NCBI GenBank assembly: GCA_003216275.1
Contig: QCJC01000002.1
Coordinates: 62,001-126,000 of the forward strand
Reading direction: 5' to 3'
DNA from: Prochlorococcus sp. AG-402-P18
GTDB taxonomy: Bacteria; Cyanobacteriota; Cyanobacteriia; PCC-6307; Cyanobiaceae
Length of the DNA: 64,000 nt
Below are positions 1 through 64,000 of this stretch, in pieces. The notes beneath the pieces were generated by a model that was not told the DNA's origin, did no database searches, and saw only the letters and a list, made by a program, of their open reading frames with translations. Position numbers and translations under genes: made by a program. Numbering within the stretch: the first letter of the stretch is position 1; every line of letters begins with the position of its first letter.

Positions 1-86
1 GTGAATCCTCTTTTCCAGGAATTAATTTCACTTGAGCTGGCTTGCTTAGTGGATTTACTTGATTGATTTCCTTGCTCTAAAGACAT
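1..86 (-). CDS. Partial gene start, probable high-light-inducible protein
   Basis: An open frame on the minus strand begins with ATG at 86 and runs off the window edge, giving about 28 residues: a Ser/Lys/Gln-rich leader followed by NSWKRGF. Cyanobacterial Hli/Scp proteins often have a hydrophilic leader leading into a GFTPQAE-WNGR chlorophyll-binding helix, and the visible end fits the entry to that motif. The motif itself lies outside the window, so the family call is inference. It is downstream of tsaD on the same strand, with a gap of about 30 bases, and may be cotranscribed with it. Confidence 0.45.
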   Translation of the reverse strand, partial: MSLEQGNQSSKSTKQASSSEINSWKRGF

Positions 87-118
87 AATGAAAGAAATTA
101 ACAGCCTAAAAATATTGA

Positions 119-1189
119 TTAGAAAGGAGGGTTGAAATCGTACAGTAAGTCTGATTTTTCTAAAGGCCATCGAGCCGAAACGCCTAATTCCATTGAACTT
201 TGATAATTTTTGGAAGACAATCTCACCAAAGCTGCCGCACCAATCATTGCTGCATTATCAGTGCAAAATTCCATTGGTGCAAGAGCTATGCGGATTGAAT
301 TTTTAGATGCCTTTTCAATCATCATTTTTCTTAATCGCTCATTTGCTGCAACCCCTCCAACCAAGACAATGGAATTCAAGCCTTGATCAAGAGCACAACG
401 AAGGCTCCTTTCAACTAAAACTTCAGCAACTACGTTTTCAAAACTTGCTGCAATATCCTCTGTGGGCAATTTTGTATTTGCTGAATTAAGTTTATCTATC
501 TGACGAAAGACAGCTGTTTTTAAACCACTAAATGAAAAGTCATATGGATAAAAACCACCTTCAGGTTTCGATACCCTCCCTTTTGGAAACAAGAATCTTT
601 TTGGATCTCCACATTTAGCTATTTTCTGTATCGCTGGGCCTCCTGGATAAGAAAGCCCCAATAATCTTGCAACCTTGTCAAAAGCCTCTCCAGCTGCATC
701 ATCATGGCTTCTGCCAAGTCGGTGATATTGATGCTCAATATCTACTTTTATTAATTCGGTATGACCTCCACTTACTAACAAAACCAGAAAAGGTGGTTTG
801 GGATGAGTTTTTGCCAGATAAATTGAGGAAAGATGCCCTTCTAAATGATGAATACCCAAAAATGGGATTTGATGCAAATTAGCAATAGTTCTAGCAGTAA
901 TTGAACCAACAAGAAGAGATCCTGCTAATCCTGGCGTAACTGTGGCAGCGACAGCATCTACATCTTTTATTTGTAATTTTGATTTCAAAAAAGCTTGTTC
1001 AATTAAAAATGGAAGATTCTCCAAATGTCTTCTTGAAGCTATTTCAGGAACAACCCCACCCCATCTAGCATGTTCTTCAATTTGGGAAGCTATTTCATTA
1101 GCTAATAATTCAATTTTTCCATTTTCATTAGAGACCAGAGCCACAGCAGACTCGTCACAACTTGTTTCGAGGGATAAAATTATTGACAT
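119..1189 (-). CDS. tsaD: tRNA N6-adenosine threonylcarbamoyltransferase TsaD
   Basis: TsaD transfers the threonylcarbamoyl group from threonylcarbamoyl-AMP to A37 of tRNAs that read ANN codons, working in the cytoplasm with TsaB and TsaE. The 356-residue product has the normal family length. It opens with the ASKHA nucleotide-binding strand [14 protein letters not shown] and carries the metal-binding HHLEGH motif near residue 110, followed by LVSGGHTEL and a C-terminal GGVAAN loop typical of the Kae1/Gcp/YgjD family. The ATG at 1189 is the only sensible start. It is transcribed divergently from psaF, with about 70 bases between them. Confidence 0.96.
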
Positions 1190-1262
1190 TAATGACTAGT
1201 TATCTACTAAGTTTAATATTGAAATCCTATTAAAACAGGACAACAGGAAGAAATCAGAACTC

Positions 1263-1820
1263 ATGAGTCGTCTTTTATCAATCCTGCTTTCAGCATTCCT
1301 TTTCTTAGGAATTGCTCCAATAGCAAACGCAAGACCAGGTCCAGCACTAAATGCTGATAGAGCACCTACCGATTTTACAGCTTCTGCTCTAGCCACTTGC
1401 TCTGAGAACGCTCGCTTCCAAGAGAGAGCAAGTTCTGCTTCTACTGATCAAGCTATAAAAAGATTTGAAAGATATGGTAAAGCCTTATGTGGAGATGATG
1501 GACTTCCTCATTTAATTATTGGTCCACCTATCGAGCCCTGGGGTGCATGGTTTAACAGAGGTCATGAAGGAGACTTACTAATTCCTGGAGTAATGTTTAT
1601 ATACATTGCTGGGATTATTGGTTGGTCAGGGAGGGAATATGTAAGAGCTGTTAGAGGCAAAAAGAATGCTGCAGAATATGAAATTATTATTGATACAGAT
1701 TTAGCCTGGCAATGTTTAAAGAGAGGAGCTGCATGGCCTCTACAAGCTAATAGAGAAGGTAAAAATGGTGAGCTAAGAGAGAAAGATAATAATGTTTCTC
1801 TTAATGGTCCAAGAGGCTAA
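1263..1820 (+). CDS. psaF: Photosystem I subunit III PsaF
   Basis: PsaF is the lumen-facing photosystem I subunit near the site where plastocyanin or cytochrome c6 docks. The 185-residue product begins with a hydrophobic signal-like segment ending at ANARPGP, then a lumenal domain with two Cys (about residues 46 and 76), the conserved PHLIIGPPIEPWGAWFNRGHEGD segment entering the membrane, and a transmembrane helix near LIPGVMFIYIAGIIGWSGR. psaJ follows 45 bases downstream on the same strand, the usual psaFJ operon of cyanobacteria. The tail after about residue 165 is polar and poorly conserved. Confidence 0.97.
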   Translation: MSRLLSILLSAFLFLGIAPIANARPGPALNADRAPTDFTASALATCSENARFQERASSASTDQAIKRFERYGKALCGDDGLPHLIIGPPIEPWGAWFNRGHEGDLLIPGVMFIYIAGIIGWSGREYVRAVRGKKNAAEYEIIIDTDLAWQCLKRGAAWPLQANREGKNGELREKDNNVSLNGPRG

Positions 1821-1865
1821 TAAATTATTTTATAAACTTTAAAACTCACTTAAATTTTCTCAATC

Positions 1866-2003
1866 ATGTTTCAATTATTTCGTACTAAATGGTTTAGATC
1901 AGCTCCTGTAGTAGCTACAATTTGGATCTTTATTACAGCAAGTATTATTGTTGAATTCAATAGATTTGTACCAGACTTACTTTTCCACCCAATGTCTTTT
2001 TAA
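1866..2003 (+). CDS. psaJ: Photosystem I subunit IX PsaJ (core copy)
   Basis: This 45-codon ORF is too short for the supplied track. It reads [20 protein letters not shown], one membrane span, then [16 protein letters not shown]. That is the standard PsaJ layout: a stromal N-terminus, one helix and a lumenal tail that contacts PsaF. The conserved Glu (residue 30 here) and His (residue 41) correspond to Glu28 and His39 of Thermosynechococcus PsaJ, which coordinate chlorophylls. It sits directly after psaF. A second, diverged psaJ copy lies in the island at 59407-59541. Confidence 0.96.
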
Positions 2004-2012
2004 GAAGAGAAA

Positions 2013-2579
2013 TTATTGATTAGATTTTAATCCCATTAAGGCTTCAATCTCATTTAATGCTTTATCTATATCTTTATTAATAACTACAGCATCAAACTCT
2101 TCTTTAGCAATAATTTCTTCATTGGCTATCGCCAAACGATCTCTAATAGATTCTTCTGATTCGGTTCCTCTTCCTCTAATCCGTTTTTCAAGTTCAATTA
2201 AATCGGGTGGTGCCAGAAATATTTGCAATGCATCTGGAAAAGTCTTTCGAATTTGTCTAGCACCCTGTAATTCAATTTCAAGAAGAACATTAATACCTTT
2301 TTCTATTTTTTCTTTAACTATTTTCTTTGGAGTTCCATAGAAATTATTAGAAAATGAAGCCCATTCAAGGAAGCCTTCTTTATCAATTATTGTTTGAAAA
2401 TCTTTCTTTTCTAAAAACAAATAATGCTCTCCTTCAATTTCTCCAGATCTTGGTTTACGAGTAGTAGCAGAAATAGAAAGCCATACATCACTATGATTAT
2501 GAAGGATTTTCCTAACAATTGTCCCTTTGCCCACTCCGCTAGGACCAGTGATAACAGTAAGATTTCCTAGAGATGACAT
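2013..2579 (-). CDS. gmk: Guanylate kinase
   Basis: Guanylate kinase phosphorylates GMP to GDP with ATP, a cytoplasmic step in purine nucleotide and dGTP supply. The 188-residue product has a P-loop GPSGVGKGT at residues 12-20, the GMP-binding segment SATTRKPRSGEIEGEHYLF, and the LLEIELQGARQIRK region, all normal for the family. It is convergent with psaJ, with only nine bases between stop codons, and divergent from the rqcH gene. Confidence 0.96.
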   Translation of the reverse strand: MSSLGNLTVITGPSGVGKGTIVRKILHNHSDVWLSISATTRKPRSGEIEGEHYLFLEKKDFQTIIDKEGFLEWASFSNNFYGTPKKIVKEKIEKGINVLLEIELQGARQIRKTFPDALQIFLAPPDLIELEKRIRGRGTESEESIRDRLAIANEEIIAKEEFDAVVINKDIDKALNEIEALMGLKSNQ

Positions 2580-2647
2580 AACTTAATCCTATTTAATTTA
2601 CCTAACAAAGGTTAATTGCATTATTTATAAAGCTATGAGGATGATAT

Positions 2648-4351
2648 ATGAACAAAGTTCCAATTCAAATAATGGACTTAACAACCCTTAAAGCGGTTGT
2701 ATTTGAACTTAGCCAAGATATAGTTCCAAGTCGATTTGAAAAGGCACAACAAATTGATTCAAATACTATTCAATTAGGTTTTAGAACACTTGAAAATCTT
2801 ATATGGATAGAAATCAGCTGGATGGCTGAGTCTCCCAGAATTGTTCAGATACCTTCTCCAAAAAGATATGGTGAAAAAAGCACCTTAGCAAAACAACTGA
2901 AACATTTGCTTGCTAATTTAGCCTTGGTAGAAATAAAACAAGCAGGGTTCGATCGAGTAATTAGATTTATATTTGCTAAAAGACCTGGGAAAGAAGCTGA
3001 AAAAGAATTAGTAATCGAATTGATGGGTAGACATAGCAATATTTTACTTTTAGACAACACAAGCAAAGTAATTACTCTTGGTAAACAAATAAAAGAAAAT
3101 CAATCAAGATTAAGACCAATAGGGACTGGAGATATCTATACACCTCCTCCACCTCTTAGAGGATTAATACCTAATTCAGCTGAACCCTTCAATTCGTGGA
3201 GAGAAAACATATGCTTAGTTCCATCAACTTTTAAAAACAGTCTTAAGAATACTTATCAAGGAATAAGTCCAACTTTAACATTGCAAATTGCAAGCGAAAA
3301 TTACGATGAAGCAATGAATATAATTAATCAATCGGTTACAAGTATTGAATTAGATACATGGGAAACTATATATAAAAGATGGAAAAATTGGCTATTAGAT
3401 ATTGAGAAAAATAACTATACTATTTCTTTCGAGGGTGCAACAGATTTCATTGTATGGGGAAAAACAAAAACAGAAATTAAAAATAAAAATATAAGCCTTT
3501 GCCTAAGCTCATACTATTCAAATAAAATTTTAGAAAGAAAAATAAACTCTATTTGGGGAAAGTTAAAGAATGATCTCAAAAATTCAAAAAATGATGAGCT
3601 TAGAAAGCTCGAAATTCAAGAATTATTACTAAAAAATATTTCTGAATATCTAACTATGCAAGACAAAGCCAATAGTATTCTGACTTTACCATCTCCAACA
3701 AAGAAACAAATAATTGAGGCTCAAAAACTATTTAAGGAAGCCAAAAGGAAGAAAAGATCTAAGGAATCGATTATAAAAAGAATTGATTTTCATAAAAAAA
3801 GAATATCAGAAATTGAAAATTGTGAGTTGTTTCTTGATTCACTAATATATAAAGATGGTGAGGATAATAATAATAAATTAGATTCAATTAATGAACTTCA
3901 GGAAGAGATAGAACAATATATTTGCATCAAAAAAGTTAATGCTAAATTCAAACTGAATAACAAAAAGGAACAGTCATCAACTATCAAAGAAATCTTAAGT
4001 CCTAATGGTCTAAAGATTCAAATAGGTGGCAATAACAGACAAAACGAATTAATTAGTTTAAAAAAAAGCAAAAAAGGAGATTTTTGGTTTCATGCTCAAG
4101 AAACTCCAGGTAGTCATATTGTACTTAAATCATCCGATGGCCTTGTGGAAGATAAAGATATTCAACTGGCAGCAGATATGGCTTCTTTCTTTAGTCGTGC
4201 TCGAGGCAACAAATTAGTTTCAGTAGTAATGGTTCCCATTGAAAATCTTCAAAGGATATCAGGAGCCTTACCTGGAACTGTTAGGCACAGAGGTGGTAAT
4301 ATCCTTTGGGGCAAAGCTGAGAGAGCTGAGAAATATTTACACCAGAAGTGA
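2648..4351 (+). CDS. rqcH: NFACT-family ribosome quality control protein RqcH (Rqc2 homologue)
   Basis: RqcH-type proteins bind stalled 50S subunits with peptidyl-tRNA and recruit tRNA-Ala to add C-terminal alanine tails that mark nascent chains for degradation. In older annotation they appear as fibronectin-binding proteins. The 567-residue product has the NFACT-N domain (residues 1 to about 180), a helical and coiled-coil middle rich in Lys and Glu (about 290-430), and a C-terminal NFACT-R domain with GDFWFHAQETPGSHIVLKS. The ATG at 2648 gives the full N-terminal domain. The next gene overlaps or abuts its stop codon. Confidence 0.9.
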   Translation: MNKVPIQIMDLTTLKAVVFELSQDIVPSRFEKAQQIDSNTIQLGFRTLENLIWIEISWMAESPRIVQIPSPKRYGEKSTLAKQLKHLLANLALVEIKQAGFDRVIRFIFAKRPGKEAEKELVIELMGRHSNILLLDNTSKVITLGKQIKENQSRLRPIGTGDIYTPPPPLRGLIPNSAEPFNSWRENICLVPSTFKNSLKNTYQGISPTLTLQIASENYDEAMNIINQSVTSIELDTWETIYKRWKNWLLDIEKNNYTISFEGATDFIVWGKTKTEIKNKNISLCLSSYYSNKILERKINSIWGKLKNDLKNSKNDELRKLEIQELLLKNISEYLTMQDKANSILTLPSPTKKQIIEAQKLFKEAKRKKRSKESIIKRIDFHKKRISEIENCELFLDSLIYKDGEDNNNKLDSINELQEEIEQYICIKKVNAKFKLNNKKEQSSTIKEILSPNGLKIQIGGNNRQNELISLKKSKKGDFWFHAQETPGSHIVLKSSDGLVEDKDIQLAADMASFFSRARGNKLVSVVMVPIENLQRISGALPGTVRHRGGNILWGKAERAEKYLHQK

Positions 4352-4392
4352 ACTTCAATGACTTACTATCAACTTCATTAGACCAGTTTAAA

Positions 4393-4644
4393 ATGATTGA
4401 CTTTTTGCTTGGTACTCATGAGTTTCTTGGAAATCACACTTTTCCAGAGTTCTTAATTGGATATTTGTTTGGAGCAGCATTAATCATTGGTGCTCCAACC
4501 GTTTTTCTTTTGTTAGCTTTTACAAGCGCTTTGATGAAAACCAACGGGAAGATGGGCGGTTACAAGGAATATGCTAACTATGGAGAATCTTCACTAAATG
4601 ATTGCCCTCCTTTTATTTTACCTGACCCAACTAAAAATAATTAG
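4393..4644 (+). CDS. Small conserved-looking membrane protein, unknown function
   Basis: The ORF track starts this frame at a GTG (4348) that overlaps the rqcH stop. The internal ATG at 4393 gives an 83-residue protein beginning MIDFLLGTHEF and looks the more natural start. It has one strong hydrophobic span (FLIGYLFGAALIIGAPTVFLLLAF) and a polar C-terminal tail with a Pro-rich end (CPPFILPDPTKNN). I do not recognise a family. The layout of a single span and a conserved-looking tail resembles small thylakoid proteins, but that is only an impression. Confidence 0.6.
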   Translation: MIDFLLGTHEFLGNHTFPEFLIGYLFGAALIIGAPTVFLLLAFTSALMKTNGKMGGYKEYANYGESSLNDCPPFILPDPTKNN

Positions 4645-4872
4645 AGTTAAGAATCTAATTATCAAAATTCATAACTTAATTTATTTAATTCTTCCTAAAC
4701 CTCTGAAATAAATTAGAAGCATACTTAATAAATTCAATTTCCTACTAAGATAAAAGTATTAGTTTAAATTAAACTGGCTAGCACAAATCAAAAAGAAAAT
4801 ATTTTCAAAGCGCCCCCTCCAATCAAGATAAAGGAGTCAGCTGGCTCATCAGAGGTATCTCAAGAACTTGAG

Positions 4873-5592
4873 ATGCCTCTAGTTGAGCATTTAGAAGAGC
4901 TTCGTCAAAGAGTCCTAAAGAGTCTTGTTGCGATTCTTCTATCATCAGGCTTTTGCCTTTTATTTGTAAGAAAACTTGTACAAGCTTTAGAGATACCAGC
5001 AGGAAAAATACATTTTTTACAAGTGGCTCCAGGTGAATTTTTATTTATTTCAATAAAAGTTGCTGGTTATGGAGGACTAACTATTTCTCTACCTTTCATC
5101 CTTTACCAATTTTTAAAGTTTATCCTTCCTGGTCTAACTAAAAAGGAAAAGCTCTTGATAGCCCCATCAGTTGCGGGCTCAGCAATTTTATTTTTCCTGG
5201 GAATTTTATTTGCTTGGAAAGCTTTAATACCTGCCGCCTTAGGTTTTCTCATAAATTATGGAGCGGATGTAGTTGAGCCACTCTGGTCAATAGAAAAATA
5301 CCTAGATTTTGTACTTCTACTTATGCTTTCAACTGGCTTAGCCTTTCAACTACCAATACTTCAGTTAATTTTGGGGTTTTTTGAATTGATTTCATGGAAA
5401 AAGATGCTATCTGCTTGGAGAATCGTAGTAATAAGCTCTGCGATTGCAGGAGCAATAATAACTCCTTCTACTGATCCCATAACAATGCTTCTTCTATCAA
5501 CATCCATAACTTTTTTATTTTTTGTTGGAGTTGGGTTAGTCGCCTTAACAACAAATCTCAAAGAACAAATTCGTCCATCCTTTGATCCATAG
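4873..5592 (+). CDS. tatC: Sec-independent protein translocase subunit TatC
   Basis: TatC is the receptor subunit of the twin-arginine translocase, which moves folded proteins such as the Rieske protein (petC is nearby) across the membrane. The frame shows the diagnostic N-terminal MPLVEHLEELRQRVLKSL and six hydrophobic spans, 239 residues from the ATG at 4873, close to usual length. The frame stays open upstream to a stop at 4765-4767 and encodes a plausible hydrophilic leader, but without ATG, GTG or TTG. ATT at 4768 and CTG at 4774 are the only near-start codons. The 3' end overlaps the convergent DUF3067-like gene by 35 bases. Confidence 0.95.
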   Translation: MPLVEHLEELRQRVLKSLVAILLSSGFCLLFVRKLVQALEIPAGKIHFLQVAPGEFLFISIKVAGYGGLTISLPFILYQFLKFILPGLTKKEKLLIAPSVAGSAILFFLGILFAWKALIPAALGFLINYGADVVEPLWSIEKYLDFVLLLMLSTGLAFQLPILQLILGFFELISWKKMLSAWRIVVISSAIAGAIITPSTDPITMLLLSTSITFLFFVGVGLVALTTNLKEQIRPSFDP

Positions 5593-5920
5593 GCAAAGGT
5601 AAAGTTATTGCTCTTCCAAGTCTTGGCTTCGCCTGAACATTTTCTAACCAATTTCTTACAAACTCAGATTGGCCACCACGGTTAATAATTTCTAAAGTTC
5701 GATTCAAATTTTCTCTAAATGCCTCCTCATCAAGGGGAAAAGATTGTTGTTCAAGAAATCCCCACATCATTTGTAAATATATTCTGTCTCTTTTAATTAA
5801 CAATCTCAAATCATATGTCACACCCCATCGCCTTCTTAAGCACCCCAATACTTCGTCTACTTCCAGTGGGATTGGAGAAGAGAAGCAACCAGATTTTGAA
5901 TCATTAAATTTAAAACTCAT
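5558..5920 (-). CDS. DUF3067-like cyanobacterial protein
   Basis: This 120-residue soluble protein resembles the DUF3067 family found in cyanobacteria and plastids, whose function I do not know. Visible features are the LEVDEVLGCLRRRWGVTYDLRLLIKRDRIYLQMMWGFLEQQSFPL segment and a C-terminal half with QSEFVRNWLENVQAKPRLGRAI. It is encoded opposite tatC and overlaps its 3' end by 35 bases. The family assignment is from memory of the pattern. Confidence 0.75.
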   Translation of the reverse strand: MSFKFNDSKSGCFSSPIPLEVDEVLGCLRRRWGVTYDLRLLIKRDRIYLQMMWGFLEQQSFPLDEEAFRENLNRTLEIINRGGQSEFVRNWLENVQAKPRLGRAITLPLPMDQRMDEFVL

Positions 5921-6003
5921 GTCAAAAGCCAGTCTTGGCAGAGATTAATAACCCTTTTGGTGTCCATTCTGGTCTAATATTATAATTCAGGTGAACATCT
6001 GTA

Positions 6004-6540
6004 ATGACACAAATGACTTCTGCAGATGTGCCCTCAATGGGCAGAAGGCAGTTCATGAACTTGCTTACCTTTGGCACTGTTACTGGAGTTGCTTTAGGTG
6101 CTTTATATCCAGTAGCTCAATACTTCACTCCTTATAGAGCTGGTGGTGGTGGTGGTGGAACAAATGCAAAAGATGAGTTAGGCAATCCAGTAAATGCAAG
6201 CGCATGGCTATCTACTCATCCTGTTGGGGATAGAAGTTTAGTTCAAGGACTTAAAGGAGATCCAACTTATCTGATAGTTGAAGGCGAAGATGCAATTACC
6301 AGTTATGGAATTAACGCGATATGTACTCACCTTGGTTGTGTAGTCCCTTGGAATAGCGGAGCTAATAAGTTCATGTGTCCTTGCCATGGAAGTCAATATG
6401 ACTCAACAGGGAAAGTAGTCAGAGGTCCTGCTCCTTTATCTTTAGCGATAGCACATGTGACAGTGGAAGACGATCAAGTCTTATTGAGTCAGTGGACTGA
6501 GACTGATTTCCGAACAGGTAATGATCCTTGGTGGGGATAA
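6004..6540 (+). CDS. petC: Cytochrome b6f Rieske iron-sulfur protein
   Basis: PetC carries the 2Fe-2S cluster that takes electrons from plastoquinol and passes them to cytochrome f at the lumenal side. The 178-residue product has a twin-Arg-like [17 protein letters not shown]-terminus followed by the single anchor helix, a flexible Gly-rich hinge (AGGGGGGTNA), and the two cluster motifs CTHLGCV and CPCHGSQYD with the expected Cys and His ligands. It is seven bases upstream of petA, the usual petCA operon. Confidence 0.98.
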
Positions 6541-6547
6541 TAAATAT

Positions 6548-7516
6548 ATGAACAAAAACAACTTCAATACCCCTATAAAAAAAATGAGTCGATTACTAAA
6601 CCTTTTCCTTTGTTCAGTTGTATTAGGATTTTCAATACTTCTATCCCCTCAGCCTAGTTGGGCATACCCATTTTGGGCTCAACAAAAATTCGAAAATCCT
6701 AGAGAGGCAACTGGAAAAATTGTTTGCGCTAACTGCCACATAGCAAGCATGCCCACCAGAGCTGAAGTGCCTCAGTCAGTTGCAGCAAATAGTGTCTTCA
6801 AAACAGTTGTAGAGATCCCCTACAAAAAGGATCTACAGGAAATTGGAGCGGATGGAAGCAAAGTTCCTTTGCAAGTTGGAGCAGTTGTAATGCTTCCTGA
6901 TGGATTCAAGCTTGCTCCTCAAGATAGATGGACTGATGAAATAAAAGAAGAAACTCAAGGTGTTTACTTTACTCAATACAGTGAGGAGCAAGAAAATATT
7001 ATTTTAGTGGGTCCGTTACCGGGAGATCAAAATAGAGAAATTGTCTTCCCAATACTTTCACCAGATCCTACGAAAGACAAAAATATCAACTTTGGGAAAT
7101 ATGCAATTCACGTAGGGGGTAATAGAGGGAGAGGTCAGGTTTATCCTACTGGTGAAAAGAGTAATAACAATTTATTTACATCAACCAATTCAGGAACAAT
7201 AACTTCAATTGAAACCAAAGAGGATGGATCACAAATCATTAATCTAAATAATGAAAAAGGAGAAAATCTCTCTCAGAATATTCCTGCAGGAACATCCTTA
7301 TTAGTAAAAGAAGGTGACACTATTAAGTCAGGCTCAAATCTAACTGAAGACCCAAATGTGGGAGGGTTTGGTCAACTTGATACTGAAATAGTTTTACAAA
7401 GTAAAGCAAGGGTTATTGGACTAATAGTTTTCTTTATCGGAGTTGGTTTATCACAAATAATGCTTGTACTTAAAAAGAAACAAGTAGAAAAAGTTCAAGC
7501 TGCTGAAGGAATATAA
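6548..7516 (+). CDS. petA: Cytochrome f
   Basis: Cytochrome f accepts electrons from the Rieske protein and reduces plastocyanin or cytochrome c6. I place the start at ATG 6548, because the track's upstream ATG (6521) lies inside petC. The precursor has a signal peptide ending at PSWA, giving a mature N-terminus YPFWAQQKF whose Tyr1 amine is the axial heme ligand. CANCH is the covalent heme site. The large lumenal domain is followed by a C-terminal anchor ([20 protein letters not shown]) and a short basic tail. A total of 322 residues is normal. Confidence 0.98.
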
Positions 7517-7529
7517 ATACCACTAATTA

Positions 7530-8441
7530 ATGGAAAATATTTTTATATTGCTTAGATCCCCTGGACCTGAGTTGATTCAGCTTGGGCCTTTTTCATTGCG
7601 ATGGTATGGGTTATTAATAGCTGCATCAGTTTTAATAGGGCTTAATTTATCAGGTCAGTTAGCTAGCACAAAAGGCCTAAAAAAAAGTCTAATAAATGAT
7701 TTACTTCCTATTTTAATTCTTGGATCAATAATTGGTGCAAGGATTTATTATGTAGCATTTGAATGGAGAAACTACACTGGTAAGAATTTCTGGAGTTCTA
7801 TTAATTTTTTGAACTTAAATATACCTATTCCTAGCGCAATAGAGATATGGGGAGGAGGAATTGCAATTCATGGTGCTCTAATTATGGGAGCATTATCAGT
7901 AATATTTTTTTGCCGCTGGCGTAAAGAATCTTTTTGGGATGTTATTGACGTTTTAGTCCCCTCGATTGCATTAGGCCAGGCAATAGGCAGATGGGGGAAT
8001 TTTTTTAACAATGAAGCCTTTGGAATTCCTACAAATTTACCTTGGAAATTATATATACCTTATGAATTCAGGCCAGAAATATTCTCCAATCAGGATTATT
8101 TTCATCCTACCTTTCTTTATGAATCAATATGGAACATTTTTGTTTTTGGTATACTTATTTTTCTTTTTAATAAATCAAATAGAAATGAACTTAAACTTCC
8201 ATCAGGTGCTTTAAGTTGCGTTTATATAATCAGCTACAGTTTAGGAAGAGTTTGGATAGAAGCCTTAAGAATAGATCCTCTTTGCTTGGGAGGAATTCCT
8301 CCTTTTTGTGAGGATGGTATTCGAATAGCACAATTAATTAGTTTGTTTTTAATGAGTGCAGGTTTATTGGGAATCTGGAGAGTTTATATTTCTAAAAAAG
8401 GACTTCCCGACCCTTCATTAACCAATTGGAGAAATCAATGA
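7530..8441 (+). CDS. lgt: Prolipoprotein diacylglyceryl transferase
   Basis: Lgt moves a diacylglyceryl group from phosphatidylglycerol to the lipobox Cys of prolipoproteins in the inner membrane, the first step of lipoprotein maturation. The 303-residue product has about seven hydrophobic spans and the Lgt signature [17 protein letters not shown], plus the N-terminal [14 protein letters not shown]. It starts 13 bases after petA and its stop overlaps the cobM start in an ATGA arrangement, so the two are probably coupled. Candidate substrates in this window include the lipoproteins at 25905, 28807 and 59159. Confidence 0.95.
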
Positions 8442-9190
8442 ATCCGATTTCAATTGTCGGAGCAGGACCTGGCGCTTTAGACTTGATGACAATAAGAGCT
8501 CAAAAAAGACTAAAAAGTGCTGATGTTTTAGTTTGGACAGACTCTTTAATTCCCATACAAATAGCAGATATTGTTAAAGATGATTGTGAAAAGATAAAGA
8601 CAAGCTCATTAACACTTGAAGACATACTTTTGATCTTAGTTAAAAAGCATAAGGAAGGTAAAAAGATTGTCCGTCTGCATGATGGTGACCCTTGCCTATA
8701 TGGAGCTATTTCAGAACAAATTTGTAGATTAAATGATGAAGGAATTCAAGTAGAGGTTATCCCTGGGGTAAGTGCCTATCAAGCTACAGCAGCGACTTTA
8801 GGTTTCGAGCTAACAATACCAGATATAACCCAAACAATAATACTCAGCAGAGCAGATGGTAGAACAGGAAAGCCAAAAAAAGAAAATCTTAAAAAACTTG
8901 CAGCTATTCAATCTTCTTTATGTCTTTATTTAAGTGCAAGACATGTAGAAGAAGTTGAATCAATTCTTATGGAATATTATCCTGCAAATACTCCTGTAGC
9001 TATTGCACATAGAGTAACTTGGCCAGATGAGTGGGTAAAAGTTATACCTTTAAGTGAGATGGCAAAAACCTCTAAAGAAAAAAAATTAATCAGAACAACA
9101 TTATATATAATTAGCCCAACATTAAAGATCGAGAAGAATAGATCAAAACTTTATAGTCCAACTCATTCTCATTTATTTAGACCTAATTAA
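8438..9190 (+). CDS. cobM: Precorrin-4 C11-methyltransferase
   Basis: CobM/CbiF methylates precorrin-4 (or cobalt-precorrin-4) at C11 with S-adenosylmethionine during cobalamin synthesis. The protein opens with the tetrapyrrole methylase loop [19 protein letters not shown] and has [16 protein letters not shown] and [16 protein letters not shown], family hallmarks. The true start is most likely ATG 8438, overlapping the lgt stop as ATGA. The track begins four codons upstream inside lgt. Length of about 250 residues is normal. Confidence 0.92.
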
Positions 9191-9307
9191 AGTCCAATAA
9201 TTACAAAACATTTTTTAAGTATTCATTAGACCGCTATAAGTCATCTTTTAGAGATAAACGACTTTACAAACCCTTTAGAATAAATTCAATAGTCAAAAGG
9301 TTTTTAA

Positions 9308-9827
<520 letters not shown>

Positions 9828-9856
<29 letters not shown>

Positions 9857-11462
9857 TTTTCTTAACTAGTAAAATAGCTTTATTCAAACTCCATTTCTCA
9901 AGATCTAAATTTTGGCCTAGGTCATTAGGAATCATCTCAATATTAACTTTTTTATTATTAGCTTCAATAACTATTTTTAATATCAAAGGTTCAGGCCTTC
10001 TATCCAAAGCACATGCGAGTCTAAGAAGTAAAGACATATCATTTACTAAACTTCTTTGACTCTCATCAATCAACAACTGCCATGATTCATGTCTCTTCTT
10101 AGGAAAACTTTTCCTGTGATATCTTGCAATAGCAGCAACCATTAAATGCTCAGCTTGAGAGTAGCCAAGGAGCTCACCATGCCGAATTAAATACCATGAA
10201 TGCTTATGGTAAGCACTTACATTAATATGTTTTCCACAAGCATGAAGTTTAGCGGCTGCCCATAAAAGATCTCTACCTTCACCTTTGTCATTATGCAAAA
10301 TCCCTTTAGTCTGATCGTAAAAAGTTAGCGCAAATTCTGATACTCTTTTTGAACGTTTAGAATTAACACCAAATCTTCTCGATTGATGGATAACGGTTCT
10401 TTCTCTTATTGAACCTTGAAAACTTAACTGATCTTTTAAATAATTATTTCGACACATCCAATCAACCACTAAACCTTCGCGAAGAGCTCTTTCACTTAAA
10501 ACAATTTCATTAACCTTAACCATATTCATTATTGTTTGTAAAATCAAAGCTCCTGGAACAATAATCTCAGATCTTCTTTCACTTAATGATGACAATTCAC
10601 ATCTTTCAGAAGGTGTCATTTTTATTAACTGACTAACAATATTTTCTAACTTATTTTTGGTGATTTTATATCCTTGCAATTTTGATTGAATATTATTTTC
10701 TTTGTTAGCGATTAATGTCCCAATAGCCATAGCCGTGCCACTAGTTGCAACTAAAACTGGTTCTTCATCTTCTTCAATCCTCTTAGACACTTTATCAATT
10801 GCAGATTCCATAGAACCTCTGATAAATGATCTTAAAAACAATTCCGTTTGAGAGGATATTGGATCTTTTTTAATAAATTCTCTTTGTAATCTTACTGCTC
10901 CAATCTTTGTACTTGTTAATGCTCTTGCCTCAGAACTATCAGCAAGAATTAATTCTGTCGAACCTCCCCCAATATCTAGAACGAGATGTGGTTTGTTTCC
11001 AAATTGCATTCCTGAAAGTACACCCAGATAAATTAATCTGGCTTCTTCTGCTCCACTTATCAATTCAACATCTAAACCTATTTTCTTTTTTATTTCAGAT
11101 ATAAAGGTTTTTCCATTTGGTGCTTCTCTAACGGCACTTGTAGCAGCAATAATAAGACTGTGAACTTTATAGCTTTCAGATAAATCCTTAAATCTATTTA
11201 GTGTTGAAAAGGCTCTATTCATTGCAAGGGATGTAAGTTCTCCTGTATTAGGATCTCTCTCTCCAAGTCTTGTCGTTGATTTCTCTGCGAGTTCAATACT
11301 AAAAGTATTTAGTTTTGGCTCAACTTTTGCAATCAGCAAATGAGTTGAGTTGGTGCCAATATCTATTGTTGCTACACGACAAAAGTCACTATCTTGATTT
11401 TCTACAAGATCCAATTCAATAGACTTCCGTTGAAAGGAATTTTTTATTGAGTCACCTAACAT
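9828..11462 (-). CDS. ppx: Exopolyphosphatase / GppA-family phosphatase
   Basis: Ppx removes terminal phosphates from polyphosphate, and the related GppA hydrolyses pppGpp. The 544-residue product has the ASKHA core with TIDIGTNSTHLLIA near residue 33 and LDIGGGSTELILAD near 165, then a C-terminal HD-like helical domain with LLWAAAKLHACGKHINVSAYHKHSWYLI. This matches long cyanobacterial Ppx/GppA enzymes. Which substrate dominates cannot be told from sequence. It overlaps the RodZ-like gene tail to tail and is divergent from the UbiA-family gene. Confidence 0.92.
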
Positions 11463-11546
11463 ACATGCGTAGGTTTAGCCTCAATACTCTGACACCTTCA
11501 GCCCCCATTGAGAAGGCCTTATAAATGATTATCAACTTCAATTTCC

Positions 11547-12437
11547 GTGAATAATCTTCTTTCCCAAAAAACAAGATATTATTTTCAACTTCTTAGATGG
11601 AATAAACCTAGCGGAAGGCTGATACTTCTCATTCCTGCTGGATGGTCTCTTTGGTTAACCCCTTCAGCTCCACCCTCTCTCTTCATTTTAGGATTGATAA
11701 TCTTAGGTGGGTTATTTGTAAGCGGTGCAGGGTGTATTGCAAATGATATTTGGGACAGACAATTTGATAAGAAAGTGACAAGGACAAAAGAAAGGCCTTT
11801 AGCAAATGACAAAATATCTCTTCATAATGCATTGATACTTCTCATTTTGTTATTACTTTTAAGTTTTCTTATAGTTATTTCAATCCCTACAGATAGTAGA
11901 AATTTATGCCTTCAACTAGCATCACTATCACTACCTTTTATTCTTTTTTATCCATCAGCAAAAAGATGGTTTAAATATCCTCAACTTATTCTTTCTATTT
12001 GCTGGGGTTTTTCAGTTCTAATTCCCTGGGCCGCCAGTGAATCTTCTTTAGCAGGTGGAGTAAAATTGCTTTTCTGCTGGCTTGCAACAATATTTTGGAC
12101 TTTCGGCTTTGACACAGTTTATGCCATGGCAGACGAAATTGATGACAGAGAAATTGGTCTTAATAGTAGTGCAATCAGTCTAGGGAACAAGTCAATAAAA
12201 ACCGTTTCTGTTTGCTACTTTATTTGTAGTTTTTTATTAGCTATTGCTGCTATAAAAGCTAATTTAGGATTAATATTTTGGCCTTTTTGGTTGATATCGA
12301 CTTTTGGAATGCAAAGAGAGGTTTTATTATTAAATACAAGATCAAAAGGTATAAAGACTTCAGGTTTGCATTTCAGCAATCAAGTACGACTTGGCAGTTT
12401 GTTACTTCTTGGCATGATATTAAGCAGGATCATTTAA
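11547..12437 (+). CDS. ubiA: 4-hydroxybenzoate polyprenyltransferase-like UbiA-family enzyme
   Basis: UbiA-type enzymes attach a polyprenyl chain to 4-hydroxybenzoate. In cyanobacteria the homologue serves plastoquinone synthesis. The 296-residue product has multiple spans and both Asp-rich motifs, NDIWDRQFDKKVTRTKERPLA near residue 65 and YAMADEIDDREIG near residue 192, which bind the Mg-diphosphate. It shares the superfamily with ctaB and chlG in this window, but the first motif has the UbiA form rather than the ChlG NDYFDREIDAINEP form. Head-to-head with ppx. Confidence 0.9.
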   Translation: MNNLLSQKTRYYFQLLRWNKPSGRLILLIPAGWSLWLTPSAPPSLFILGLIILGGLFVSGAGCIANDIWDRQFDKKVTRTKERPLANDKISLHNALILLILLLLLSFLIVISIPTDSRNLCLQLASLSLPFILFYPSAKRWFKYPQLILSICWGFSVLIPWAASESSLAGGVKLLFCWLATIFWTFGFDTVYAMADEIDDREIGLNSSAISLGNKSIKTVSVCYFICSFLLAIAAIKANLGLIFWPFWLISTFGMQREVLLLNTRSKGIKTSGLHFSNQVRLGSLLLLGMILSRII

Positions 12438-12461
12438 ATCACTGACTTAAAAAATTATTAA

Positions 12462-13337
12462 ATGACTAATCCTCTAAAAAAAGGCGATATTTTCCACATC
12501 GTTGCAGCAAGTTCAATAATTAGCAATAGAACAGATCTTCTATCTGGCATCAAAGTTCTTGAGGAGTGGGGATTAAAATGCAATCATATAGAATCAGTAG
12601 ATAGATCATGGGGTTATTTAGCAGGTAGTGATGAAGTTAGATTTAATGAATTACATCCAAATAATCACTTTCCCCTCATAGCTTTTGCGAGAGGGGGATG
12701 GGGGTCAGCAAGATTATTAGAACAAAGACAGCCATGGAGAGAAGGTTGGATGGTTGGCTTCTCTGATTTGACTTCACTACTTCTTGCACGGCTCGCTAAT
12801 GGATTCCGTGGAGGAGTTCATGGACCACTTATTACAACATTGGGAGCCGAACCAAGCTGGAGCAAAGACAGGCTTAAATCAATTTTATTTGGCAACTCTG
12901 TACCTGATATTTATGGAGATCCATGGGGAGGAGGAGTTTCAAAAGGGAATCTAATAGTTGGCAACTTAACTATACTGACACACTTAATTGGTACTAAACA
13001 TCTACCGAACTTCAAAGAATCAATCCTCATTATCGAAGATGTTGGTGAAGCTCCCTACAGAATTGACAGGATGCTAACTCACTTAAGATTAGCTGGAATT
13101 CTACAACAGTTATCTGGCTTAGGGTTTGGCTCTTTTAGTGATTGCAAAAATGACAAAGACGTCGATAAAAAAAAGTCGTTTGAGCTTCTTGATATTTTCA
13201 ACGATCGAACTAAAGACCTTAAAATCCCAATTGTCTCCAACTTATCAATTGGCCACTGTTATGGCAATGCATCACTACCACTAGGCAGTCAAGCTATTAT
13301 GGATGGCAACAAAGGTCGGCTTAGTCTTTCTTCTTAG
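12462..13337 (+). CDS. LD-carboxypeptidase (peptidase S66 family)
   Basis: S66 peptidases cleave the bond between meso-diaminopimelate and D-Ala in murein tetrapeptides during cell-wall recycling. MccF is a relative acting on microcin C7. The 291-residue product shows the oxyanion and nucleophile region [13 protein letters not shown] and GFSDLTSLL with the catalytic Ser, then a Glu/His pair in [15 protein letters not shown] and SIGHCYGN. It follows the ubiA-like gene by 24 bases and overlaps ispD tail to tail by 17 bases. Confidence 0.88.
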
Positions 13338-13998
13338 ATAATAAAGACTCTGCAATAGCAAGCTCAAATGGAGTCGTCACTTTAATATTTGAAGAGCCTG
13401 CATCATATATTTTCACTGATAAGCCCAAACGCTCAAACAAAGATGCATCATCGGTTACATCCCACTCTTTAGCAATTGCCTCACTATGAGCATGCTTCAG
13501 TTTATCCACTGGAAAAGCTTGAGGTGTCTGGGCAGCCCAAAGCTCTGAGCGCGGAGGGCTCTCAATTATTCTTCCATTCTTATCAACCTTTTTTATGGTA
13601 TCCGTAACCTGTGAAGCTGCGATCACAGCCTGTCCACTAGACACAATCTTTGCAATTTCATCAAAAACCAATGGGCTCACCAAGCATCTCGCTCCATCAT
13701 GAATCAGCACAAACTGAGCCTCCTCGGGCAGGGCTGACAATCCACGCTGAACAGACTGCTGTCTTGTGGCCCCCCCATTTATCCAGTTAACTGACTTTAC
13801 TGAATTATTAATAATTGAACAAATAGAGTCTTTGTCTTGAGGTTGTCCAATAATTCCAATCCAATTTATTGCTTTAGAGGCGAAAGCTGCTTTCAAAGTC
13901 CACTCTAAAACTGTTCTACCTGCAATCTTCAACAAAAGTTTATTTCGATCAGCACCCATTCGTTTTCCACTCCCTGCAGCAGCAATTAACAAATGCAC
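13321..13998 (-). CDS. ispD: 2-C-methyl-D-erythritol 4-phosphate cytidylyltransferase
   Basis: IspD makes CDP-methylerythritol from MEP and CTP in the non-mevalonate isoprenoid pathway, which supplies phytol, carotenoid and quinone side chains. The 225-residue product has the nucleotide-binding loop [18 protein letters not shown] at the N-terminus, [11 protein letters not shown] near residue 100 and the WAAQTPQAF segment, all typical. It is convergent with the S66 peptidase gene. Confidence 0.96.
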
Positions 13999-14155
13999 AA
14001 CTAATTCCTTTACATTGATTATTCAATTTATATATCCACCAGTAAAAATAACTATTTTTGATATCTGAACTTAAAATCTTTTCAAATATCAAGTGACTTA
14101 ATAGTAAGTTAAATAAATAAAGAAGCGATTCTGACTATTTAAAAATCATAAAACT

Positions 14156-14908
14156 ATGACACTATCAAAATTACTTGAAGGACAAACTGCAGTTGTAACT
14201 GGAGCTAGTAGGGGGATCGGCAAAGCAATTGCAATATCTTTAGCAAAAGAAGGAGCTGAAGTAATCATCAATTATTCCTCCTCACTAGAAAATGCAAATC
14301 AGGTCGTTTCAGAAATAAAGTCTTTTGGAGGAAAGGCACTTCCTCTTCAAGCCGATATTTCTAATGAAAGCTCGGTAAATGAATTAATAAAAACAGTCTT
14401 AGACCAAAATAAGAAAATTGATGTTCTGGTTAATAACGCAGGGATAACTAAAGATGGGCTACTAATGAGAATGAAAACTGACGATTGGAAGAAAGTACTA
14501 GACCTTAATTTGAGTGGTGTTTTTTATTCCACAAGAGCGGTTTCTAGGCAAATGTTGAAACAAAAGAAAGGAAGGATCATAAACATAACTTCTGTTGTTG
14601 GATTAATGGGTAACCCAGGGCAAGCTAATTATTCTGCAGCCAAGGCTGGAGTAGTTGGTCTAACCCAAAGTGCTGCCAAAGAATTTGCAAGTAGGGGTAT
14701 AACTGTTAATGCAGTCGCTCCAGGTTTTATATCGACTGACATGACAAAAGACCTCAACAGTGAGTCAATCCTCTCTGCTATTCCGCTTGGACGATTTGGA
14801 AACCCAGAAGATGTTGCGGGAGTAGTAAGATTTTTAGCAGCGGATCCATCTGCCGCTTACATCACGGGGCAGACAATTCAAGTTGATGGTGGAATGGTAA
14901 TGAGCTAA
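14156..14908 (+). CDS. fabG: 3-oxoacyl-ACP reductase FabG
   Basis: FabG reduces 3-oxoacyl-ACP with NADPH in each fatty acid elongation cycle. The 250-residue product is a classical short-chain dehydrogenase: TGASRGIG cofactor loop at residues 15-22, NNAGIT, the catalytic Ser in INITSVVG, the YSAAKAG Tyr/Lys pair, and a C-terminal ITGQTIQVDGGMVMS. These match FabG rather than a specialised dehydrogenase. It follows a 157-base gap with no other recognisable element. Confidence 0.95.
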   Translation: MTLSKLLEGQTAVVTGASRGIGKAIAISLAKEGAEVIINYSSSLENANQVVSEIKSFGGKALPLQADISNESSVNELIKTVLDQNKKIDVLVNNAGITKDGLLMRMKTDDWKKVLDLNLSGVFYSTRAVSRQMLKQKKGRIINITSVVGLMGNPGQANYSAAKAGVVGLTQSAAKEFASRGITVNAVAPGFISTDMTKDLNSESILSAIPLGRFGNPEDVAGVVRFLAADPSAAYITGQTIQVDGGMVMS

Positions 14909-14915
14909 GAGATAA

Positions 14916-15092
14916 TTAATTTTGCATAGGTTGACCAAGTTCATCTCTAAGTCTTCGTATACGCTGCAAGAGCTTTAATCTTCTACTTCTTGCTGTAGCA
15001 GTAAGAAATATCCGCAAAGGGAAATAAATTAAAGTCATAGTACCGGCTAACCCAGCCATGAGAATAAAAAATAACGCTCCGGGATCATTCAT
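14916..15092 (-). CDS. Small membrane protein with basic tail (58 aa), unknown
   Basis: This 58-residue ORF is just below the track's cut-off. It reads MNDPGALFFILMAGLAGTMT, one hydrophobic span, then a strongly basic amphipathic tail (TARSRRLKLLQRIRRLRDELG). It fills the gap between convergent fabG and the groEL promoter region. The coherent membrane-plus-basic-helix layout suggests a real gene. I do not recognise a family. Confidence 0.6.
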   Translation of the reverse strand: MNDPGALFFILMAGLAGTMTLIYFPLRIFLTATARSRRLKLLQRIRRLRDELGQPMQN

Positions 15093-15220
15093 ATCTTGAC
15101 ACTAACTACCTTCTAGAAGAATTGGGAAAATTTTTCTAAATACAATTCGGCTTTCCCCACTTATTCAGTCTCCCCTAATGTGTGTTCCTTATGGGAGATT
15201 AAGAACAATTCAAATTAAAT

Positions 15221-16900
15221 ATGGCCAAACTTCTAAGTTTTTCGGACGAATCTCGTAGTGCACTCGAAAAAGGCGTAAACAACCTGGCAAATGCTCTCAA
15301 AGTGACTATTGGACCAAAAGGAAGAAATGTAGTAATAGAAAAAAAATTTGGAGCTCCAGACATTGTTAATGATGGAGTAACTATCGCAAAAGAGATAGAT
15401 CTTGATGATCCCTTTGAAAATATTGGAGCTAAACTCATTGAACAGGTTGCTTCTAAAACAAAAGAGAAAGCAGGCGATGGTACAACCACTGCAACAGTTT
15501 TAGCTCAATTCATGGTTCAAGAAGGGTTGAGGAATACTGCTGCAGGGGCTAGCCCAATAGAATTAAGAAGAGGTATGGAGAAGGCCGTTGCTCAAATTGT
15601 TGATAATCTAAAGCAAAAAAGCAAAGCAGTTAGTGGTGAAGCTATCAAGCAAGTCGCAACAGTAAGTGCAGGTGGAGACGAGGAAATAGGTTTAATGATT
15701 GCTGATGCAATTGATAAGGTAAGTTTTGATGGAGTAATAACAGTAGAAGAATCAAAATCACTTGCCACAGAGCTAGATATCACTGAAGGGATGGCGTTTG
15801 ATAGAGGATATAGCTCACCTTATTTTGTAACTGATGAAGATAGACTTATTTGTGAATTTGAAAATCCATCATTATTAATAACTGACAAAAAGATTTCATC
15901 CATCTCTGATCTAATCCCAGTACTGGAAACTGTTCAAAAGAACGGTACTCCATTGATAATACTTGCCGAAGAAGTTGAAGGAGAAGCATTAGCAACTTTA
16001 GTAGTTAACAAAAACCGTGGTGTACTTCAAGTAGCAGCTGTAAGAGCTCCATCGTTTGGTGAGAGAAGAAAAGCTGCTCTCGGTGATATAGCCGTACTGA
16101 CTGGAGGGACGGTTATTAGCGAAGATAAAGCTATGAGCCTTGAGAAGGTGCAAATATCTGATTTAGGTAAGGCAAGACGTGTGACAATAACCAAAGACAG
16201 CACAACTATTGTTGCTAATGAAAGTCAAAATTCTGAACTGGCTAACCGTATTGCTTCCATAAAGCGTGAGCTTAATGAAACAGATTCTGAATATGATCAA
16301 GAAAAATTAAATGAAAGAATTGCAAAACTTGCAGGTGGAGTGGCAGTTATAAAGGTTGGCGCACCAACGGAAACAGAGCTTAAGAATAGGAAATTAAGAA
16401 TTGAAGATGCTCTAAATGCCACTCGTGCTGCAATAGAAGAGGGTATCGTTGCAGGCGGTGGAACAACACTTCTAGAATTAAGCGATGGGTTGGAAGATTT
16501 AAGTAATAATTTAGCTGATGATCAAAAAACCGGTGTTGAAATTATAAAGAGAGCATTAACTGCACCAACAAAACAAATAGCTATTAATGCTGGATTCAAT
16601 GGCGATGTAGTTGTATCAGATATTAAACGCTTAGGGAAAGGCTTTAATGCTCAGACCGGAGAGTATGAGGATTTACTAGAAGCAGGTATTTTAGATGCTT
16701 CTAAAGTTATAAGACTTGCTCTTCAAGATGCTGTATCAATTGCATCGTTATTAATTACTACAGAAGTTGTGATCGCTGACAAGCCTGAGCCTCCTGCTAC
16801 CCCAGGTGCTGAAGGTGACCCGATGGGTGGAATGGGTGGAATGGGTGGAATGGGTGGAATGGGTGGAATGGGTGGAATGGGTATGCCTGGAATGATGTAG
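15221..16900 (+). CDS. groL: Chaperonin GroEL, non-operonic copy
   Basis: This is the 60-kDa chaperonin subunit that folds proteins inside a double-ring cage. The 559-residue product begins [20 protein letters not shown], the form typical of the second cyanobacterial GroEL, encoded without an adjacent gro[32 protein letters not shown] and [13 protein letters not shown] are conserved. The tail is a GGM repeat. No groES lies upstream, and I could not find a CIRCE operator (TTAGCACTC-N9-GAGTGCTAA) in the 120 bases before the ATG. Confidence 0.96.
16823..16876 (+). repeat. Six tandem copies of the 9-mer ATGGGTGGA in groEL
   Basis: Six exact copies of a nine-base unit encode the Met-Gly-Gly tail of GroEL. 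GGM tails are normal for chaperonins. The perfect DNA-level identity suggests recent slippage or homogenisation. Confidence 0.95.
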
Positions 16901-16954
16901 AGATAAAATATTAACCAAATTGATAGATAAAGTTAATACTTAGACTTAGAGAAA

Positions 16955-17440
16955 TTAAAATCTATTATTTAACCACTTTTTTAGATACCCATATTTAGGT
17001 TTAGGCGGAAGTGGTATTAGAGCTTTAACTAGAGGGATTTTTTTAATTTCTAATGCTGAGTCTTTTATCTTGGCTTCATCTTTTCCATTTTCATTTATTT
17101 CATAAGATTTGCTCTCTGATGATTTTAAAGAATCAATCTGGATAGATTCAACTTGTTTTGGGCTATCTTCAGTTATTTCTTTTTCCTCATTACTAATGAC
17201 ATTTTCATCTTCTTCGATAGAAACTTGTAAACTGTCTTCAATAGGCTTGTCCTGCGGTTTATCTTCTCCTTTATATGTTGTTTGATTTATCTCATTTAAA
17301 TCCAAATTACTCAATTCATCCAGGCTGTCTACACCAAAACGATGAGCCCATTGGGATTTTAAAAGGGCATATAAATCGGTATTCTTGCTATTTAAAGCTT
17401 CTATAATTTGTTGCTTTAGTTGATACTTTCTAGATTCCAC
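16955..17440 (-). CDS. Acidic hypothetical protein downstream of ABC exporter
   Basis: The 161-residue product has a folded-looking N-terminus (MESRKYQLKQQIIEALNSKNTDLYALLKSQWAHRFGVDSLDELS), a long low-complexity acidic middle rich in Glu, Asp, Ser and Lys, and a short basic C-terminal end (KPKYGYLKKWLNNRF). I do not recognise a family. It lies 29 bases downstream of the ABC-2 permease gene on the same strand, so it could belong to that transcript. No membrane span or signal peptide is visible. Confidence 0.65.
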   Translation of the reverse strand: MESRKYQLKQQIIEALNSKNTDLYALLKSQWAHRFGVDSLDELSNLDLNEINQTTYKGEDKPQDKPIEDSLQVSIEEDENVISNEEKEITEDSPKQVESIQIDSLKSSESKSYEINENGKDEAKIKDSALEIKKIPLVKALIPLPPKPKYGYLKKWLNNRF

Positions 17441-17469
17441 GGTTCGTTAAAAGCGCTGAATTAAGAGTA

Positions 17470-18336
17470 TCAAGCAAGTTTCCGATTTAACAGTGGTCTA
17501 ATAAGAAAAAACAATCCAACTGTAAGAATAAATAAAATTGCAAGACAAGAATAACCATCCACCTCTCCATAAGGAGCATGAATCAAAACTGATTTCAGAT
17601 CAAAAGAGTTTTTATAAGACATTCGAATTGGTTCAATTGCAAAAGTTAAAGGGTTAATTGAAGCAATCCAACCTAACCATCCAGGCATAAATGAAATTGG
17701 CGCTAATGCAGTACTACCAAATAAAACTGGCAAGTTAGCAATAAATATAATAGCTATTAATTCTATATGTCCTGGTAAAACAAATGCCAATCCAAGGCTT
17801 AGAGCAGTAACTGCAAATACCAACAATAATAAAGTTATAACAATAACTAAAAAACCTCCAAAACTAGGCCAGCCATAACCCAGGAGAGCAGAAGTTGCCA
17901 TTATTGCCAAACTTTGCAAAAGACTAATAGTAGTTATGTAGATTACTGAAGAGATTACAATTGAGCTTCTACTACCTAGTGGAGCAACTAGAAGTCGATT
18001 CAAAAAGCCAAATTCTCTATCAAACATTACAGGAAGACCAGCATTTAGAGCTCCACTAAAAGCAGTAAAAACTATTAACCCTGCACCAAGGAACTCTCCA
18101 TAGCTACTGTTACCTGGCAAGAATTCTATTGGGGCTTTGGAGAATAAGGCTGCAAAAAGCAAAAGCCATATCAAAGGTTGAAGAATACCTGCAAATAATG
18201 TCGAAGGTCTTCTGATTAATTGAATAAAAAGTCTCCATGTTAATGCAAAAGTTTCTTGCATTATTTCGTTCAGTTTATTTCTAGTTTTTTTACCCTGCTG
18301 AATTGATGAGTTAGAAATAGTCATTTGTTTGATCAT
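17470..18336 (-). CDS. ABC-2 type transporter permease
   Basis: This is the membrane subunit of a drug- or polysaccharide-type exporter. The 288-residue product has a cytoplasmic N-terminus and about six hydrophobic spans, with the ABC-2 pattern LIRRPSTLFAGILQPLIWLLLFA near the start and SINPLTFAIEPIRMSY near the end. It is 19 bases downstream of the ATPase gene, so the two form an exporter pair similar to DrrA/DrrB. The substrate is unknown. Confidence 0.88.
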   Translation of the reverse strand: MIKQMTISNSSIQQGKKTRNKLNEIMQETFALTWRLFIQLIRRPSTLFAGILQPLIWLLLFAALFSKAPIEFLPGNSSYGEFLGAGLIVFTAFSGALNAGLPVMFDREFGFLNRLLVAPLGSRSSIVISSVIYITTISLLQSLAIMATSALLGYGWPSFGGFLVIVITLLLLVFAVTALSLGLAFVLPGHIELIAIIFIANLPVLFGSTALAPISFMPGWLGWIASINPLTFAIEPIRMSYKNSFDLKSVLIHAPYGEVDGYSCLAILFILTVGLFFLIRPLLNRKLA

Positions 18337-18355
18337 TTAATAATTAAAGAATGAA

Positions 18356-19369
18356 TTAACGCATTGATTGTTTATTTTCAAGCTTAAAATCTCTTTTGCC
18401 AGCGAGTTCCAGTTCAGCATCCATAAGTGTTTTGCCAGTAGCCTGTAAATAAACATCATCTAAACTTGGACGACTATGAGAAAGTGCAAAGACCTCAAAA
18501 TTTTCTTTGGAAAGATAATCTGACAAATTCGATATAATTTCATTGCTTCTAACTAAAAAATTCAGCGAGTAGCCTTGTTTCTTATTTACAACTACATTAG
18601 AAACTCCATGTATATTTTTTATTAATTTCTTTACCGATTCAGCTTCTAGTTCATCACTAAACTCGCGAACCCTTAATGTAACTCTGTCTCCACCAAGCTG
18701 TTTCTTTAAATCATCAGGTGTTCCATTAGCAATAACTTTGCCATTATCAATAATAGCCATTTCATCTGCCAATTCATCAACTTCCTCAAGATAATGACTA
18801 CTTAAAAGAATTGTTGTTTGACTGTTTCTAAGTTCCTTCAATAATTCCCAAATAACAGAGCGACTTTCTATATCCAACCCTACAGTAGGTTCATCAAGAA
18901 TCAATAATTCAGGTTCGTGAAGTAAACCAGAAGCAAGATCAAGTCTTCTCTTCATTCCTCCAGAAAAGGAGCCACATCTTCTATCAATCCAATCATTCAT
19001 GCCAAGTCTTAAAATCAATTCATCAATTCTTTTATTCTTATAGTTTTTATTTAAATGATAAAGATCTCCTTGAAGTTGAAGTAACTCTCTCCCTGTAAGG
19101 ATTTTATCGATTGCGACTTCTTGAGCTACATAACCCAATTTAGCTCTGGTCTGTTTTTGTTCAATTAAAGCATTATGGCCTGCAACATGAACTTGGCCTG
19201 AATCAGGATTAAGAAGGGTACATATAATTCTTAGTGCAGTACTTTTACCGGCTCCGTTTGGTCCCAACAAGCCATATAAAGTACCTTTCGGCACCTTTAG
19301 GTTAAGGCCATCAAGAGCCTTAACAGATCCATATGATTTGGATAAATCTTTCAGTTGAATGAAAAACAT
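18356..19369 (-). CDS. ABC transporter ATP-binding protein (DrrA/CcmA-like)
   Basis: This ATPase powers the adjacent ABC-2 permease. The 337-residue product has Walker A GPNGAGKST near residue 36, signature FSGGMKRRLDLA, Walker B LLILDEPTVGLD and the switch His in LLSSHYLEEVDELAD. The 100-residue C-terminal extension after the NBD fits the DrrA subfamily. The first gene of a minus-strand run of three. The substrate cannot be inferred. Confidence 0.92.
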   Translation of the reverse strand: MFFIQLKDLSKSYGSVKALDGLNLKVPKGTLYGLLGPNGAGKSTALRIICTLLNPDSGQVHVAGHNALIEQKQTRAKLGYVAQEVAIDKILTGRELLQLQGDLYHLNKNYKNKRIDELILRLGMNDWIDRRCGSFSGGMKRRLDLASGLLHEPELLILDEPTVGLDIESRSVIWELLKELRNSQTTILLSSHYLEEVDELADEMAIIDNGKVIANGTPDDLKKQLGGDRVTLRVREFSDELEAESVKKLIKNIHGVSNVVVNKKQGYSLNFLVRSNEIISNLSDYLSKENFEVFALSHSRPSLDDVYLQATGKTLMDAELELAGKRDFKLENKQSMR

Positions 19370-19470
19370 CTAAAAATAGAATTTCTAAAAAGATAAGACG
19401 ATATCTTCTTAGAAATTCTAATTAATTAAAGAGTAGAAGTTTATAAAGCTTTTATTTTTATTTTTTAGAT

Positions 19471-20466
19471 TTAAGCAAACTTCACAGAGATCTCTGTAAT
19501 TAAAGCTAGCAACTGATCATTAAATATAATTGATACTTGTAATCTGCTAATAACTAGCAAAAAGCAAACTCCAAACATATAAAGAATAGACCATCTAAAC
19601 AAACCCTTCGCTCGACTCAAATCTTCTGGATTATCTCTTAATCTCGAGACCAGCTGAAGAAGTCTTGAATTGTAAGGGAGTAATAAGATTCCATATAACA
19701 AACCCCCTTCAGGCAATACGAATACACCTAGAAAGCTAAAAAATACTGTTAAATAACCATAAAAAGATATGGCCTTAGCTGTAACAACAGAACCACTTAC
19801 AGTTGGGAGCATTGGTATCCCTACAGAGCGATAATCTTCTTTTAATAATATTGCCAGAGCCCAAAAATGCGCTGGAGTCCAAACCATCACCAAAGTGAAT
19901 AGCCACCAACCTCCTAATCCAATATGCCCTGCAGCTGCTGAAGCTCCAACTAATGGAGGAATTGCTCCAGCTACTCCTCCAAAAACTATATTTTGAGAGG
20001 TTCTAGGTTTTAGAAAAATTGTATAAAGAAGAACATAACTACAAAGCCCCAAAAGAGTAAGGCCTGCTGCTAAACAGTTAACCCCGCTTACTAGAAGCAC
20101 TGATGCAGCAAGGGTGCAAGAAATTGCTCCTATAAGAACAGATGATTGAGAAAGACGTCCAGAAGGTAATGCTCTATTACTTGTTCGTTTCATTCGTTTA
20201 TCAAGATCTTGTTCCCACAAGCAATTAAGAGCTCCTGCCGCGGCAGCGGCAAGAGCTCCCCCACCTAATGTGCAAGCCAACCTAGGAGATGATAAAGGCC
20301 ATTCTTCAGAAAGAGCCATTCCACCAACTGTAGTAGCAAGTAAGAGCGGGATTAATCTTGGTTTGGCGACCTCTAACCAAGCCGGCAATTTAATACGCTT
20401 TCTAGATGGAACGATTTCCTCACGACTAATTGGATGAGCAATTACATCAGATGTTGAGCTAACCAT
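19471..20466 (-). CDS. ctaB: Protoheme IX farnesyltransferase (heme O synthase)
   Basis: CtaB converts heme B to heme O by farnesylation, the first step to heme A for the aa3-type oxidase. The 331-residue, multi-span UbiA-superfamily product shows the Asp-rich [23 protein letters not shown] motif and, later, [16 protein letters not shown]. It overlaps the ctaA stop by eight bases and is divergent from the ctaCDE oxidase operon, so pathway and product are encoded together. Confidence 0.95.
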
Positions 20467-21385
20467 GACATGTCTCCAAAGTTGATTTAGTTAAGAAAAG
20501 TGATTGGGAAGATCCATCAAGACCCCGACCTTTAAAATTCAATGCTGAGATAACCGCAACCAACAAACAAGCAACTAGTTGGTGTCCAATAACAAGTACT
20601 GGTTCACTCATCCGAAATTGAATTGAAAAAACTCCTAAAAAGATTTGTAAAACTATCAAAATAGTAATCGTCAAAAAATATGGCCATTGATCAACAAAAG
20701 TATCTCTTTGAACAAATGAAATAATTACAAATGAAATCACCAAAATGCTTACTGGCAAGGCAGTTGAACGATGAAGATTCAAAAGATTACAAGAATCACC
20801 AAAATTCAAACATCTGTGTGCAGCCCAGGAGGTTGCAACCCTACTACCCAGTAAAGACTGCCCTATTACAGAAAAAAGAGATAAAAATCCAAGAGAGCGA
20901 AGCCAAGCAGGAAAAATTGATTTACCTGGATTAAGTAATTGTTGAGTCACACCACTCATAACTGCCACAAGAGTGAAAGCCACTGCGAGATGAGCCACCA
21001 CTAATAAAGATGGTAATAAATGCAATACTGTTAAAGCACCTAAAAAGCCCTGAAAAGCGACTAATAGAGTTAAAAATCCATAAGTCCAAGGAAGCCATTT
21101 AGGTAAAGATTTCAACCAGTACAAGGATAGGACAAATTGAATGATCAAAACAATTCCAACGAAAAAAGCATCTAAGCGATGAAACCATTCAAGGAATACT
21201 TGTAAATTCATTTGCCTACCTGGCAAGAATGATCCATAACACAGAGGCCAGTCAGGGCAAGCAAGGCCAGCCTCCATTACTCTTGTTGCTCCTCCAATAA
21301 CAACAAGAGCGATCAGTGCAACAACTACGTGAGCAGCAAGCTGACCTAATCTAAAGCGAGGCTTTGGTGGATAAATAATCTGCAC
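20459..21385 (-). CDS. ctaA: Heme A synthase (CtaA/Cox15)
   Basis: CtaA oxidises the C8 methyl of heme O to the formyl group of heme A in the membrane. The 308-residue product has about eight spans. His residues in conserved positions ([42 protein letters not shown]) fit the heme-binding pattern, and the [10 protein letters not shown] loop is diagnostic. The start is GTG at 21385. It shares a roughly 180-base divergent promoter region with ctaC. Confidence 0.94.
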
Positions 21386-21565
21386 GTATGCAAAGATCCA
21401 TCAAATCATTATTAATTCAACGTAGCGATTACTTTTTATACGTCACCTGAATAAGCGGACTGCAACATAAAGATTCTTTTAAAGAAATAATTCATCTTGA
21501 ATTAACAATTAGTTAATACATAAATTACTTTTGCCCATAACCTATAGAAAGAAAAGGAGATCTTC

Positions 21566-22378
21566 TTGCCGAAACTTTCGGCCATTCTAACTCTCACTTC
21601 AAGTTTGACTCTTGGCGTAGGAGGAGTCTGGGTTGCTTACAACGTAGATATGCTTCCCGTAAGCGCGAGCATGAATGCTCCTGTTTATGATGAACTTTAT
21701 CGAGTCCTCTTCATTATTGGAAGCATACTTTTCATAGGTATGACTGCCTTGGTAATTTATAGTCTCATTCAGTTTCGACGCAAACCTGGTGAAACTGGTG
21801 ATGGAATAGATTTAGAAGGTAACATCTCTCTGGAAATTTTCTGGACAGCAGTTCCTGCAATAGTTGTCTTGTTTGTAGGTTTATATAGCTACGATATTTA
21901 TGATCGGATGGGTGGTATGCAACCGTTAATGCATAATCACAGTGGGCATATAGAAAATCAGGGTGAGAAAGTTTGGGGAGGGATTGGATCAGGTCCAATA
22001 GAAACTTCATCTTCAAATAATTTATCCCCACTACCAATTGAGTTAACTGCAATGCAATTTGCTTTTATCTTTCATTATCCAAAAGGAGATATTATTTCAG
22101 GGGAACTTCATGTTCCTGTGGGAAAAGAAGTTAGTTTAAGAATGGAATCAAAAGATGTAATACATGCTTTTTGGGTTCCTCAATTTAGACTTAAACAAGA
22201 TGTGATACCTGGACAACCAACGATTTTAAATTTCACTCCAACAAAAGCAGGAAATTTTCCAATTATTTGTGCAGAATTATGCGGTCCATACCATGGTGGG
22301 ATGAGGTCAAACGTAATAGTTGATGAACAAAAAGACTTTGATACCTGGTTAAAAGAAAACTCTAAGGAAACAATTTAA
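21566..22378 (+). CDS. ctaC: Cytochrome c oxidase subunit II
   Basis: Subunit II receives electrons from cytochrome c6 or plastocyanin through a binuclear CuA centre. The 270-residue product has an N-terminal span, a second span (FWTAVPAIVVLFVGLYSYDIY) and a periplasmic cupredoxin domain with the CuA ligands in CAELCGPYHGGM and the upstream His in KDVIHAFWVP. The start is TTG at 21566, supported by an AAAGGAGA-like ribosome site about ten bases upstream, stronger than most in this window. Confidence 0.96.
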   Translation: MPKLSAILTLTSSLTLGVGGVWVAYNVDMLPVSASMNAPVYDELYRVLFIIGSILFIGMTALVIYSLIQFRRKPGETGDGIDLEGNISLEIFWTAVPAIVVLFVGLYSYDIYDRMGGMQPLMHNHSGHIENQGEKVWGGIGSGPIETSSSNNLSPLPIELTAMQFAFIFHYPKGDIISGELHVPVGKEVSLRMESKDVIHAFWVPQFRLKQDVIPGQPTILNFTPTKAGNFPIICAELCGPYHGGMRSNVIVDEQKDFDTWLKENSKETI

Positions 22379-22382
22379 ATTT

Positions 22383-24020
22383 ATGACTATTTCACTTAAA
22401 CCAAACAACTCCTCTCCAGAAAAGCTTCAACCAACGGGTTGGCTAAAATATATTAGTTTTAGTCTTGATCATAAAGTAATAGGTCTTCAATATTTAGTAT
22501 GTGGTTTCTTTTTTTATTTGATTGGAGGCTCCTTAGCAGGAGCCATAAGGTTAGAACTCACTAGTCCTCTTTCCGATTTCATGCCAAGAGAGGTTTACAA
22601 CCAAGTCCTAACATTACATGGCACAATTATGATTTTTTTATGGATCGTTCCTGTAGTCAATGGTGCCTTTGGAAACTATTTAATACCATTTTATGTTGGT
22701 GCTAGGGACATGGCGTTCCCAAGACTTAATGCAGTTGCTTTTTGGCTAATACCACCCTCAGGTTTATTACTCATAACAAGCTATTTCATAAATGGTGCTG
22801 CACAATCAGGATGGACAGCTTATCCACCTTTAAGCATTACGACTCCAGCTGCAGGTCAAATCATTTGGATATTAAGTGTCTTACTTCTGGGTGGAAGCTC
22901 AATTTTTGGTGGAATTAATTTCATCGCAACTATCCTCAAATTAAGGAGACCAGGTCTTAAATTAATGCAATTACCTATGTATTGCTGGGCAATGCTAGGA
23001 ACAAGTATTCTTGTTGTGCTCTCCACTCCTGTTCTTGCAGGAACTTTAATACTTTTAAGCTTTGACATAGTTGCTCATACTGGTTTCTTTAACCCAGGTC
23101 TTGGTGGAAACGTAATTGTTTATCAACATCTTTTTTGGTTTTACTCACATCCTGCTGTTTATATCATGGTCTTACCTGCGTTTGGTTTGGTCAGTGAAAT
23201 CCTTCCAATCCATAGCAGAAAGCCCCTTTTTGGCTATACAACAATGGTCTTCTCAATCATGGGAATAGTTGTTTTAGGTCTAGTTGTATGGGCTCATCAT
23301 ATGTTTACTAGTGGAACCCCTCCATGGATGCGCTTATTTTTCACAATAGCTACTGCTTTTATAGCTGTTCCGACTGGTATTAAATTTTTTAATTGGGTTG
23401 CAACTTTATGGGGAGGCAAAATATCACTTAACGGGGCAATGCTCTTTTCGTGTGGATTTATTATTAACTTTGTTTTAGGTGGGATAACTGGAGTGGCTTT
23501 AGCTCAAGTCCCATTTGATGTTCATGTTCACGATACCTATTTTGTTGTTGCCCACTTTCATTACATAGTCTATGGAGGCTCTGTATTTGTTATCTTCTCT
23601 TCAATTTATCATTGGTTCCCAAAATTCACGGGGAAAATGCTCAATGAAAATCTTGGGAGATTCCACTTCATAATTACATTTATAGGCTTTAATCTTTGTT
23701 TTGCACCTCAGCATTGGCTAGGACTAAATGGAATGCCTCGACGAGTTGCAGAATACGATCCACAATTTGAATTAATTAATCAAATAAGTAGTGTTGGAGC
23801 CTTGTTAATGGCTTTAAGCACCCTACCTTTTCTATGGAATATTTTTCAAAGCATCCTTTATGGGGACGACGCGGGGGATAATCCCTGGGATGCACTTACT
23901 CCAGAGTGGTTAACAAGTTCACCCCCTCCCGTTGAGAATTGGGAGGGAGAAGCCCCACTTGTTCTTGAACCATATGGTTACGGGGAAAAAAATTCAAATA
24001 AGATTAAGGATCAAAAATAA
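22383..24020 (+). CDS. ctaD: Cytochrome c oxidase subunit I
   Basis: Subunit I holds heme a and the heme a3-CuB centre that reduces oxygen. The 545-residue product has about twelve spans. Visible ligand regions are LTLHGTIMIFLWI, FWFYSHPAVYIMVLP with the CuB His-Tyr site, VWAHHMFTSG and VHDTYFVVAHFHY. It begins four bases after ctaC and its stop overlaps the ctaE start as TAATG, indicating coupled translation of the ctaCDE operon. Confidence 0.98.
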   Translation: MTISLKPNNSSPEKLQPTGWLKYISFSLDHKVIGLQYLVCGFFFYLIGGSLAGAIRLELTSPLSDFMPREVYNQVLTLHGTIMIFLWIVPVVNGAFGNYLIPFYVGARDMAFPRLNAVAFWLIPPSGLLLITSYFINGAAQSGWTAYPPLSITTPAAGQIIWILSVLLLGGSSIFGGINFIATILKLRRPGLKLMQLPMYCWAMLGTSILVVLSTPVLAGTLILLSFDIVAHTGFFNPGLGGNVIVYQHLFWFYSHPAVYIMVLPAFGLVSEILPIHSRKPLFGYTTMVFSIMGIVVLGLVVWAHHMFTSGTPPWMRLFFTIATAFIAVPTGIKFFNWVATLWGGKISLNGAMLFSCGFIINFVLGGITGVALAQVPFDVHVHDTYFVVAHFHYIVYGGSVFVIFSSIYHWFPKFTGKMLNENLGRFHFIITFIGFNLCFAPQHWLGLNGMPRRVAEYDPQFELINQISSVGALLMALSTLPFLWNIFQSILYGDDAGDNPWDALTPEWLTSSPPPVENWEGEAPLVLEPYGYGEKNSNKIKDQK

Positions 24021-24625
24021 TGACATCTATCGTTCCAAAAGAGCAATCTTCAGAAAATAAAAAAGATCTCTCAACTGAAGAACATGAAGATTTTCGTTTG
24101 TTTGGATTAATAGCTTTTTTAATTGCTGACGGGATGACTTTTGCAGGCTTTTTTGCTGCATATCTAACTTTTAAAGCTGTCAATCCTATAGGCCCAGATG
24201 CTATTTACGAATTAGAACTACCTTTACCTACTTTAAATACAATCTTGCTCCTTGTTAGTAGCTTTACTTTTCATAGAGCTGGAAAATTTTTAGAAAAGAA
24301 TGAAGCAAAGCAATGTCAAAAATGGCTTCTTCTTACATTTTTACTGGGAGTGGCTTTTTTGATCAGCCAAATGTTTGAGTACTTTACTTTGCCTTTTGGG
24401 TTAACTGACAACCTATTTGCAAGTACTTTTTATGCATTGACTGGATTTCATGGGCTTCACGTTACGCTTGGATCAATAATGATAATGATTATATGGTGGC
24501 AAACACGAGTTCCATATGGTCGCGTAAACAAGGAAAACATTTTTCCATTTGAGGCCGTAGAGCTCTATTGGCACTTTGTAGATGGTATCTGGGTCGTTTT
24601 ATTCATCATCCTTTATCTGCTTTAA
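24020..24625 (+). CDS. ctaE: Cytochrome c oxidase subunit III
   Basis: Subunit III stabilises the oxidase core and lines an oxygen path. The 201-residue, five-span product has the short cyanobacterial form, with the conserved FHGLHVTLG and VELYWHFVDGIWVVLFIILYLL near the C-terminus. It is the last gene of ctaCDE, in a TAATG overlap with ctaD. Confidence 0.96.
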   Translation: MTSIVPKEQSSENKKDLSTEEHEDFRLFGLIAFLIADGMTFAGFFAAYLTFKAVNPIGPDAIYELELPLPTLNTILLLVSSFTFHRAGKFLEKNEAKQCQKWLLLTFLLGVAFLISQMFEYFTLPFGLTDNLFASTFYALTGFHGLHVTLGSIMIMIIWWQTRVPYGRVNKENIFPFEAVELYWHFVDGIWVVLFIILYLL

Positions 24626-24720
24626 CAGGTAAATATTGATACTAAGCAAGAAACTTTCAATTAATTTGTTGCCACAATTCCACTTATTAGTCAGAATTCA
24701 GTTAATTAAAACAGTCTTAA

Positions 24721-25077
24721 ATGCTTGTTGGAAAAGAACTCCTAGATAAAGCAAGATCTTTGAGCAATCGTCCAGAAGACGAAATCGCTAAAGGATGTGG
24801 TTACGTTGGGCCAAGCGGGAGAGTTTTACGTAAAAGTTTCTACCGTGCCTTAGTTGAGGCCAAAGGATATAAACTTCGCTCAAATGGACCTGGAAGAGCA
24901 GGAAATAGATCTTCAAGAGGAAGACAAGCAGAATTTCGAACAAAAGTCCATGGGAATGGGAATCTTCTAATTGGACATGCCTATACCAAGAAATTAGGGC
25001 TTGAACCAGGACAGGAATTTCGTATTGATGTAAGAAAAGAATCTGGTGCTATAAGTTTGCTACCACTCAAAAAATAA
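24721..25077 (+). CDS. AbrB-family transcriptional regulator (cyanobacterial type)
   Basis: CyAbrB proteins are small DNA-binding regulators linked to carbon and nitrogen balance in cyanobacteria. The 118-residue product has a basic, Gly-rich centre (GYKLRSNGPGRAGNRSSRGRQAEFRTKVHG) and an AbrB-like swapped-hairpin C-terminal half (NGNLLIGHAYTKKLGLEPGQEFRIDVRKESGAISLLPL), which is the reversed layout of cyAbrB. It stands alone after ctaE with a 95-base gap. Confidence 0.88.
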   Translation: MLVGKELLDKARSLSNRPEDEIAKGCGYVGPSGRVLRKSFYRALVEAKGYKLRSNGPGRAGNRSSRGRQAEFRTKVHGNGNLLIGHAYTKKLGLEPGQEFRIDVRKESGAISLLPLKK

Positions 25078-25119
25078 TATTTCTTTCAAAAGAATTTACT
25101 TATTTCAAATATAAATCAA

Positions 25120-25782
25120 TTAATTCCAACCCTGCTCATCAAGCCATTGGGAGCTAATTACTTGGCTTTGTTCAGCAAAGGGATCATTTGCATTTTTATC
25201 TACTTTTAAAAGTTTCTCAGCATATTTAGCCATCAAATCAACTTCCAAATTAACCTTTTCTCCAATTTTTAAAAACTGCAAGCAAGTATTAGACCAAGTG
25301 TGAGGTATTACTGCTACTGAAAATCTACATCCATCATCATATATTTCTGCAATAGTAAGGCTTATCCCATTTAAACTAATACTTGCCTTATCGCACATAT
25401 ATTTGCAGAAATACGAATCATCCCAGGATACTTTCAAATTCCAAGAATTTCTCAAATTTTCGATTGAAACAATCTCACCCATGCCGTCTATATGTCCACT
25501 AACAATATGTCCACCCAGGCGATCAGAGAAACGTAATGCTGGCTCGAGATTTACAAAACTATTTTTATAAGCTTTCCCCCCAAGATTTGTTCTCTTAAGA
25601 GTCTCCTCACTTATATTTGCAATAAAAGAATGATTTATGACTTCAGAAACTGTTAAACAGACTCCATCGACAGAAACACTATCACCAAGTTTTATAGGGG
25701 AGAAAGCACTACAGCCATCAACAAGTACTCCTTCATTATTTTTTTTGATCGTACCAATAGACTGAATCAAACCAGTGAACAT
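25120..25782 (-). CDS. ribE: Riboflavin synthase alpha chain
   Basis: This enzyme dismutates two molecules of 6,7-dimethyl-8-ribityllumazine into riboflavin and a pyrimidine. The 220-residue product shows two tandem lumazine-binding repeats: MFTGLIQSIGTI with SVSVDGVCLTV in the first, GHIVSGHIDGMGEI with ASISLNGISLTI in the second. Length is normal. It is convergent with the AbrB gene. Confidence 0.95.
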   Translation of the reverse strand: MFTGLIQSIGTIKKNNEGVLVDGCSAFSPIKLGDSVSVDGVCLTVSEVINHSFIANISEETLKRTNLGGKAYKNSFVNLEPALRFSDRLGGHIVSGHIDGMGEIVSIENLRNSWNLKVSWDDSYFCKYMCDKASISLNGISLTIAEIYDDGCRFSVAVIPHTWSNTCLQFLKIGEKVNLEVDLMAKYAEKLLKVDKNANDPFAEQSQVISSQWLDEQGWN

Positions 25783-25904
25783 TATGAAACTTACAACTCT
25801 TTGAATGATAGTTGTGGTAGATAAAAATGTCTTTTAAAAAATTAAACAAGTTTTTAATTAAGTTTGATAAATATATAAGATATTAAAAGTCTCTAAACCA
25901 TTAA

Positions 25905-26915
25905 TTAGGAATTATTCCACTTAAAAGCCAAGTCTTTTTTATCATTAGAACTTAACAGAGGTAACGACCAACATCTATTCCAAACTTTTTCTTCTGGAAG
26001 AAATATAGATTTATATCTTTGAGCCATATTGATCTTTTTCCTACTTAAGTTTGAGAAGCTTGTTGGTGGCAGAAAACCTTTTCTTATTAGATTTCCCGAA
26101 TAATTTTGGCTCCACAGCAAATCAAACCACTCTTCAGGGAAAGACTCTTTAGATTTTATAGGAGAGGCAATAACTGTCCAATTCAATGGACTTCCCCGTT
26201 CAGGCAAAATAACGGATAGACGTGGATCTTTAATAAGGCTATCAACACATCTTGACAAGGGTAAAATCGCGGCGTTGGCTTTACCCGAGATGACCCAATT
26301 TAAAGCATTTCGATCATCAAATGACTTAGCTTGACTCTTGAGTTTTGATAAGTCATTAAGAAAACCTGTCTTTTGAGCAATAGAAATAATAAGAGATGGA
26401 CTATTAGGAAGTATTATCTTCTGTTCAAGTGAATTCGAGAAAATAACTTCCCAAGAATCCTTGTTCTTAAGAGCTAGAGATTCCTCATTTCTGAAAAGTA
26501 TCACCCAAGGACTTACAGTAAAAGGTAATATCCTATGTTTATAATACTCACCTAATCCATCCAGAAAAGAGCTAGTCTGAGTACTGAAATTGTTTCTAAT
26601 ATTAGTTGCTTTAATTTCTTGAAGTGAGTCATGCGGTAAATCAGAAATCCATCCATCATTTAAAACTAATAAATCTGTTTTTTCTTGAAAGGTTGAATTA
26701 TAAGGAAATGTATTTGACTCAGTATTTTTAATCGGAACAAATTCCCAAGAGGAAGGTAAACTATCAATAAATTCACTTGGGAAAGTATTTAGGAATCCCC
26801 TCAAAGCAAATTTTTTATTAGGTATTGAGCAGCCTGATAAGAGAAAGAAAGATGAGACTAACCCATACTTTATAAAGTTTCTCCTGGCAATTTTTTTTAT
26901 CTCCATATTATGCAA
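25905..26915 (-). CDS. Extracellular solute-binding lipoprotein, polyamine/spermidine type
   Basis: The 336-residue product starts with a basic region, a hydrophobic segment and a lipobox (FFLLSGC), so it is probably a membrane-anchored binding protein. The body has features of PotD-like family 1 solute-binding proteins, for example DLLVLNDGWISDLP and ILPFTVSPWVILFRNEESL. No matching permease or ATPase lies beside it. It is the last gene of a minus-strand run from topA, only five bases after the CobT-like gene. Ligand unknown. Confidence 0.72.
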   Translation of the reverse strand: MHNMEIKKIARRNFIKYGLVSSFFLLSGCSIPNKKFALRGFLNTFPSEFIDSLPSSWEFVPIKNTESNTFPYNSTFQEKTDLLVLNDGWISDLPHDSLQEIKATNIRNNFSTQTSSFLDGLGEYYKHRILPFTVSPWVILFRNEESLALKNKDSWEVIFSNSLEQKIILPNSPSLIISIAQKTGFLNDLSKLKSQAKSFDDRNALNWVISGKANAAILPLSRCVDSLIKDPRLSVILPERGSPLNWTVIASPIKSKESFPEEWFDLLWSQNYSGNLIRKGFLPPTSFSNLSRKKINMAQRYKSIFLPEEKVWNRCWSLPLLSSNDKKDLAFKWNNS

Positions 26916-26920
26916 ATTTC

Positions 26921-28108
26921 TTAGATAGTTTTACCATCTTGAGATCTCAATAAATTAATTACTTCTTTATCACAATATTTAATCATTTCTTTTTCAGTCA
27001 ACCCTTTTATTTGGGCAAGCAATGATAAGGCTCCAGCTCCAACACCTTCTTTGATGTAACCAATTTCATAATCTCTAAGTACCTTTTGATCACTATTATT
27101 AAATCTATAACCACTAGCTAATCCAAGGATATTAATTTTAAAATGATTAGCAACATTATTCAGCAAATGGATAAAAGAATTTCTTTTTTTTGAACAAGAA
27201 ATTGATTCTTCCACTAACCATGATGTAGTGCCTATTACAATCTTTTCAACAAATTCATCACGATTTTCTGGTTCAATTTGATTTAAAGCCAAAGCCAAGA
27301 CTGCCAACATTTGGCAACCACCTCCCAACAAAATCTCTTGCCCAGACTTACTTGCTCCCATTAAAAGACCAACTGCAACTGGCTGAAATGGATCCCCAAC
27401 CGCAGCCATTAAATCAACACTCGATGGATTCTTATCCAATTTTGCGGCCTTTAACCCTTGGTTTACTAATTTGTTTTTTAGTTCTAATGGCGGATTCTTA
27501 CTGCTTCCGCTGATAAGACCATTTACTTTTATGCCTAAGCCAGATAGGACTGCAAACGCTGTAGTAGTACCTCCTGGTACACACTCAGCAATTAAAAGGG
27601 GTTGTCTTAATTTCTTTCCTATTTCAAAACCACCCTTAAACAAAAGCTGTACTCTGCTTATGTCCATTGCATTACCTGAAGTCAAGCATCTAGCAGGTCC
27701 CATCTGTGGTGAATCTAAACAAATATGAGAGAAGGGAGGACTCTGTAGAAGTCCTGCCGAAATGACAGTCGGTTTTATTTTCAAAAACCTTGAAGCTACA
27801 TAGCTAATCAAGGCAGGAGAGACACCTGCAGGCAAAGGAGGTAAAGGCCATCTTTTTGGTAACAATGGTCCTCTTAATAAAAGCTCAGCATCTGCAACAG
27901 CGGTATAACGTCTAGAAACAGGAGTCGAACCAGCAGAAGAAATACCCTCGATCTCAGCGGTTTGAGATCCAGCAAGAATTAAAAAAAAAGCAGTGCTTGA
28001 AACATTTAAATACCAATTCTTAACTCTTTCTTCAATGACTTGCTCTCGTACCCCTTTCCCAAAAGCTAGTACCCCTGACGGCAATAAAGCGTAACTTTCT
28101 CCTCTCAT
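26921..28108 (-). CDS. CobT-like nicotinate-nucleotide phosphoribosyltransferase family protein (TIGR00303-like)
   Basis: CobT moves phosphoribose from nicotinate mononucleotide to a lower-ligand base for cobamide synthesis. This 395-residue protein resembles the divergent cyanobacterial and archaeal subfamily, with ECVPGGTTTAFAVLSGLGIKVNGLISGSS and EILLGGGCQMLAVLALAL as the family-like Gly-rich segments. The precise substrate is uncertain: Prochlorococcus makes pseudocobalamin with adenine, so the base acted on may differ. It follows DUF2232 by six bases. Confidence 0.78.
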   Translation of the reverse strand: MRGESYALLPSGVLAFGKGVREQVIEERVKNWYLNVSSTAFFLILAGSQTAEIEGISSAGSTPVSRRYTAVADAELLLRGPLLPKRWPLPPLPAGVSPALISYVASRFLKIKPTVISAGLLQSPPFSHICLDSPQMGPARCLTSGNAMDISRVQLLFKGGFEIGKKLRQPLLIAECVPGGTTTAFAVLSGLGIKVNGLISGSSKNPPLELKNKLVNQGLKAAKLDKNPSSVDLMAAVGDPFQPVAVGLLMGASKSGQEILLGGGCQMLAVLALALNQIEPENRDEFVEKIVIGTTSWLVEESISCSKKRNSFIHLLNNVANHFKINILGLASGYRFNNSDQKVLRDYEIGYIKEGVGAGALSLLAQIKGLTEKEMIKYCDKEVINLLRSQDGKTI

Positions 28109-28114
28109 TATTGT

Positions 28115-28801
28115 TTAGTTTGATTCAACAGAAAGTAAGCTATCAAGCAGAGCAGGTGGCTCAGGCATTGAAGCTTTGAGTCTTGGAAAAATCCAATATG
28201 CCAACGCATGTAAACAAAGAATGTAAACGATTTCTTGTGTTATTACTAGACACAGGGCAACAATTTGAACTTGCGTCATATCAGGACTAAATGAAAGATT
28301 AAAAATATCTATTCCTTTCTCAAGTAATGCTGCTCCAGCACGAGTAATAATGACCCATAAATTCTCACCAACTAATATAGATAAGACTAAAACCCTAACC
28401 AAAAAACCTACTGTTCCAATTGAGACTCCAACGCTCCAACTCAACCACCAATTCCATCCTCTTTGCCAACTATATCCCAACCATAATGAAAGTAAGCCAT
28501 ACGGGAAAAGGACTAGAGGTCCTCTAAGTGGCCCCATAAGAACGGCTAATAACATCACACAAATCATCACACCATCAACACCTGTCTTAACACCTCTTCG
28601 AATCTGCAGTAGAGCCAAAGGCAAAGGTAATGCAAGACGAAAAATCGCACCTCCAATAGGTAAATAGTAAAGAGCTATCCAAATCAAAGAAGTCGCAGCA
28701 GCTAAGTACGAAGATTCTACAATTTTCAAAGCTTTCCTTTTACTTAATGAGACTCCAGGCAAATCACTACTTTTTGGAGACTTATTATTGTTTAATGTCA
28801 C
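28115..28801 (-). CDS. DUF2232 family membrane protein
   Basis: This 228-residue polytopic membrane protein has five or six spans. A DUF2232-like pattern is seen in ESSYLAAATSLIWIALYYLPIGGAIFRLALPLPLALLQIRRG, similar to S-component-like or YybS-type proteins. A transport role is possible, but I would not assign one. It sits between the lipoprotein and CobT-like genes with gaps of only a few bases, so it probably shares their transcript. Confidence 0.75.
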   Translation of the reverse strand: MTLNNNKSPKSSDLPGVSLSKRKALKIVESSYLAAATSLIWIALYYLPIGGAIFRLALPLPLALLQIRRGVKTGVDGVMICVMLLAVLMGPLRGPLVLFPYGLLSLWLGYSWQRGWNWWLSWSVGVSIGTVGFLVRVLVLSILVGENLWVIITRAGAALLEKGIDIFNLSFSPDMTQVQIVALCLVITQEIVYILCLHALAYWIFPRLKASMPEPPALLDSLLSVESN

Positions 28802-28806
28802 AATTT

Positions 28807-29292
28807 TTATCTGTTCAAAGAATTTTTCTTTAAATAGCTTTCATTATCTAGGCGTTCAATTCTTTCAACCTCAAACTTGATACCTGCTGCTCTTAATGCC
28901 TTTGTTAAAGCCTCAGCAGGTGATGAAGGATTTGCACCATTCAATTTCAATATAATCCTGTATGGCTGAGGTTTGAATATGACCTTCTTAATTGATTTGT
29001 TCGATTTCTGACTAATCTTAGCTTTATTTAATTTGGATTCTTTAATAGTAGTTTTCTCTTCTTGCTGGAAATTTTGTTTATTAATCGCTTGGGAGGGTTC
29101 AATCTCTTTACTCCCATTTGATTTTTTTGGGCTCTTAACGCTATTCAAGGAACTTGATTGATTACCACCAATGTCAAAACTATTTTCCAATTTCTCTCCA
29201 ATTAGAGTATTCGAGCAGGCTTGAAGAGGTATAAGGATAATGATTAGCAATAATTTAATAAACATTTTTTCACGTAATCTTAAAAAAATCAA
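28807..29292 (-). CDS. Putative lipoprotein, unknown function
   Basis: The 161-residue product has a signal peptide with a lipobox (LIPLQAC), a long low-complexity Ser/Lys/Gln-rich middle, and a compact C-terminal segment (YRIILKLNGANPSSPAEALTKALRAAGIKFEVERIERLD) that looks like a small folded domain. No family recognised. It is four bases downstream of topA and six bases upstream of the DUF2232 gene. Confidence 0.65.
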   Translation of the reverse strand: MIFLRLREKMFIKLLLIIILIPLQACSNTLIGEKLENSFDIGGNQSSSLNSVKSPKKSNGSKEIEPSQAINKQNFQQEEKTTIKESKLNKAKISQKSNKSIKKVIFKPQPYRIILKLNGANPSSPAEALTKALRAAGIKFEVERIERLDNESYLKKNSLNR

Positions 29293-29296
29293 TATT

Positions 29297-32017
29297 CTAC
29301 TTGGTTTTAATTACCCTAACTTTACTAGCTCTAAGACGTCCTGTTTTAGTTGTAGAAGGTGTTTTGGAAGTACTATTCTTTTTTGATGACGATGAATCAG
29401 AAACTTTCTTAGTAGACTTAGTTGTCTTTTTTGTAGCTCTTTTCTTCTTTGAAGTTGTTTTTTTACTTGACTTCTTAGCTTTTAATAATTCGATGGCTTC
29501 TTCAATAGAAATTTCCTCTGCTCCTTTACCTTCAGGCAAAGAGGCGTTCACTTTCCCCTGTTTTACATATAAGCCATAAGGACCATTAAAGACTTGAATA
29601 TTATCTTTTTCTCCTTGTGGTATTCCTAAATCCTTCAAAGCCGTTCTTCCTCCTCGACCCCTCTTAGGCAAAGAAAGTAATTCCAAAGCCCTCTTTAAAT
29701 CAACCAACAAAACATCATCCTCAGCCTTTAACGATCGATAATCTTTCTCACCTTTACCTTTATTCCAAACGATATAAGGGCCAAACCTACCCAAACCAGC
29801 TTGCACTGTTCCTGTATCCGGATGCTCTCCTAGAAGTCTAGGCAGCTGAAGAAGTCCAAGAGCCTCCTCCAATGATAACTCTTCTGGTTTTGTTCCTTTT
29901 GGAAGAGATGCTCTTTTTGGCTTAGATTTTTCTCCTTCAATAACTTCTCCTCTCTGAACATAAGGACCATACTTTCCAAAAAGTAAAAAGATTTTTTCAC
30001 CGGTTCCGGGATCTACGCCAATTGATTCAGGTCCCTCTGCTTTTTGCTTTAGCAGCATCTCAGCCTTTTCTTCATCTAAGTCAGCAGGAGTTATTTCCTG
30101 TGGAAGAGTTGCTGTTATGGGCTTACCATCTTCACCTAGTTGCTTAGATTCCAAATATGTTCCAAATTTACCTAGTCTGACCAAAGAAGAAAGACCTTCC
30201 AAAGAAACAGAACGAAATTCGCCTCCATCTATATCTCCTTCCCTTTTTTGAACTTGATTCTCTAAACCCGTATCACCTTTATAAAATCCCTTTAAGTATG
30301 GAAGCCAATTCACTTTTCCTGTAGAAATCTCATCAAGCGTAGATTCCATACGAGCAGTAAAACTAGTATCTACAAGATCGGGAAAATGTTCTTCAAGAAG
30401 TGCTGTTACTGCAAATGCAGTAAAGCTAGGAGTCAAAGAATTATTATTCAGGACGGAGTAACCTCGATCTACAATTGTTCCAATGATGCTTGCATATGTT
30501 GACGGACGTCCTATACCTTCCTTTTCTAATGTTTTCACCAATGAGGCTTCACTATATCTAGAGGGAGGTTGGGTCTGATGACCTAACGCCTCAACACCTT
30601 TAGCTGTAGGAATATCTCCAATAGCTAAATTTGGCAATAAGACTTCTTGTCCTTCAAGTGCGCTTTCAGGATCATCACTTCCTTCTACATAAGCCCTAAA
30701 GAAACCAGGAAAATCTATTCTTTTACCGCTTGCCCTAAAAGATACCTCTGAGGCTTCTAATTCAATACTAAGCATTGTCAACCTTGCATCAGCCATTTGA
30801 CTGGCAACAGTACGCTTCCAAATTAACTCGTATAAAGAAAGATCCCTGCCTTGCAAGTTTGACTCTTTCGGGGTTTTAAAAGTCTCACCAGAGGGACGTA
30901 TTGCTTCATGGGCTTCTTGAGCATTTCTAGTTTTATTAGAGAATTGACGCGGCTTAGTACTCAGATATTCAGCACCATATTTTGATTCAACACATTTTCG
31001 TGAAGCATTTACAGCCTGATCAGAAAGATGCACAGAATCTGTTCGCATATATGTAATAAAACCCCTTTCATATAACCCCTGTGCACATCTCATGGTTTCT
31101 CTAGCAGATAATCGAAGCTTCCTATTGGCTTCTTGTTGCAATGTGCTTGTAGTAAAAGGAGGAACAGGCTTGCGAATTGACGGCTTTTCCTCGACATTTA
31201 TAACTGTCCATTTATCAGTAATTAATTTCTGAGCAAGAGACTTTGATTCTTTTTCATTTAGTAATTTGACATTTCGACCTGACTTCAATAACCCCGTTGA
31301 TTCATCAAAATCACCCCCGTTAGCGATTCTTTGACCATCGATTGAGGTCATTTTCACCTCAAATTCATTTCCATCTTTTTCAAGTTTGGCTTTTAAATCC
31401 CAGTAACTTCCGCTTTTAAAGGCTCTTCTTGCTCTCTCACGCAGTACAAGCAATCTTACGGCAACTGATTGAACTCGTCCTGCAGATAAGCCCCAAGAAA
31501 CTTTCTTCCACAAAAGAGGGGATAATGTATATCCGACCAGTCTGTCTAAAATTCTCCTTGTTTCTTGAGCATGTACTAATTCCATATCAATTTCTCTAGT
31601 TTTCGAAAGAGCTTTGGCAATAGCTTCTTTTGTTATTTCATGGAAAACCATCCTCTTTACAGGAATTTTTGGATCAAGCACATTCATCAAATGCCAACTG
31701 ATACTCTCGCCTTCTCTATCTTCATCCGTCGCAAGTAACAATTCGCTAGCTCCTTTCAAAGATTGTTTTAATTCCTTGACAATTTTTTTCTTATCTTTAG
31801 GAACTACATATAACGGATCGAAATCAGCAGTTGTGTTAACACCAATAGTTGCCCACTTCTCTCCCTTGTGCTTCGCAGGAATTTCAGAGGCATTGTTTGG
31901 CAAGTCTCTGATATGTCCCATTGACGCAAGAACTTGAAAGTCCTTTGGCAAGAAACCCTTAATGGTTTTGGCCTTTGTAGGACTTTCAACAATTACCAAA
32001 GTATGATCAGTGGGCAT
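29297..32017 (-). CDS. topA: DNA topoisomerase I
   Basis: TopA relaxes negative supercoils by single-strand passage. The 906-residue product has an N-terminal Toprim domain (VIVESPTKAKTIKGFLP; acidic DEDREGE), the active-site Tyr in FITYMRTDSVHLSD near residue 320, and in place of zinc fingers several C-terminal repeats (EKIFLLFGKYGPYVQRGE, AGLGRFGPYIVWNKG, FNGPYGLYVKQGK), followed by a Lys/Ser/Thr-rich tail. This is the usual cyanobacterial form. It heads a close-packed minus-strand run of five genes. Confidence 0.97.
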   Translation of the reverse strand: MPTDHTLVIVESPTKAKTIKGFLPKDFQVLASMGHIRDLPNNASEIPAKHKGEKWATIGVNTTADFDPLYVVPKDKKKIVKELKQSLKGASELLLATDEDREGESISWHLMNVLDPKIPVKRMVFHEITKEAIAKALSKTREIDMELVHAQETRRILDRLVGYTLSPLLWKKVSWGLSAGRVQSVAVRLLVLRERARRAFKSGSYWDLKAKLEKDGNEFEVKMTSIDGQRIANGGDFDESTGLLKSGRNVKLLNEKESKSLAQKLITDKWTVINVEEKPSIRKPVPPFTTSTLQQEANRKLRLSARETMRCAQGLYERGFITYMRTDSVHLSDQAVNASRKCVESKYGAEYLSTKPRQFSNKTRNAQEAHEAIRPSGETFKTPKESNLQGRDLSLYELIWKRTVASQMADARLTMLSIELEASEVSFRASGKRIDFPGFFRAYVEGSDDPESALEGQEVLLPNLAIGDIPTAKGVEALGHQTQPPSRYSEASLVKTLEKEGIGRPSTYASIIGTIVDRGYSVLNNNSLTPSFTAFAVTALLEEHFPDLVDTSFTARMESTLDEISTGKVNWLPYLKGFYKGDTGLENQVQKREGDIDGGEFRSVSLEGLSSLVRLGKFGTYLESKQLGEDGKPITATLPQEITPADLDEEKAEMLLKQKAEGPESIGVDPGTGEKIFLLFGKYGPYVQRGEVIEGEKSKPKRASLPKGTKPEELSLEEALGLLQLPRLLGEHPDTGTVQAGLGRFGPYIVWNKGKGEKDYRSLKAEDDVLLVDLKRALELLSLPKRGRGGRTALKDLGIPQGEKDNIQVFNGPYGLYVKQGKVNASLPEGKGAEEISIEEAIELLKAKKSSKKTTSKKKRATKKTTKSTKKVSDSSSSKKNSTSKTPSTTKTGRLRASKVRVIKTK

Positions 32018-32146
32018 CAGCTCAAATTTCCTCCTTCCTATCTAACTTACTGAATAGTAAAGTGCATAGTCCAAAATTATAAAAAAGGCATATTTAATAA
32101 TTTCGCTAGAGTCATTAAATCAGACAACGCTTAAAAAAATACACAG

Positions 32147-33709
32147 ATGGTAGAACTTTTCCCATTTCAATTATTTATAAACACTCCTGTAGAGCTTTTA
32201 AATCTATCTTTAAATGCAAAAGCGGTGCTGCCAGAATCTGCAGTTCTAATAGCCATGTTAGGAACATTATTAGTTGATTTGGCTGGTGAAAAGATTTCAG
32301 CTCGATGGGCTCCTCCTATTTGTTACGCAGGGCTAGGTTCATCTCTGATTTTGCTATTCATGCAATGGAATGGAGAAATCCAAGAATCGTTTTTAGGAGC
32401 ATTTGTTGCAGATAATCTTGCAATTGCATTTAGAGGGGTTATTGCTCTGTCAACTCTTATTTCCCTTTTAATTAGTTGGAGGTATGCAGAAAAGAATGGA
32501 AGCCCTATTGGAGAATTTGCAGCAATATTGTTAGCTGCCACGCTTGGAGCAATGCTTCTATGTGGCTCAACTGACCTAGTAAGTGTTTTTGTTTCGTTAG
32601 AAACACTCTCAGTTGCTAGCTACCTCCTTTCTGGATACCTCAAAAGAGATTCAAAAAGTTCTGAGGCAGCCTTAAAATACCTATTGGTTGGTTCTGCAGC
32701 TGCAGCAGTATTTCTCTATGGAGCCTCTCTGCTTTATGGAATAAGTGGATCCACTAACTTACAAGATATAGGAATAACTTTAATCAATGCACCTTCTCCA
32801 ATATCTGCACTAGCGCTTGTTTTTGTTCTATCCACCGTAGCTTTCAAGATAGCAGCAGTCCCTTTTCACCAATGGACTCCTGATGTTTACGAAGGTTCTC
32901 CCACTCCTGTAGTGGCTTTTTTATCAGTTGGATCAAAAGCAGCTGGTTTTGCACTTGCAATAAGAATTTTAATTGGCTGTTTCAGTGCTTTTGATACTCA
33001 ATGGAAGTTGTTATTCACTGTTCTAGCGGTACTAAGCATGTCATTGGGAAACGTAGTGGCGCTTGCTCAAACATCAATGAAAAGAATGCTTGCTTATAGC
33101 TCAATTGGGCAAGCAGGATTTGTAATGATTGGATTAGTTTGCGGAACTGAAGATGGTTTTGCCGCAATGGTGCTTTATATGGCAGCCTATCTGTTCATGA
33201 ATCTTGGCGCTTTTGCATGCGTAATACTTTTCTCTATTAGAACTGGAAGTGATCAAATCTCAGATTATGCAGGGCTCTATCAAAAAGATCCTCTTATTAC
33301 TTTGGGATTAAGTCTATGCCTACTTTCTTTAGGAGGTATACCTCCGATGCTTGGATTCTTTGGAAAGATTTATTTGTTTTTCGCTGGATGGGCAGATCAG
33401 CAATATTTACTTGTGACAGTAGGCTTAATCACTTCTGTTATTTCAATTTACTATTACATCTCTGTAATAAAAATGATGGTAGTTAAAGAACCAAAAGAAG
33501 CTTCAGATGTAGTAAAAGAATATCCATCCATAGAATGGTCGATTCCTGGAATGTCATCTTTGAGAGTAGCTCTTATTTTTTGTGTTCTTATTACCGCTAT
33601 TGGTGGAATAATTTCAAACCCTCTTTTTAATTTTGCCGATAGTGCGGTAAACGGCACACCATTACTTCAAGAAGCTATTAATCTTTCAAGTAAAAGTTCA
33701 ATTATCTAA
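32147..33709 (+). CDS. ndhB: NAD(P)H-quinone oxidoreductase subunit 2 (NdhB)
   Basis: NdhB is a proton-pumping membrane subunit of the cyanobacterial NDH-1 complex, used in respiration and cyclic electron flow around photosystem I. The 520-residue product has about fourteen spans. It shows the antiporter-like core with conserved Glu and Lys in [60 protein letters not shown], and the C-terminal [19 protein letters not shown]. Divergent from topA. Confidence 0.97.
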
Positions 33710-33722
33710 CAAACGCAAATCA

Positions 33723-34409
33723 TTGAAAAAATCAGTAGCTAGTCTATCTAATGTAAGCAAATATTATGGGAAAGGTTCGCTCCAAGTTAGAGCACTTGAT
33801 GGTCTAAACCTTGAAGTTAATCAGGGAGACTATCTTGCAGTAATGGGTGCAAGTGGATCTGGAAAGAGTACTGCAATGAACATTCTTGGTTGTCTTGATC
33901 GCCCAACAAAAGGAACGTACGAATTAAATGGTACTGCAGTAGAAAAGCTTGATGATGATTCCCTTGCAGATATCAGAAATAAAGAGCTCGGTTTTGTTTT
34001 TCAGCAATTTCATTTACTTCAAGAAGTTTCAGCTCTTGAGAACGTAATGCTTCCGATGGTTTACGCATGCGTACCTCCTTTAGAAAGAAAAGAACGTGCT
34101 GCAGATGCTCTATATCGAGTAGGTCTTGAAAATAGAATGAATAATATGCCCAACCAACTTTCCGGCGGACAACAGCAGAGAGTTGCCATAGCAAGAGCAA
34201 TAATCAATCAACCTTCATTATTGCTTGCTGATGAACCAACTGGTGCTTTAGATTCCAAGACCACGGAGGATGTTCTAAATCTTTTTGACCAACTTCATAC
34301 TCAAGGAATAACAATTGTTTTAGTTACTCATGAAGACAATGTTGCTCAAAGAGCTAAGAAAATTGCAAGATTTAAAGATGGGAAAGTAATTGAAATCTCT
34401 CAAAACTAA
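33723..34409 (+). CDS. ABC transporter ATP-binding protein, LolD/MacB/DevA type
   Basis: The 228-residue ATPase has Walker A GASGSGKST near residue 42, the Q-loop FVFQQFHLL, signature LSGGQQQRVAIARA and Walker B LLLADEPTGALD followed by VTHEDNVA. The short length and pattern place it with MacB/LolD/DevA ATPases, which drive extrusion or extraction at the cell envelope rather than solute pumping. The cognate MacB/LolC-type permease is not in this window. The start is TTG at 33723, 13 bases after ndhB. Confidence 0.9.
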   Translation: MKKSVASLSNVSKYYGKGSLQVRALDGLNLEVNQGDYLAVMGASGSGKSTAMNILGCLDRPTKGTYELNGTAVEKLDDDSLADIRNKELGFVFQQFHLLQEVSALENVMLPMVYACVPPLERKERAADALYRVGLENRMNNMPNQLSGGQQQRVAIARAIINQPSLLLADEPTGALDSKTTEDVLNLFDQLHTQGITIVLVTHEDNVAQRAKKIARFKDGKVIEISQN

Positions 34410-34424
34410 TCAGGGACGAGCTTT

Positions 34425-35180
34425 TCACTCTCTTCTTAATATAATCTTTTCAGACCCTCTATGTATAATTAATCCACCACTATAATCAATTCCTTCAATA
34501 TCCCATTCATAGCCTTTCTTTTGATCAATATATTTTTTCGCCCACAACCTTTTTTCGATCTGGCTACATAAAAGTTTTTTATTTTTTAGCAAATCAAAAG
34601 ATCTATCTAAAGCATATAAAACCTCAGAAGACCAAAAATTTATTTTGGGATTCTCTATAATTTCTTTTAATGATGTTGCCTCTTGAGGAACCTTATTTAG
34701 AACATTTAAACCGATCCCTACTCTTAATAATCTGAGTTCTCCGCCTCTAAAAAATAACCTAGGTAAAATCCCAGCTAATTTTTTACCATTAACCAAAAGA
34801 TCATTAGGCCATTTTATTTTGACATTAATACCTTTAAGTTCAATTCTCTCAACTAATGCTAAAGCTATAGCTAAACCATAAAGCTCGGAATTCTTTTCAT
34901 AAGAGCCTTCTGTATTAATAGCCGCACTAACCCAAACTCCTCCCTTTGGTGAATGCCAAATTCGACCATATTGTCCTTTCCCAAATTTTTGAATAGAAGA
35001 GAAAATTGCTCTTGGCTGATTTTTTAGTACAGGTTTCTCAACAATCCAATTTGAAAGTTCTATTTCCGTACTTGCAGATATAGGATTCCAAAGCAATCTC
35101 CAGGATCTATTAGATAAATGATTTAATTTGTAATATCGATAAATTCCACTTACTCCTCTAAAAAGTCTTCGATTATTCAT
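34425..35180 (-). CDS. birA: Biotin-[acetyl-CoA-carboxylase] ligase
   Basis: BirA attaches biotin to the carrier protein of acetyl-CoA carboxylase. The 251-residue product lacks the N-terminal DNA-binding domain, so it is a monofunctional ligase. Visible motifs are KGQYGRIWHSPKGGVWVSA (biotinyl-AMP loop) and KIKWPNDLLVNGKKLAGIL. It is convergent with the preceding ATPase gene and 22 bases downstream of vipp1 on the same strand. Confidence 0.92.
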   Translation of the reverse strand: MNNRRLFRGVSGIYRYYKLNHLSNRSWRLLWNPISASTEIELSNWIVEKPVLKNQPRAIFSSIQKFGKGQYGRIWHSPKGGVWVSAAINTEGSYEKNSELYGLAIALALVERIELKGINVKIKWPNDLLVNGKKLAGILPRLFFRGGELRLLRVGIGLNVLNKVPQEATSLKEIIENPKINFWSSEVLYALDRSFDLLKNKKLLCSQIEKRLWAKKYIDQKKGYEWDIEGIDYSGGLIIHRGSEKIILRRE

Positions 35181-35202
35181 ATTGCAATAATTATTTTTTT
35201 AA

Positions 35203-35979
35203 TCAATCATTATCAATTGACTTTTTCATCTCCTCTAATTCAATTTCAACCTCTTTGATTTCTACTGTCTTTACTTCATTAATACTTAAATCAGAAGGAG
35301 GCAAAGCAATAGCCTCAACTCCGCTTTTTAATTGACTTCTTAATTCCTCTAATTCTTCTTCAATATCATCCACTCCTTCTAGTGCTGCAAATTTACTTTC
35401 AAGATCTTCGCCTGCCAACTCTAATGCTGCCTGACCTGAAGCCTCCAATGCCTCTACTTTATCTTCCATTCTTTCAAAAGCAGCCATAGCTGAATTACTT
35501 CCTAAATCTCCAACTGCACTTTGAATTTGTTGCTGAGCTTTAGCTGCCTGCGCTCTTGCTTTAAGCATATCTTTTTTTGTTCTAGCTTCAGCAATTTTCC
35601 TCTCCAAAAGCAAAAGGCTTTTTTTGAGTTTTTCTACTTGACCATTTTGAGTTTGAAACTGCCTAGTTAAAGATTCGAAGGTATCTTGAAAAGTTTTTTT
35701 TCTACTTAATGCTTCTCTAGCTAAATCCTCCTCTCCTTTCTTTAAGGCTAATTCAGCTCTAGAAAACCAATTCTCAACTTGCTCCTTAGCCTGATTGGCC
35801 TGATTCTCTAATCTTTTTTGACTTGTTATCGCCATCGCAACAGCTTGACGCAGTTTAACCAAGTCTTCTTGCATATCTGCAACAGACTGATCAAGTATTT
35901 TCACAGGATCTTCTACTTCGCTTACAAAAGCATTTAGATTTGCTCTTAATAAGCGACTCAACCTATCCAATAATCCCAT
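35203..35979 (-). CDS. Vipp1/IM30, PspA-family membrane-remodelling protein
   Basis: PspA/Vipp1 proteins polymerise on membranes. In cyanobacteria Vipp1 is needed for thylakoid biogenesis and membrane repair. The 258-residue, almost wholly helical product begins MGLLDRLSRLLRANLNAFVSEVEDP (amphipathic membrane-binding helix 0) followed by long coiled coils. It extends about 35 residues beyond the PspA core with an acidic and helical C-terminal end (EVEIELEEMKKS), which fits Vipp1 rather than stress-only PspA. Confidence 0.9.
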   Translation of the reverse strand: MGLLDRLSRLLRANLNAFVSEVEDPVKILDQSVADMQEDLVKLRQAVAMAITSQKRLENQANQAKEQVENWFSRAELALKKGEEDLAREALSRKKTFQDTFESLTRQFQTQNGQVEKLKKSLLLLERKIAEARTKKDMLKARAQAAKAQQQIQSAVGDLGSNSAMAAFERMEDKVEALEASGQAALELAGEDLESKFAALEGVDDIEEELEELRSQLKSGVEAIALPPSDLSINEVKTVEIKEVEIELEEMKKSIDND

Positions 35980-36052
35980 TAGGATTTTTTATGCAATCTT
36001 AAGAATTTTAGCTAGATTTAACCATTAACTCACTAATAGTTTCTAAATTAAA

Positions 36053-36535
36053 TTGATTTTAGAAAATTCAAATCATCAAAACAAGGCAAAAAGAGAACAA
36101 TCATTATTAAATTGCTTAGAAGAAATTAAATCTTCATGGAAAGGAAATGTCGGAGGTCTTATTCAAGATTGGAGAGAAATTGCAGGAGCGCAACTCGCAT
36201 CAAACTGTACTCCTCTTAATATTCAAAATAAAATACTGACTATAGGAGCAAGTCATCCTCAATGGAGACAAGCGCTTCTATACAACCGCCTGGAGTTAAT
36301 TGAATCGTTAAAATCTTATGGGTATCAAATAAAAGAAATACGCATTAGACAACATTATTCAGTTAATTTAGTTCAAAAAAAAAGTGAAAAAGAAATTTGG
36401 GACAATCACCCTAGTAGAACTGATAAGCATGGAAGTATAAATTGTCCTTTATGCAAAGTACCTTCTCCAAATGGAGAAATTAAATTATGGGGTAAATGCA
36501 GCTTTTGCAGAAGAAAGGAATTAAAAATAGATTGA
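36053..36535 (+). CDS. DUF721 (DciA-like) protein with C-terminal zinc-ribbon-like Cys
   Basis: The 160-residue product has a DUF721/DciA-like N-terminal domain (WRGN-type region GLIQDWREIAGAQLASNCTPLNIQNKILTIGASHPQWRQALLYNR). DciA proteins help load or activate the DnaB helicase. The C-terminal 35 residues contain CPLC and CSFC pairs spaced like a zinc ribbon, an addition I do not associate with standard DciA. The start is TTG at 36053. Divergent from vipp1. Confidence 0.78.
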   Translation: MILENSNHQNKAKREQSLLNCLEEIKSSWKGNVGGLIQDWREIAGAQLASNCTPLNIQNKILTIGASHPQWRQALLYNRLELIESLKSYGYQIKEIRIRQHYSVNLVQKKSEKEIWDNHPSRTDKHGSINCPLCKVPSPNGEIKLWGKCSFCRRKELKID

Positions 36536-36548
36536 TCTTATTCAGAAT

Positions 36549-37247
36549 CTATGCCGTAACTAATAAAATCCCCATCTGACCATTAGCTATTGATTTGTAT
36601 TCTGCTGTTTTAAAGCCAACTGACAGTGCTAAATGAATTTGCTTAGAGCCTGATGGAAAATTAGTCAAGCTTTTTTTGATATATGAGTATTCTTTACCTA
36701 AACCAAATAATGAAGCTACTGGAACCACAAAAATACTCAAGTAAAGTTTTTGGAATAGGCCTTCTAATGTAAAACTTTCAAAAGATCTAAAGTCCAAAAA
36801 CCCTGCTCTACCTCCTGGTTTCAATATTCTCAAAGCCTCTCTAAATCCCAAGCTAAAACTAGAAAGATTCCTGAGGCCATAGGCCATCAGAAGACCATCA
36901 AATTCTTCTGATGGAAGGTTTGTATCCAGAGCATCAGCATTGATCCATTTAATTGAAGAATACTTTCCCTCTGATCTTTCTCTTGCAATTGATAATGCTT
37001 GAAGAGCAGAATCTAGACCAGTAATATTTTTAGAGCTTTCCATATATTTAGCCAGAAGAATCGACATATCCCCTGTTCCACAACAAAGATCTATCCATTT
37101 CTCTCCAAACTTTGGATTAAGAAAATAAAGTAATTTTTTTTTCCAGATCCTATGCATTCCAAAACTAAAAATATCATTGAATAAATCATATTTTGAAGAA
37201 ATTGTATTAAACATTTCTTCTACTGCTTTAGTATCGCCAGGTTTCAT
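36549..37247 (-). CDS. menG: UbiE/MenG-family C-methyltransferase (demethylphylloquinone methyltransferase)
   Basis: In cyanobacteria this enzyme methylates the ring of demethylphylloquinone, the last step of phylloquinone synthesis for photosystem I. The 232-residue product has the SAM-binding motif WIDLCCGTGDMSILLA near residue 50 and the UbiE-type VEEMFNTISSKYDLFND N-terminus, GLRNLSSFSLGFREALRILKPGG and the C-terminal GQMGILLVTA. Convergent with the DciA-like gene, 13 bases apart. Confidence 0.92.
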   Translation of the reverse strand: MKPGDTKAVEEMFNTISSKYDLFNDIFSFGMHRIWKKKLLYFLNPKFGEKWIDLCCGTGDMSILLAKYMESSKNITGLDSALQALSIARERSEGKYSSIKWINADALDTNLPSEEFDGLLMAYGLRNLSSFSLGFREALRILKPGGRAGFLDFRSFESFTLEGLFQKLYLSIFVVPVASLFGLGKEYSYIKKSLTNFPSGSKQIHLALSVGFKTAEYKSIANGQMGILLVTA

Positions 37248-37307
37248 ACTTAATATAAAAAATCATTAATTAATAAATAATATTATAGCAACTAATAATT
37301 TTATCTA

Positions 37308-38078
37308 TTACTCAATTGGTCTTATAGGTAAATTCTCTTTAATCAAATATTCTTTTATTTCTCTAATAGATAAGTGCCCATCGTGCAATAGAGAAGCTAA
37401 AAGAGCAGCCGAAGATTCACCTAGAGTGAAAGCCTCTTTAATATGTCTTAAACAACCAGCCCCACCCGAAGCTATTATTGGGATGGGGACTTTCTGAGAA
37501 ATTAATTTAGTTAATTCCAAATCATAACCATTTTGAGTTCCATCACCATCCATAGAAGTCAATAAAATTTCACCTGCCCCTAGATCAAATACTTTCTCAG
37601 CCCATTTTATAACATCTAAGCCGGTATTTTTCCTCCCTCCACTGACATAAACTTCCCACTTATTTGGGATCTCTTTATTCTTTTTTGCATCTATTGCAAC
37701 CACAATACATTGAGAGCCAAAAAACTTTGCTCCTTGAGAAATCAATAAAGGATCTTTAACAGCAGAAGAGTTCAAACTTATTTTGTCAGCACCTGCTCTC
37801 AATAATTCCTTAATTCCATCTAACGAACTTATACCACCGCCGACTGTAAATGGAATAGTTACAGATTCAGATGTTCTTCTCACTAAATCAACAAGAGTTG
37901 ATCGGTTCTCATGAGTAGCAGTTATGTCAAGAAAAACCAATTCATCTGCTCCAGCCTTGCTATATCTGCATGCCAATTCAACAGGATCTCCTGCATCACG
38001 GAGTCCAACGAAATTAACACCCTTAACGACTCGACCGTTAGAAACATCAAGACAAGGGATCAATCTTAAAGCAACCAT
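37308..38078 (-). CDS. hisF: Imidazole glycerol phosphate synthase subunit HisF
   Basis: HisF is the cyclase subunit that joins PRFAR and ammonia into imidazole glycerol phosphate and AICAR in histidine synthesis, working with HisH. The 256-residue beta-alpha barrel has [17 protein letters not shown] with the first catalytic Asp, [10 protein letters not shown] with the second, FTVGGGISS and PIIASGGAG phosphate loops. Upstream of menG in the same direction. Confidence 0.97.
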
Positions 38079-38132
38079 GATTTTTAAACAGAGGAACTGT
38101 TAAGGTTGCCCAGACTTAAGCATTTTAATGCC

Positions 38133-38351
38133 ATGGCCAAGCCAGCCTCCCTTACAAGGATAGGTTCAAAAATCAAGATTAATATTGAAAGGGTTCGTGA
38201 TCGCATACCATCTGACTTGATTAACCAACTTTCAGAAGATCCAAGAGGAACTGTGATCGATTACAAGATGACTGATGGAATGGGCATTGGAGTAGTGCTT
38301 AAACTTAAAGATGGCAGCCAAAATTGGTTTTTTGAAGATGAATTTTCTTAA
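38133..38351 (+). CDS. DUF2862-like small protein
   Basis: I start this gene at ATG 38133 (MAKPASLTRIG), nine codons inside the track's TTG start. The 72-residue product is a small beta-rich soluble protein (SKIKINIERVRDRIPSDLINQLSEDPRGTVIDYKMTDGMGIGVVLKLKDGSQNWFFEDE) resembling DUF2862, a cyanobacterial family. It is 14 bases before chlG and probably cotranscribed. Function unknown. Confidence 0.75.
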   Translation: MAKPASLTRIGSKIKINIERVRDRIPSDLINQLSEDPRGTVIDYKMTDGMGIGVVLKLKDGSQNWFFEDEFS

Positions 38352-38365
38352 CCCCGAGATTAAAA

Positions 38366-39313
38366 GTGAGTGATGCTAGACAACTCCTTGGAATAAAAGG
38401 AGGCTCTGAAACAACAAACATATGGAAGCTTCGTTTACAACTAATGAAGCCCATCACGTGGATCCCATTGCTTTGGGGAGTTATTTGTGGAGCAGCAGCC
38501 AGTGGTAATTACCACTGGGAAATAAGCAATGTTATTGCATCATTGAGTTGCATGGTAATGAGTGGACCACTTTTAACTGGATATACCCAGACGATAAATG
38601 ATTACTTTGACAGGGAAATAGATGCAATAAATGAACCAAATAGGCCAATACCCTCAGGGGCAATATCCCTTTTTCAAGTTAAGTGTCAAATCTGGGTTCT
38701 CTTAATAGCAGGCCTAGTAGTTGCGTATTTGTTAGATCGCTGGGCTCAGCACACAATTCCTTCAGTTCTCCTACTTGCACTTGGAGGCTCATTTGTTAGT
38801 TATATCTATTCTGCTCCCCCTTTAAAACTCAAGCAAAATGGATGGCTTGGGAACTATGCACTAGGTGCGAGTTATATAGCCCTTCCTTGGTGGGCAGGAC
38901 AAGCACTTTTTGGTCATTTAACTTGGGAGACTGCATTACTCACCCTCGCTTATAGCTTGTCGGGGTTAGGGATTGCTGTAATAAACGATTTCAAAAGTGT
39001 AGAGGGAGATAAAAGCCTTGGACTCGAGTCACTGCCAGTTGTTTTTGGCATAAAGAATGCAAGTCGGATTAGCGCAGGCATGATAGATGTATTCCAATTA
39101 GCAATGGTGATAGTTTTAATTGCAATAGGACAACATTTAGCATCAGTTATTTTAGTTTTACTTATCATTCCGCAAATAACATTTCAAGATATATGGCTAT
39201 TACGGGATCCATTAAGTTTTGATGTTAAGTATCAAGCAAGTGCTCAGCCATTTCTAATCCTAGGGATGCTTGTAACAGCAATTGCAATTGGACATAGTTA
39301 TTTAATAATTTAG
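38366..39313 (+). CDS. chlG: Chlorophyll synthase (chlorophyllide esterification)
   Basis: ChlG esterifies chlorophyllide with phytyl or geranylgeranyl diphosphate, the last step of chlorophyll synthesis, in the thylakoid membrane. The 315-residue UbiA-superfamily product has the diagnostic Asp-rich NDYFDREIDAINEPNRPIPSG near residue 80 and a second site INDFKSVEGDKSLGL, with about eight or nine spans. The start is GTG at 38366. In Prochlorococcus the acceptors are divinyl pigments. Confidence 0.96.
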   Translation: MSDARQLLGIKGGSETTNIWKLRLQLMKPITWIPLLWGVICGAAASGNYHWEISNVIASLSCMVMSGPLLTGYTQTINDYFDREIDAINEPNRPIPSGAISLFQVKCQIWVLLIAGLVVAYLLDRWAQHTIPSVLLLALGGSFVSYIYSAPPLKLKQNGWLGNYALGASYIALPWWAGQALFGHLTWETALLTLAYSLSGLGIAVINDFKSVEGDKSLGLESLPVVFGIKNASRISAGMIDVFQLAMVIVLIAIGQHLASVILVLLIIPQITFQDIWLLRDPLSFDVKYQASAQPFLILGMLVTAIAIGHSYLII

Positions 39314-39406
39314 TTGCACTAGATCGATAGGTATGAAGGGCATAATTAATTCCATTCTTTAAATTTTATAGTTGTCTCAACCTTGATATCTAATATCCTA
39401 AATGGT

Positions 39407-40744
39407 TTATGTTATCACTTTATTTAGTACCGCAATATAGAAACCATCTCCGTTCCATTCTTCACCAGGCCAGATCTGTTTTTCATATTCTAATGAAAAT
39501 TCAGAATGTTTTTTTATAAATTTTTTAATCTGAAGAAAGTTCTCTTCAGGATGAATAGTGCAAGTTGAATACACTAATCTTCCTCCACTAATAAGCAAAG
39601 GAGCTAATGAATCAAGCAATTGATTTTGAAGAATGACAAGCTCTTTAATATTTTTTTCATTAATTCGCCACTTAGCATCTGGGTGCCTGGAAAGAGTTCC
39701 CAAGCCAGAGCAAGGCGCATCAATCAGTATTCGATGGAAATAAGCTTTCCATTCAGGACGTTTAATTAATAAATCATTGGAATCATCAACTAATAATTTT
39801 ATGCATTTAGTACCAAGTCTCTCTGCGTTAGCTAATACTTTTTGGGCTCTTAGATTTGATCGGTCAACAGCCCAAATCTCACCTTTATTCTTTAATAATT
39901 CTGCAATATGCGTTGATTTACCACCTGGTGCAGCACATGCATCAAGGATTCTTTCTCCTGGCAAGGAATCTAGTAATGGTGCGATTAATTGCGAAGATCT
40001 ATCTTGAACACTCCATTTACCTTCTGCATAACCTGGCCATCTCTTAGGTTCACCAACACCAGCTAGAATTTCTATCCCAAAAGGGCAATTTGGAATCAGT
40101 TTATTTTTAATTCCAAAGGAATCAAAATTTTGTTTTACTTCATTCAAATCTGCACGTAATGTATTTACTCTTAAATCAATTGAATTAATGCTATTAAATG
40201 CTTTTGCAACCTCATAAGCATTTTCTATTCCCCTCCATGCAATCAATTCCTTAGCCAACCAAACGGGTATAGACTCATTTTTTGCTAGTTCTAAACTCGG
40301 ATTTGATTTTTTTGGGAGTAAACAACCTTTTTCCTTGCATCGAAGGGCGGATCGTAGTATTCCATTAACCACAGGAGCTAGTTTTTTTAAATAACTTTTT
40401 TTCGCAAGCTCTACAGTGGTATTAATCGCGGCAGCCGGAGGTATTCTCTCCATTTTTAAAATCTGATAAAGGCCTAGGTGTAATAGCCATCTGAATAAAG
40501 GAGGTTGCTTTTTCGCCGATATTTTTCCTAAAAAATCAATCCAGCAATCTAAAAAATATCTTTGACGAATTGCACCATAAGAAAGTTCAGTAATTAAAGC
40601 TTTATCTATCGACTTGAACGAATACAGATTAAAAATCCTCTCCAAAGCCACGTCTGCGAATGCACCTCTGCCAACTGCCTGGAGCACTTCCCAAGCAGCT
40701 TTTCTTGCCTCAAGCCCTTTAATGGATGATAAATTTTTACTCAA
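39407..40744 (-). CDS. rsmB: 16S rRNA (cytosine 967-C5)-methyltransferase
   Basis: RsmB (Sun/Fmu) methylates C967 of 16S rRNA. The 445-residue product has an N-terminal NusB-like RNA-binding domain (AAWEVLQAVGRGAFADVALERI) and a C-terminal SAM domain with DACAAPGGKSTHIAELL, the first conserved Cys in IDAPCSGLGTLSRHPDAKWR and the catalytic Cys in LVYSTCTIHPEENF. Length is normal. Confidence 0.95.
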   Translation of the reverse strand: MSKNLSSIKGLEARKAAWEVLQAVGRGAFADVALERIFNLYSFKSIDKALITELSYGAIRQRYFLDCWIDFLGKISAKKQPPLFRWLLHLGLYQILKMERIPPAAAINTTVELAKKSYLKKLAPVVNGILRSALRCKEKGCLLPKKSNPSLELAKNESIPVWLAKELIAWRGIENAYEVAKAFNSINSIDLRVNTLRADLNEVKQNFDSFGIKNKLIPNCPFGIEILAGVGEPKRWPGYAEGKWSVQDRSSQLIAPLLDSLPGERILDACAAPGGKSTHIAELLKNKGEIWAVDRSNLRAQKVLANAERLGTKCIKLLVDDSNDLLIKRPEWKAYFHRILIDAPCSGLGTLSRHPDAKWRINEKNIKELVILQNQLLDSLAPLLISGGRLVYSTCTIHPEENFLQIKKFIKKHSEFSLEYEKQIWPGEEWNGDGFYIAVLNKVIT

Positions 40745-40945
40745 AACTAAATATTATCAAAATCGGAAAATTAATTTCTAGCGATATCAAATTTTAGTTC
40801 ATAAAGGAAAAAAATTGTTTTATTGCAATCACTCTCAAAAGATGAAGAGAGAGTAGGCCAGCGAAAAAGGTGTAACATAAGATACTTTTAATCTTGTATT
40901 GGCAAAGTTAGAGTTGATACAACTTCTTTAATGTGTGAGGACACA

Positions 40946-41956
40946 ATGAAGCTTTTTCAGCGTTTGCTGGTAGCTCCTGCTGCATTGGGCCTAATGGCTC
41001 CAGTTGCAGCTAATGCAGATACTGCATTTTCATCAACCACAACTCTTTCTGGTGGTGCTTATTTCACTGTTGGTTCAGTAGCTGATGGTGGAACAACTGA
41101 TAAGGAAGAAGAGCTTTATATGCAGTATGCATATGGCCTAGATATTAATTCAAGCTTCACTGGTGAAGACCTTTTCTACGCAGGCATCGAAACTGGTAAT
41201 GCTAGTGGTCCACTAGCTAGCATGGATAGTGCTGTTGAAGGATCAGGTGCACTTAACGTTCACTCATTGTTTTACGCTTTCCCTGTTGGCGATCTTGAAG
41301 TAACCGTTGGACCTTTGGTTGATCAGGATGACGTTGTTGCAGCAACAACTTCAGCTTATTCAGATGCTTTCAGACTAGGCAGCATGCCTTATTCTCTAGC
41401 TGGTAACGAAACTGGTGCTGGAGTTGCTGTTGCTTATTCTAATGACAACGGTGTTGTAGCTTCTGTAAGCTTCGTTTCTCTTGGCGGTGCTGATTCAACT
41501 AAAGGTATCGGTGCTGACGATGCTGATGATGTTTCTACTTTCACTCTTGGCTATAATGGCGATGGATTTGGTGGCGGTCTTGTAATTGCTTCCAATGACG
41601 GTGAAGGCGGTACAGCTGGATACGACACCTTTGGTGGCGGAATTTACTACAGCCCTGAATCATTAGATGCAACATTCAGCGTTGCATATGACACTCAAGA
41701 TCCAGAAACAGGTGCTGATGCAACTGACTTGTTCATCGGTGTTGACTACGAAGTTGGCCCTGGAACATTAAGTGCTGCTTACAATTCAACTGATGTTGAT
41801 GGTGGAGATTCTTTAGATTCAACAGGATTTGAAGTTTCTTACACTTACTCATTAAATGACAACGTTACAATCACTCCTGGCTTCTTCTCTGTAGAAGATA
41901 CAAGTACTGGTGATGATGACTCCGGTGTTGTTGTTGAGACAGCATTTAGCTTCTAA
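40946..41956 (+). CDS. Outer-membrane porin-like protein
   Basis: The product (336 residues from ATG 40946; the track starts five codons earlier) has a signal peptide ending at AANA, then repeated beta-strand-like segments rich in Gly, Asp, Ser and Tyr, and a C-terminal VVVETAFSF whose terminal Phe is typical for barrel insertion. It lacks the SLH domain of larger cyanobacterial Som porins. Codons favour a restricted set and a strong terminator follows, both consistent with high expression. A porin role is inferred from architecture. Confidence 0.75.
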   Translation: MKLFQRLLVAPAALGLMAPVAANADTAFSSTTTLSGGAYFTVGSVADGGTTDKEEELYMQYAYGLDINSSFTGEDLFYAGIETGNASGPLASMDSAVEGSGALNVHSLFYAFPVGDLEVTVGPLVDQDDVVAATTSAYSDAFRLGSMPYSLAGNETGAGVAVAYSNDNGVVASVSFVSLGGADSTKGIGADDADDVSTFTLGYNGDGFGGGLVIASNDGEGGTAGYDTFGGGIYYSPESLDATFSVAYDTQDPETGADATDLFIGVDYEVGPGTLSAAYNSTDVDGGDSLDSTGFEVSYTYSLNDNVTITPGFFSVEDTSTGDDDSGVVVETAFSF

Positions 41957-41983
41957 ATTCATTAGAAATCTAAATACTTAGAT

Positions 41984-42026
41984 CAAAGAGAAAGCTCCTG
42001 TCCAATGGCCAGGAGCTTTCTCTTTG
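41984..42026 (+). terminator. Strong Rho-independent-type terminator after the porin gene
   Basis: A 17-base perfect inverted repeat, CAAAGAGAAAGCTCCTG and its complement, is separated by a nine-base loop and begins 27 bases after the stop codon. It is the strongest terminator-like hairpin I saw in the window. Confidence 0.93.
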
Positions 42027-42145
42027 TCTAGAATTTCGTAAATTGTTTTATCTAAAATATATTTAGTTATTTATTTTAGTTTTTCGATAAGCAATCAAAC
42101 CCACTATTCTCATCAAAAAGCAACACCTATTCTGAAAACCTGGAG

Positions 42146-42835
42146 ATGCCTTTGCTACCTAGACGTTTTGAACGGATTAAATCAGTACTAAACAGAAGGG
42201 TCTCAGACCTCACTGTCTTAATAGAAAATGTTGAAAAGCCACATAATTTATCAGCGATAATAAGAAGCTGTGATGCCGTTGGTGTTCTTGAGGCATATGC
42301 AATCTTTAATAAAGAAAAATTCTTGACATTTAATAGTACCGCTCAAGGGAGCCAGAAATGGGTACAAATTAACCAATACAAGGAAACGACAGAGGCAATA
42401 AAAATTCTTAAGAAAAAAGGATTTAAATTATATGGTGCTAACTTGAACCCACAATCAATTGACTATAGAAAGTGTAATTTCAAGGGGCCAACAGTATTCG
42501 TTCTAGGTGCCGAAAAATGGGGAATCAGTAAAAAAGCAGAAGATCTAATGGATGAACACATTCATATTCCAATGAGAGGAATGGTTGAATCATTGAATGT
42601 ATCAGTTGCGGCATCTACATTATTGTTTGAAGCAACAAGACAGCGAGAAGTAGCAAATATAATGCCTGAATCAGGAGAAGGAATGAGCCCAGATACCTAC
42701 AAAAAAAAGATATTTGAATGGGCTTACCCAGAGGTTGCTGACTGGTGCAAAGTTAAAGGTAGAAAATATCCAGAACTTAATGACCAAGGCGAAATAATAG
42801 AAAAACTTCCGAGAACGGAAAAAATGAGACATTGA
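42146..42835 (+). CDS. trmH: SpoU/TrmH-family tRNA 2'-O-methyltransferase
   Basis: TrmH methylates the 2'-OH of G18 in the D-loop of tRNAs. The 229-residue SPOUT product carries the three family motifs NLSAIIRSCDAVGV with the catalytic Arg, VFVLGAEKWGIS, and IPMRGMVESLNVSVAASTLLFEATRQRE at the knot. The basic N-terminus (LPRRFERIKSVLNRR) fits tRNA-binding TrmH rather than rRNA RlmB. Confidence 0.9.
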   Translation: MPLLPRRFERIKSVLNRRVSDLTVLIENVEKPHNLSAIIRSCDAVGVLEAYAIFNKEKFLTFNSTAQGSQKWVQINQYKETTEAIKILKKKGFKLYGANLNPQSIDYRKCNFKGPTVFVLGAEKWGISKKAEDLMDEHIHIPMRGMVESLNVSVAASTLLFEATRQREVANIMPESGEGMSPDTYKKKIFEWAYPEVADWCKVKGRKYPELNDQGEIIEKLPRTEKMRH

Positions 42836-42865
42836 AGAATTTTTCTAAACTGTTAGTTAATTGGT

Positions 42866-43717
42866 TTATAACTCTGAAACAGATTCACTTATTAGATTTT
42901 CCAACCCCTCTCCAATAAATGACAATCCTAAAACCAAAACAAACATAGCAAAACCAGGATAGATTGCTGTCCACCAAACACCAGTAGGCAAGGCAACTAA
43001 TGCCATATTTAGATCACTTCCCCACTCTGGAACAGTCTCCGGAAGTCCTAATCCCAGAAATCCCAGTCCCCCAAGAACTAATACCGCATCGGCAGCATTA
43101 AGCGTTAAGACCACAGGGACAGAAGTAAGAACATTTTTTAAAAGATATTTTCTTATCACCCAAAAAGGAGAAGCTCCCATTGATATTGCAGCTTCAATAT
43201 ATAATTCTGATTTAATCTGTGAAGTCTGGTTTCTAACAAGTCGAAAATATTGAGGTATATAAACAACACAAAGTGCAATCGCAGCATTCAATATTCCTTT
43301 CCCTAATAAAAATGCCATGACCACAGAAAGAAGAAGGACAGGAATGGTATAAAGAGTATCCATCAAAAGAACTAAAACCCTATCCAAAAGCCCACCAATA
43401 TATCCACTTAGAAGTCCCAAAGGTATTCCGATTAATAAAGCAAGAGATACTGCAATAAATACTACTTTTAAGGCAACGCCACTTCCAGCAAGAGTTCTAA
43501 TACAAACGTCTCTTCCTAAACGATCGGTTCCACACCAATGATCTATAGATGGAGCTGAAAAAATTGGATTTCCTAGGCCAAATTGACCATCAGGCACAAT
43601 TCCATAAGATATCAATACGGGCATAAGAAACGAGATAGCTCCATAAACGAACACAATCCCCAGCCCAACATACATTAAACGTGTTGATAAATTCTTACGG
43701 CTTAAAAACCTACTCAA
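42866..43717 (-). CDS. Peptide/nickel-type ABC transporter permease (DppC-like)
   Basis: This is a membrane subunit of a binding-protein-dependent importer. The 283-residue product has an N-terminal OppC-like part with HWCGTDRLGRDVCIRTLAGSGVAL, about six spans, and the EAA loop YIEAAISMGASPFWVIRKYLLKN that couples to the ATPase. No DppA, DppB, DppD or DppF partner lies next to it, so it must pair with components elsewhere or be a solo remnant. Substrate unknown. Confidence 0.88.
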   Translation of the reverse strand: MSRFLSRKNLSTRLMYVGLGIVFVYGAISFLMPVLISYGIVPDGQFGLGNPIFSAPSIDHWCGTDRLGRDVCIRTLAGSGVALKVVFIAVSLALLIGIPLGLLSGYIGGLLDRVLVLLMDTLYTIPVLLLSVVMAFLLGKGILNAAIALCVVYIPQYFRLVRNQTSQIKSELYIEAAISMGASPFWVIRKYLLKNVLTSVPVVLTLNAADAVLVLGGLGFLGLGLPETVPEWGSDLNMALVALPTGVWWTAIYPGFAMFVLVLGLSFIGEGLENLISESVSEL

Positions 43718-43789
43718 ATCGAACTTAAAATAAAAAGACCTAATTAAATTTAACTATAAAAGGTAGAAATTAAAATAAAAATTGCTTAA

Positions 43790-43987
43790 ATGAATCAATA
43801 CATACAATTTAAAATGAATTTCAAAAACGATGGACTTACGGTAGGGGAACTCTCTATAGCCATTGCAACATTAATCATTATTGGTTTTATATGGACTAAC
43901 CTGACTAGAGATAAAGGCAATCAGGAGGTCTCAATAATTATCAATAATTCAATTAAAACAAGTCAAGTAAGCCAATTATGTACCTAG
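43790..43987 (+). CDS. Small pseudopilin-like membrane peptide
   Basis: This 65-residue protein has a basic N-terminus followed by DGLTVGELSIAIATLIIIGFIW and a short polar tail. The segment resembles a type IV prepilin signal: a Gly before the cleavage point, a hydrophobic helix, and a Glu at position +5. If so it would be cut by PilD to a protein of about 50 residues, very small for a pilin. It has a clear frame and sits alone between dppC-like and lepA genes. Confidence 0.55.
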   Translation: MNQYIQFKMNFKNDGLTVGELSIAIATLIIIGFIWTNLTRDKGNQEVSIIINNSIKTSQVSQLCT

Positions 43988-43998
43988 AAAAATTTCTA

Positions 43999-45810
43999 TT
44001 AGTCATTATTTAATTTTAGGACAGCCATAAAAGCTTCTTGAGGAACATCAACCTTACCCATAGATTTCATTCGTTTTTTTCCTTTAGCCTGCTTCTTCAG
44101 CAATTTCTTCTTTCTAGAGATATCTCCTCCATAACATTTGGATAAAACATCTTTTCTTAAAGCACTAATACCTTCACTAGCAATAATTCGACTCCCTATA
44201 GAAGCTTGTAAAGGTATCTTAAATTGTTGTTTAGGAATAAGTTCTTTTAATTTCTCAACAAGTCCTTTCCCTACACCATAAGCTCTATCTTTATGCACAA
44301 TTGTCGTCAAAGGATCTGCTTTTTCAGAATTAATTAAAACGTCTAACCTGACTAAGTCATTTTTCCTGTACCCAATTAAGTGATACTCCATTGAGGCATA
44401 TCCCTTTGTTCTACTTTTCATTTGATCAAAGAAATCAGTCACCACTTCCGCAAGAGGAATTTCATATATAAGAGTCACTCGATCAGTTGTTATGTATTTC
44501 ATATCGATAAAGTCTCCCCTTCTGTCCTGACAAAGCCCCATTAGAGTCCCGTTAAAATCATTGGGTGCATAAATTTCCATTCTTACGTAGGGTTCTTCTA
44601 TTGAGTCACGTTTTTGGGGATCTGGAAGTGTAGCTGGATTATCTATCATCAAAACTTTTCCATCAATCATTTTTACTTTATAAATAACGGACGGTGCAGT
44701 CACAATTAAATCCAAGTCATATTCTCGTTCTAATCTCTCTTGGACAATTTCCATATGTAATAAACCTAAAAATCCACAACGAAACCCAAATCCCATTGCA
44801 CTACTTGTCTCGGGTTCATATTTCAATGCCGCATCTGATAACTGCAATTTATCTAGAGCCTCTCTTAGATCTGGATATTGATCTGCATCCGTGGGGAACA
44901 ACCCACAAAAGACCATTGGCTTCGCTTCGGTATAACCCGGCAATGCTTCTTCAGCTGGTCGATCTTGCAAAGTTATGGTGTCACCAACTCTTGCATCGGC
45001 AACTGCTTTAATTGAGGCCGCTAAATATCCGACTTCACCGGCATGAAGTTCATTGACCTTTACTTGATCGGGTGCCATAACACCTATTTCATCAAGCTCA
45101 TAACTTTTTTTACTAGCCATAAGTAAAATCTTGTCTTTTTTACTTATCCCACCACTCATAATTCTGAAATAGACAATCACTCCTCTGTAAGGATCGTAAT
45201 AAGAGTCAAAAATAAGTGCTTTTGTGACTTGACCTGCAATATCTTTCGGAGAAGGTATTCTATCAACTACTGCTTGTAGTATTTCTGGTATACCAACCCC
45301 TGTTTTGGCAGAGCAAGAGATTGCATTTGATGTATCCAAACCAATAATGGATTCAATTTCATTTTTAATCTTTTGAGGATCAGCCCCAGGCAAATCGACC
45401 TTATTAAGAACTGGAATAATTTCTAAGTCATTTTCTAAAGCAAGATAAACATTGGCCAAAGTTTGAGCTTCTACTCCTTGACTAGCATCAACGACCAACA
45501 ATGCACCTTCACAAGCTTGTAATGATCGACTCACCTCATAAGAGAAATCAACATGCCCAGGAGTATCAATCAAATTCAAAACATATTCCTCTCCATCATT
45601 AGCTTTATAATTCATTCGCGCAGCCTGTAATTTTATAGTTATGCCTCTCTCTCTCTCAAGATCCATATTGTCCAAGAATTGCTCTTGCATGTCTCTAGAG
45701 GAGACTGTGCCAGTATCCTGAAGTAGCCTATCTGCCAAGGTTGATTTACCATGGTCGATATGAGCGATTATACAAAAGTTTCTCAGTCGAGAAATGGGCA
45801 CACTAGTCAT
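43999..45810 (-). CDS. lepA: Elongation factor 4 (LepA)
   Basis: LepA is a translational GTPase that acts on ribosomes during initiation or stalled elongation. The 603-residue product has G1 [15 protein letters not shown], the G3 DTPGH, G4 [12 protein letters not shown]-like domains II, III and V, and the specific C-terminal domain ending in [19 protein letters not shown]. Length is exactly usual for LepA. Confidence 0.97.
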
Positions 45811-45895
45811 GCTAAAAAAGTTGAAAGCAAAAGATCTTCAGTTACCAAATCACCTCTAAATAAAAAATAAATATAACTCACTAATAACTAAAGTT

Positions 45896-47422
45896 CTAAC
45901 TTAACTTAAGTAAGAAATCATTTCTTTGGCGAATTGATGATAGTACTTCTTGATTTGAATTAATATCTGATCCAATACTTGGAAAAAGTTCTAACATTCT
46001 ATTTTGCCATTGACCGGACTTCATTTTTTCATGCCAGCAACGGTTTAGAACTTCAATCATAATTGTTACTGCTGTGCTGGCTCCTGGAGAAGCGCCAAGT
46101 AAAGCTGCTAAGGATCCATCAGATGAAGTTACAACTTCTGTACCCATTTTCAAAACTCCACCTTGAGGGGTTTGTTTAATTATTTGAACACGCTGACCGG
46201 CAACTGAAAGTTTCCAATCACTTGGCGAGACAAGAGGAAGAAATCTTTTTAAAGTTTCTATTCGATCCTCATTTGTTTGTATTAATTGATTAAATAAGTA
46301 TTTCCCTAAATCTAGGTTATCTAGTCCTGCTTGAATCATGGGAAAAAAATTAGTTGGTTTTATTGATCTAAATAAATCTAATTTTGATCCATATTTTAGG
46401 AAATTCGAACTGAACCCTGCAAAAGGGCCAAAGAGAAGAGATCTTTCTCCATTTATCCATCTTGTATCTAAGTGAGGGACTGACATTGGTGGTGCGCCAA
46501 CTGCTGCATTTCCATAAACCTTAGCGTTATGAATTTTTGTTGATTTTTCTTCCTCACAAATCAACCATTTACCACTAACTGGAAAACCTCCATATGACAA
46601 CCCTTCTGGAATTCCTGATTTTTGCAAGAGAGATAAAGCGCCCCCTCCTGCGCCAAGAAATACAAATTTTGATCTAACAATTCTATTGTTTTTGGTTCCA
46701 TTTAAAGACAAATACCAATCTCCCTCATTATCTTGTTGAAGATTTTCAACATTAGTTGAGTAATTAATCTCAATAGACTCTTTCGGTTCAATCATATTGA
46801 TATATGAACGAGTTAAATTACCAAAATCAATATCAGTTCCTCTTTTAATTCTTGTTGCAGCTATCTTCTCACTCTTTTCCCTACCATCCATAACCAATGG
46901 AATCCAATCTTTTAATTCAGCATGATCCATTGTGAAATCCATTTGTGAAAAGGCGGCATGAGAACTAATTTCAGAAAACCTTTTTTTGAGAAAGGAAATA
47001 TCGTTATCTCCAAAAACAAGACTTATATGTGGCAACTTATTTAAAAAAGTTTTTGGCATCAATTGCCCTTTCTCTGACAAAGAGGCCCAAAACTCTAGGC
47101 TTTGCTCAAATGATTTATTTATTTCAAAAGCTTTGGTAGTACTAATAGCACCATTTGCTTGAATTGGTGTGTAATTCAGCTCACAGTTAGCCGCATGGCC
47201 TGTTCCAGCATTATTCTTAGCACTGCTGCTTTCCAAACCAGGAGAGGATAATCGTTCAACAATTAATAATCTCAAATCTGGCTCAAGCTCATGCAAAAGG
47301 ACTGCAAGTGTTGAGCTCATGATTCCTGCACCTACCAATATTGCGTCATAAGTATTTTCCGAACCTGAGGCACTGTTATTAAACAAAATCTTTATCAAGA
47401 TTACATATAGAATATCCTGCAA
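45896..47422 (-). CDS. mqo: Malate:quinone oxidoreductase
   Basis: Mqo is a membrane-associated flavoenzyme that oxidises malate to oxaloacetate and passes electrons to quinone. The 508-residue product has the FAD-binding GAGIMSSTLAVLLHELEP near residue 32, NNAGTGHAANCELNYTP, and LGASPGASTAVTIMIEVL near the C-terminus, all matching Mqo. The ATG at 47422 gives a hydrophobic N-terminal extension (MQDILYVILIKILF) that is not typical, so the real start may be internal and noncanonical. Confidence 0.93.
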   Translation of the reverse strand: MQDILYVILIKILFNNSASGSENTYDAILVGAGIMSSTLAVLLHELEPDLRLLIVERLSSPGLESSSAKNNAGTGHAANCELNYTPIQANGAISTTKAFEINKSFEQSLEFWASLSEKGQLMPKTFLNKLPHISLVFGDNDISFLKKRFSEISSHAAFSQMDFTMDHAELKDWIPLVMDGREKSEKIAATRIKRGTDIDFGNLTRSYINMIEPKESIEINYSTNVENLQQDNEGDWYLSLNGTKNNRIVRSKFVFLGAGGGALSLLQKSGIPEGLSYGGFPVSGKWLICEEEKSTKIHNAKVYGNAAVGAPPMSVPHLDTRWINGERSLLFGPFAGFSSNFLKYGSKLDLFRSIKPTNFFPMIQAGLDNLDLGKYLFNQLIQTNEDRIETLKRFLPLVSPSDWKLSVAGQRVQIIKQTPQGGVLKMGTEVVTSSDGSLAALLGASPGASTAVTIMIEVLNRCWHEKMKSGQWQNRMLELFPSIGSDINSNQEVLSSIRQRNDFLLKLS

Positions 47423-47459
47423 TTAACTAAGCTAAGCAAAATAATTTAAGCAAGCCAAA

Positions 47460-47705
47460 ATGAGCGACGAAACTCTAGCCCTCACCACAGAAAATGTTGA
47501 AAAGGTTCTCGATGAATTAAGGCCATTTCTAATGGCTGATGGCGGAAATGTAGAGATAGCCGAGATAGATGGACCAATTGTCAAAGTAAGACTTCAAGGC
47601 GCTTGCGGTAGTTGCCCAAGCAGCACAATGACTCTAAAAATGGGGATAGAAAGAAAGCTAAGAGAAATGATTCCTGAAGTTAATGAGGTGATCCAAGTCC
47701 TCTAA
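47460..47705 (+). CDS. NifU-like (Nfu) iron-sulfur scaffold protein
   Basis: Cyanobacterial Nfu, an 81-residue single-domain protein, carries assembled Fe-S clusters to targets such as photosystem I. It matches the Nfu domain over its whole length, with [18 protein letters not shown] and the cluster-binding CGSC in [20 protein letters not shown]. Head-to-head with mqo, about 40 bases between the starts. Confidence 0.94.
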
Positions 47706-47732
47706 AATAAATACCTAAAAAGTTTTTATTAT

Positions 47733-47993
47733 TTAATTTTGAGAATTTAATTCCCTTTGAATTGCAGACTTATAGTTAAGACAATCTAAAGGCAAACCAT
47801 TGTAAATAAGATATCCGATTGGAGCCACTAATCCAACTGTAAAAACAAGGTTAGACCAGTTCAAGCCTACATTGCTTAGTAAAAAAGTTATTCCATATAT
47901 CCCTAAAAGATAAATATGCAGGATCAAAAATTCGTTAGTTTTTTGAACAGGCCATCGAAAGATAGAACCTAAGAAGAATAAAACACCTTTCAT
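47733..47993 (-). CDS. Small membrane protein, unknown function
   Basis: The 86-residue product has two predicted spans (ILHIYLLGIYGITFLLS and LVFTVGLVAPIGYLIY) and a hydrophilic C-terminus. I do not recognise a family. It is convergent with the nfu gene, with a 27-base gap, and starts the small-membrane-protein cluster preceding the NicO gene. Confidence 0.55.
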   Translation of the reverse strand: MKGVLFFLGSIFRWPVQKTNEFLILHIYLLGIYGITFLLSNVGLNWSNLVFTVGLVAPIGYLIYNGLPLDCLNYKSAIQRELNSQN

Positions 47994-48082
47994 TAATCTT
48001 ATTTATAACAAAATGATCATACATAATCCTTAATCATTTTTACCAAAAGAAATGTATCTAAAGACGAACAATGATGTATCAA

Positions 48083-48217
48083 TTAACTTTTCAATTTGGA
48101 TTTGTTTTGAAAATATTCATATTTAAGCTTTCTCATCCTTCTAGACCAAATCAAAGTAGCAATAACAACCCATAAGAAGAATCCTCCCAAGGCAATAAGG
48201 CTAACGGTGTAATTCAT
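48083..48217 (-). CDS. Small single-span membrane protein (44 aa)
   Basis: This ORF, too short for the track, reads MNYTVSLIALGGFFLWVVIA, one hydrophobic helix, then WSRRMRKLKYEYFQNKSKLKS, a basic cytoplasm-like tail. It lies 11 bases downstream of the NicO-family gene on the same strand. The layout is coherent, but function is unknown. Confidence 0.5.
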   Translation of the reverse strand: MNYTVSLIALGGFFLWVVIATLIWSRRMRKLKYEYFQNKSKLKS

Positions 48218-48228
48218 AAAAAAGACTT

Positions 48229-48897
48229 TTAAGAAGTAAAGATCGAAGTTTTTTGAAGCCAAAATATTCCTGTCACTATTGATAGTCCTCCTATGGATCG
48301 CATCAAGAAAGGGTAAAACATCTTATTAGCTTTATTAGCTGCAAAAGATATGCCTAAAACTACGCATCCCATAGCAAAAACAGAGCCAAGTAAATATGCC
48401 AATAGATAAGCCATCGCGCCTACTAATGGCAATGCCAGTGCAGGAATAATTGCGACTAAATGACTGGCGCCTGCAAAACCGTGCAAAACACCTAATCCTG
48501 TTGCAGCATGTGTATGACTTTTATTAAATTTATTTCCAAGTGAATGGAAATGAAAATGTTTATGAGGTGATTCTTCTCCATGCATATGCTGATGCATATG
48601 AATGTTTACTCTCAATGAAGTCCTGATAGCTAGGATTCCAACAATCAAAAGGCTTATGCCAACAAGAAACTCTGCATAAGAGGACATTAATTCAATATTT
48701 ATTAAGTCCTTAGCTAAAATTCCTAATATTGAGAGGATCAGAACACCCGCTGAATGTCCAACCCCCCATGCTAACCCATCTATTAGGGCTACTTGTGGTT
48801 TTCGGATTGCTGAAGGCGCCATTGCGACCATATGGTCTGCACCACTTACAACGTGAACTGCTCCAGCAGCAAAGCCAGTTATAGTGCTGATCAACAT
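48229..48897 (-). CDS. NicO/UreH-like metal transporter
   Basis: The 222-residue product has six or seven spans, an N-terminal HVVSGADHMVAMAPSAI resembling the HX4DH metal signature, and a cytoplasmic loop very rich in His (HMHQHMHGEESPHKHFHFH). That is the pattern of nickel/cobalt permeases and their RcnA/UreH relatives. Nickel for urease or Ni-superoxide dismutase is the likely cargo, although HupE/UreJ-like proteins cannot be excluded. Confidence 0.8.
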   Translation of the reverse strand: MLISTITGFAAGAVHVVSGADHMVAMAPSAIRKPQVALIDGLAWGVGHSAGVLILSILGILAKDLINIELMSSYAEFLVGISLLIVGILAIRTSLRVNIHMHQHMHGEESPHKHFHFHSLGNKFNKSHTHAATGLGVLHGFAGASHLVAIIPALALPLVGAMAYLLAYLLGSVFAMGCVVLGISFAANKANKMFYPFLMRSIGGLSIVTGIFWLQKTSIFTS

Positions 48898-49098
48898 AAA
48901 AATTGACCAGAAAAAAAGTTTTTCATTAAATGACTATTGTCTTCATCAAAAGAATTCAATTCATTTTCCAATAGCCAAATAATATTACCTCCAGGAAGTT
49001 CAAATATAAGCAAAGTAAATTAAAAAATATCTAAATGAAAATTATTAAATATATTTAATCTAAACTTTAAGAATTTAGATTTAATAAAGTTATTTATT

Positions 49099-49335
49099 TT
49101 ATGAAATTTGATCCTTTTGAAGCTTTCCAGACATTTCATATGCATCTGAATTGCCACCATGACCATGAGCAATACCTAATTCATGCATTTTTGCATGCTC
49201 ATCAATTGTATCTCTAAGCTCTTTTGAACCTGAACCAAAGGTTGAGTAAACTCCGTAAGCAACTGATCCAGCTAATAAAACAACTATTCCTCCGATAAGC
49301 ATTAGTAGAGTTGGATCAGTAGTTGAGGTTTCCAT
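49099..49335 (-). CDS. PsbN-like small membrane protein with long C-terminal extension
   Basis: The 78-residue product starts METSTTDPTLLMLIGGIVVL, has one span, and continues AYGVYSTFGSGSKELRDTIDEH. This tracks the PsbN pattern (MET, one span, GxYTAFGPPSKxLxDPFDDHED) closely, although PsbN is normally about 43-50 residues and lies opposite psbH, which is not here. About 30 extra residues with HGHGG follow. I therefore call it a PsbN-like protein, not a proven psbN. Confidence 0.55.
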   Translation of the reverse strand: METSTTDPTLLMLIGGIVVLLAGSVAYGVYSTFGSGSKELRDTIDEHAKMHELGIAHGHGGNSDAYEMSGKLQKDQIS

Positions 49336-49600
49336 TTGTATCTCTAAATTTTGATGATTCTACTGTATTGATACTGACACCGAGAGTATCCAATGGTAAC
49401 TATCCAAATTGGCCTAATAATCTGCATGATTTGAACTTTTGAAAAGACAAGATAAACTTTTTATTTATTTGAAAAAATTAAAACTGTTTCCTATGAGGAC
49501 TTTGGCTAATTAAGTAAAATATTTTGTCATCTTATTAATATAATTCTACTGATCAAATGTATATAAACATGTATATGATTAAGTTAACCTAAGTATATTT

Positions 49601-49699
49601 TCAGAGTGTAGAGTTATAAGCTAAAAGCCCAAAAAAACCAAGTATCAATAGGATGCTTGCAATCCTACTAAAAGTGACAGGTCCAAAATCAATTTTCAT
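49601..49699 (-). CDS. Possible 32-aa membrane peptide
   Basis: The frame reads MKIDFGPVTFSRIASILLIL, then GFFGLLAYNSTL: a single hydrophobic helix with a short polar N-terminus. The size matches small photosystem or cytochrome b6f peptides, but I find no family. No ribosome site is seen, which is common in this genome. Confidence 0.35.
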   Translation of the reverse strand: MKIDFGPVTFSRIASILLILGFFGLLAYNSTL

Positions 49700-49917
49700 T
49701 GGGAGAATATATTCACATTCATCCTAATATATAGAGCAACAAAAAGTGAAAGAATTTGAATATCAATTTCTCACACGGTCTCTCTCTAATGAATAAAGTC
49801 AAAGCGAATTTTCAAGCAAATACAATAATTACTTTTTAAGTCTACGAATTCAAGGATACAAATATAAAGAGAAATAATGTTTCTACCTTTCTGAGCAATG
49901 CAACAAGATTTAAAGTT

Positions 49918-50046
49918 CTATTCATTTTTCTGATTGTCAACTTCCAAATGATGCTCATTAGAATCAATCTCTTTCTCACTTCTTTTTATTTGTCCATCGA
50001 ACATGACTACCCACTCTTGAGCTTTGATTTTTTGTTCTTTTCTCAC
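49918..50046 (-). CDS. Possible 42-aa charged peptide
   Basis: From a GTG start the frame reads VRKEQKIKAQEWVVMFDGQI, then a Glu/Lys/Asn-rich tail. It is hydrophilic with no membrane segment. The amino acid mix is protein-like rather than random AT-rich translation. No homologue recognised. Confidence 0.35.
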   Translation of the reverse strand: MRKEQKIKAQEWVVMFDGQIKRSEKEIDSNEHHLEVDNQKNE

Positions 50047-50228
50047 GATTTAGACTTGTTAGAATTAAAACTATATTACTTTAAGAATGTAGTTTTTGGA
50101 TTCAAAACTAATCCATAGTCAAATATCTAATTAGTAGGTATTTAGGTTGACATGACTAAAGGCATTTTTTCAATTTGTAAATTAGCTAAAAAAAGATATT
50201 CTTAGTTATCACTTTAAATACAAGAAAT

Positions 50229-51437
50229 ATGTCGCAAATATCCTTCAAGAATAATATGCCCGCCTTGCAAAACAAAAACTATTTTAATTATGGTGGTCAA
50301 GGGCCTCTTCCAACTGAATCATTAAAGGCAATAACTAGAAGCTGGCAGAGAATCCAAGAATTAGGTCCATTCACAAATAATGTTTGGCCATACATCACTA
50401 AAGAAGTAATAAGTACTAAAAATCTTCTCTCAGAAATTTGTAGTATTCATCCTAATAGAATTGCTTTTACTGAGAATGTTACCTCCGGGTGTGTATTGCC
50501 ATTGCTAGGACTACCATTTTACGAAGGTGATCATTTATTAATTAGTGATTGTGAGCATCCTGGAATAGTCGCAGCGTGTAAAGAGTTAGCTAGAAAGAAG
50601 AATCTGAGAATAGGAATATTACCTGTACTGCAATTATGTTATGGAGACGACAAGAAAAACGAGACGTATAAAACCATACTTAAATTAATAGATGAAAATT
50701 TAAAAAAGAACACTAAACTAGTTGTTCTCTCACATCTTCTTTGGAATACAGGCCAAATCATGCCTATAGAACTTATTGCCAGAAAGATTAAAGAACATTC
50801 AAGCAAACCTTATTTATTAGTTGATGCTGCTCAAAGTTTCTGTCATATTCCAATAAAAGGTGCTTGTGATATGGCGGACATCTATGCCTTTACAGGACAC
50901 AAATGGGCTTATGGACCCGAAGGACTTGGAGCCGTTGCTCTTTCATCAAGAGTTTTAGAAGAATCAAACCCAACATTAATTGGTTGGAAAAGCTTAAAAG
51001 CTGAGGAAGGAATCTATGTCAACAACAAGAATCCATTTCATTCTGATGGTAGACGTTTTGAAATAGCAACTTCTTGTGTCCCTCTTTTAGCTGGTCTGAA
51101 GAACTCCTTAATAATGCTACATAATCAAGGGAATGAAACTGAGCGCTTTCTTAAGATTAAGAACCTCAGCGCAATCCTTTGGGAAAAATTAAACCAAATT
51201 AAAAATATTAAACTTGTTTTAGATAGTCCTCCACCTTCAGGGATTATTAGTTTTTCAATTGATGGAATCAATTCTTCGGAAGAAGTGGTCAAACATCTTG
51301 GCCAAAAGAATTTGTGGATAAGAGAACTTGAAGATCCAAAATGGCTTCGAGCTTGCGTTCACATCACAACAGATTTAACCGAAATCGATAACCTTGTCTT
51401 TGCGCTAAACAATTTCATCGCTACTGAAATATCATAG
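50229..51437 (+). CDS. Class V aminotransferase / cysteine desulfurase-like PLP enzyme
   Basis: The 402-residue product is a fold-type I PLP enzyme with SufS/IscS-like features: NYGGQGPLPTESLKAI at the N-terminus, TENVTSGCVLPLLGLPF, LVDAAQSFCHIPI with the PLP-binding Asp, and FTGHKWAYGPEGLGAVAL with the Schiff-base Lys. The usual desulfurase active-site Cys loop is not evident, so it may instead be an isopenicillin-N-epimerase-like or selenocysteine-lyase-like enzyme. Convergent with murE, seven bases apart. Confidence 0.82.
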   Translation: MSQISFKNNMPALQNKNYFNYGGQGPLPTESLKAITRSWQRIQELGPFTNNVWPYITKEVISTKNLLSEICSIHPNRIAFTENVTSGCVLPLLGLPFYEGDHLLISDCEHPGIVAACKELARKKNLRIGILPVLQLCYGDDKKNETYKTILKLIDENLKKNTKLVVLSHLLWNTGQIMPIELIARKIKEHSSKPYLLVDAAQSFCHIPIKGACDMADIYAFTGHKWAYGPEGLGAVALSSRVLEESNPTLIGWKSLKAEEGIYVNNKNPFHSDGRRFEIATSCVPLLAGLKNSLIMLHNQGNETERFLKIKNLSAILWEKLNQIKNIKLVLDSPPPSGIISFSIDGINSSEEVVKHLGQKNLWIRELEDPKWLRACVHITTDLTEIDNLVFALNNFIATEIS

Positions 51438-51444
51438 TAGAAGA

Positions 51445-52989
51445 CTATTTTAAAGATAGTGCTTTTCTCGCTTGCTCACGATCATCAAAATGAATTGTCT
51501 GATCTTTTAAAATTTGATAATCCTCATGACCTTTACCTGCTATGAGAACCACGTCGTTTTTATTAGCTTTTTCTATGGCTAGTTGAATTGCTATAGATCT
51601 CTCTGGTTCAATAAGGAGATCAGAATCTAAAGTTATACCTGCTTGAATATCTCTAATAATCTGCTGAGGATCTTCTTGACGAGGATTGTCAGATGTCACA
51701 ACTAAATAATCTGCAAACTTAGCAGCAACTTCTCCCATCTTAGATCTTTTACCTCTATCTCTATCACCACCACAACCAAAAACACATATTAACTTTTTAT
51801 CCGTCAATGATCTTGAGGCGATTAAAGCATTTTGCAACCCATCAGGTGTATGAGCATAATCTACTATCACTAGCGGATATCCATCTTTAAATTTGAAACC
51901 GTCCATATTTATTAATTGCATTCTTCCAGGAACTCCAGGAAACTCATTTAAAGCAACCAAAAGATCTTTCAAAGGCAAACCTTGCTGAACAAGAATAGCA
52001 ACAGCTTGCAAAATATTCATTAAATTAAAATCACCTATTAGAGGTGATAAAAAGTTTCCTGATCCAAGTGGCGTATGCAATCTTCCTCTATACCCATCTT
52101 TTGTAATTTGAAGATTACTCATATATACATCTGGTTTTTCTAAAATCTCAGCACTCTCACTTAATGAACAGGTCCAACATCTGTGCTTTAATTCTTTTGC
52201 CAATAATGCTCCCCATTTATCATCTACATTCACTAGTGATCTAGGATTACCATCTTCTAATAAATATGATCTGAACAAACTAGCTTTAGCCTCAAAATAA
52301 GATTCCATTGAATGATGATAATCCAAGTGATCTCTTGAAAGATTTGTAAATATTGCTCCACTGAAAAGACAACCCGCGACTCTATGTTGAGATAAGGCAT
52401 GTGAGCTTACTTCCATTGCTGCGTATTTAGCTCCTGCCTTAACAGCTTTACTAAGCTGTGACTGCAAAGGTACTGCAAAAGTGGTTGTATAGATTGAAGT
52501 TTCTTCATGTTTAGGCCATCGGTTAATTAATGTTCCAAACAATGCGGATGGACTCCCAAGAGAAGAAATCAGAAAATCAATTAGATATGTTGTAGTCGTT
52601 TTACCATTTGTACCAGTAACACCTAGCAAACAAATCTCATTAGATGGTTTGTCCCAAAAATCTGCAGCTAATTTACCCATGAAAAGTGAAACAGGATCAG
52701 GGAAAATGACTACGGGATCTTCATCCTTTGGGGGAGTTGAAATAGATGCATTTTTACTAATAATTGCTGCACATGCGCCTCTCTCAAGAGCCTTTGGCCA
52801 GTAGGTTCCTCCATCAACTGTCTCACCTTCTAAACCTAAAAACAAATCACCTTTTTTGACTTCTCTTGAATCACATACAAGATCTTTTATTTCTGGATTT
52901 GACAATCCCAAAGGTACTTCAAGATCAATTGCTTTCAACAAAGAGTGAAGGTAACGCGACAAAACAAACCTCTGATTAAGAGAAAACAA
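51445..52989 (-). CDS. murE: UDP-MurNAc-tripeptide synthetase MurE
   Basis: MurE adds meso-diaminopimelate to UDP-MurNAc-L-Ala-D-Glu in peptidoglycan synthesis. The 514-residue product has the ATP loop GVTGTNGKTTTTYLIDF near residue 125, NLSRDHLDYHHSMESYFEAKASLF, and the C-terminal TSDNPRQEDP motif (DNPR) that selects diaminopimelate over lysine. Length is normal. Confidence 0.96.
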   Translation of the reverse strand: MFSLNQRFVLSRYLHSLLKAIDLEVPLGLSNPEIKDLVCDSREVKKGDLFLGLEGETVDGGTYWPKALERGACAAIISKNASISTPPKDEDPVVIFPDPVSLFMGKLAADFWDKPSNEICLLGVTGTNGKTTTTYLIDFLISSLGSPSALFGTLINRWPKHEETSIYTTTFAVPLQSQLSKAVKAGAKYAAMEVSSHALSQHRVAGCLFSGAIFTNLSRDHLDYHHSMESYFEAKASLFRSYLLEDGNPRSLVNVDDKWGALLAKELKHRCWTCSLSESAEILEKPDVYMSNLQITKDGYRGRLHTPLGSGNFLSPLIGDFNLMNILQAVAILVQQGLPLKDLLVALNEFPGVPGRMQLINMDGFKFKDGYPLVIVDYAHTPDGLQNALIASRSLTDKKLICVFGCGGDRDRGKRSKMGEVAAKFADYLVVTSDNPRQEDPQQIIRDIQAGITLDSDLLIEPERSIAIQLAIEKANKNDVVLIAGKGHEDYQILKDQTIHFDDREQARKALSLK

Positions 52990-53173
52990 TGAAGTCTCAA
53001 TAAAATTATATAAAAAAACTAGATTTTTTCACCACAAGTTAGCTCTATTTAGGATTCAGTAATTAAATAGACATTTAACTTTTTTTTATAAATAACTAAT
53101 GTTTATTTTATAAAAAAATGATATTTAAATAATCAACTTAATAGAAAAGGTAAATAAAAAAACATTTAATCCT

Positions 53174-53488
53174 TTAATAAGATGATTTAAAACAATTATT
53201 CAAATTCCTTTGGATCCAAGACAAAAGGAAATCTTCTTTCAAGCGTGGTGAGACTCTGGGTAATTCAATTGTTCTTAATAACTTATTAGAGTCAAGAACT
53301 AGAACTGGGACATTATCTGTATACTTTCCTTGAATATCATTAGGAACTTCTTTACTATCTATATCAACAATAGAAAGAACTATCGGAGGATTTAAATTAG
53401 CTAAGCGGAGATTCAATAATTTTTCTTCTAGTGCCTCACACAAACAGCAGCCTTTACGAGTAAATAGAATCAATACCTCTGAGTTCAT
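53174..53488 (-). CDS. Glutaredoxin-like (DUF836) protein
   Basis: The 104-residue thioredoxin-fold protein has a CCLC redox or metal motif ([18 protein letters not shown]), then [29 protein letters not shown] with the cis-Pro Val-Pro. This is the DUF836 glutaredoxin-like pattern. The stop of yidD overlaps its start by four bases on the same strand, so the two are likely cotranscribed. Confidence 0.82.
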
Positions 53489-53724
53489 TTTTCGGGAACG
53501 GGGTCACACCCACAAGGGGTAAAAGGATGACATTTACTTAATCTTTTCACGGTTAACCAACCACCTTTCCAAGGCCCATGCTTAGTCACTGCTTCTATCC
53601 CATAAGCACTACAACTGGGTATAAATCGGCAACTAGGTCCGAACAATGGGGAAATCCATTGTTGATAAAAGGTGATTAAACCAACAAAAACAAATGCAAT
53701 GGCTTTATTGATCTTTGTGAACAT
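53485..53724 (-). CDS. yidD: Membrane protein insertion efficiency factor YidD
   Basis: YidD assists YidC/Oxa1-dependent insertion of membrane proteins. The 79-residue product is a textbook member: [51 protein letters not shown] followed by the Cys-Gly-Cys-Asp-Pro-Val-Pro end. It overlaps the glutaredoxin-like gene and is divergent from rpsD. Confidence 0.95.
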
Positions 53725-53817
53725 CTTTAGATAGAATAATGAACTGGTGAATATGAGGGCTAATGGATTCCAATCCAGACTACCCTCTCCACTAAACCTT
53801 TTCTAAATTAAACCTCT

Positions 53818-54426
53818 ATGTCTAGATACCGCGGACCTCGTTTGAGGATTACGCGACGCTTGGGAGACCTACCTGGTCTCACCCGGAAGGCCGCAAAAAG
53901 GTCTCATCCTCCAGGTCAGCACGGCCAAGCCCGTCGCAAGCGCTCTGAATACGCAATCCGACTCGAAGAAAAGCAAAAACTTCGATTCAATTACGGAATT
54001 TCTGAACGTCAGCTTGTTCGATATGTAAAAAAAGCTCGAGCTCAGGAAGGTTCCACAGGAACAAATCTATTAAAGCTTCTTGAAAACAGGCTGGATAATG
54101 TTTGTTTTAGACTTGGATTTGGACCAACTATCCCAGGTGCAAGGCAGCTAGTAAACCATGGGCATGTAACTGTGAACGGAAGGATCACAGATATTGCAAG
54201 CTATCAATGCAAAGCTGGAGATGTTATCGCTATAAGAGATAACAAAGCCAGTCAGAAGTTAGCTCAAGCCAACTTGGAATTTCCAGGTCTTGCCAATGTT
54301 CCACCACATCTTGAACTTGATAAAACCAAGCTCTCTGCAAAGATATCTTCAAAAACTGATAGAGAATGGGTGGCTATCGAAATCAATGAGTTGTTAGTTG
54401 TTGAGTATTACTCAAGAAAAGTTTAG
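53818..54426 (+). CDS. rpsD: 30S ribosomal protein S4
   Basis: S4 nucleates assembly of the 30S body and binds 16S rRNA; in many bacteria it also autoregulates its mRNA. The 202-residue product has the basic N-terminus [20 protein letters not shown], and an S4 RNA-binding domain with [35 protein letters not shown] terminator hairpin follows about 45 bases after the stop, and the island integrase begins immediately after it. Confidence 0.98.
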
Positions 54427-54470
54427 AATTAGTCTATTACTAGCTTTTAACCTCAGTCCAACTTTAGTCA

Positions 54471-54511
54471 AACTCTTGCTACGCTGCTTTCAGTACGGCA
54501 AGAGTTTTTTT
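54471..54511 (+). terminator. rpsD terminator
   Basis: The arms AACTCTTGC (54471-54479) and GCAAGAGTT (54498-54506) are perfect complements around an 18-base loop and are followed by a run of seven T. A TAC/GTA pair inside the loop could extend the stem. The integrase ATG (54512) comes right after the T run. Confidence 0.85.
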
Positions 54512-55939
54512 ATGCCGAATATTGCAGAGAAATCAAAAGTTTTCGGAGGTAAAGGCGTTGTCTTGTCTTTCACAAGAGCTCCTGATGTTTTCTTATATCG
54601 TGAACTAATCCCAGGGACTAAGAAGTACAGATACAAAGTTATTGATGGAGCTAATACGTTAGAGGCTGCCATTGATAAGTCACTCGATGCATATAACGCA
54701 TTAAGAAGCGAGATCTTAGAGCATGCGCAAGAGGTAGCGATCAGAAAAGCTCAGTATGAAATCGAAACCAATAGTCCAAGAAGATGCGCAAGAATGATTA
54801 CCGAGAATATGGTTAGGTCAAAGAAAGTCAGTATTAGAAAGTGCCTCAATAACTTCCTTGATGAAGAGCAAAAAAAAGTAGATGCTGATCTATTAAAAGA
54901 AAAATCTCTACAAAATAAAGCACAAGGTTTAAAACAGCTCGAGAAGTATCTCAGCTACAAAGGAATCGAGAAAACCCATCAAATAGATAACAACACTTTT
55001 CAAGAGTACATAACTTGGAGAAAAGCAAAAAAGTCGACTAGAAGAATTGAACTGATTTACTTTAAAGATTTTCTCATTGGCTACTGCAAACCAAGAGGAT
55101 TATTAATCAACTCACTAGATGAAAAAAGATTAATGCCAAAGATAGTCATTAAAGAATCCGAAGTAGACGCCAACCCGCCTCTCATAGAAGAAGGGAACTG
55201 GAATTTAGTAGTAAAGACTTTGAAGCAGATGATTAAAAATAGAGAGACAGGAAGAGGTCCCGCTAAGTATTCAGTAAAAGGTAAAGGTGTCTACTTCAAT
55301 CAGTTGTTTTATCGATGGTGTTTAATTTGTAAAAACAGTGGCTTACGTCCAAACATTGAACTGAATAAGTTGAGATGGTGTGATGTCAAAAGGGAGAACG
55401 TAGGACGATGGAGCAAGTCCAAAGGGGAAGCCGAAGATAAATGGATCGCAATTATTTATATAAAAGATACTAAGACTGGGAAACAAAGAGCCGTACCCAC
55501 TAATGGAGTGGATAGTCAACTACTTGAATGGAGGAAAGAACAAAAAGAGTACTTAAGTCGATACTATCCAGATCAAAAGATTAAAGATACAGATTTAATC
55601 TTTGGCAACCCAGCTAATGAAATGAAGCAATTTCCATACTCAATGTTCAATACAATATGGATAAGGATGATCGAACTATGTGGAGACGAATTGAAACCCT
55701 ATGTTTTTAGCGATAGGAGCTACACACCATACAGCTTAAGAAGCACTTTCATTTGCAATTTGATTTTGCAAGGCAAGGATATTTATGACGTCGCTAAGCT
55801 TGCGGGTCATAGCATTGCAGTCTGCGAAAGGTATTACGCAAAGCTAGATATGGGTAGAAAATCGAAGGAGCTAACAGAAATTGAATATGGAATCAAAGGA
55901 CGAAGAAAGACTATTATAGGTAGCTATCTAGAAGATTAA
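54512..55939 (+). CDS. Tyrosine recombinase / integrase
   Basis: The product (475 residues from ATG 54512; the track begins in rpsD) looks like a phage- or island-type integrase. A long N-terminal arm- and core-binding region is followed by a catalytic domain with NSGLRPNIELNKLRW (first Arg), KDTKTGKQRAVPT (Lys), YSLRSTF in place of HxLRHTF, LAGHS (second His position) and ERYYAKLD (nucleophilic Tyr). The box II first His is Tyr here, tolerated in some family members. Its position at the rpsD end marks the island boundary. No ribosome site is seen. Confidence 0.85.
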   Translation: MPNIAEKSKVFGGKGVVLSFTRAPDVFLYRELIPGTKKYRYKVIDGANTLEAAIDKSLDAYNALRSEILEHAQEVAIRKAQYEIETNSPRRCARMITENMVRSKKVSIRKCLNNFLDEEQKKVDADLLKEKSLQNKAQGLKQLEKYLSYKGIEKTHQIDNNTFQEYITWRKAKKSTRRIELIYFKDFLIGYCKPRGLLINSLDEKRLMPKIVIKESEVDANPPLIEEGNWNLVVKTLKQMIKNRETGRGPAKYSVKGKGVYFNQLFYRWCLICKNSGLRPNIELNKLRWCDVKRENVGRWSKSKGEAEDKWIAIIYIKDTKTGKQRAVPTNGVDSQLLEWRKEQKEYLSRYYPDQKIKDTDLIFGNPANEMKQFPYSMFNTIWIRMIELCGDELKPYVFSDRSYTPYSLRSTFICNLILQGKDIYDVAKLAGHSIAVCERYYAKLDMGRKSKELTEIEYGIKGRRKTIIGSYLED

Positions 55940-55977
55940 AAAATAAACTCATGTGTTTTCCTTGTACTAAAACCTAG

Positions 55978-56202
55978 TCAAGAAGTAAGTTTTTCCCAGA
56001 TACCCTCTGATTCTTTAATCAATTCAATCGCATCTTCCTTTTCAAGAGTCTTATGAACATCTCTCATTAGCTGTATATATCTCAGTCTTAGTTCTCCCAT
56101 TTCTATTTCTCGATCTAATTCACTTAAAGAAGCCTTGTTCTTATATGGTGCATGAGAGAAATTAAGGGTGGCGTTGTGATGACTCATTGTTCTAATTTTC
56201 AA
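55978..56202 (-). CDS. Small island protein, family B (74 aa)
   Basis: This soluble 74-residue protein has an N-terminal Asn/His segment and a charged helical C-terminal half (RLRYIQLMRDVHKTLEKEDAIELIKESEGIWEKLTS). That half aligns by eye with the plus-strand gene at 56754: both have Tyr-rich starts, a helix, an E-I-L-E/A cluster, and LW/IW followed by a two- or three-residue spacer and a Ser. I therefore treat them as paralogues. The start could also be the internal ATG six codons in. Function unknown. Confidence 0.55.
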   Translation of the reverse strand: MKIRTMSHHNATLNFSHAPYKNKASLSELDREIEMGELRLRYIQLMRDVHKTLEKEDAIELIKESEGIWEKLTS

Positions 56203-56213
56203 TAACTACTTAG

Positions 56214-56261
56214 CGAGAAGAGGAAGACTGGCTTCCGATAGAACAGTCTTCCTAACTCTCG
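56214..56261. other. Stem-loop element in island intergenic DNA
   Basis: A ten-base perfect inverted repeat (AGGAAGACTG at 56221 and its complement at 56244) with a 13-base loop is flanked by a second pair, CGAGA (56214-56218) and TCTCG (56257-56261), giving a two-tier hairpin. It is between two minus-strand small genes. No T run follows on either strand, so it looks like a processing or stability element rather than an intrinsic terminator. Confidence 0.6.
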
Positions 56262-56318
56262 TTGGTGCTGATCCCAACGTTTAAATATTCTGGCTAAGTG
56301 ATTTTACGATTGCGTTGA

Positions 56319-56519
56319 TTATCTAGTACGGTTTTCCTTGTTGAAATCTGGAACGTTTAGCGTTGCAGATTTAAGTCCTTCTGGATAGACATTCAAACAG
56401 GTAGTCCATTCACAGAATTCTTGGCTAACAGCGTAGCTGTCTTCGTACCTCTTAAGGCTATCAAGATAAGAAACCCTCTGAGCCGCCCATGCAATAGTAA
56501 TACGTTGGCTTATATTCAT
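56319..56519 (-). CDS. Small island protein, family A (EW family, 66 aa)
   Basis: The product reads MNISQRITIAWAAQRVSYLD and later SQEFCEWTTCLNVYPEG, a soluble helical-looking protein. It shares an (E)(Y/F)-x-EW core and overall spacing with the genes at 57073 and 62985, so I group the three. It is the most diverged member. It lies upstream of the hairpin at 56214. Function unknown. Confidence 0.5.
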   Translation of the reverse strand: MNISQRITIAWAAQRVSYLDSLKRYEDSYAVSQEFCEWTTCLNVYPEGLKSATLNVPDFNKENRTR

Positions 56520-56753
56520 GTATCTAACTTATTTAAACCCTGAAAGGACTGTGGTTATCGCTTCTTAATTAAATATGGAGAAACCAACTATCAAATAAAG
56601 ACAACCCCTCAGATATTCGACAAAACTTCAACCTAGCTACCCATGGATAAATAATCCAGCTATGACATGCTTTTCAAAAGAAAATGTTCATCCCGTTACA
56701 TTCAATACAATCTGGTTTCGCGTCTTGATAGATCCTTTTGTCAGTCGACATTA

Positions 56754-56924
56754 ATGGTTATGACCAAAAAACTCACCTATCGATACGCATTCACATTATT
56801 GAAGATGAAGAAGGCTGAAGGCAGAAGTGAATATATTGATTTAGCGAAAGAAGCCAATCTTTTATGGCATCAAATAGTTAGTCAAAAGTCTAAAAATGCA
56901 CCTCGGATTGATTCTCGAACTTAG
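56754..56924 (+). CDS. Small island protein, family B (56 aa)
   Basis: The track ORF starts at 56667, but the first 29 residues look like non-coding translation, so I prefer ATG 56754 (or 56760). The product is a basic soluble protein with YRYAFTLLKMKKAEGRSEYIDLAKEANLLWHQIVS, resembling the C-terminal half of the 55978 protein. No membrane segment. Function unknown. Confidence 0.5.
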   Translation: MVMTKKLTYRYAFTLLKMKKAEGRSEYIDLAKEANLLWHQIVSQKSKNAPRIDSRT

Positions 56925-57072
56925 CTCTTAATTGCTCCATTAAGCCTCAAATTTTTAACGCAAATTCCTGAAGCCTCATAACGTCTATTCATAGATTCAA
57001 AAGACCCCCTCACAGGGTTGATGCTTTACATACTCAGTTAAGTAGGTAGCCTGGGACAGCTACTTCTAGCCA

Positions 57073-57276
57073 ATGGAATCCCTTCATTCGATTGAGGAAA
57101 CAATGTCAGAAGTTATATGCCATGCCTTAAGAAGAACCGATCAGCTAAACACTGGAGATCAATTAGCGATTGGTCAAGAATATAGAGAATGGATTCAATG
57201 TGTAAAGAATAGAGAACTGATCCCACAAGATATTCTCTTCATTAACACCTCCTCTTTTGGAAAGAAATTTCAATAG
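57073..57276 (+). CDS. Small island protein, family A (EW family, 67 aa)
   Basis: The product is acidic and helical: IEETMSEVICHALRRTDQL, then AIGQEYREWIQCVKNRELIPQDILFIN. It aligns over most of its length with the 62985 protein (EEYKEWIQ, then a short loop and VLYVNQ), and less well with 56319. Two Cys are not conserved between members. Function unknown. The unusual abundance of such small proteins is characteristic of picocyanobacterial islands. Confidence 0.6.
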   Translation: MESLHSIEETMSEVICHALRRTDQLNTGDQLAIGQEYREWIQCVKNRELIPQDILFINTSSFGKKFQ

Positions 57277-57352
57277 ATAGACCGAGTCGTCATCTATACA
57301 AAGGAAAGAGGGTACCCCTTACTATACAGGGAAAAAGCTGAGAACTCAGTCA

Positions 57353-57493
57353 ATGACTAAAGAAATTCGAATCTACGCTTATACAGGGAGAAGCGATAAG
57401 GGGTGTATAGAGGGAAGACAACAAATTCCTTTTATAACAATAGCTCTTGAGTTACATTGTATAATCGGCATTAATACAAACGTAAGAATTTGA
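57353..57493 (+). CDS. Possible 46-aa peptide
   Basis: The frame starts MTKEIRIYAYTGRSDKGCIE and continues GRQQIPFITIALELHCIIGI, ending NTNVRI. It has no membrane helix or recognisable motif. It overlaps a short inverted-repeat region and could be spurious. Confidence 0.3.
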   Translation: MTKEIRIYAYTGRSDKGCIEGRQQIPFITIALELHCIIGINTNVRI

Positions 57494-57514
57494 CGGTATT
57501 TTATAAATCAGACT

Positions 57515-57937
57515 TCACCTCAACAGTAGTCCTAATTCGCTTCTCTTCACAGAAATCTTATTTCCTTTAGGAGTTAAGAAAACCTTCTCCATTATTTTGC
57601 CATCCCTTACAACGATTTGTATTGTTTGTCCTGAGAGTCTACCTCGTGTCCAATCAATATTTTCTTGATAAGAATTAGATCCTTTTTTAGTAGACGTTTT
57701 AGAGAAGATAGATGTTTTACTTTTTGATTTTATTTTCCTTTCAACAGATGCTGTAGATTTTGCTATTAAATCATTAAGGCTTGAACGAACGAGTTTTATT
57801 TCAGGTACTTCTCTATGAAACCTTGAGGTTACCTTCCGATGAATTAACTCATATTTCGATTCAAATTGTTTGGCAACTTGATGATATTTTGATTCAATTT
57901 TCTTTTGCTTATCCTTCAGATACGTGGCCACAGGCAT
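57515..57937 (-). CDS. Basic hypothetical protein (140 aa)
   Basis: The protein is highly basic (Lys and Arg rich) with predicted helix at its N-terminus (MPVATYLKDKQKKIESKYHQVAKQFESKYELIHRKVTSRF) and a beta-rich end (RGRLSGQTIQIVVRDGKIMEKVFLTPKGNKISVKRSELGLLL). Nucleic-acid binding is possible on charge alone, but no family is recognised. It is the largest minus-strand gene of the island. Confidence 0.6.
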   Translation of the reverse strand: MPVATYLKDKQKKIESKYHQVAKQFESKYELIHRKVTSRFHREVPEIKLVRSSLNDLIAKSTASVERKIKSKSKTSIFSKTSTKKGSNSYQENIDWTRGRLSGQTIQIVVRDGKIMEKVFLTPKGNKISVKRSELGLLLR

Positions 57938-58183
57938 CTTAAATGTCTTCTACTAAGCTTGTTTATCGTATATGTGAATACAAAACCAGATAATAAATAC
58001 TTATAGAAACACTATTAAACATAAATCGAACCTCTAAAAAAAGTTAGCGCGATGAAGGTATTGAAAAAGAGAAACAAGTTTCTATACTCGCATCAACTCA
58101 TCTTTACCTGATCAGGCTGATAACAGGCAATATCTTGACATAAGCAATCCATAGGGGACTATCCATATAGACCAGTGTTTTAT

Positions 58184-58396
58184 ATGCTCAGAAAATTAAA
58201 TACACTCCTAATCGTAGGCATATCATTCTTCTATTTTCCAGCACATAGCAAAGACATATCAAAGGGCCAAGAGTTTCGATCTTCGAGTATGGAAGAAATC
58301 GCAGAAGAAATGGTTCATCTCAATGCAAGTTTAGAATCATTAACCACGACAGTTTCAAACCTATTTCCTAGAAGAGGACTAGAGTCAAACCTTTGA
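58184..58396 (+). CDS. Small exported protein (70 aa)
   Basis: I start this at ATG 58184 rather than the track's GTG 58175. The N-terminus MLRKLNTLLIVGISFFYFPAHS is a convincing signal peptide, giving a mature protein of about 48 residues with an acidic helix (SMEEIAEEMVHLNASLESLTTTVSNLF). No lipobox. It is a periplasmic or lumenal peptide by inference. Function unknown. Confidence 0.55.
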   Translation: MLRKLNTLLIVGISFFYFPAHSKDISKGQEFRSSSMEEIAEEMVHLNASLESLTTTVSNLFPRRGLESNL

Positions 58397-58425
58397 TAGA
58401 AGAGTCACAACGATCAAAGAAACCA

Positions 58426-58441
58426 TTGCAATAACTGACTA
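58426..58441 (+). repeat. Direct repeat copy 1, TTGCAATAACTGACTA
   Basis: This 16-base sequence recurs exactly at 59114-59129. In both places a CTTATAC follows shortly after (offset by about seven bases), so the repeat extends imperfectly. It lies in the leader of the plus-strand hli gene. Confidence 0.75.
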
Positions 58442-58555
58442 GCTGAAGCTTATACAATTAAGCATTTTTTTATCTGTACTCTGATTGATGATCGTTCGGT
58501 ATTCCGCTCTCGAACACTCAACACAATGATTAGAATTTGTTTTTCTAAAAAAATC

Positions 58556-58663
58556 ATGAACTCTGGTGCTGAACGGTTTAATGGTTTAATGGCGATGATA
58601 GGCATCGTTGCTGGAATAGGCGCTTATGCAACAACTGGTCAATTCATCCCAGGTATTTTCTAG
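58556..58663 (+). CDS. hli: High-light-inducible protein (plus-strand copy, 35 aa)
   Basis: Hli/Scp proteins are single-helix chlorophyll- and carotenoid-binding relatives of plant LHC, associated with photosystems and thought to quench excess energy. From ATG 58556 the product reads MNSGAERFNGLMAMIGIVAG, then IGAYATTGQFIPGIF, almost only the binding helix plus the TGQ-IPG end. The normally conserved Arg in NGR is Leu. An upstream in-frame ATG at 58526 would add ten residues. It faces opposite to the six-gene hli array downstream. Confidence 0.88.
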   Translation: MNSGAERFNGLMAMIGIVAGIGAYATTGQFIPGIF

Positions 58664-58698
58664 AAATAATTAAAAATAAAAATCAACCCAAAGTTTGA

Positions 58699-58735
58699 GA
58701 TACTAATCAAAAAATGTTTAGCCTTGATTAGTATC
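58699..58735. other. Inverted repeat between convergent small genes
   Basis: GATACTAATCAA (58699-58710) and TTGATTAGTATC (58724-58735) are perfect 12-base complements with a 13-base loop. The right arm overlaps the last codons of the minus-strand 56-aa gene and its stop codon lies in the loop. It may end transcription for one or both of the converging genes, although no strong T run follows. Confidence 0.75.
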
Positions 58736-58888
58736 TTTGGAATCTCCTAATGCGGGCGCATTCATTCCGTCATAGTTAGGTCCAACCATCACTCCAACGA
58801 TTGCAAACAAAGCAATAAAAGCAATTCCTACAATTGGAGCTGTGGGAGCGGAGGTTGATAATAAACCACCAAAGATCAAATGACTCAT
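58718..58888 (-). CDS. Single-span membrane protein (56 aa), unknown
   Basis: The frame reads MSHLIFGGLLSTSAPTAPIV, a helix (GIAFIALFAIVGVMVG) and a polar tail (PNYDGMNAPALGDSKDTNQG). The organised short N-terminus, single helix and acidic tail look like a small thylakoid subunit, but it matches no PSI, PSII or b6f peptide that I know. It is on the same strand as the hli array and the second psaJ. Too short for the track. Confidence 0.6.
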   Translation of the reverse strand: MSHLIFGGLLSTSAPTAPIVGIAFIALFAIVGVMVGPNYDGMNAPALGDSKDTNQG

Positions 58889-59113
58889 ATCAGTAAAGTT
58901 GGGAATTATGTTTTAGCCACTTAACGTTCTAACTGTGATTCGTTTGGAAAGTTTTACTTTTTTATTTAACTTTTGTTCCTTTCATATTCAGCTCATACAT
59001 TCGATAATATTTAATTCTTCCCTGTTCAAATCTTTAGCATTTAATTGGAATTGTTTTTTCTAGTGAATTGTCAAACCCAAGACGAATAGGGGTCAAACCA
59101 AGCTAGACAAACG

Positions 59114-59129
59114 TTGCAATAACTGACTA
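59114..59129 (+). repeat. Direct repeat copy 2, TTGCAATAACTGACTA
   Basis: An exact second copy of the 16-base sequence at 58426-58441, 688 bases away in the same direction. The two copies bracket the plus-strand hli gene and the 56-aa membrane protein gene. Confidence 0.75.
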
Positions 59130-59158
59130 CTTATACCTAGGTCATGTAGGATCTAACG

Positions 59159-59350
59159 TCAACAATCACATAAATTGGGATGTTCACCAGTAGCACAATA
59201 GTGATCATGGAATGAAGTGTTTTCACAAGTACGCTCCTCTGGAACCCCTGGACCCATCGTAAATCCTTTTGGTAAGGATCCAAAGCCTCCACCGTGATTA
59301 GTGCATGCGGTTAGCAATGCTGCTAACGATAGAAAAAATAAATTACGCAA
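59159..59350 (-). CDS. Small Cys-rich lipoprotein (63 aa)
   Basis: The signal peptide MRNLFFLSLAALLTAC has a clear lipobox (LTAC). The mature part is a short Gly-rich segment then a Cys-rich end (ERTCENTSFHDHYCATGEHPNLCDC) with four Cys and three His after the lipidated residue, which could bind metal or form disulfides. It is immediately upstream of the island psaJ gene's 3' side on the same strand. Function unknown. Confidence 0.65.
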   Translation of the reverse strand: MRNLFFLSLAALLTACTNHGGGFGSLPKGFTMGPGVPEERTCENTSFHDHYCATGEHPNLCDC

Positions 59351-59406
59351 CAGTGTCGAAGATCGTTCAAGTTATATAAACATCCATTCAAGCCTTCGAC
59401 CACAAG

Positions 59407-59541
59407 TCAACTCATCGGCATGAATAAGTAGTCGGGAGCAACATAATTCACTGCTATAAGGATGACTGCTGTACTGGAAAGCCATAGTGTTGCCACTACT
59501 GGTGCGGACTTAAACCACTTTGTACGAAAGATTTTAAACAT
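59407..59541 (-). CDS. psaJ: Second PsaJ-like photosystem I subunit (island copy, 44 aa)
   Basis: The frame, missed by the track, reads [20 protein letters not shown], a helix [14 protein letters not shown], then [10 protein letters not shown]. It aligns without gaps to the core PsaJ at 1866 over 44 residues; I count 27 identities. The N-terminus and the PD-LF-PMS end are kept. However, the Glu at position 30 is Ala and the His at position 41 is Met; these correspond to Glu28 and His39, the chlorophyll ligands in Thermosynechococcus PsaJ. There is no adjacent psaF and no fusion, unlike cyanophage psaJF. It lies about 120 bases downstream of the hli array terminator. Confidence 0.9.
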
Positions 59542-59660
59542 TGTTCAATTATTTCTCAGATGCTAAAAGATCGACAAAGGAAGCGAAGGTTCGGTTTTAA
59601 GTAGACGATCATGTCTTAATCTATCTCTTAAAAATAAGTATTTAATTTCTTAAGTCAAAA

Positions 59661-59690
59661 AGCCTCTCCCTTGCAATACAAGGAGAGGCT
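59661..59690 (-). terminator. Terminator of the hli array
   Basis: AGCCTCTCCCTTG and CAAGGAGAGGCT pair into a GC-rich stem with one bulged C and a five-base loop. On the minus strand it is followed by a run of T, and it lies 24 bases beyond the last hli stop. This fits an intrinsic terminator for the six-gene array. Confidence 0.85.
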
Positions 59691-59713
59691 GAAGAAAGAT
59701 TGTAAGTTGACTC

Positions 59714-59839
59714 CTAGACAATTCCAGGAACAATCCAACCTGTTATTCCGTAGTTAATGACTGCAGCAAAGAAGCCCATCATCGCAAGGCGTCCATTCAT
59801 TTGCTCTGCTGTTTTCCAGTAATTCGTTTCTTTGTTCAT
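59714..59839 (-). CDS. hli: High-light-inducible protein, array gene 6 (41 aa)
   Basis: The last array gene reads MNKETNYWKTAEQMNGRLAM, then MGFFAAVINYGITGWIVPGIV. It keeps the full chlorophyll-binding ExxNGRxAM motif (as EQMNGRLAMMGFF) but ends TGW-IVPG rather than TGQ-IIPG. Its ATG shares the A of the preceding TAA stop (TAATG), suggesting re-initiation coupled to array gene 5. Too short for the track. Confidence 0.93.
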   Translation of the reverse strand: MNKETNYWKTAEQMNGRLAMMGFFAAVINYGITGWIVPGIV

Positions 59840-59985
59840 TACACAAAACCTGGAATGATTTGACCTGTTGTTAAGTATGCGCCAATAAGGGCTAAGCAGC
59901 CAACAGAAGCAGCTAGACCATTTAGTCGTTCAGCAAACACTTTGCCTTCTTCGACTCTTGGTGTTTCAGTGGTTTGATTTTTCAT
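59839..59985 (-). CDS. hli: High-light-inducible protein, array gene 5 (48 aa)
   Basis: The track reports a longer ORF from 60045, but its first 20 residues are translation of array gene 4 in another frame. The real start is ATG 59985, in a TAATG overlap with gene 4. The product MKNQTTETPRVEEGKVFAER continues LNGLAASVGCLALIGAYLTTGQIIPGFV. The conserved Arg and Met of NGR-AM are replaced (NGLAAS), so pigment binding may differ, while E, N and the TGQIIPG end are kept. Confidence 0.93.
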   Translation of the reverse strand: MKNQTTETPRVEEGKVFAERLNGLAASVGCLALIGAYLTTGQIIPGFV

Positions 59986-60134
59986 TACACGAACCCTGGA
60001 ATGATTTGGCCGGTAGTTGCATATGCACCTATAAGAGCAATACATCCAAACAATGCTGCATAGCCGTTAAGTCTTTCTGCAGTTACCTTTTCAGGATCAA
60101 TGTTTCTGCTGTTGTTGTTGTTTTGAGTAGTCAT
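59985..60134 (-). CDS. hli: High-light-inducible protein, array gene 4 (49 aa)
   Basis: The product begins MTTQNNNNSRNIDPEKVTAE and continues RLNGYAALFGCIALIGAYATTGQIIPGFV. It is the closest relative of gene 5 in the array (both have xERLNG, GCxALIGAY and a Phe-Val end) and probably arose by duplication. The Arg of NGR is Tyr. Start and stop both share bases with neighbours as TAATG. Confidence 0.93.
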   Translation of the reverse strand: MTTQNNNNSRNIDPEKVTAERLNGYAALFGCIALIGAYATTGQIIPGFV

Positions 60135-60253
60135 TAAACGACACCTGGGATAAGTTGACCGGTTGTTAGGTAGATGCCTGTTAGTAGAACGAAGGCCATC
60201 ATGGCTGGTCTGCCGATGCTTCTTTCTAGAATTGTTTTGTTAGATGGTTGCAT
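60134..60253 (-). CDS. hli: Divergent high-light-inducible protein, array gene 3 (39 aa)
   Basis: The shortest array member, MQPSNKTILERSIGRPAMMA then FVLLTGIYLTTGQLIPGVV. The motif reads ERSIGRPAM: the Asn that is a chlorophyll ligand in LHC-type helices is Ile, while Glu and Arg are kept. The start lies 11 bases after the gene 2 stop; the stop overlaps gene 4. Too short for the track. Confidence 0.88.
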   Translation of the reverse strand: MQPSNKTILERSIGRPAMMAFVLLTGIYLTTGQLIPGVV

Positions 60254-60264
60254 GATTAATTGTT

Positions 60265-60429
60265 TTAGAAGATTCCAGGAATGATTTGGTGGGTTATTGA
60301 GTAGGCACCGAGTAGAGCGATCATACCGAGCATCGCCCAGCGTCCATTCCTTTTCTCGGCGTCTTCTGGTTTGAACTTCTCAACTATGTTGACGTAGTTG
60401 CCAGATGCTGAAGGTAATTCAGTAGTCAA
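60265..60429 (-). CDS. hli: High-light-inducible protein, array gene 2 (54 aa)
   Basis: The product reads TTELPSASGNYVNIVEKFK, then PEDAEKRNGRWAMLGMIALLGAYSITHQIIPGIF, with a full EKRNGRWAML motif and a THQ-IIPG end in place of TGQ. The start is TTG at 60429, overlapping the TGA of gene 1 by two bases. No in-frame ATG exists upstream of the helix, so the TTG is needed. Confidence 0.9.
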   Translation of the reverse strand: MTTELPSASGNYVNIVEKFKPEDAEKRNGRWAMLGMIALLGAYSITHQIIPGIF

Positions 60430-60638
60430 AAGATTCCAGGAATGATTTGACCAGTTGTGAAGTAAGAAACGAGAAGACTAAAAAAGCCAATCATCGCCCA
60501 ACGACCATTTGTCTTTTCTGCTTCTTCTGGATAACTTGTGTAATCCTCGACAAGCTGGGGCTGTGTTTCACGGCCAAAGATGTTTTGCTTGCCGTACTCA
60601 GTGATCACCGGAGAAGAAGAAGAAGAAGAAGAAGTCAT
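60426..60638 (-). CDS. hli: High-light-inducible protein, array gene 1 (70 aa)
   Basis: The first and longest array gene starts at ATG 60638 (the track begins 12 codons upstream at 60674). It has a run of seven Ser encoded by a GAA-type triplet repeat on the plus strand, a hydrophilic leader (VITEYGKQNIFGRETQPQLVEDYTSYPEEAEKT) and a complete helix NGRWAMIGFFSLLVSYFTTGQIIPGIF. The full-length leader and intact motif make it the most canonical Hli here and it heads the operon. Confidence 0.94.
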   Translation of the reverse strand: MTSSSSSSSPVITEYGKQNIFGRETQPQLVEDYTSYPEEAEKTNGRWAMIGFFSLLVSYFTTGQIIPGIF

Positions 60639-60896
60639 GACTGAAAATAATTTATGTAAAGAAATGTAAAGCATCGACTTCCTAGGGTAAAGATTCGGTC
60701 TGGTACGGCTTCTTCTAACCCTTGATAGAGATAAACCTCAAACACTAATGACAGCAACTAATTAGAGAGATCTTTATTGAATGATTAGATCCACTGATGA
60801 TCCTGATAAGTATAAATAGCCCAAACACAAGTGTGTTTACCCATCCTTGATATTTTTTTTACGAGTTAGATTCGATTCGCCAATAAATCACTTTTC
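60639..60896. promoter_or_regulatory. Divergent promoter region of the hli array and a plus-strand gene
   Basis: About 258 bases between the start of hli gene 1 (minus) and the gene at 60897 (plus) must hold the array promoter. I see no well-spaced -35/-10 pair that I would defend, nor a known regulator site. The region is AT-rich near the hli start with a repeated TTTACAT-like motif on the minus strand. Confidence 0.5.
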
Positions 60897-61178
60897 ATGC
60901 GTCCCGAACCTGATGATATCCAAATACTTATCAGCAAGTACAGGACTATGGATATTGAAGAATTAAAGTCAAATATCGACGACTGGGAAAAAAATAATGA
61001 TTGTACTATTCAACAAGAAAACATTGATCTAGCAAAAAACGAACTTGAGCTAAAATACAAAGAGAGACAAGAACAAATTGATCTACTAACTAAATCTCTT
61101 ACTTCTTCATCAAGAATAGGTAGATGGATTTCAAGTTTTAAAGCAGTTATCAATCAATTTGTAGATTTCAAGAATTAA
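60897..61178 (+). CDS. Charged helical hypothetical protein (93 aa)
   Basis: The product is soluble, rich in Glu, Lys, Asp and Ile, probably a helical hairpin or coiled coil (IEELKSNIDDWEKNNDCTIQQENIDLAKNELELKYKERQEQIDLLTKSL), with a short amphipathic end (IGRWISSFKAVINQFVDF). No family recognised. It is divergent from the hli array across a 258-base region, so common light regulation is possible but not shown. Confidence 0.6.
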   Translation: MRPEPDDIQILISKYRTMDIEELKSNIDDWEKNNDCTIQQENIDLAKNELELKYKERQEQIDLLTKSLTSSSRIGRWISSFKAVINQFVDFKN

Positions 61179-61272
61179 AATCATAAGGGTTTTTATCAAG
61201 TTGGGAAAAGATTGGTGATATTTACGGCATAACTCCTAATTCAGTTTAGAGGTGGAGCAATGAAATCCTTTT

Positions 61273-61446
61273 TCACCTGTTTCCCTTAGATAGAGTGAAC
61301 ATATAGTCTTTCCATTCGTCATAGTCGTGATTGCATAACGATTTTATAGCCTGATTCTTTAAACGATCTTCGTAATTATTGGCTTCGTGAAAAGAATCAA
61401 ACCTTGACCCATCAAAAGTTTCGTAGATAGTAATTTCATTGACCAC
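61273..61446 (-). CDS. Small soluble protein (57 aa)
   Basis: From GTG 61446 the product reads MVNEITIYETFDGSRFDSFH, EANNYEDRLKNQAIKSLCN, then HDYDEWKDYMFTLSKGNR. The acidic and aromatic-rich composition is protein-like. Its DYDEWKDY has a loose likeness to the EY-EWIQ core of family A in this island, but I would not call it a member. Missed by the track because of length. Confidence 0.5.
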   Translation of the reverse strand: MVNEITIYETFDGSRFDSFHEANNYEDRLKNQAIKSLCNHDYDEWKDYMFTLSKGNR

Positions 61447-61500
61447 ATTTTTAAATCACCCTTCTATATCAATAGACAAATAACCGATCAAAGATAAGGC

Positions 61501-61632
61501 TTAGGTAAGACCTGAAAAGAAAAAATACCAAATAAAAACAATTGCATTTAAACCCAAGGTAACCGAAATTCCTATGATCTTGAATTTGGTTCCTACATCA
61601 TCTGAATCAGAATTTAATTTAATATCAGCCAT
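61501..61632 (-). CDS. Small single-span membrane protein (43 aa)
   Basis: The frame reads MADIKLNSDSDDVGTKFKII, then a helix GISVTLGLNAIVFIWYFFFS and GLT. An acidic N-terminus, one helix and a minimal tail. Its start overlaps the end of the 28-aa frame at 61625 by eight bases. Function unknown. Confidence 0.5.
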   Translation of the reverse strand: MADIKLNSDSDDVGTKFKIIGISVTLGLNAIVFIWYFFFSGLT

Positions 61633-61711
61633 AAGAGACTTTTCTTTTCGCTTTCACTTTATGAGAAGAAGCATCATTAAGTAGACCTTTAACAAAAGAG
61701 ATTATTCCCAT
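61625..61711 (-). CDS. Possible 28-aa basic peptide
   Basis: The frame reads MGIISFVKGLLNDASSHKVK, then AKRKVSYG. It fits precisely between two other small minus-strand genes (overlapping the next start) and has an amphipathic, basic character. At this size it may be chance. Confidence 0.3.
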   Translation of the reverse strand: MGIISFVKGLLNDASSHKVKAKRKVSYG

Positions 61712-61713
61712 GA

Positions 61714-61854
61714 CTACGTCCCCAATCCTTGTAAAACTGGGAAAGTCATGCCATCTCCATCATTATCGTCATCATCAAAACAGGAAATTAATACCCATAT
61801 ACCACCCAGGGCAAGAAAACCCGCTGAACAAATAACAATTAATTGGCTAAGCAT
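61714..61854 (-). CDS. Membrane peptide with acidic tail (46 aa)
   Basis: The frame reads MLSQLIVICSAGFLALGGIW, VLISCF, then an acidic DDDDNDGDG run and MTFPVLQGLGT. One helix plus a highly acidic patch could bind divalent cations at the membrane surface. The start overlaps the 3' end of the next upstream gene by eight bases. No family recognised. Confidence 0.5.
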   Translation of the reverse strand: MLSQLIVICSAGFLALGGIWVLISCFDDDDNDGDGMTFPVLQGLGT

Positions 61855-61978
61855 TATTAAGATTAAAATCAATTTCTAACTGAGTAGAAGTATTAGAAGG
61901 TGGTTCAACCCCCCAGAGCTCACCACGCTCACAGGCTTCGACAATTGATTCGTAAAGATCAGCGATGTGAATTGACAT
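61847..61978 (-). CDS. Small acidic soluble protein (43 aa)
   Basis: The frame reads MSIHIADLYESIVEACERGE, then LWGVEPPSNTSTQLEIDFNLNNA. It has an amphipathic helix followed by an acidic, Asn-rich tail. It is four bases downstream of the exported 57-aa protein on the same strand, so the minus-strand small genes here may be one transcript. Function unknown. Confidence 0.5.
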   Translation of the reverse strand: MSIHIADLYESIVEACERGELWGVEPPSNTSTQLEIDFNLNNA

Positions 61979-61982
61979 TTTT

Positions 61983-62156
61983 TTAATTGATTCGATCTTC
62001 TATTAGTTTCTTTTCACAATCAATATCACCTTCAGCACAAACCACCTCGTCTTTGTTGGTAGATGAATTACAGCCCATAGCACTAACAGGCAATGTACCA
62101 ATCGTGGAGTAAAGAGTTGCAGATGAAAGAAATAATAACGGAATTAATTTTTTCAT
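61983..62156 (-). CDS. Small secreted Cys-containing protein (57 aa)
   Basis: The N-terminus MKKLIPLLFLSSATLYSTIG with TLPVSAMG is a signal peptide with likely cleavage after Ser-Ala. The mature part has three Cys (GCN, VVC, IDCEKK) and an acidic and basic mix, suggesting a small periplasmic or lumenal disulfide protein. It is the first gene of the minus-strand small-gene run. Too short for the track. Confidence 0.6.
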   Translation of the reverse strand: MKKLIPLLFLSSATLYSTIGTLPVSAMGCNSSTNKDEVVCAEGDIDCEKKLIEDRIN

Positions 62157-62644
62157 TGATTTATATCGAATATATACATGATCAGAGAATCAAAAGAGTT
62201 TCGTGAGATTCAATCGTTCGGTTAACTATAAACATAAGACAATTGTAGAATTCTTTTACCCATCGATTCCATTTCTTGTATGAAAGCTGTTTCGCATTTT
62301 CCAGGATTGGAACTGCAAAACGATTAAATGTATTTGTTTTTTTGTCCTACTCGTGTCTGGATAAGTAAGGACAAGTAAAAATGAATCTGAATAATATTAG
62401 TTAAACTTGTTATGACTGACTAGGTTCTGCTGTAGACATTTAAAAATTGAGGCAGAGCTAACTATTAACAGGATCCCAAACATTATTGCGTGATATGGCG
62501 TGAACATAGTTGATCTAGTAATTCCTAAATAATAAGAAGCTATGAAAGTAGTGCGTTGTAGTAAAAGTACGACTTTTTATTAGGGGGTTCTACACATCTA
62601 GAGAACTTCAAAATGCTCTAAAACATTAAGGTTGAGGGAGATTT
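62157..62644. other. Gap of about 490 bases with one doubtful ORF
   Basis: This AT-rich stretch holds only a 36-codon minus-strand frame (62397-62507, listed separately). I see no RNA gene, repeat or terminator in it. It separates minus-strand small genes on the left from plus-strand small genes on the right and therefore must carry two promoters. Confidence 0.6.
62397..62507 (-). CDS. Possible 36-aa membrane peptide
   Basis: The frame reads MFTPYHAIMFGILLIVSSAS, then IFKCLQQNLVSHNKFN: one hydrophobic helix and a polar tail. Orientation matches the minus-strand genes to its left. No ribosome site is visible. Confidence 0.3.
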   Translation of the reverse strand: MFTPYHAIMFGILLIVSSASIFKCLQQNLVSHNKFN

Positions 62645-62752
62645 ATGAAATTATTTACCCCTTTCAGCATCCCTAAACCAGAGATGACTGAGCTTTGCCG
62701 CATACAAAAAGCAGCAAAGAGAAAAGAAAACAATCGTTTTAAATTGCTTTAG
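62645..62752 (+). CDS. Small basic peptide (35 aa) with good ribosome site
   Basis: The frame reads MKLFTPFSIPKPEMTELCRI, then QKAAKRKENNRFKLL. GAGGGAG six bases before the ATG is a stronger Shine-Dalgarno sequence than most genes in this window have, which supports real translation. Basic and soluble. Function unknown. Confidence 0.5.
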   Translation: MKLFTPFSIPKPEMTELCRIQKAAKRKENNRFKLL

Positions 62753-62760
62753 CTATCCAC

Positions 62761-62877
62761 ATGAAATCAACTACTTTCTACCTCTCATTTTTTAGTCGTA
62801 GACCATTAGAAATGAGTTTGTTTTTTATCTATTGCGGAGCTTTAGCATGCTTCGTTAGCTCAATTGGTCACTACTAA
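62761..62877 (+). CDS. Possible 38-aa membrane peptide
   Basis: The frame reads MKSTTFYLSFFSRRPLEMSL, then FFIYCGALACFVSSIGHY. It begins eight bases after the preceding peptide's stop and is followed by a hairpin terminator, so it may be cotranscribed. The internal ATG at 62812 would leave only 21 residues. Confidence 0.4.
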   Translation: MKSTTFYLSFFSRRPLEMSLFFIYCGALACFVSSIGHY

Positions 62878-62910
62878 TAAAATCCAATGAACTCTTCTAA
62901 TGATTTATTT

Positions 62911-62941
62911 CAAAAGCCATTACTAATGACATTGGCTTTTG
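62911..62941. terminator. Hairpin terminator-like element
   Basis: CAAAAGCCA (62911-62919) and TGGCTTTTG (62933-62941) form a nine-base stem with T-rich DNA after it (TTGTTTGTACTTTTTT). It could end the small plus-strand transcript before the gene at 62985. Confidence 0.65.
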
Positions 62942-62984
62942 TTGTTTGTACTTTTTTAACTGATTCTTTGGTCGGGAGCTTTGT

Positions 62985-63182
62985 ATGAAATTACCAACTA
63001 TCAGCTTGAAAAGAACTCTTGAAGTAACAATGAATGATGCTTCAAAAAGACTAATGGAACTTGATGGGCTTGATAAAAAAGCTCTAACAGAAGAGTACAA
63101 AGAATGGATTCAAGCAAGTGAGGGGAGTAAAGACCAGCCACACGTTCTTTATGTCAACCAGATAAATATTGAACAACTGTAG
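62985..63182 (+). CDS. Small island protein, family A (EW family, 65 aa)
   Basis: The product reads MKLPTISLKRTLEVTMNDAS, KRLMELDGLDKKALTEEYKEWIQASEG, then DQPHVLYVNQ. It aligns well with the gene at 57073 (helix, EEY-EWIQ, loop, hydrophobic strand ending in Asn) and more loosely with 56319. The ATG follows GGGAGCTTTGT. It is 20 bases before the PAP/fibrillin gene on the same strand. Confidence 0.6.
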   Translation: MKLPTISLKRTLEVTMNDASKRLMELDGLDKKALTEEYKEWIQASEGSKDQPHVLYVNQINIEQL

Positions 63183-63202
63183 GTTTTAAACAAACAACAA
63201 TC

Positions 63203-63733
63203 ATGAATGCAGTATCTAAATTGATAGAAGTTCTTGAACATACCCCTAAATCAAATCAGATCGTAGAGCTCATAAAACTAGCTGAAAGCGAATCCTCTGT
63301 AGACATAACAAAACAAATTGATCTGCTCACAGGTGTATGGGAACTTAGATGGAGTACTTCTAACTCACCTCTTTTAAATTATTCACCGCTATTAGATAAC
63401 TTACAGATACTTGAGCCAAAGAGAAGTAGAGGACTAAATTTATTAAAACCAAAAGGTTTTGCAGGAAAGCTATTTTCTACTAACATTCTTGCTAGCTTAG
63501 AAATCATTGATCAGAAACGTATAAACGTTAGCTTTAAGAAAGCAGGAATAATAGGTTCAAAGTTACTAGGTAAAAAGATTATTTTCCTATCAGAAATAAA
63601 AAAGACTCAAAAAGGCTGGCTAGATACAACTGTATTATCTCCCGACTTACGTATATGCAAAGGTTACAAGGGTACAACTTTTGCGTTGTTAAAAAGAAAT
63701 GATTTATCACTTACTGAGTTTTTTAATCCTTAG
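63203..63733 (+). CDS. PAP/fibrillin family protein
   Basis: Plastid-lipid-associated proteins (plastoglobulins, fibrillins) associate with thylakoid-derived lipid bodies and carotenoid storage, and respond to photooxidative stress. The 176-residue product has the family pattern LTGVWELRWSTSNSPLLNYSP near the start and WLDTTVLSPDLRICKGYKGTTFALLKR near the end. It is a soluble lipocalin-like barrel by inference. This may be island or the first gene of the flanking core. Confidence 0.82.
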   Translation: MNAVSKLIEVLEHTPKSNQIVELIKLAESESSVDITKQIDLLTGVWELRWSTSNSPLLNYSPLLDNLQILEPKRSRGLNLLKPKGFAGKLFSTNILASLEIIDQKRINVSFKKAGIIGSKLLGKKIIFLSEIKKTQKGWLDTTVLSPDLRICKGYKGTTFALLKRNDLSLTEFFNP

Positions 63734-63828
63734 CCCTTGTAGTGTTAAGCGTAAAAATTTATCGTACAAGCCTCAAGTCAAAAGGCATGCAGATGCTTTA
63801 GAACATATTAGTCATCATTTATATCATT

Positions 63829-63969
63829 ATGACTTCAATTCCTACTTATGATTTTCCATCATTCTCTCCAATCCTAGTTGTAGGTTTTTTAGGGATCGCT
63901 GTATCTCTTTACACACTTTATACAGTCAACAAAGCTTATTACAACTCACCTTTTCGAGGTGAAGCATGA
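63829..63969 (+). CDS. Small membrane peptide (46 aa)
   Basis: The frame reads MTSIPTYDFPSFSPILVVGF, helix LGIAVSLYTLYTV and NKAYYNSPFRGEA. One span with a basic C-terminus, resembling small photosystem-type peptides in size and shape, but not identifiable. Its stop overlaps the next start as ATGA. Confidence 0.5.
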   Translation: MTSIPTYDFPSFSPILVVGFLGIAVSLYTLYTVNKAYYNSPFRGEA

Positions 63970-64000
63970 CTTATTTCCATAGAATCACTCTGGAAGAAGT
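63966..64000 (+). CDS. Partial gene at the right edge
   Basis: The frame begins with ATG at 63966, inside the stop of the preceding gene (ATGA), and reads MTYFHRITLEE before the window ends. Too short to identify. Confidence 0.35.
   Translation, partial: MTYFHRITLEE

Follow-up and report, generated by a model that had tools for sequence, protein, structure and literature searches.

The amplification of hli genes in genomic islands of low-light (LLI) Prochlorococcus is known, as stated in PMC7522525 on the authority of Partensky and Garczarek 2010, and multi-copy hli genes have been described in MED4 (PMC2663038). The cyanophages P-SSM2 and P-SSM7, both listed with NATL1A as host, carry a likewise chained cluster of five such genes (hli03-hli03-hli03-hli04-hli05; AY939844, GU071103), in which the annotated coordinates already show 1-nt overlaps joining the third to the fifth gene. 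The products, Hlips, bind pigment as dimers, two ExxNxR helices being required (PMC8617258); in the related LIL3, replacement of the Asn gives a colourless protein, and E171A and R176A lower chlorophyll affinity (PMC8617258, PMC6320596). Heterodimers of single-helix LHC-like proteins are also known, namely HliC/HliD in Synechocystis (PMC12142464, PMC8617258) and, as cited in PMC8617258, OHP1/OHP2 in plants. As for gene arrangement, -1 and -4 overlaps are known to couple translation by termination-reinitiation and are enriched among subunits of heteromeric complexes, and a separation of ~20 nt almost abolishes the coupling (PMC10666635). Cyanobacteria have few gene overlaps, about 40% of which have a Shine-Dalgarno (SD) motif ahead of the start, and their de novo starts make little use of SD motifs (PMC6728339).

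Here we describe a chain of six hli genes, A to F, on the minus strand of a 64,000-nt stretch of DNA (the window) from Prochlorococcus sp. AG-402-P18. The chain shares family, clade and multi-copy clustered arrangement with the hli amplification of LLI islands, and it resembles the P-SSM2 and P-SSM7 clusters in having a C-class gene followed at -1 by a D-class gene. It differs from these clusters, however, both in gene order (A-B-C-D-E-F in the host versus A-F-X-C-D in the phages) and in the motif of the C-class protein, where the phages have LRANGR, with Glu lost, and the host ERSIGR, with Asn lost. There are also differences from the other precedents: (i) HliC and HliD both have the chlorophyll-binding motif, whereas the C and D/E proteins of the chain carry complementary losses; (ii) although the overlaps are of the same type as in the coupled pairs described elsewhere (PMC6728339, PMC10666635), and the same mechanism is expected, the chain has three successive -1 joints between genes of 39-49 codons, in a phylum with few overlaps. 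We found no description of fixed -1 joints or of C/D motif losses in the open-access literature.

Results

The genome is 1.85 Mb in size, with 36% G+C over the window; its nearest named matches are single cells of Prochlorococcus AG-402, and because some of these are listed as LLI (PMC6370341) we place it in the LLI clade. The original prediction of six hli genes running head to tail at 59714-60638 is confirmed by the frames, by the coordinates and by matches of all six proteins (39-70 aa) to PHROG 178/20629 'high light inducible protein', with a best E per protein of 5e-23 to 4e-9; F alone among them passes the Pfam Chloroa_b-bind cut-off. hli A (60638-60426; ATG..TGA, 70 aa) has the canonical ENGR motif and an N-terminal poly-Ser, and hli B (60429-60265; TTG..TAA, 54 aa) starts within a 4-nt overlap with the A stop. 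hli C (60253-60134; 39 aa), starting 11 nt past B, has the motif ERSIGR, in which Asn is replaced by Ile. It is joined by TAATG to hli D (60134-59985; 49 aa; ERLNGY, Arg lost), D in the same way to its D-class paralogue hli E (59985-59839; 48 aa; ERLNGL, Arg lost), and E to hli F (59839-59714; 41 aa, TAG stop), which is again canonical (ENGR) and ends in TGWIVPGIV. Outside the chain, a seventh hli gene of the 'AERFNGL' class (Arg lost), absent from the original prediction, lies ~1 kb downstream on the opposite strand (58526-58663, plus).

The same six-gene locus was found in nine genomes. Nei-Gojobori estimates over the nine orthologous loci give dN/dS of 0.27 for A, 0.22 for B, 0.00 for C (pN 0.000, pS 0.152), 0.06 for D, 0.13 for E and 0.07 for F, a range of 0-0.27 that indicates purifying selection on all six genes; these low values make A-F very probably real proteins. 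The poly-Ser of hli A is encoded by TCT repeats (60602-60632, minus strand), and the serine count varies among the nine orthologues, a variation that may have arisen by slippage. Contigs of the 'Euryarchaeota archaeon SP67' MAG carry hli genes ~68% identical to hli A, and these are probably cyanobacterial or phage contamination of the bin.

The junctions are exactly as predicted: A>B is a -4 overlap (TTGA, combining TGA and TTG), B>C is a gap of +11, and C>D, D>E and E>F are -1 overlaps (TAATG). All five, including the TTG start of B and its TTGA overlap, are identical in the nine genomes, so that four of the five joints are conserved overlaps of the -1/-4 type by which coupled gene pairs are recognised. 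Longer genes of the window form 30 co-directional pairs, with -1 in 1/30 and -4 in 3/30. This scarcity, with five junctions unchanged in nine genomes, places the chain beyond chance.

Pattern evidence is that of a single transcription unit. The best terminator on the minus strand of the window (59690-59661; an 11-bp stem followed by TTTTT; -19.9 kcal/mol, z -4.1) stands ~24 nt past F and is kept in eight of the nine loci, the ninth having a different terminator-like sequence, while a pattern search of the window gave no minus-strand promoter-like or terminator-like site within the chain. The 258-bp region upstream of A (60639-60896), alignable over the nine loci, is the probable site of a single promoter, although no consensus promoter was called in it. 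The window contained no match to known RNA families, and at the TAATG joints RNA structure was not detected (z 0.2 to 1.0). Two further genes flank the unit: psaJ (59407-59541, minus strand; 44 aa, photosystem I subunit IX, Pfam E 9e-11) lies just 3' of the terminator, outside the chain, and a divergent gene for a 93-aa protein of unknown family (60897-61178, plus strand) lies across the 258-bp region.

LLI Prochlorococcus maintains multiple copies of a cassette of which this locus is a stable variant, and such chains are commonplace in the lineage and in some of its phages. Of 41 genomes from the genus, 36 have the C class, with up to seven copies, and a single genome may hold as many as seven occurrences of the core module C-D(-D)-F; two further chains occur in the genome studied here (C6:7385-8249 and C10:15438-15936). 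Over 300 genomes of the family, the pattern Q-x-I-P-G followed by TRATG was found in 74, with up to 15 occurrences per genome in Prochlorococcus, and it was absent from the larger-genome genera, which we take as Synechococcus-like. Cyanomyoviruses have a homologous C-D dyad at -1, making this a cassette of the cyanophage type; the motif theme recurs in cyanophages with different residues, LRANGR or QKAIGR being followed by EKWNGI or ERINGA. In most C copies of the loci fetched the 39-aa peptide is identical despite silent variation, with one sequence encoded by 41 of the 59 distinct DNA versions. Two-domain fusions, which we had considered as fossils of the chain, were dropped, since only one two-domain open frame was found among 1078 hli-like frames.

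Distinct LLI junctions are at -1 in 53/54 cases for C>D, 22/22 for D>D and 41/42 for D>F, a total of 116/118, although cassette junctions are paralogue copies and these counts are not independent events. The C stop is followed by TG in all 113 C copies. In contrast, the spacing into C from whichever gene precedes it takes nine different values, from 5 to 34 nt, and because it varies in the same operons the tight joints are more than compaction. Fixed joints beside a drifting spacing in one cassette are the best evidence, though not proof, that the -1 overlap itself has been kept by selection. Outside LLI, the C-D spacings are looser (-1, -1, +42, 0), and given these values the dyad appears not always to need tight coupling.

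Within the chain, A, B and F have the full ExxNxR, C is without the chlorophyll-ligating Asn, and D and E are without the Arg. Distinct D-class genes of LLI have, in place of this Arg, Tyr in 60 cases and Leu in 16, and none retains the Arg. When the 256 distinct -1 joints of all the loci fetched were examined, 72 joined a protein lacking Asn to one lacking Arg (E-R > EN-), and 73 joined one lacking Arg to a full motif (EN- > ENR). Lineages of Prochlorococcus outside LLI have an already degenerate C but a D that retains its Arg; strict co-evolution of the two losses was therefore rejected, and the Arg of D, whose loss is found in LLI and phages only, was probably lost after C had degenerated.

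Discussion

We consider it fairly probable, judging from sequence and conservation, that A-F form a six-cistron operon whose -1 joints are coupled by termination-reinitiation and whose C protein would enter mixed pigment-binding dimers with D/E or with F. We infer that the -1 joints are best explained by termination-reinitiation. The coupled re-initiation originally proposed for the whole chain is well supported by comparison for C>D>E>F, where -1 is kept throughout the genus and only the spacing into C is seen to drift. The case is weaker at A>B, where B has a TTG start, albeit one conserved in the nine loci, and at B>C, because the 11-nt gap lies within the range where coupling falls off (PMC10666635). 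The fixed stoichiometry also claimed does not follow, since the efficiency of re-initiation need not be 1.

A different view is that tandem duplication and cassette shuffling produced the TAATG joints incidentally, recombination at the conserved TGQIIPG end of the genes copying the spacing without coupling being needed. D and E are indeed paralogues, about 58% identical, copy numbers vary between genomes, with the middle gene present once or twice, and pS over the nine loci climbs steadily along the operon, being 0.06 for A and 0.32 for F, a gradient suggesting that the 3' part of the operon may have been exchanged with paralogues or phages. However, the same cassettes vary in their spacing into C; silent-site divergence peaks in D-F, which are thus not homogenised; different classes are linked by C>D and by D>F, and yet both joints are equally fixed; and the -1 joint is common to phages. 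On balance we regard shuffling as a rather unlikely origin of the joints.

Translation of each gene from a weak ribosome-binding site of its own, with no re-initiation, seems to us improbable. It would draw on the anti-SD ACCTCC that the 16S 3' end of this genome carries and on the Pro-Gly codons of the upstream gene, which place AGG/GG 8-9 nt ahead of the TAATG start. CCA at the Pro-Gly site is found at 71% of -1 joints versus 19% of gapped ones. However, SD motifs are little used for de novo starts in cyanobacteria (PMC6728339), and selection for the motif beyond codon preference is not clear: CCA has a frequency of 0.71 at this site, only slightly above the 0.61 of other sites in these genes, and in C it is used for every proline, the codon of Pro36 being the most variable and less conserved than those of Pro3 and Pro16. 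The idea that an internal SD has been selected from the Pro-Gly codons was accordingly dropped, within-gene codon controls leaving only a weak excess; such a motif is in any case not required in cyanobacteria (PMC6728339). That genome streamlining merely removed intergenic bases, giving overlaps without consequence, fits the small genome and the -1 and -4 overlaps elsewhere in the window (4/30 longer pairs) but is very improbable, with adjacent joints of the same operons left uncompacted at 5-34 nt and -1 itself found elsewhere in only 1/30.

On the preferred reading of a coupled operon, one mRNA would start at a promoter upstream of A and end at 59661, and ribosomes terminating on C, D and E would re-initiate at the AUG whose A is also the last base of the stop codon. 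C, D, E and F would then be made together in one patch of thylakoid membrane and could assemble while inserting. C, with its Asn lost, and D/E, with their Arg lost, would be unlikely to make normal homodimers; they would pair with one another or with a canonical protein, F for example, and the resulting asymmetric pigment-binding dimers would serve in chlorophyll quenching or storage when photosystems are stressed and repaired. The heteromeric pigment complexes envisaged in the original prediction are plausible, Hlips being dimeric and HliC/HliD offering a precedent, and the opposed motif losses are an added argument. Complementarity of the C and D/E losses suggests a coupled C:D heterodimer, short of proof. 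A stronger version, to which we give only tentative credence, is that C and D/E form an obligate, asymmetric partnership in which their synthesis is tied by the -1 overlap, in a design common to LLI hosts and their phages; of the normal two-fold Glu-Arg zipper, a C:D dimer would retain only one half, Glu(D)-Arg(C), and it would bind fewer pigments or hold them in a new geometry.

The feature is real and conserved, and its chained arrangement was already on record in phage annotation. Genes as short as ~40 codons and joined by TAATG are easily missed by annotation. The complementarity of the C and D motifs is to us the most interesting point, and one worth an experiment. The mixed-dimer reading, if true, offers a concrete test of the role of multi-copy Hlips in Prochlorococcus and its phages, which have so many hli copies: were obligate mixed dimers the product of the -1 chained cassette, the amplified unit would be a complex rather than a gene.
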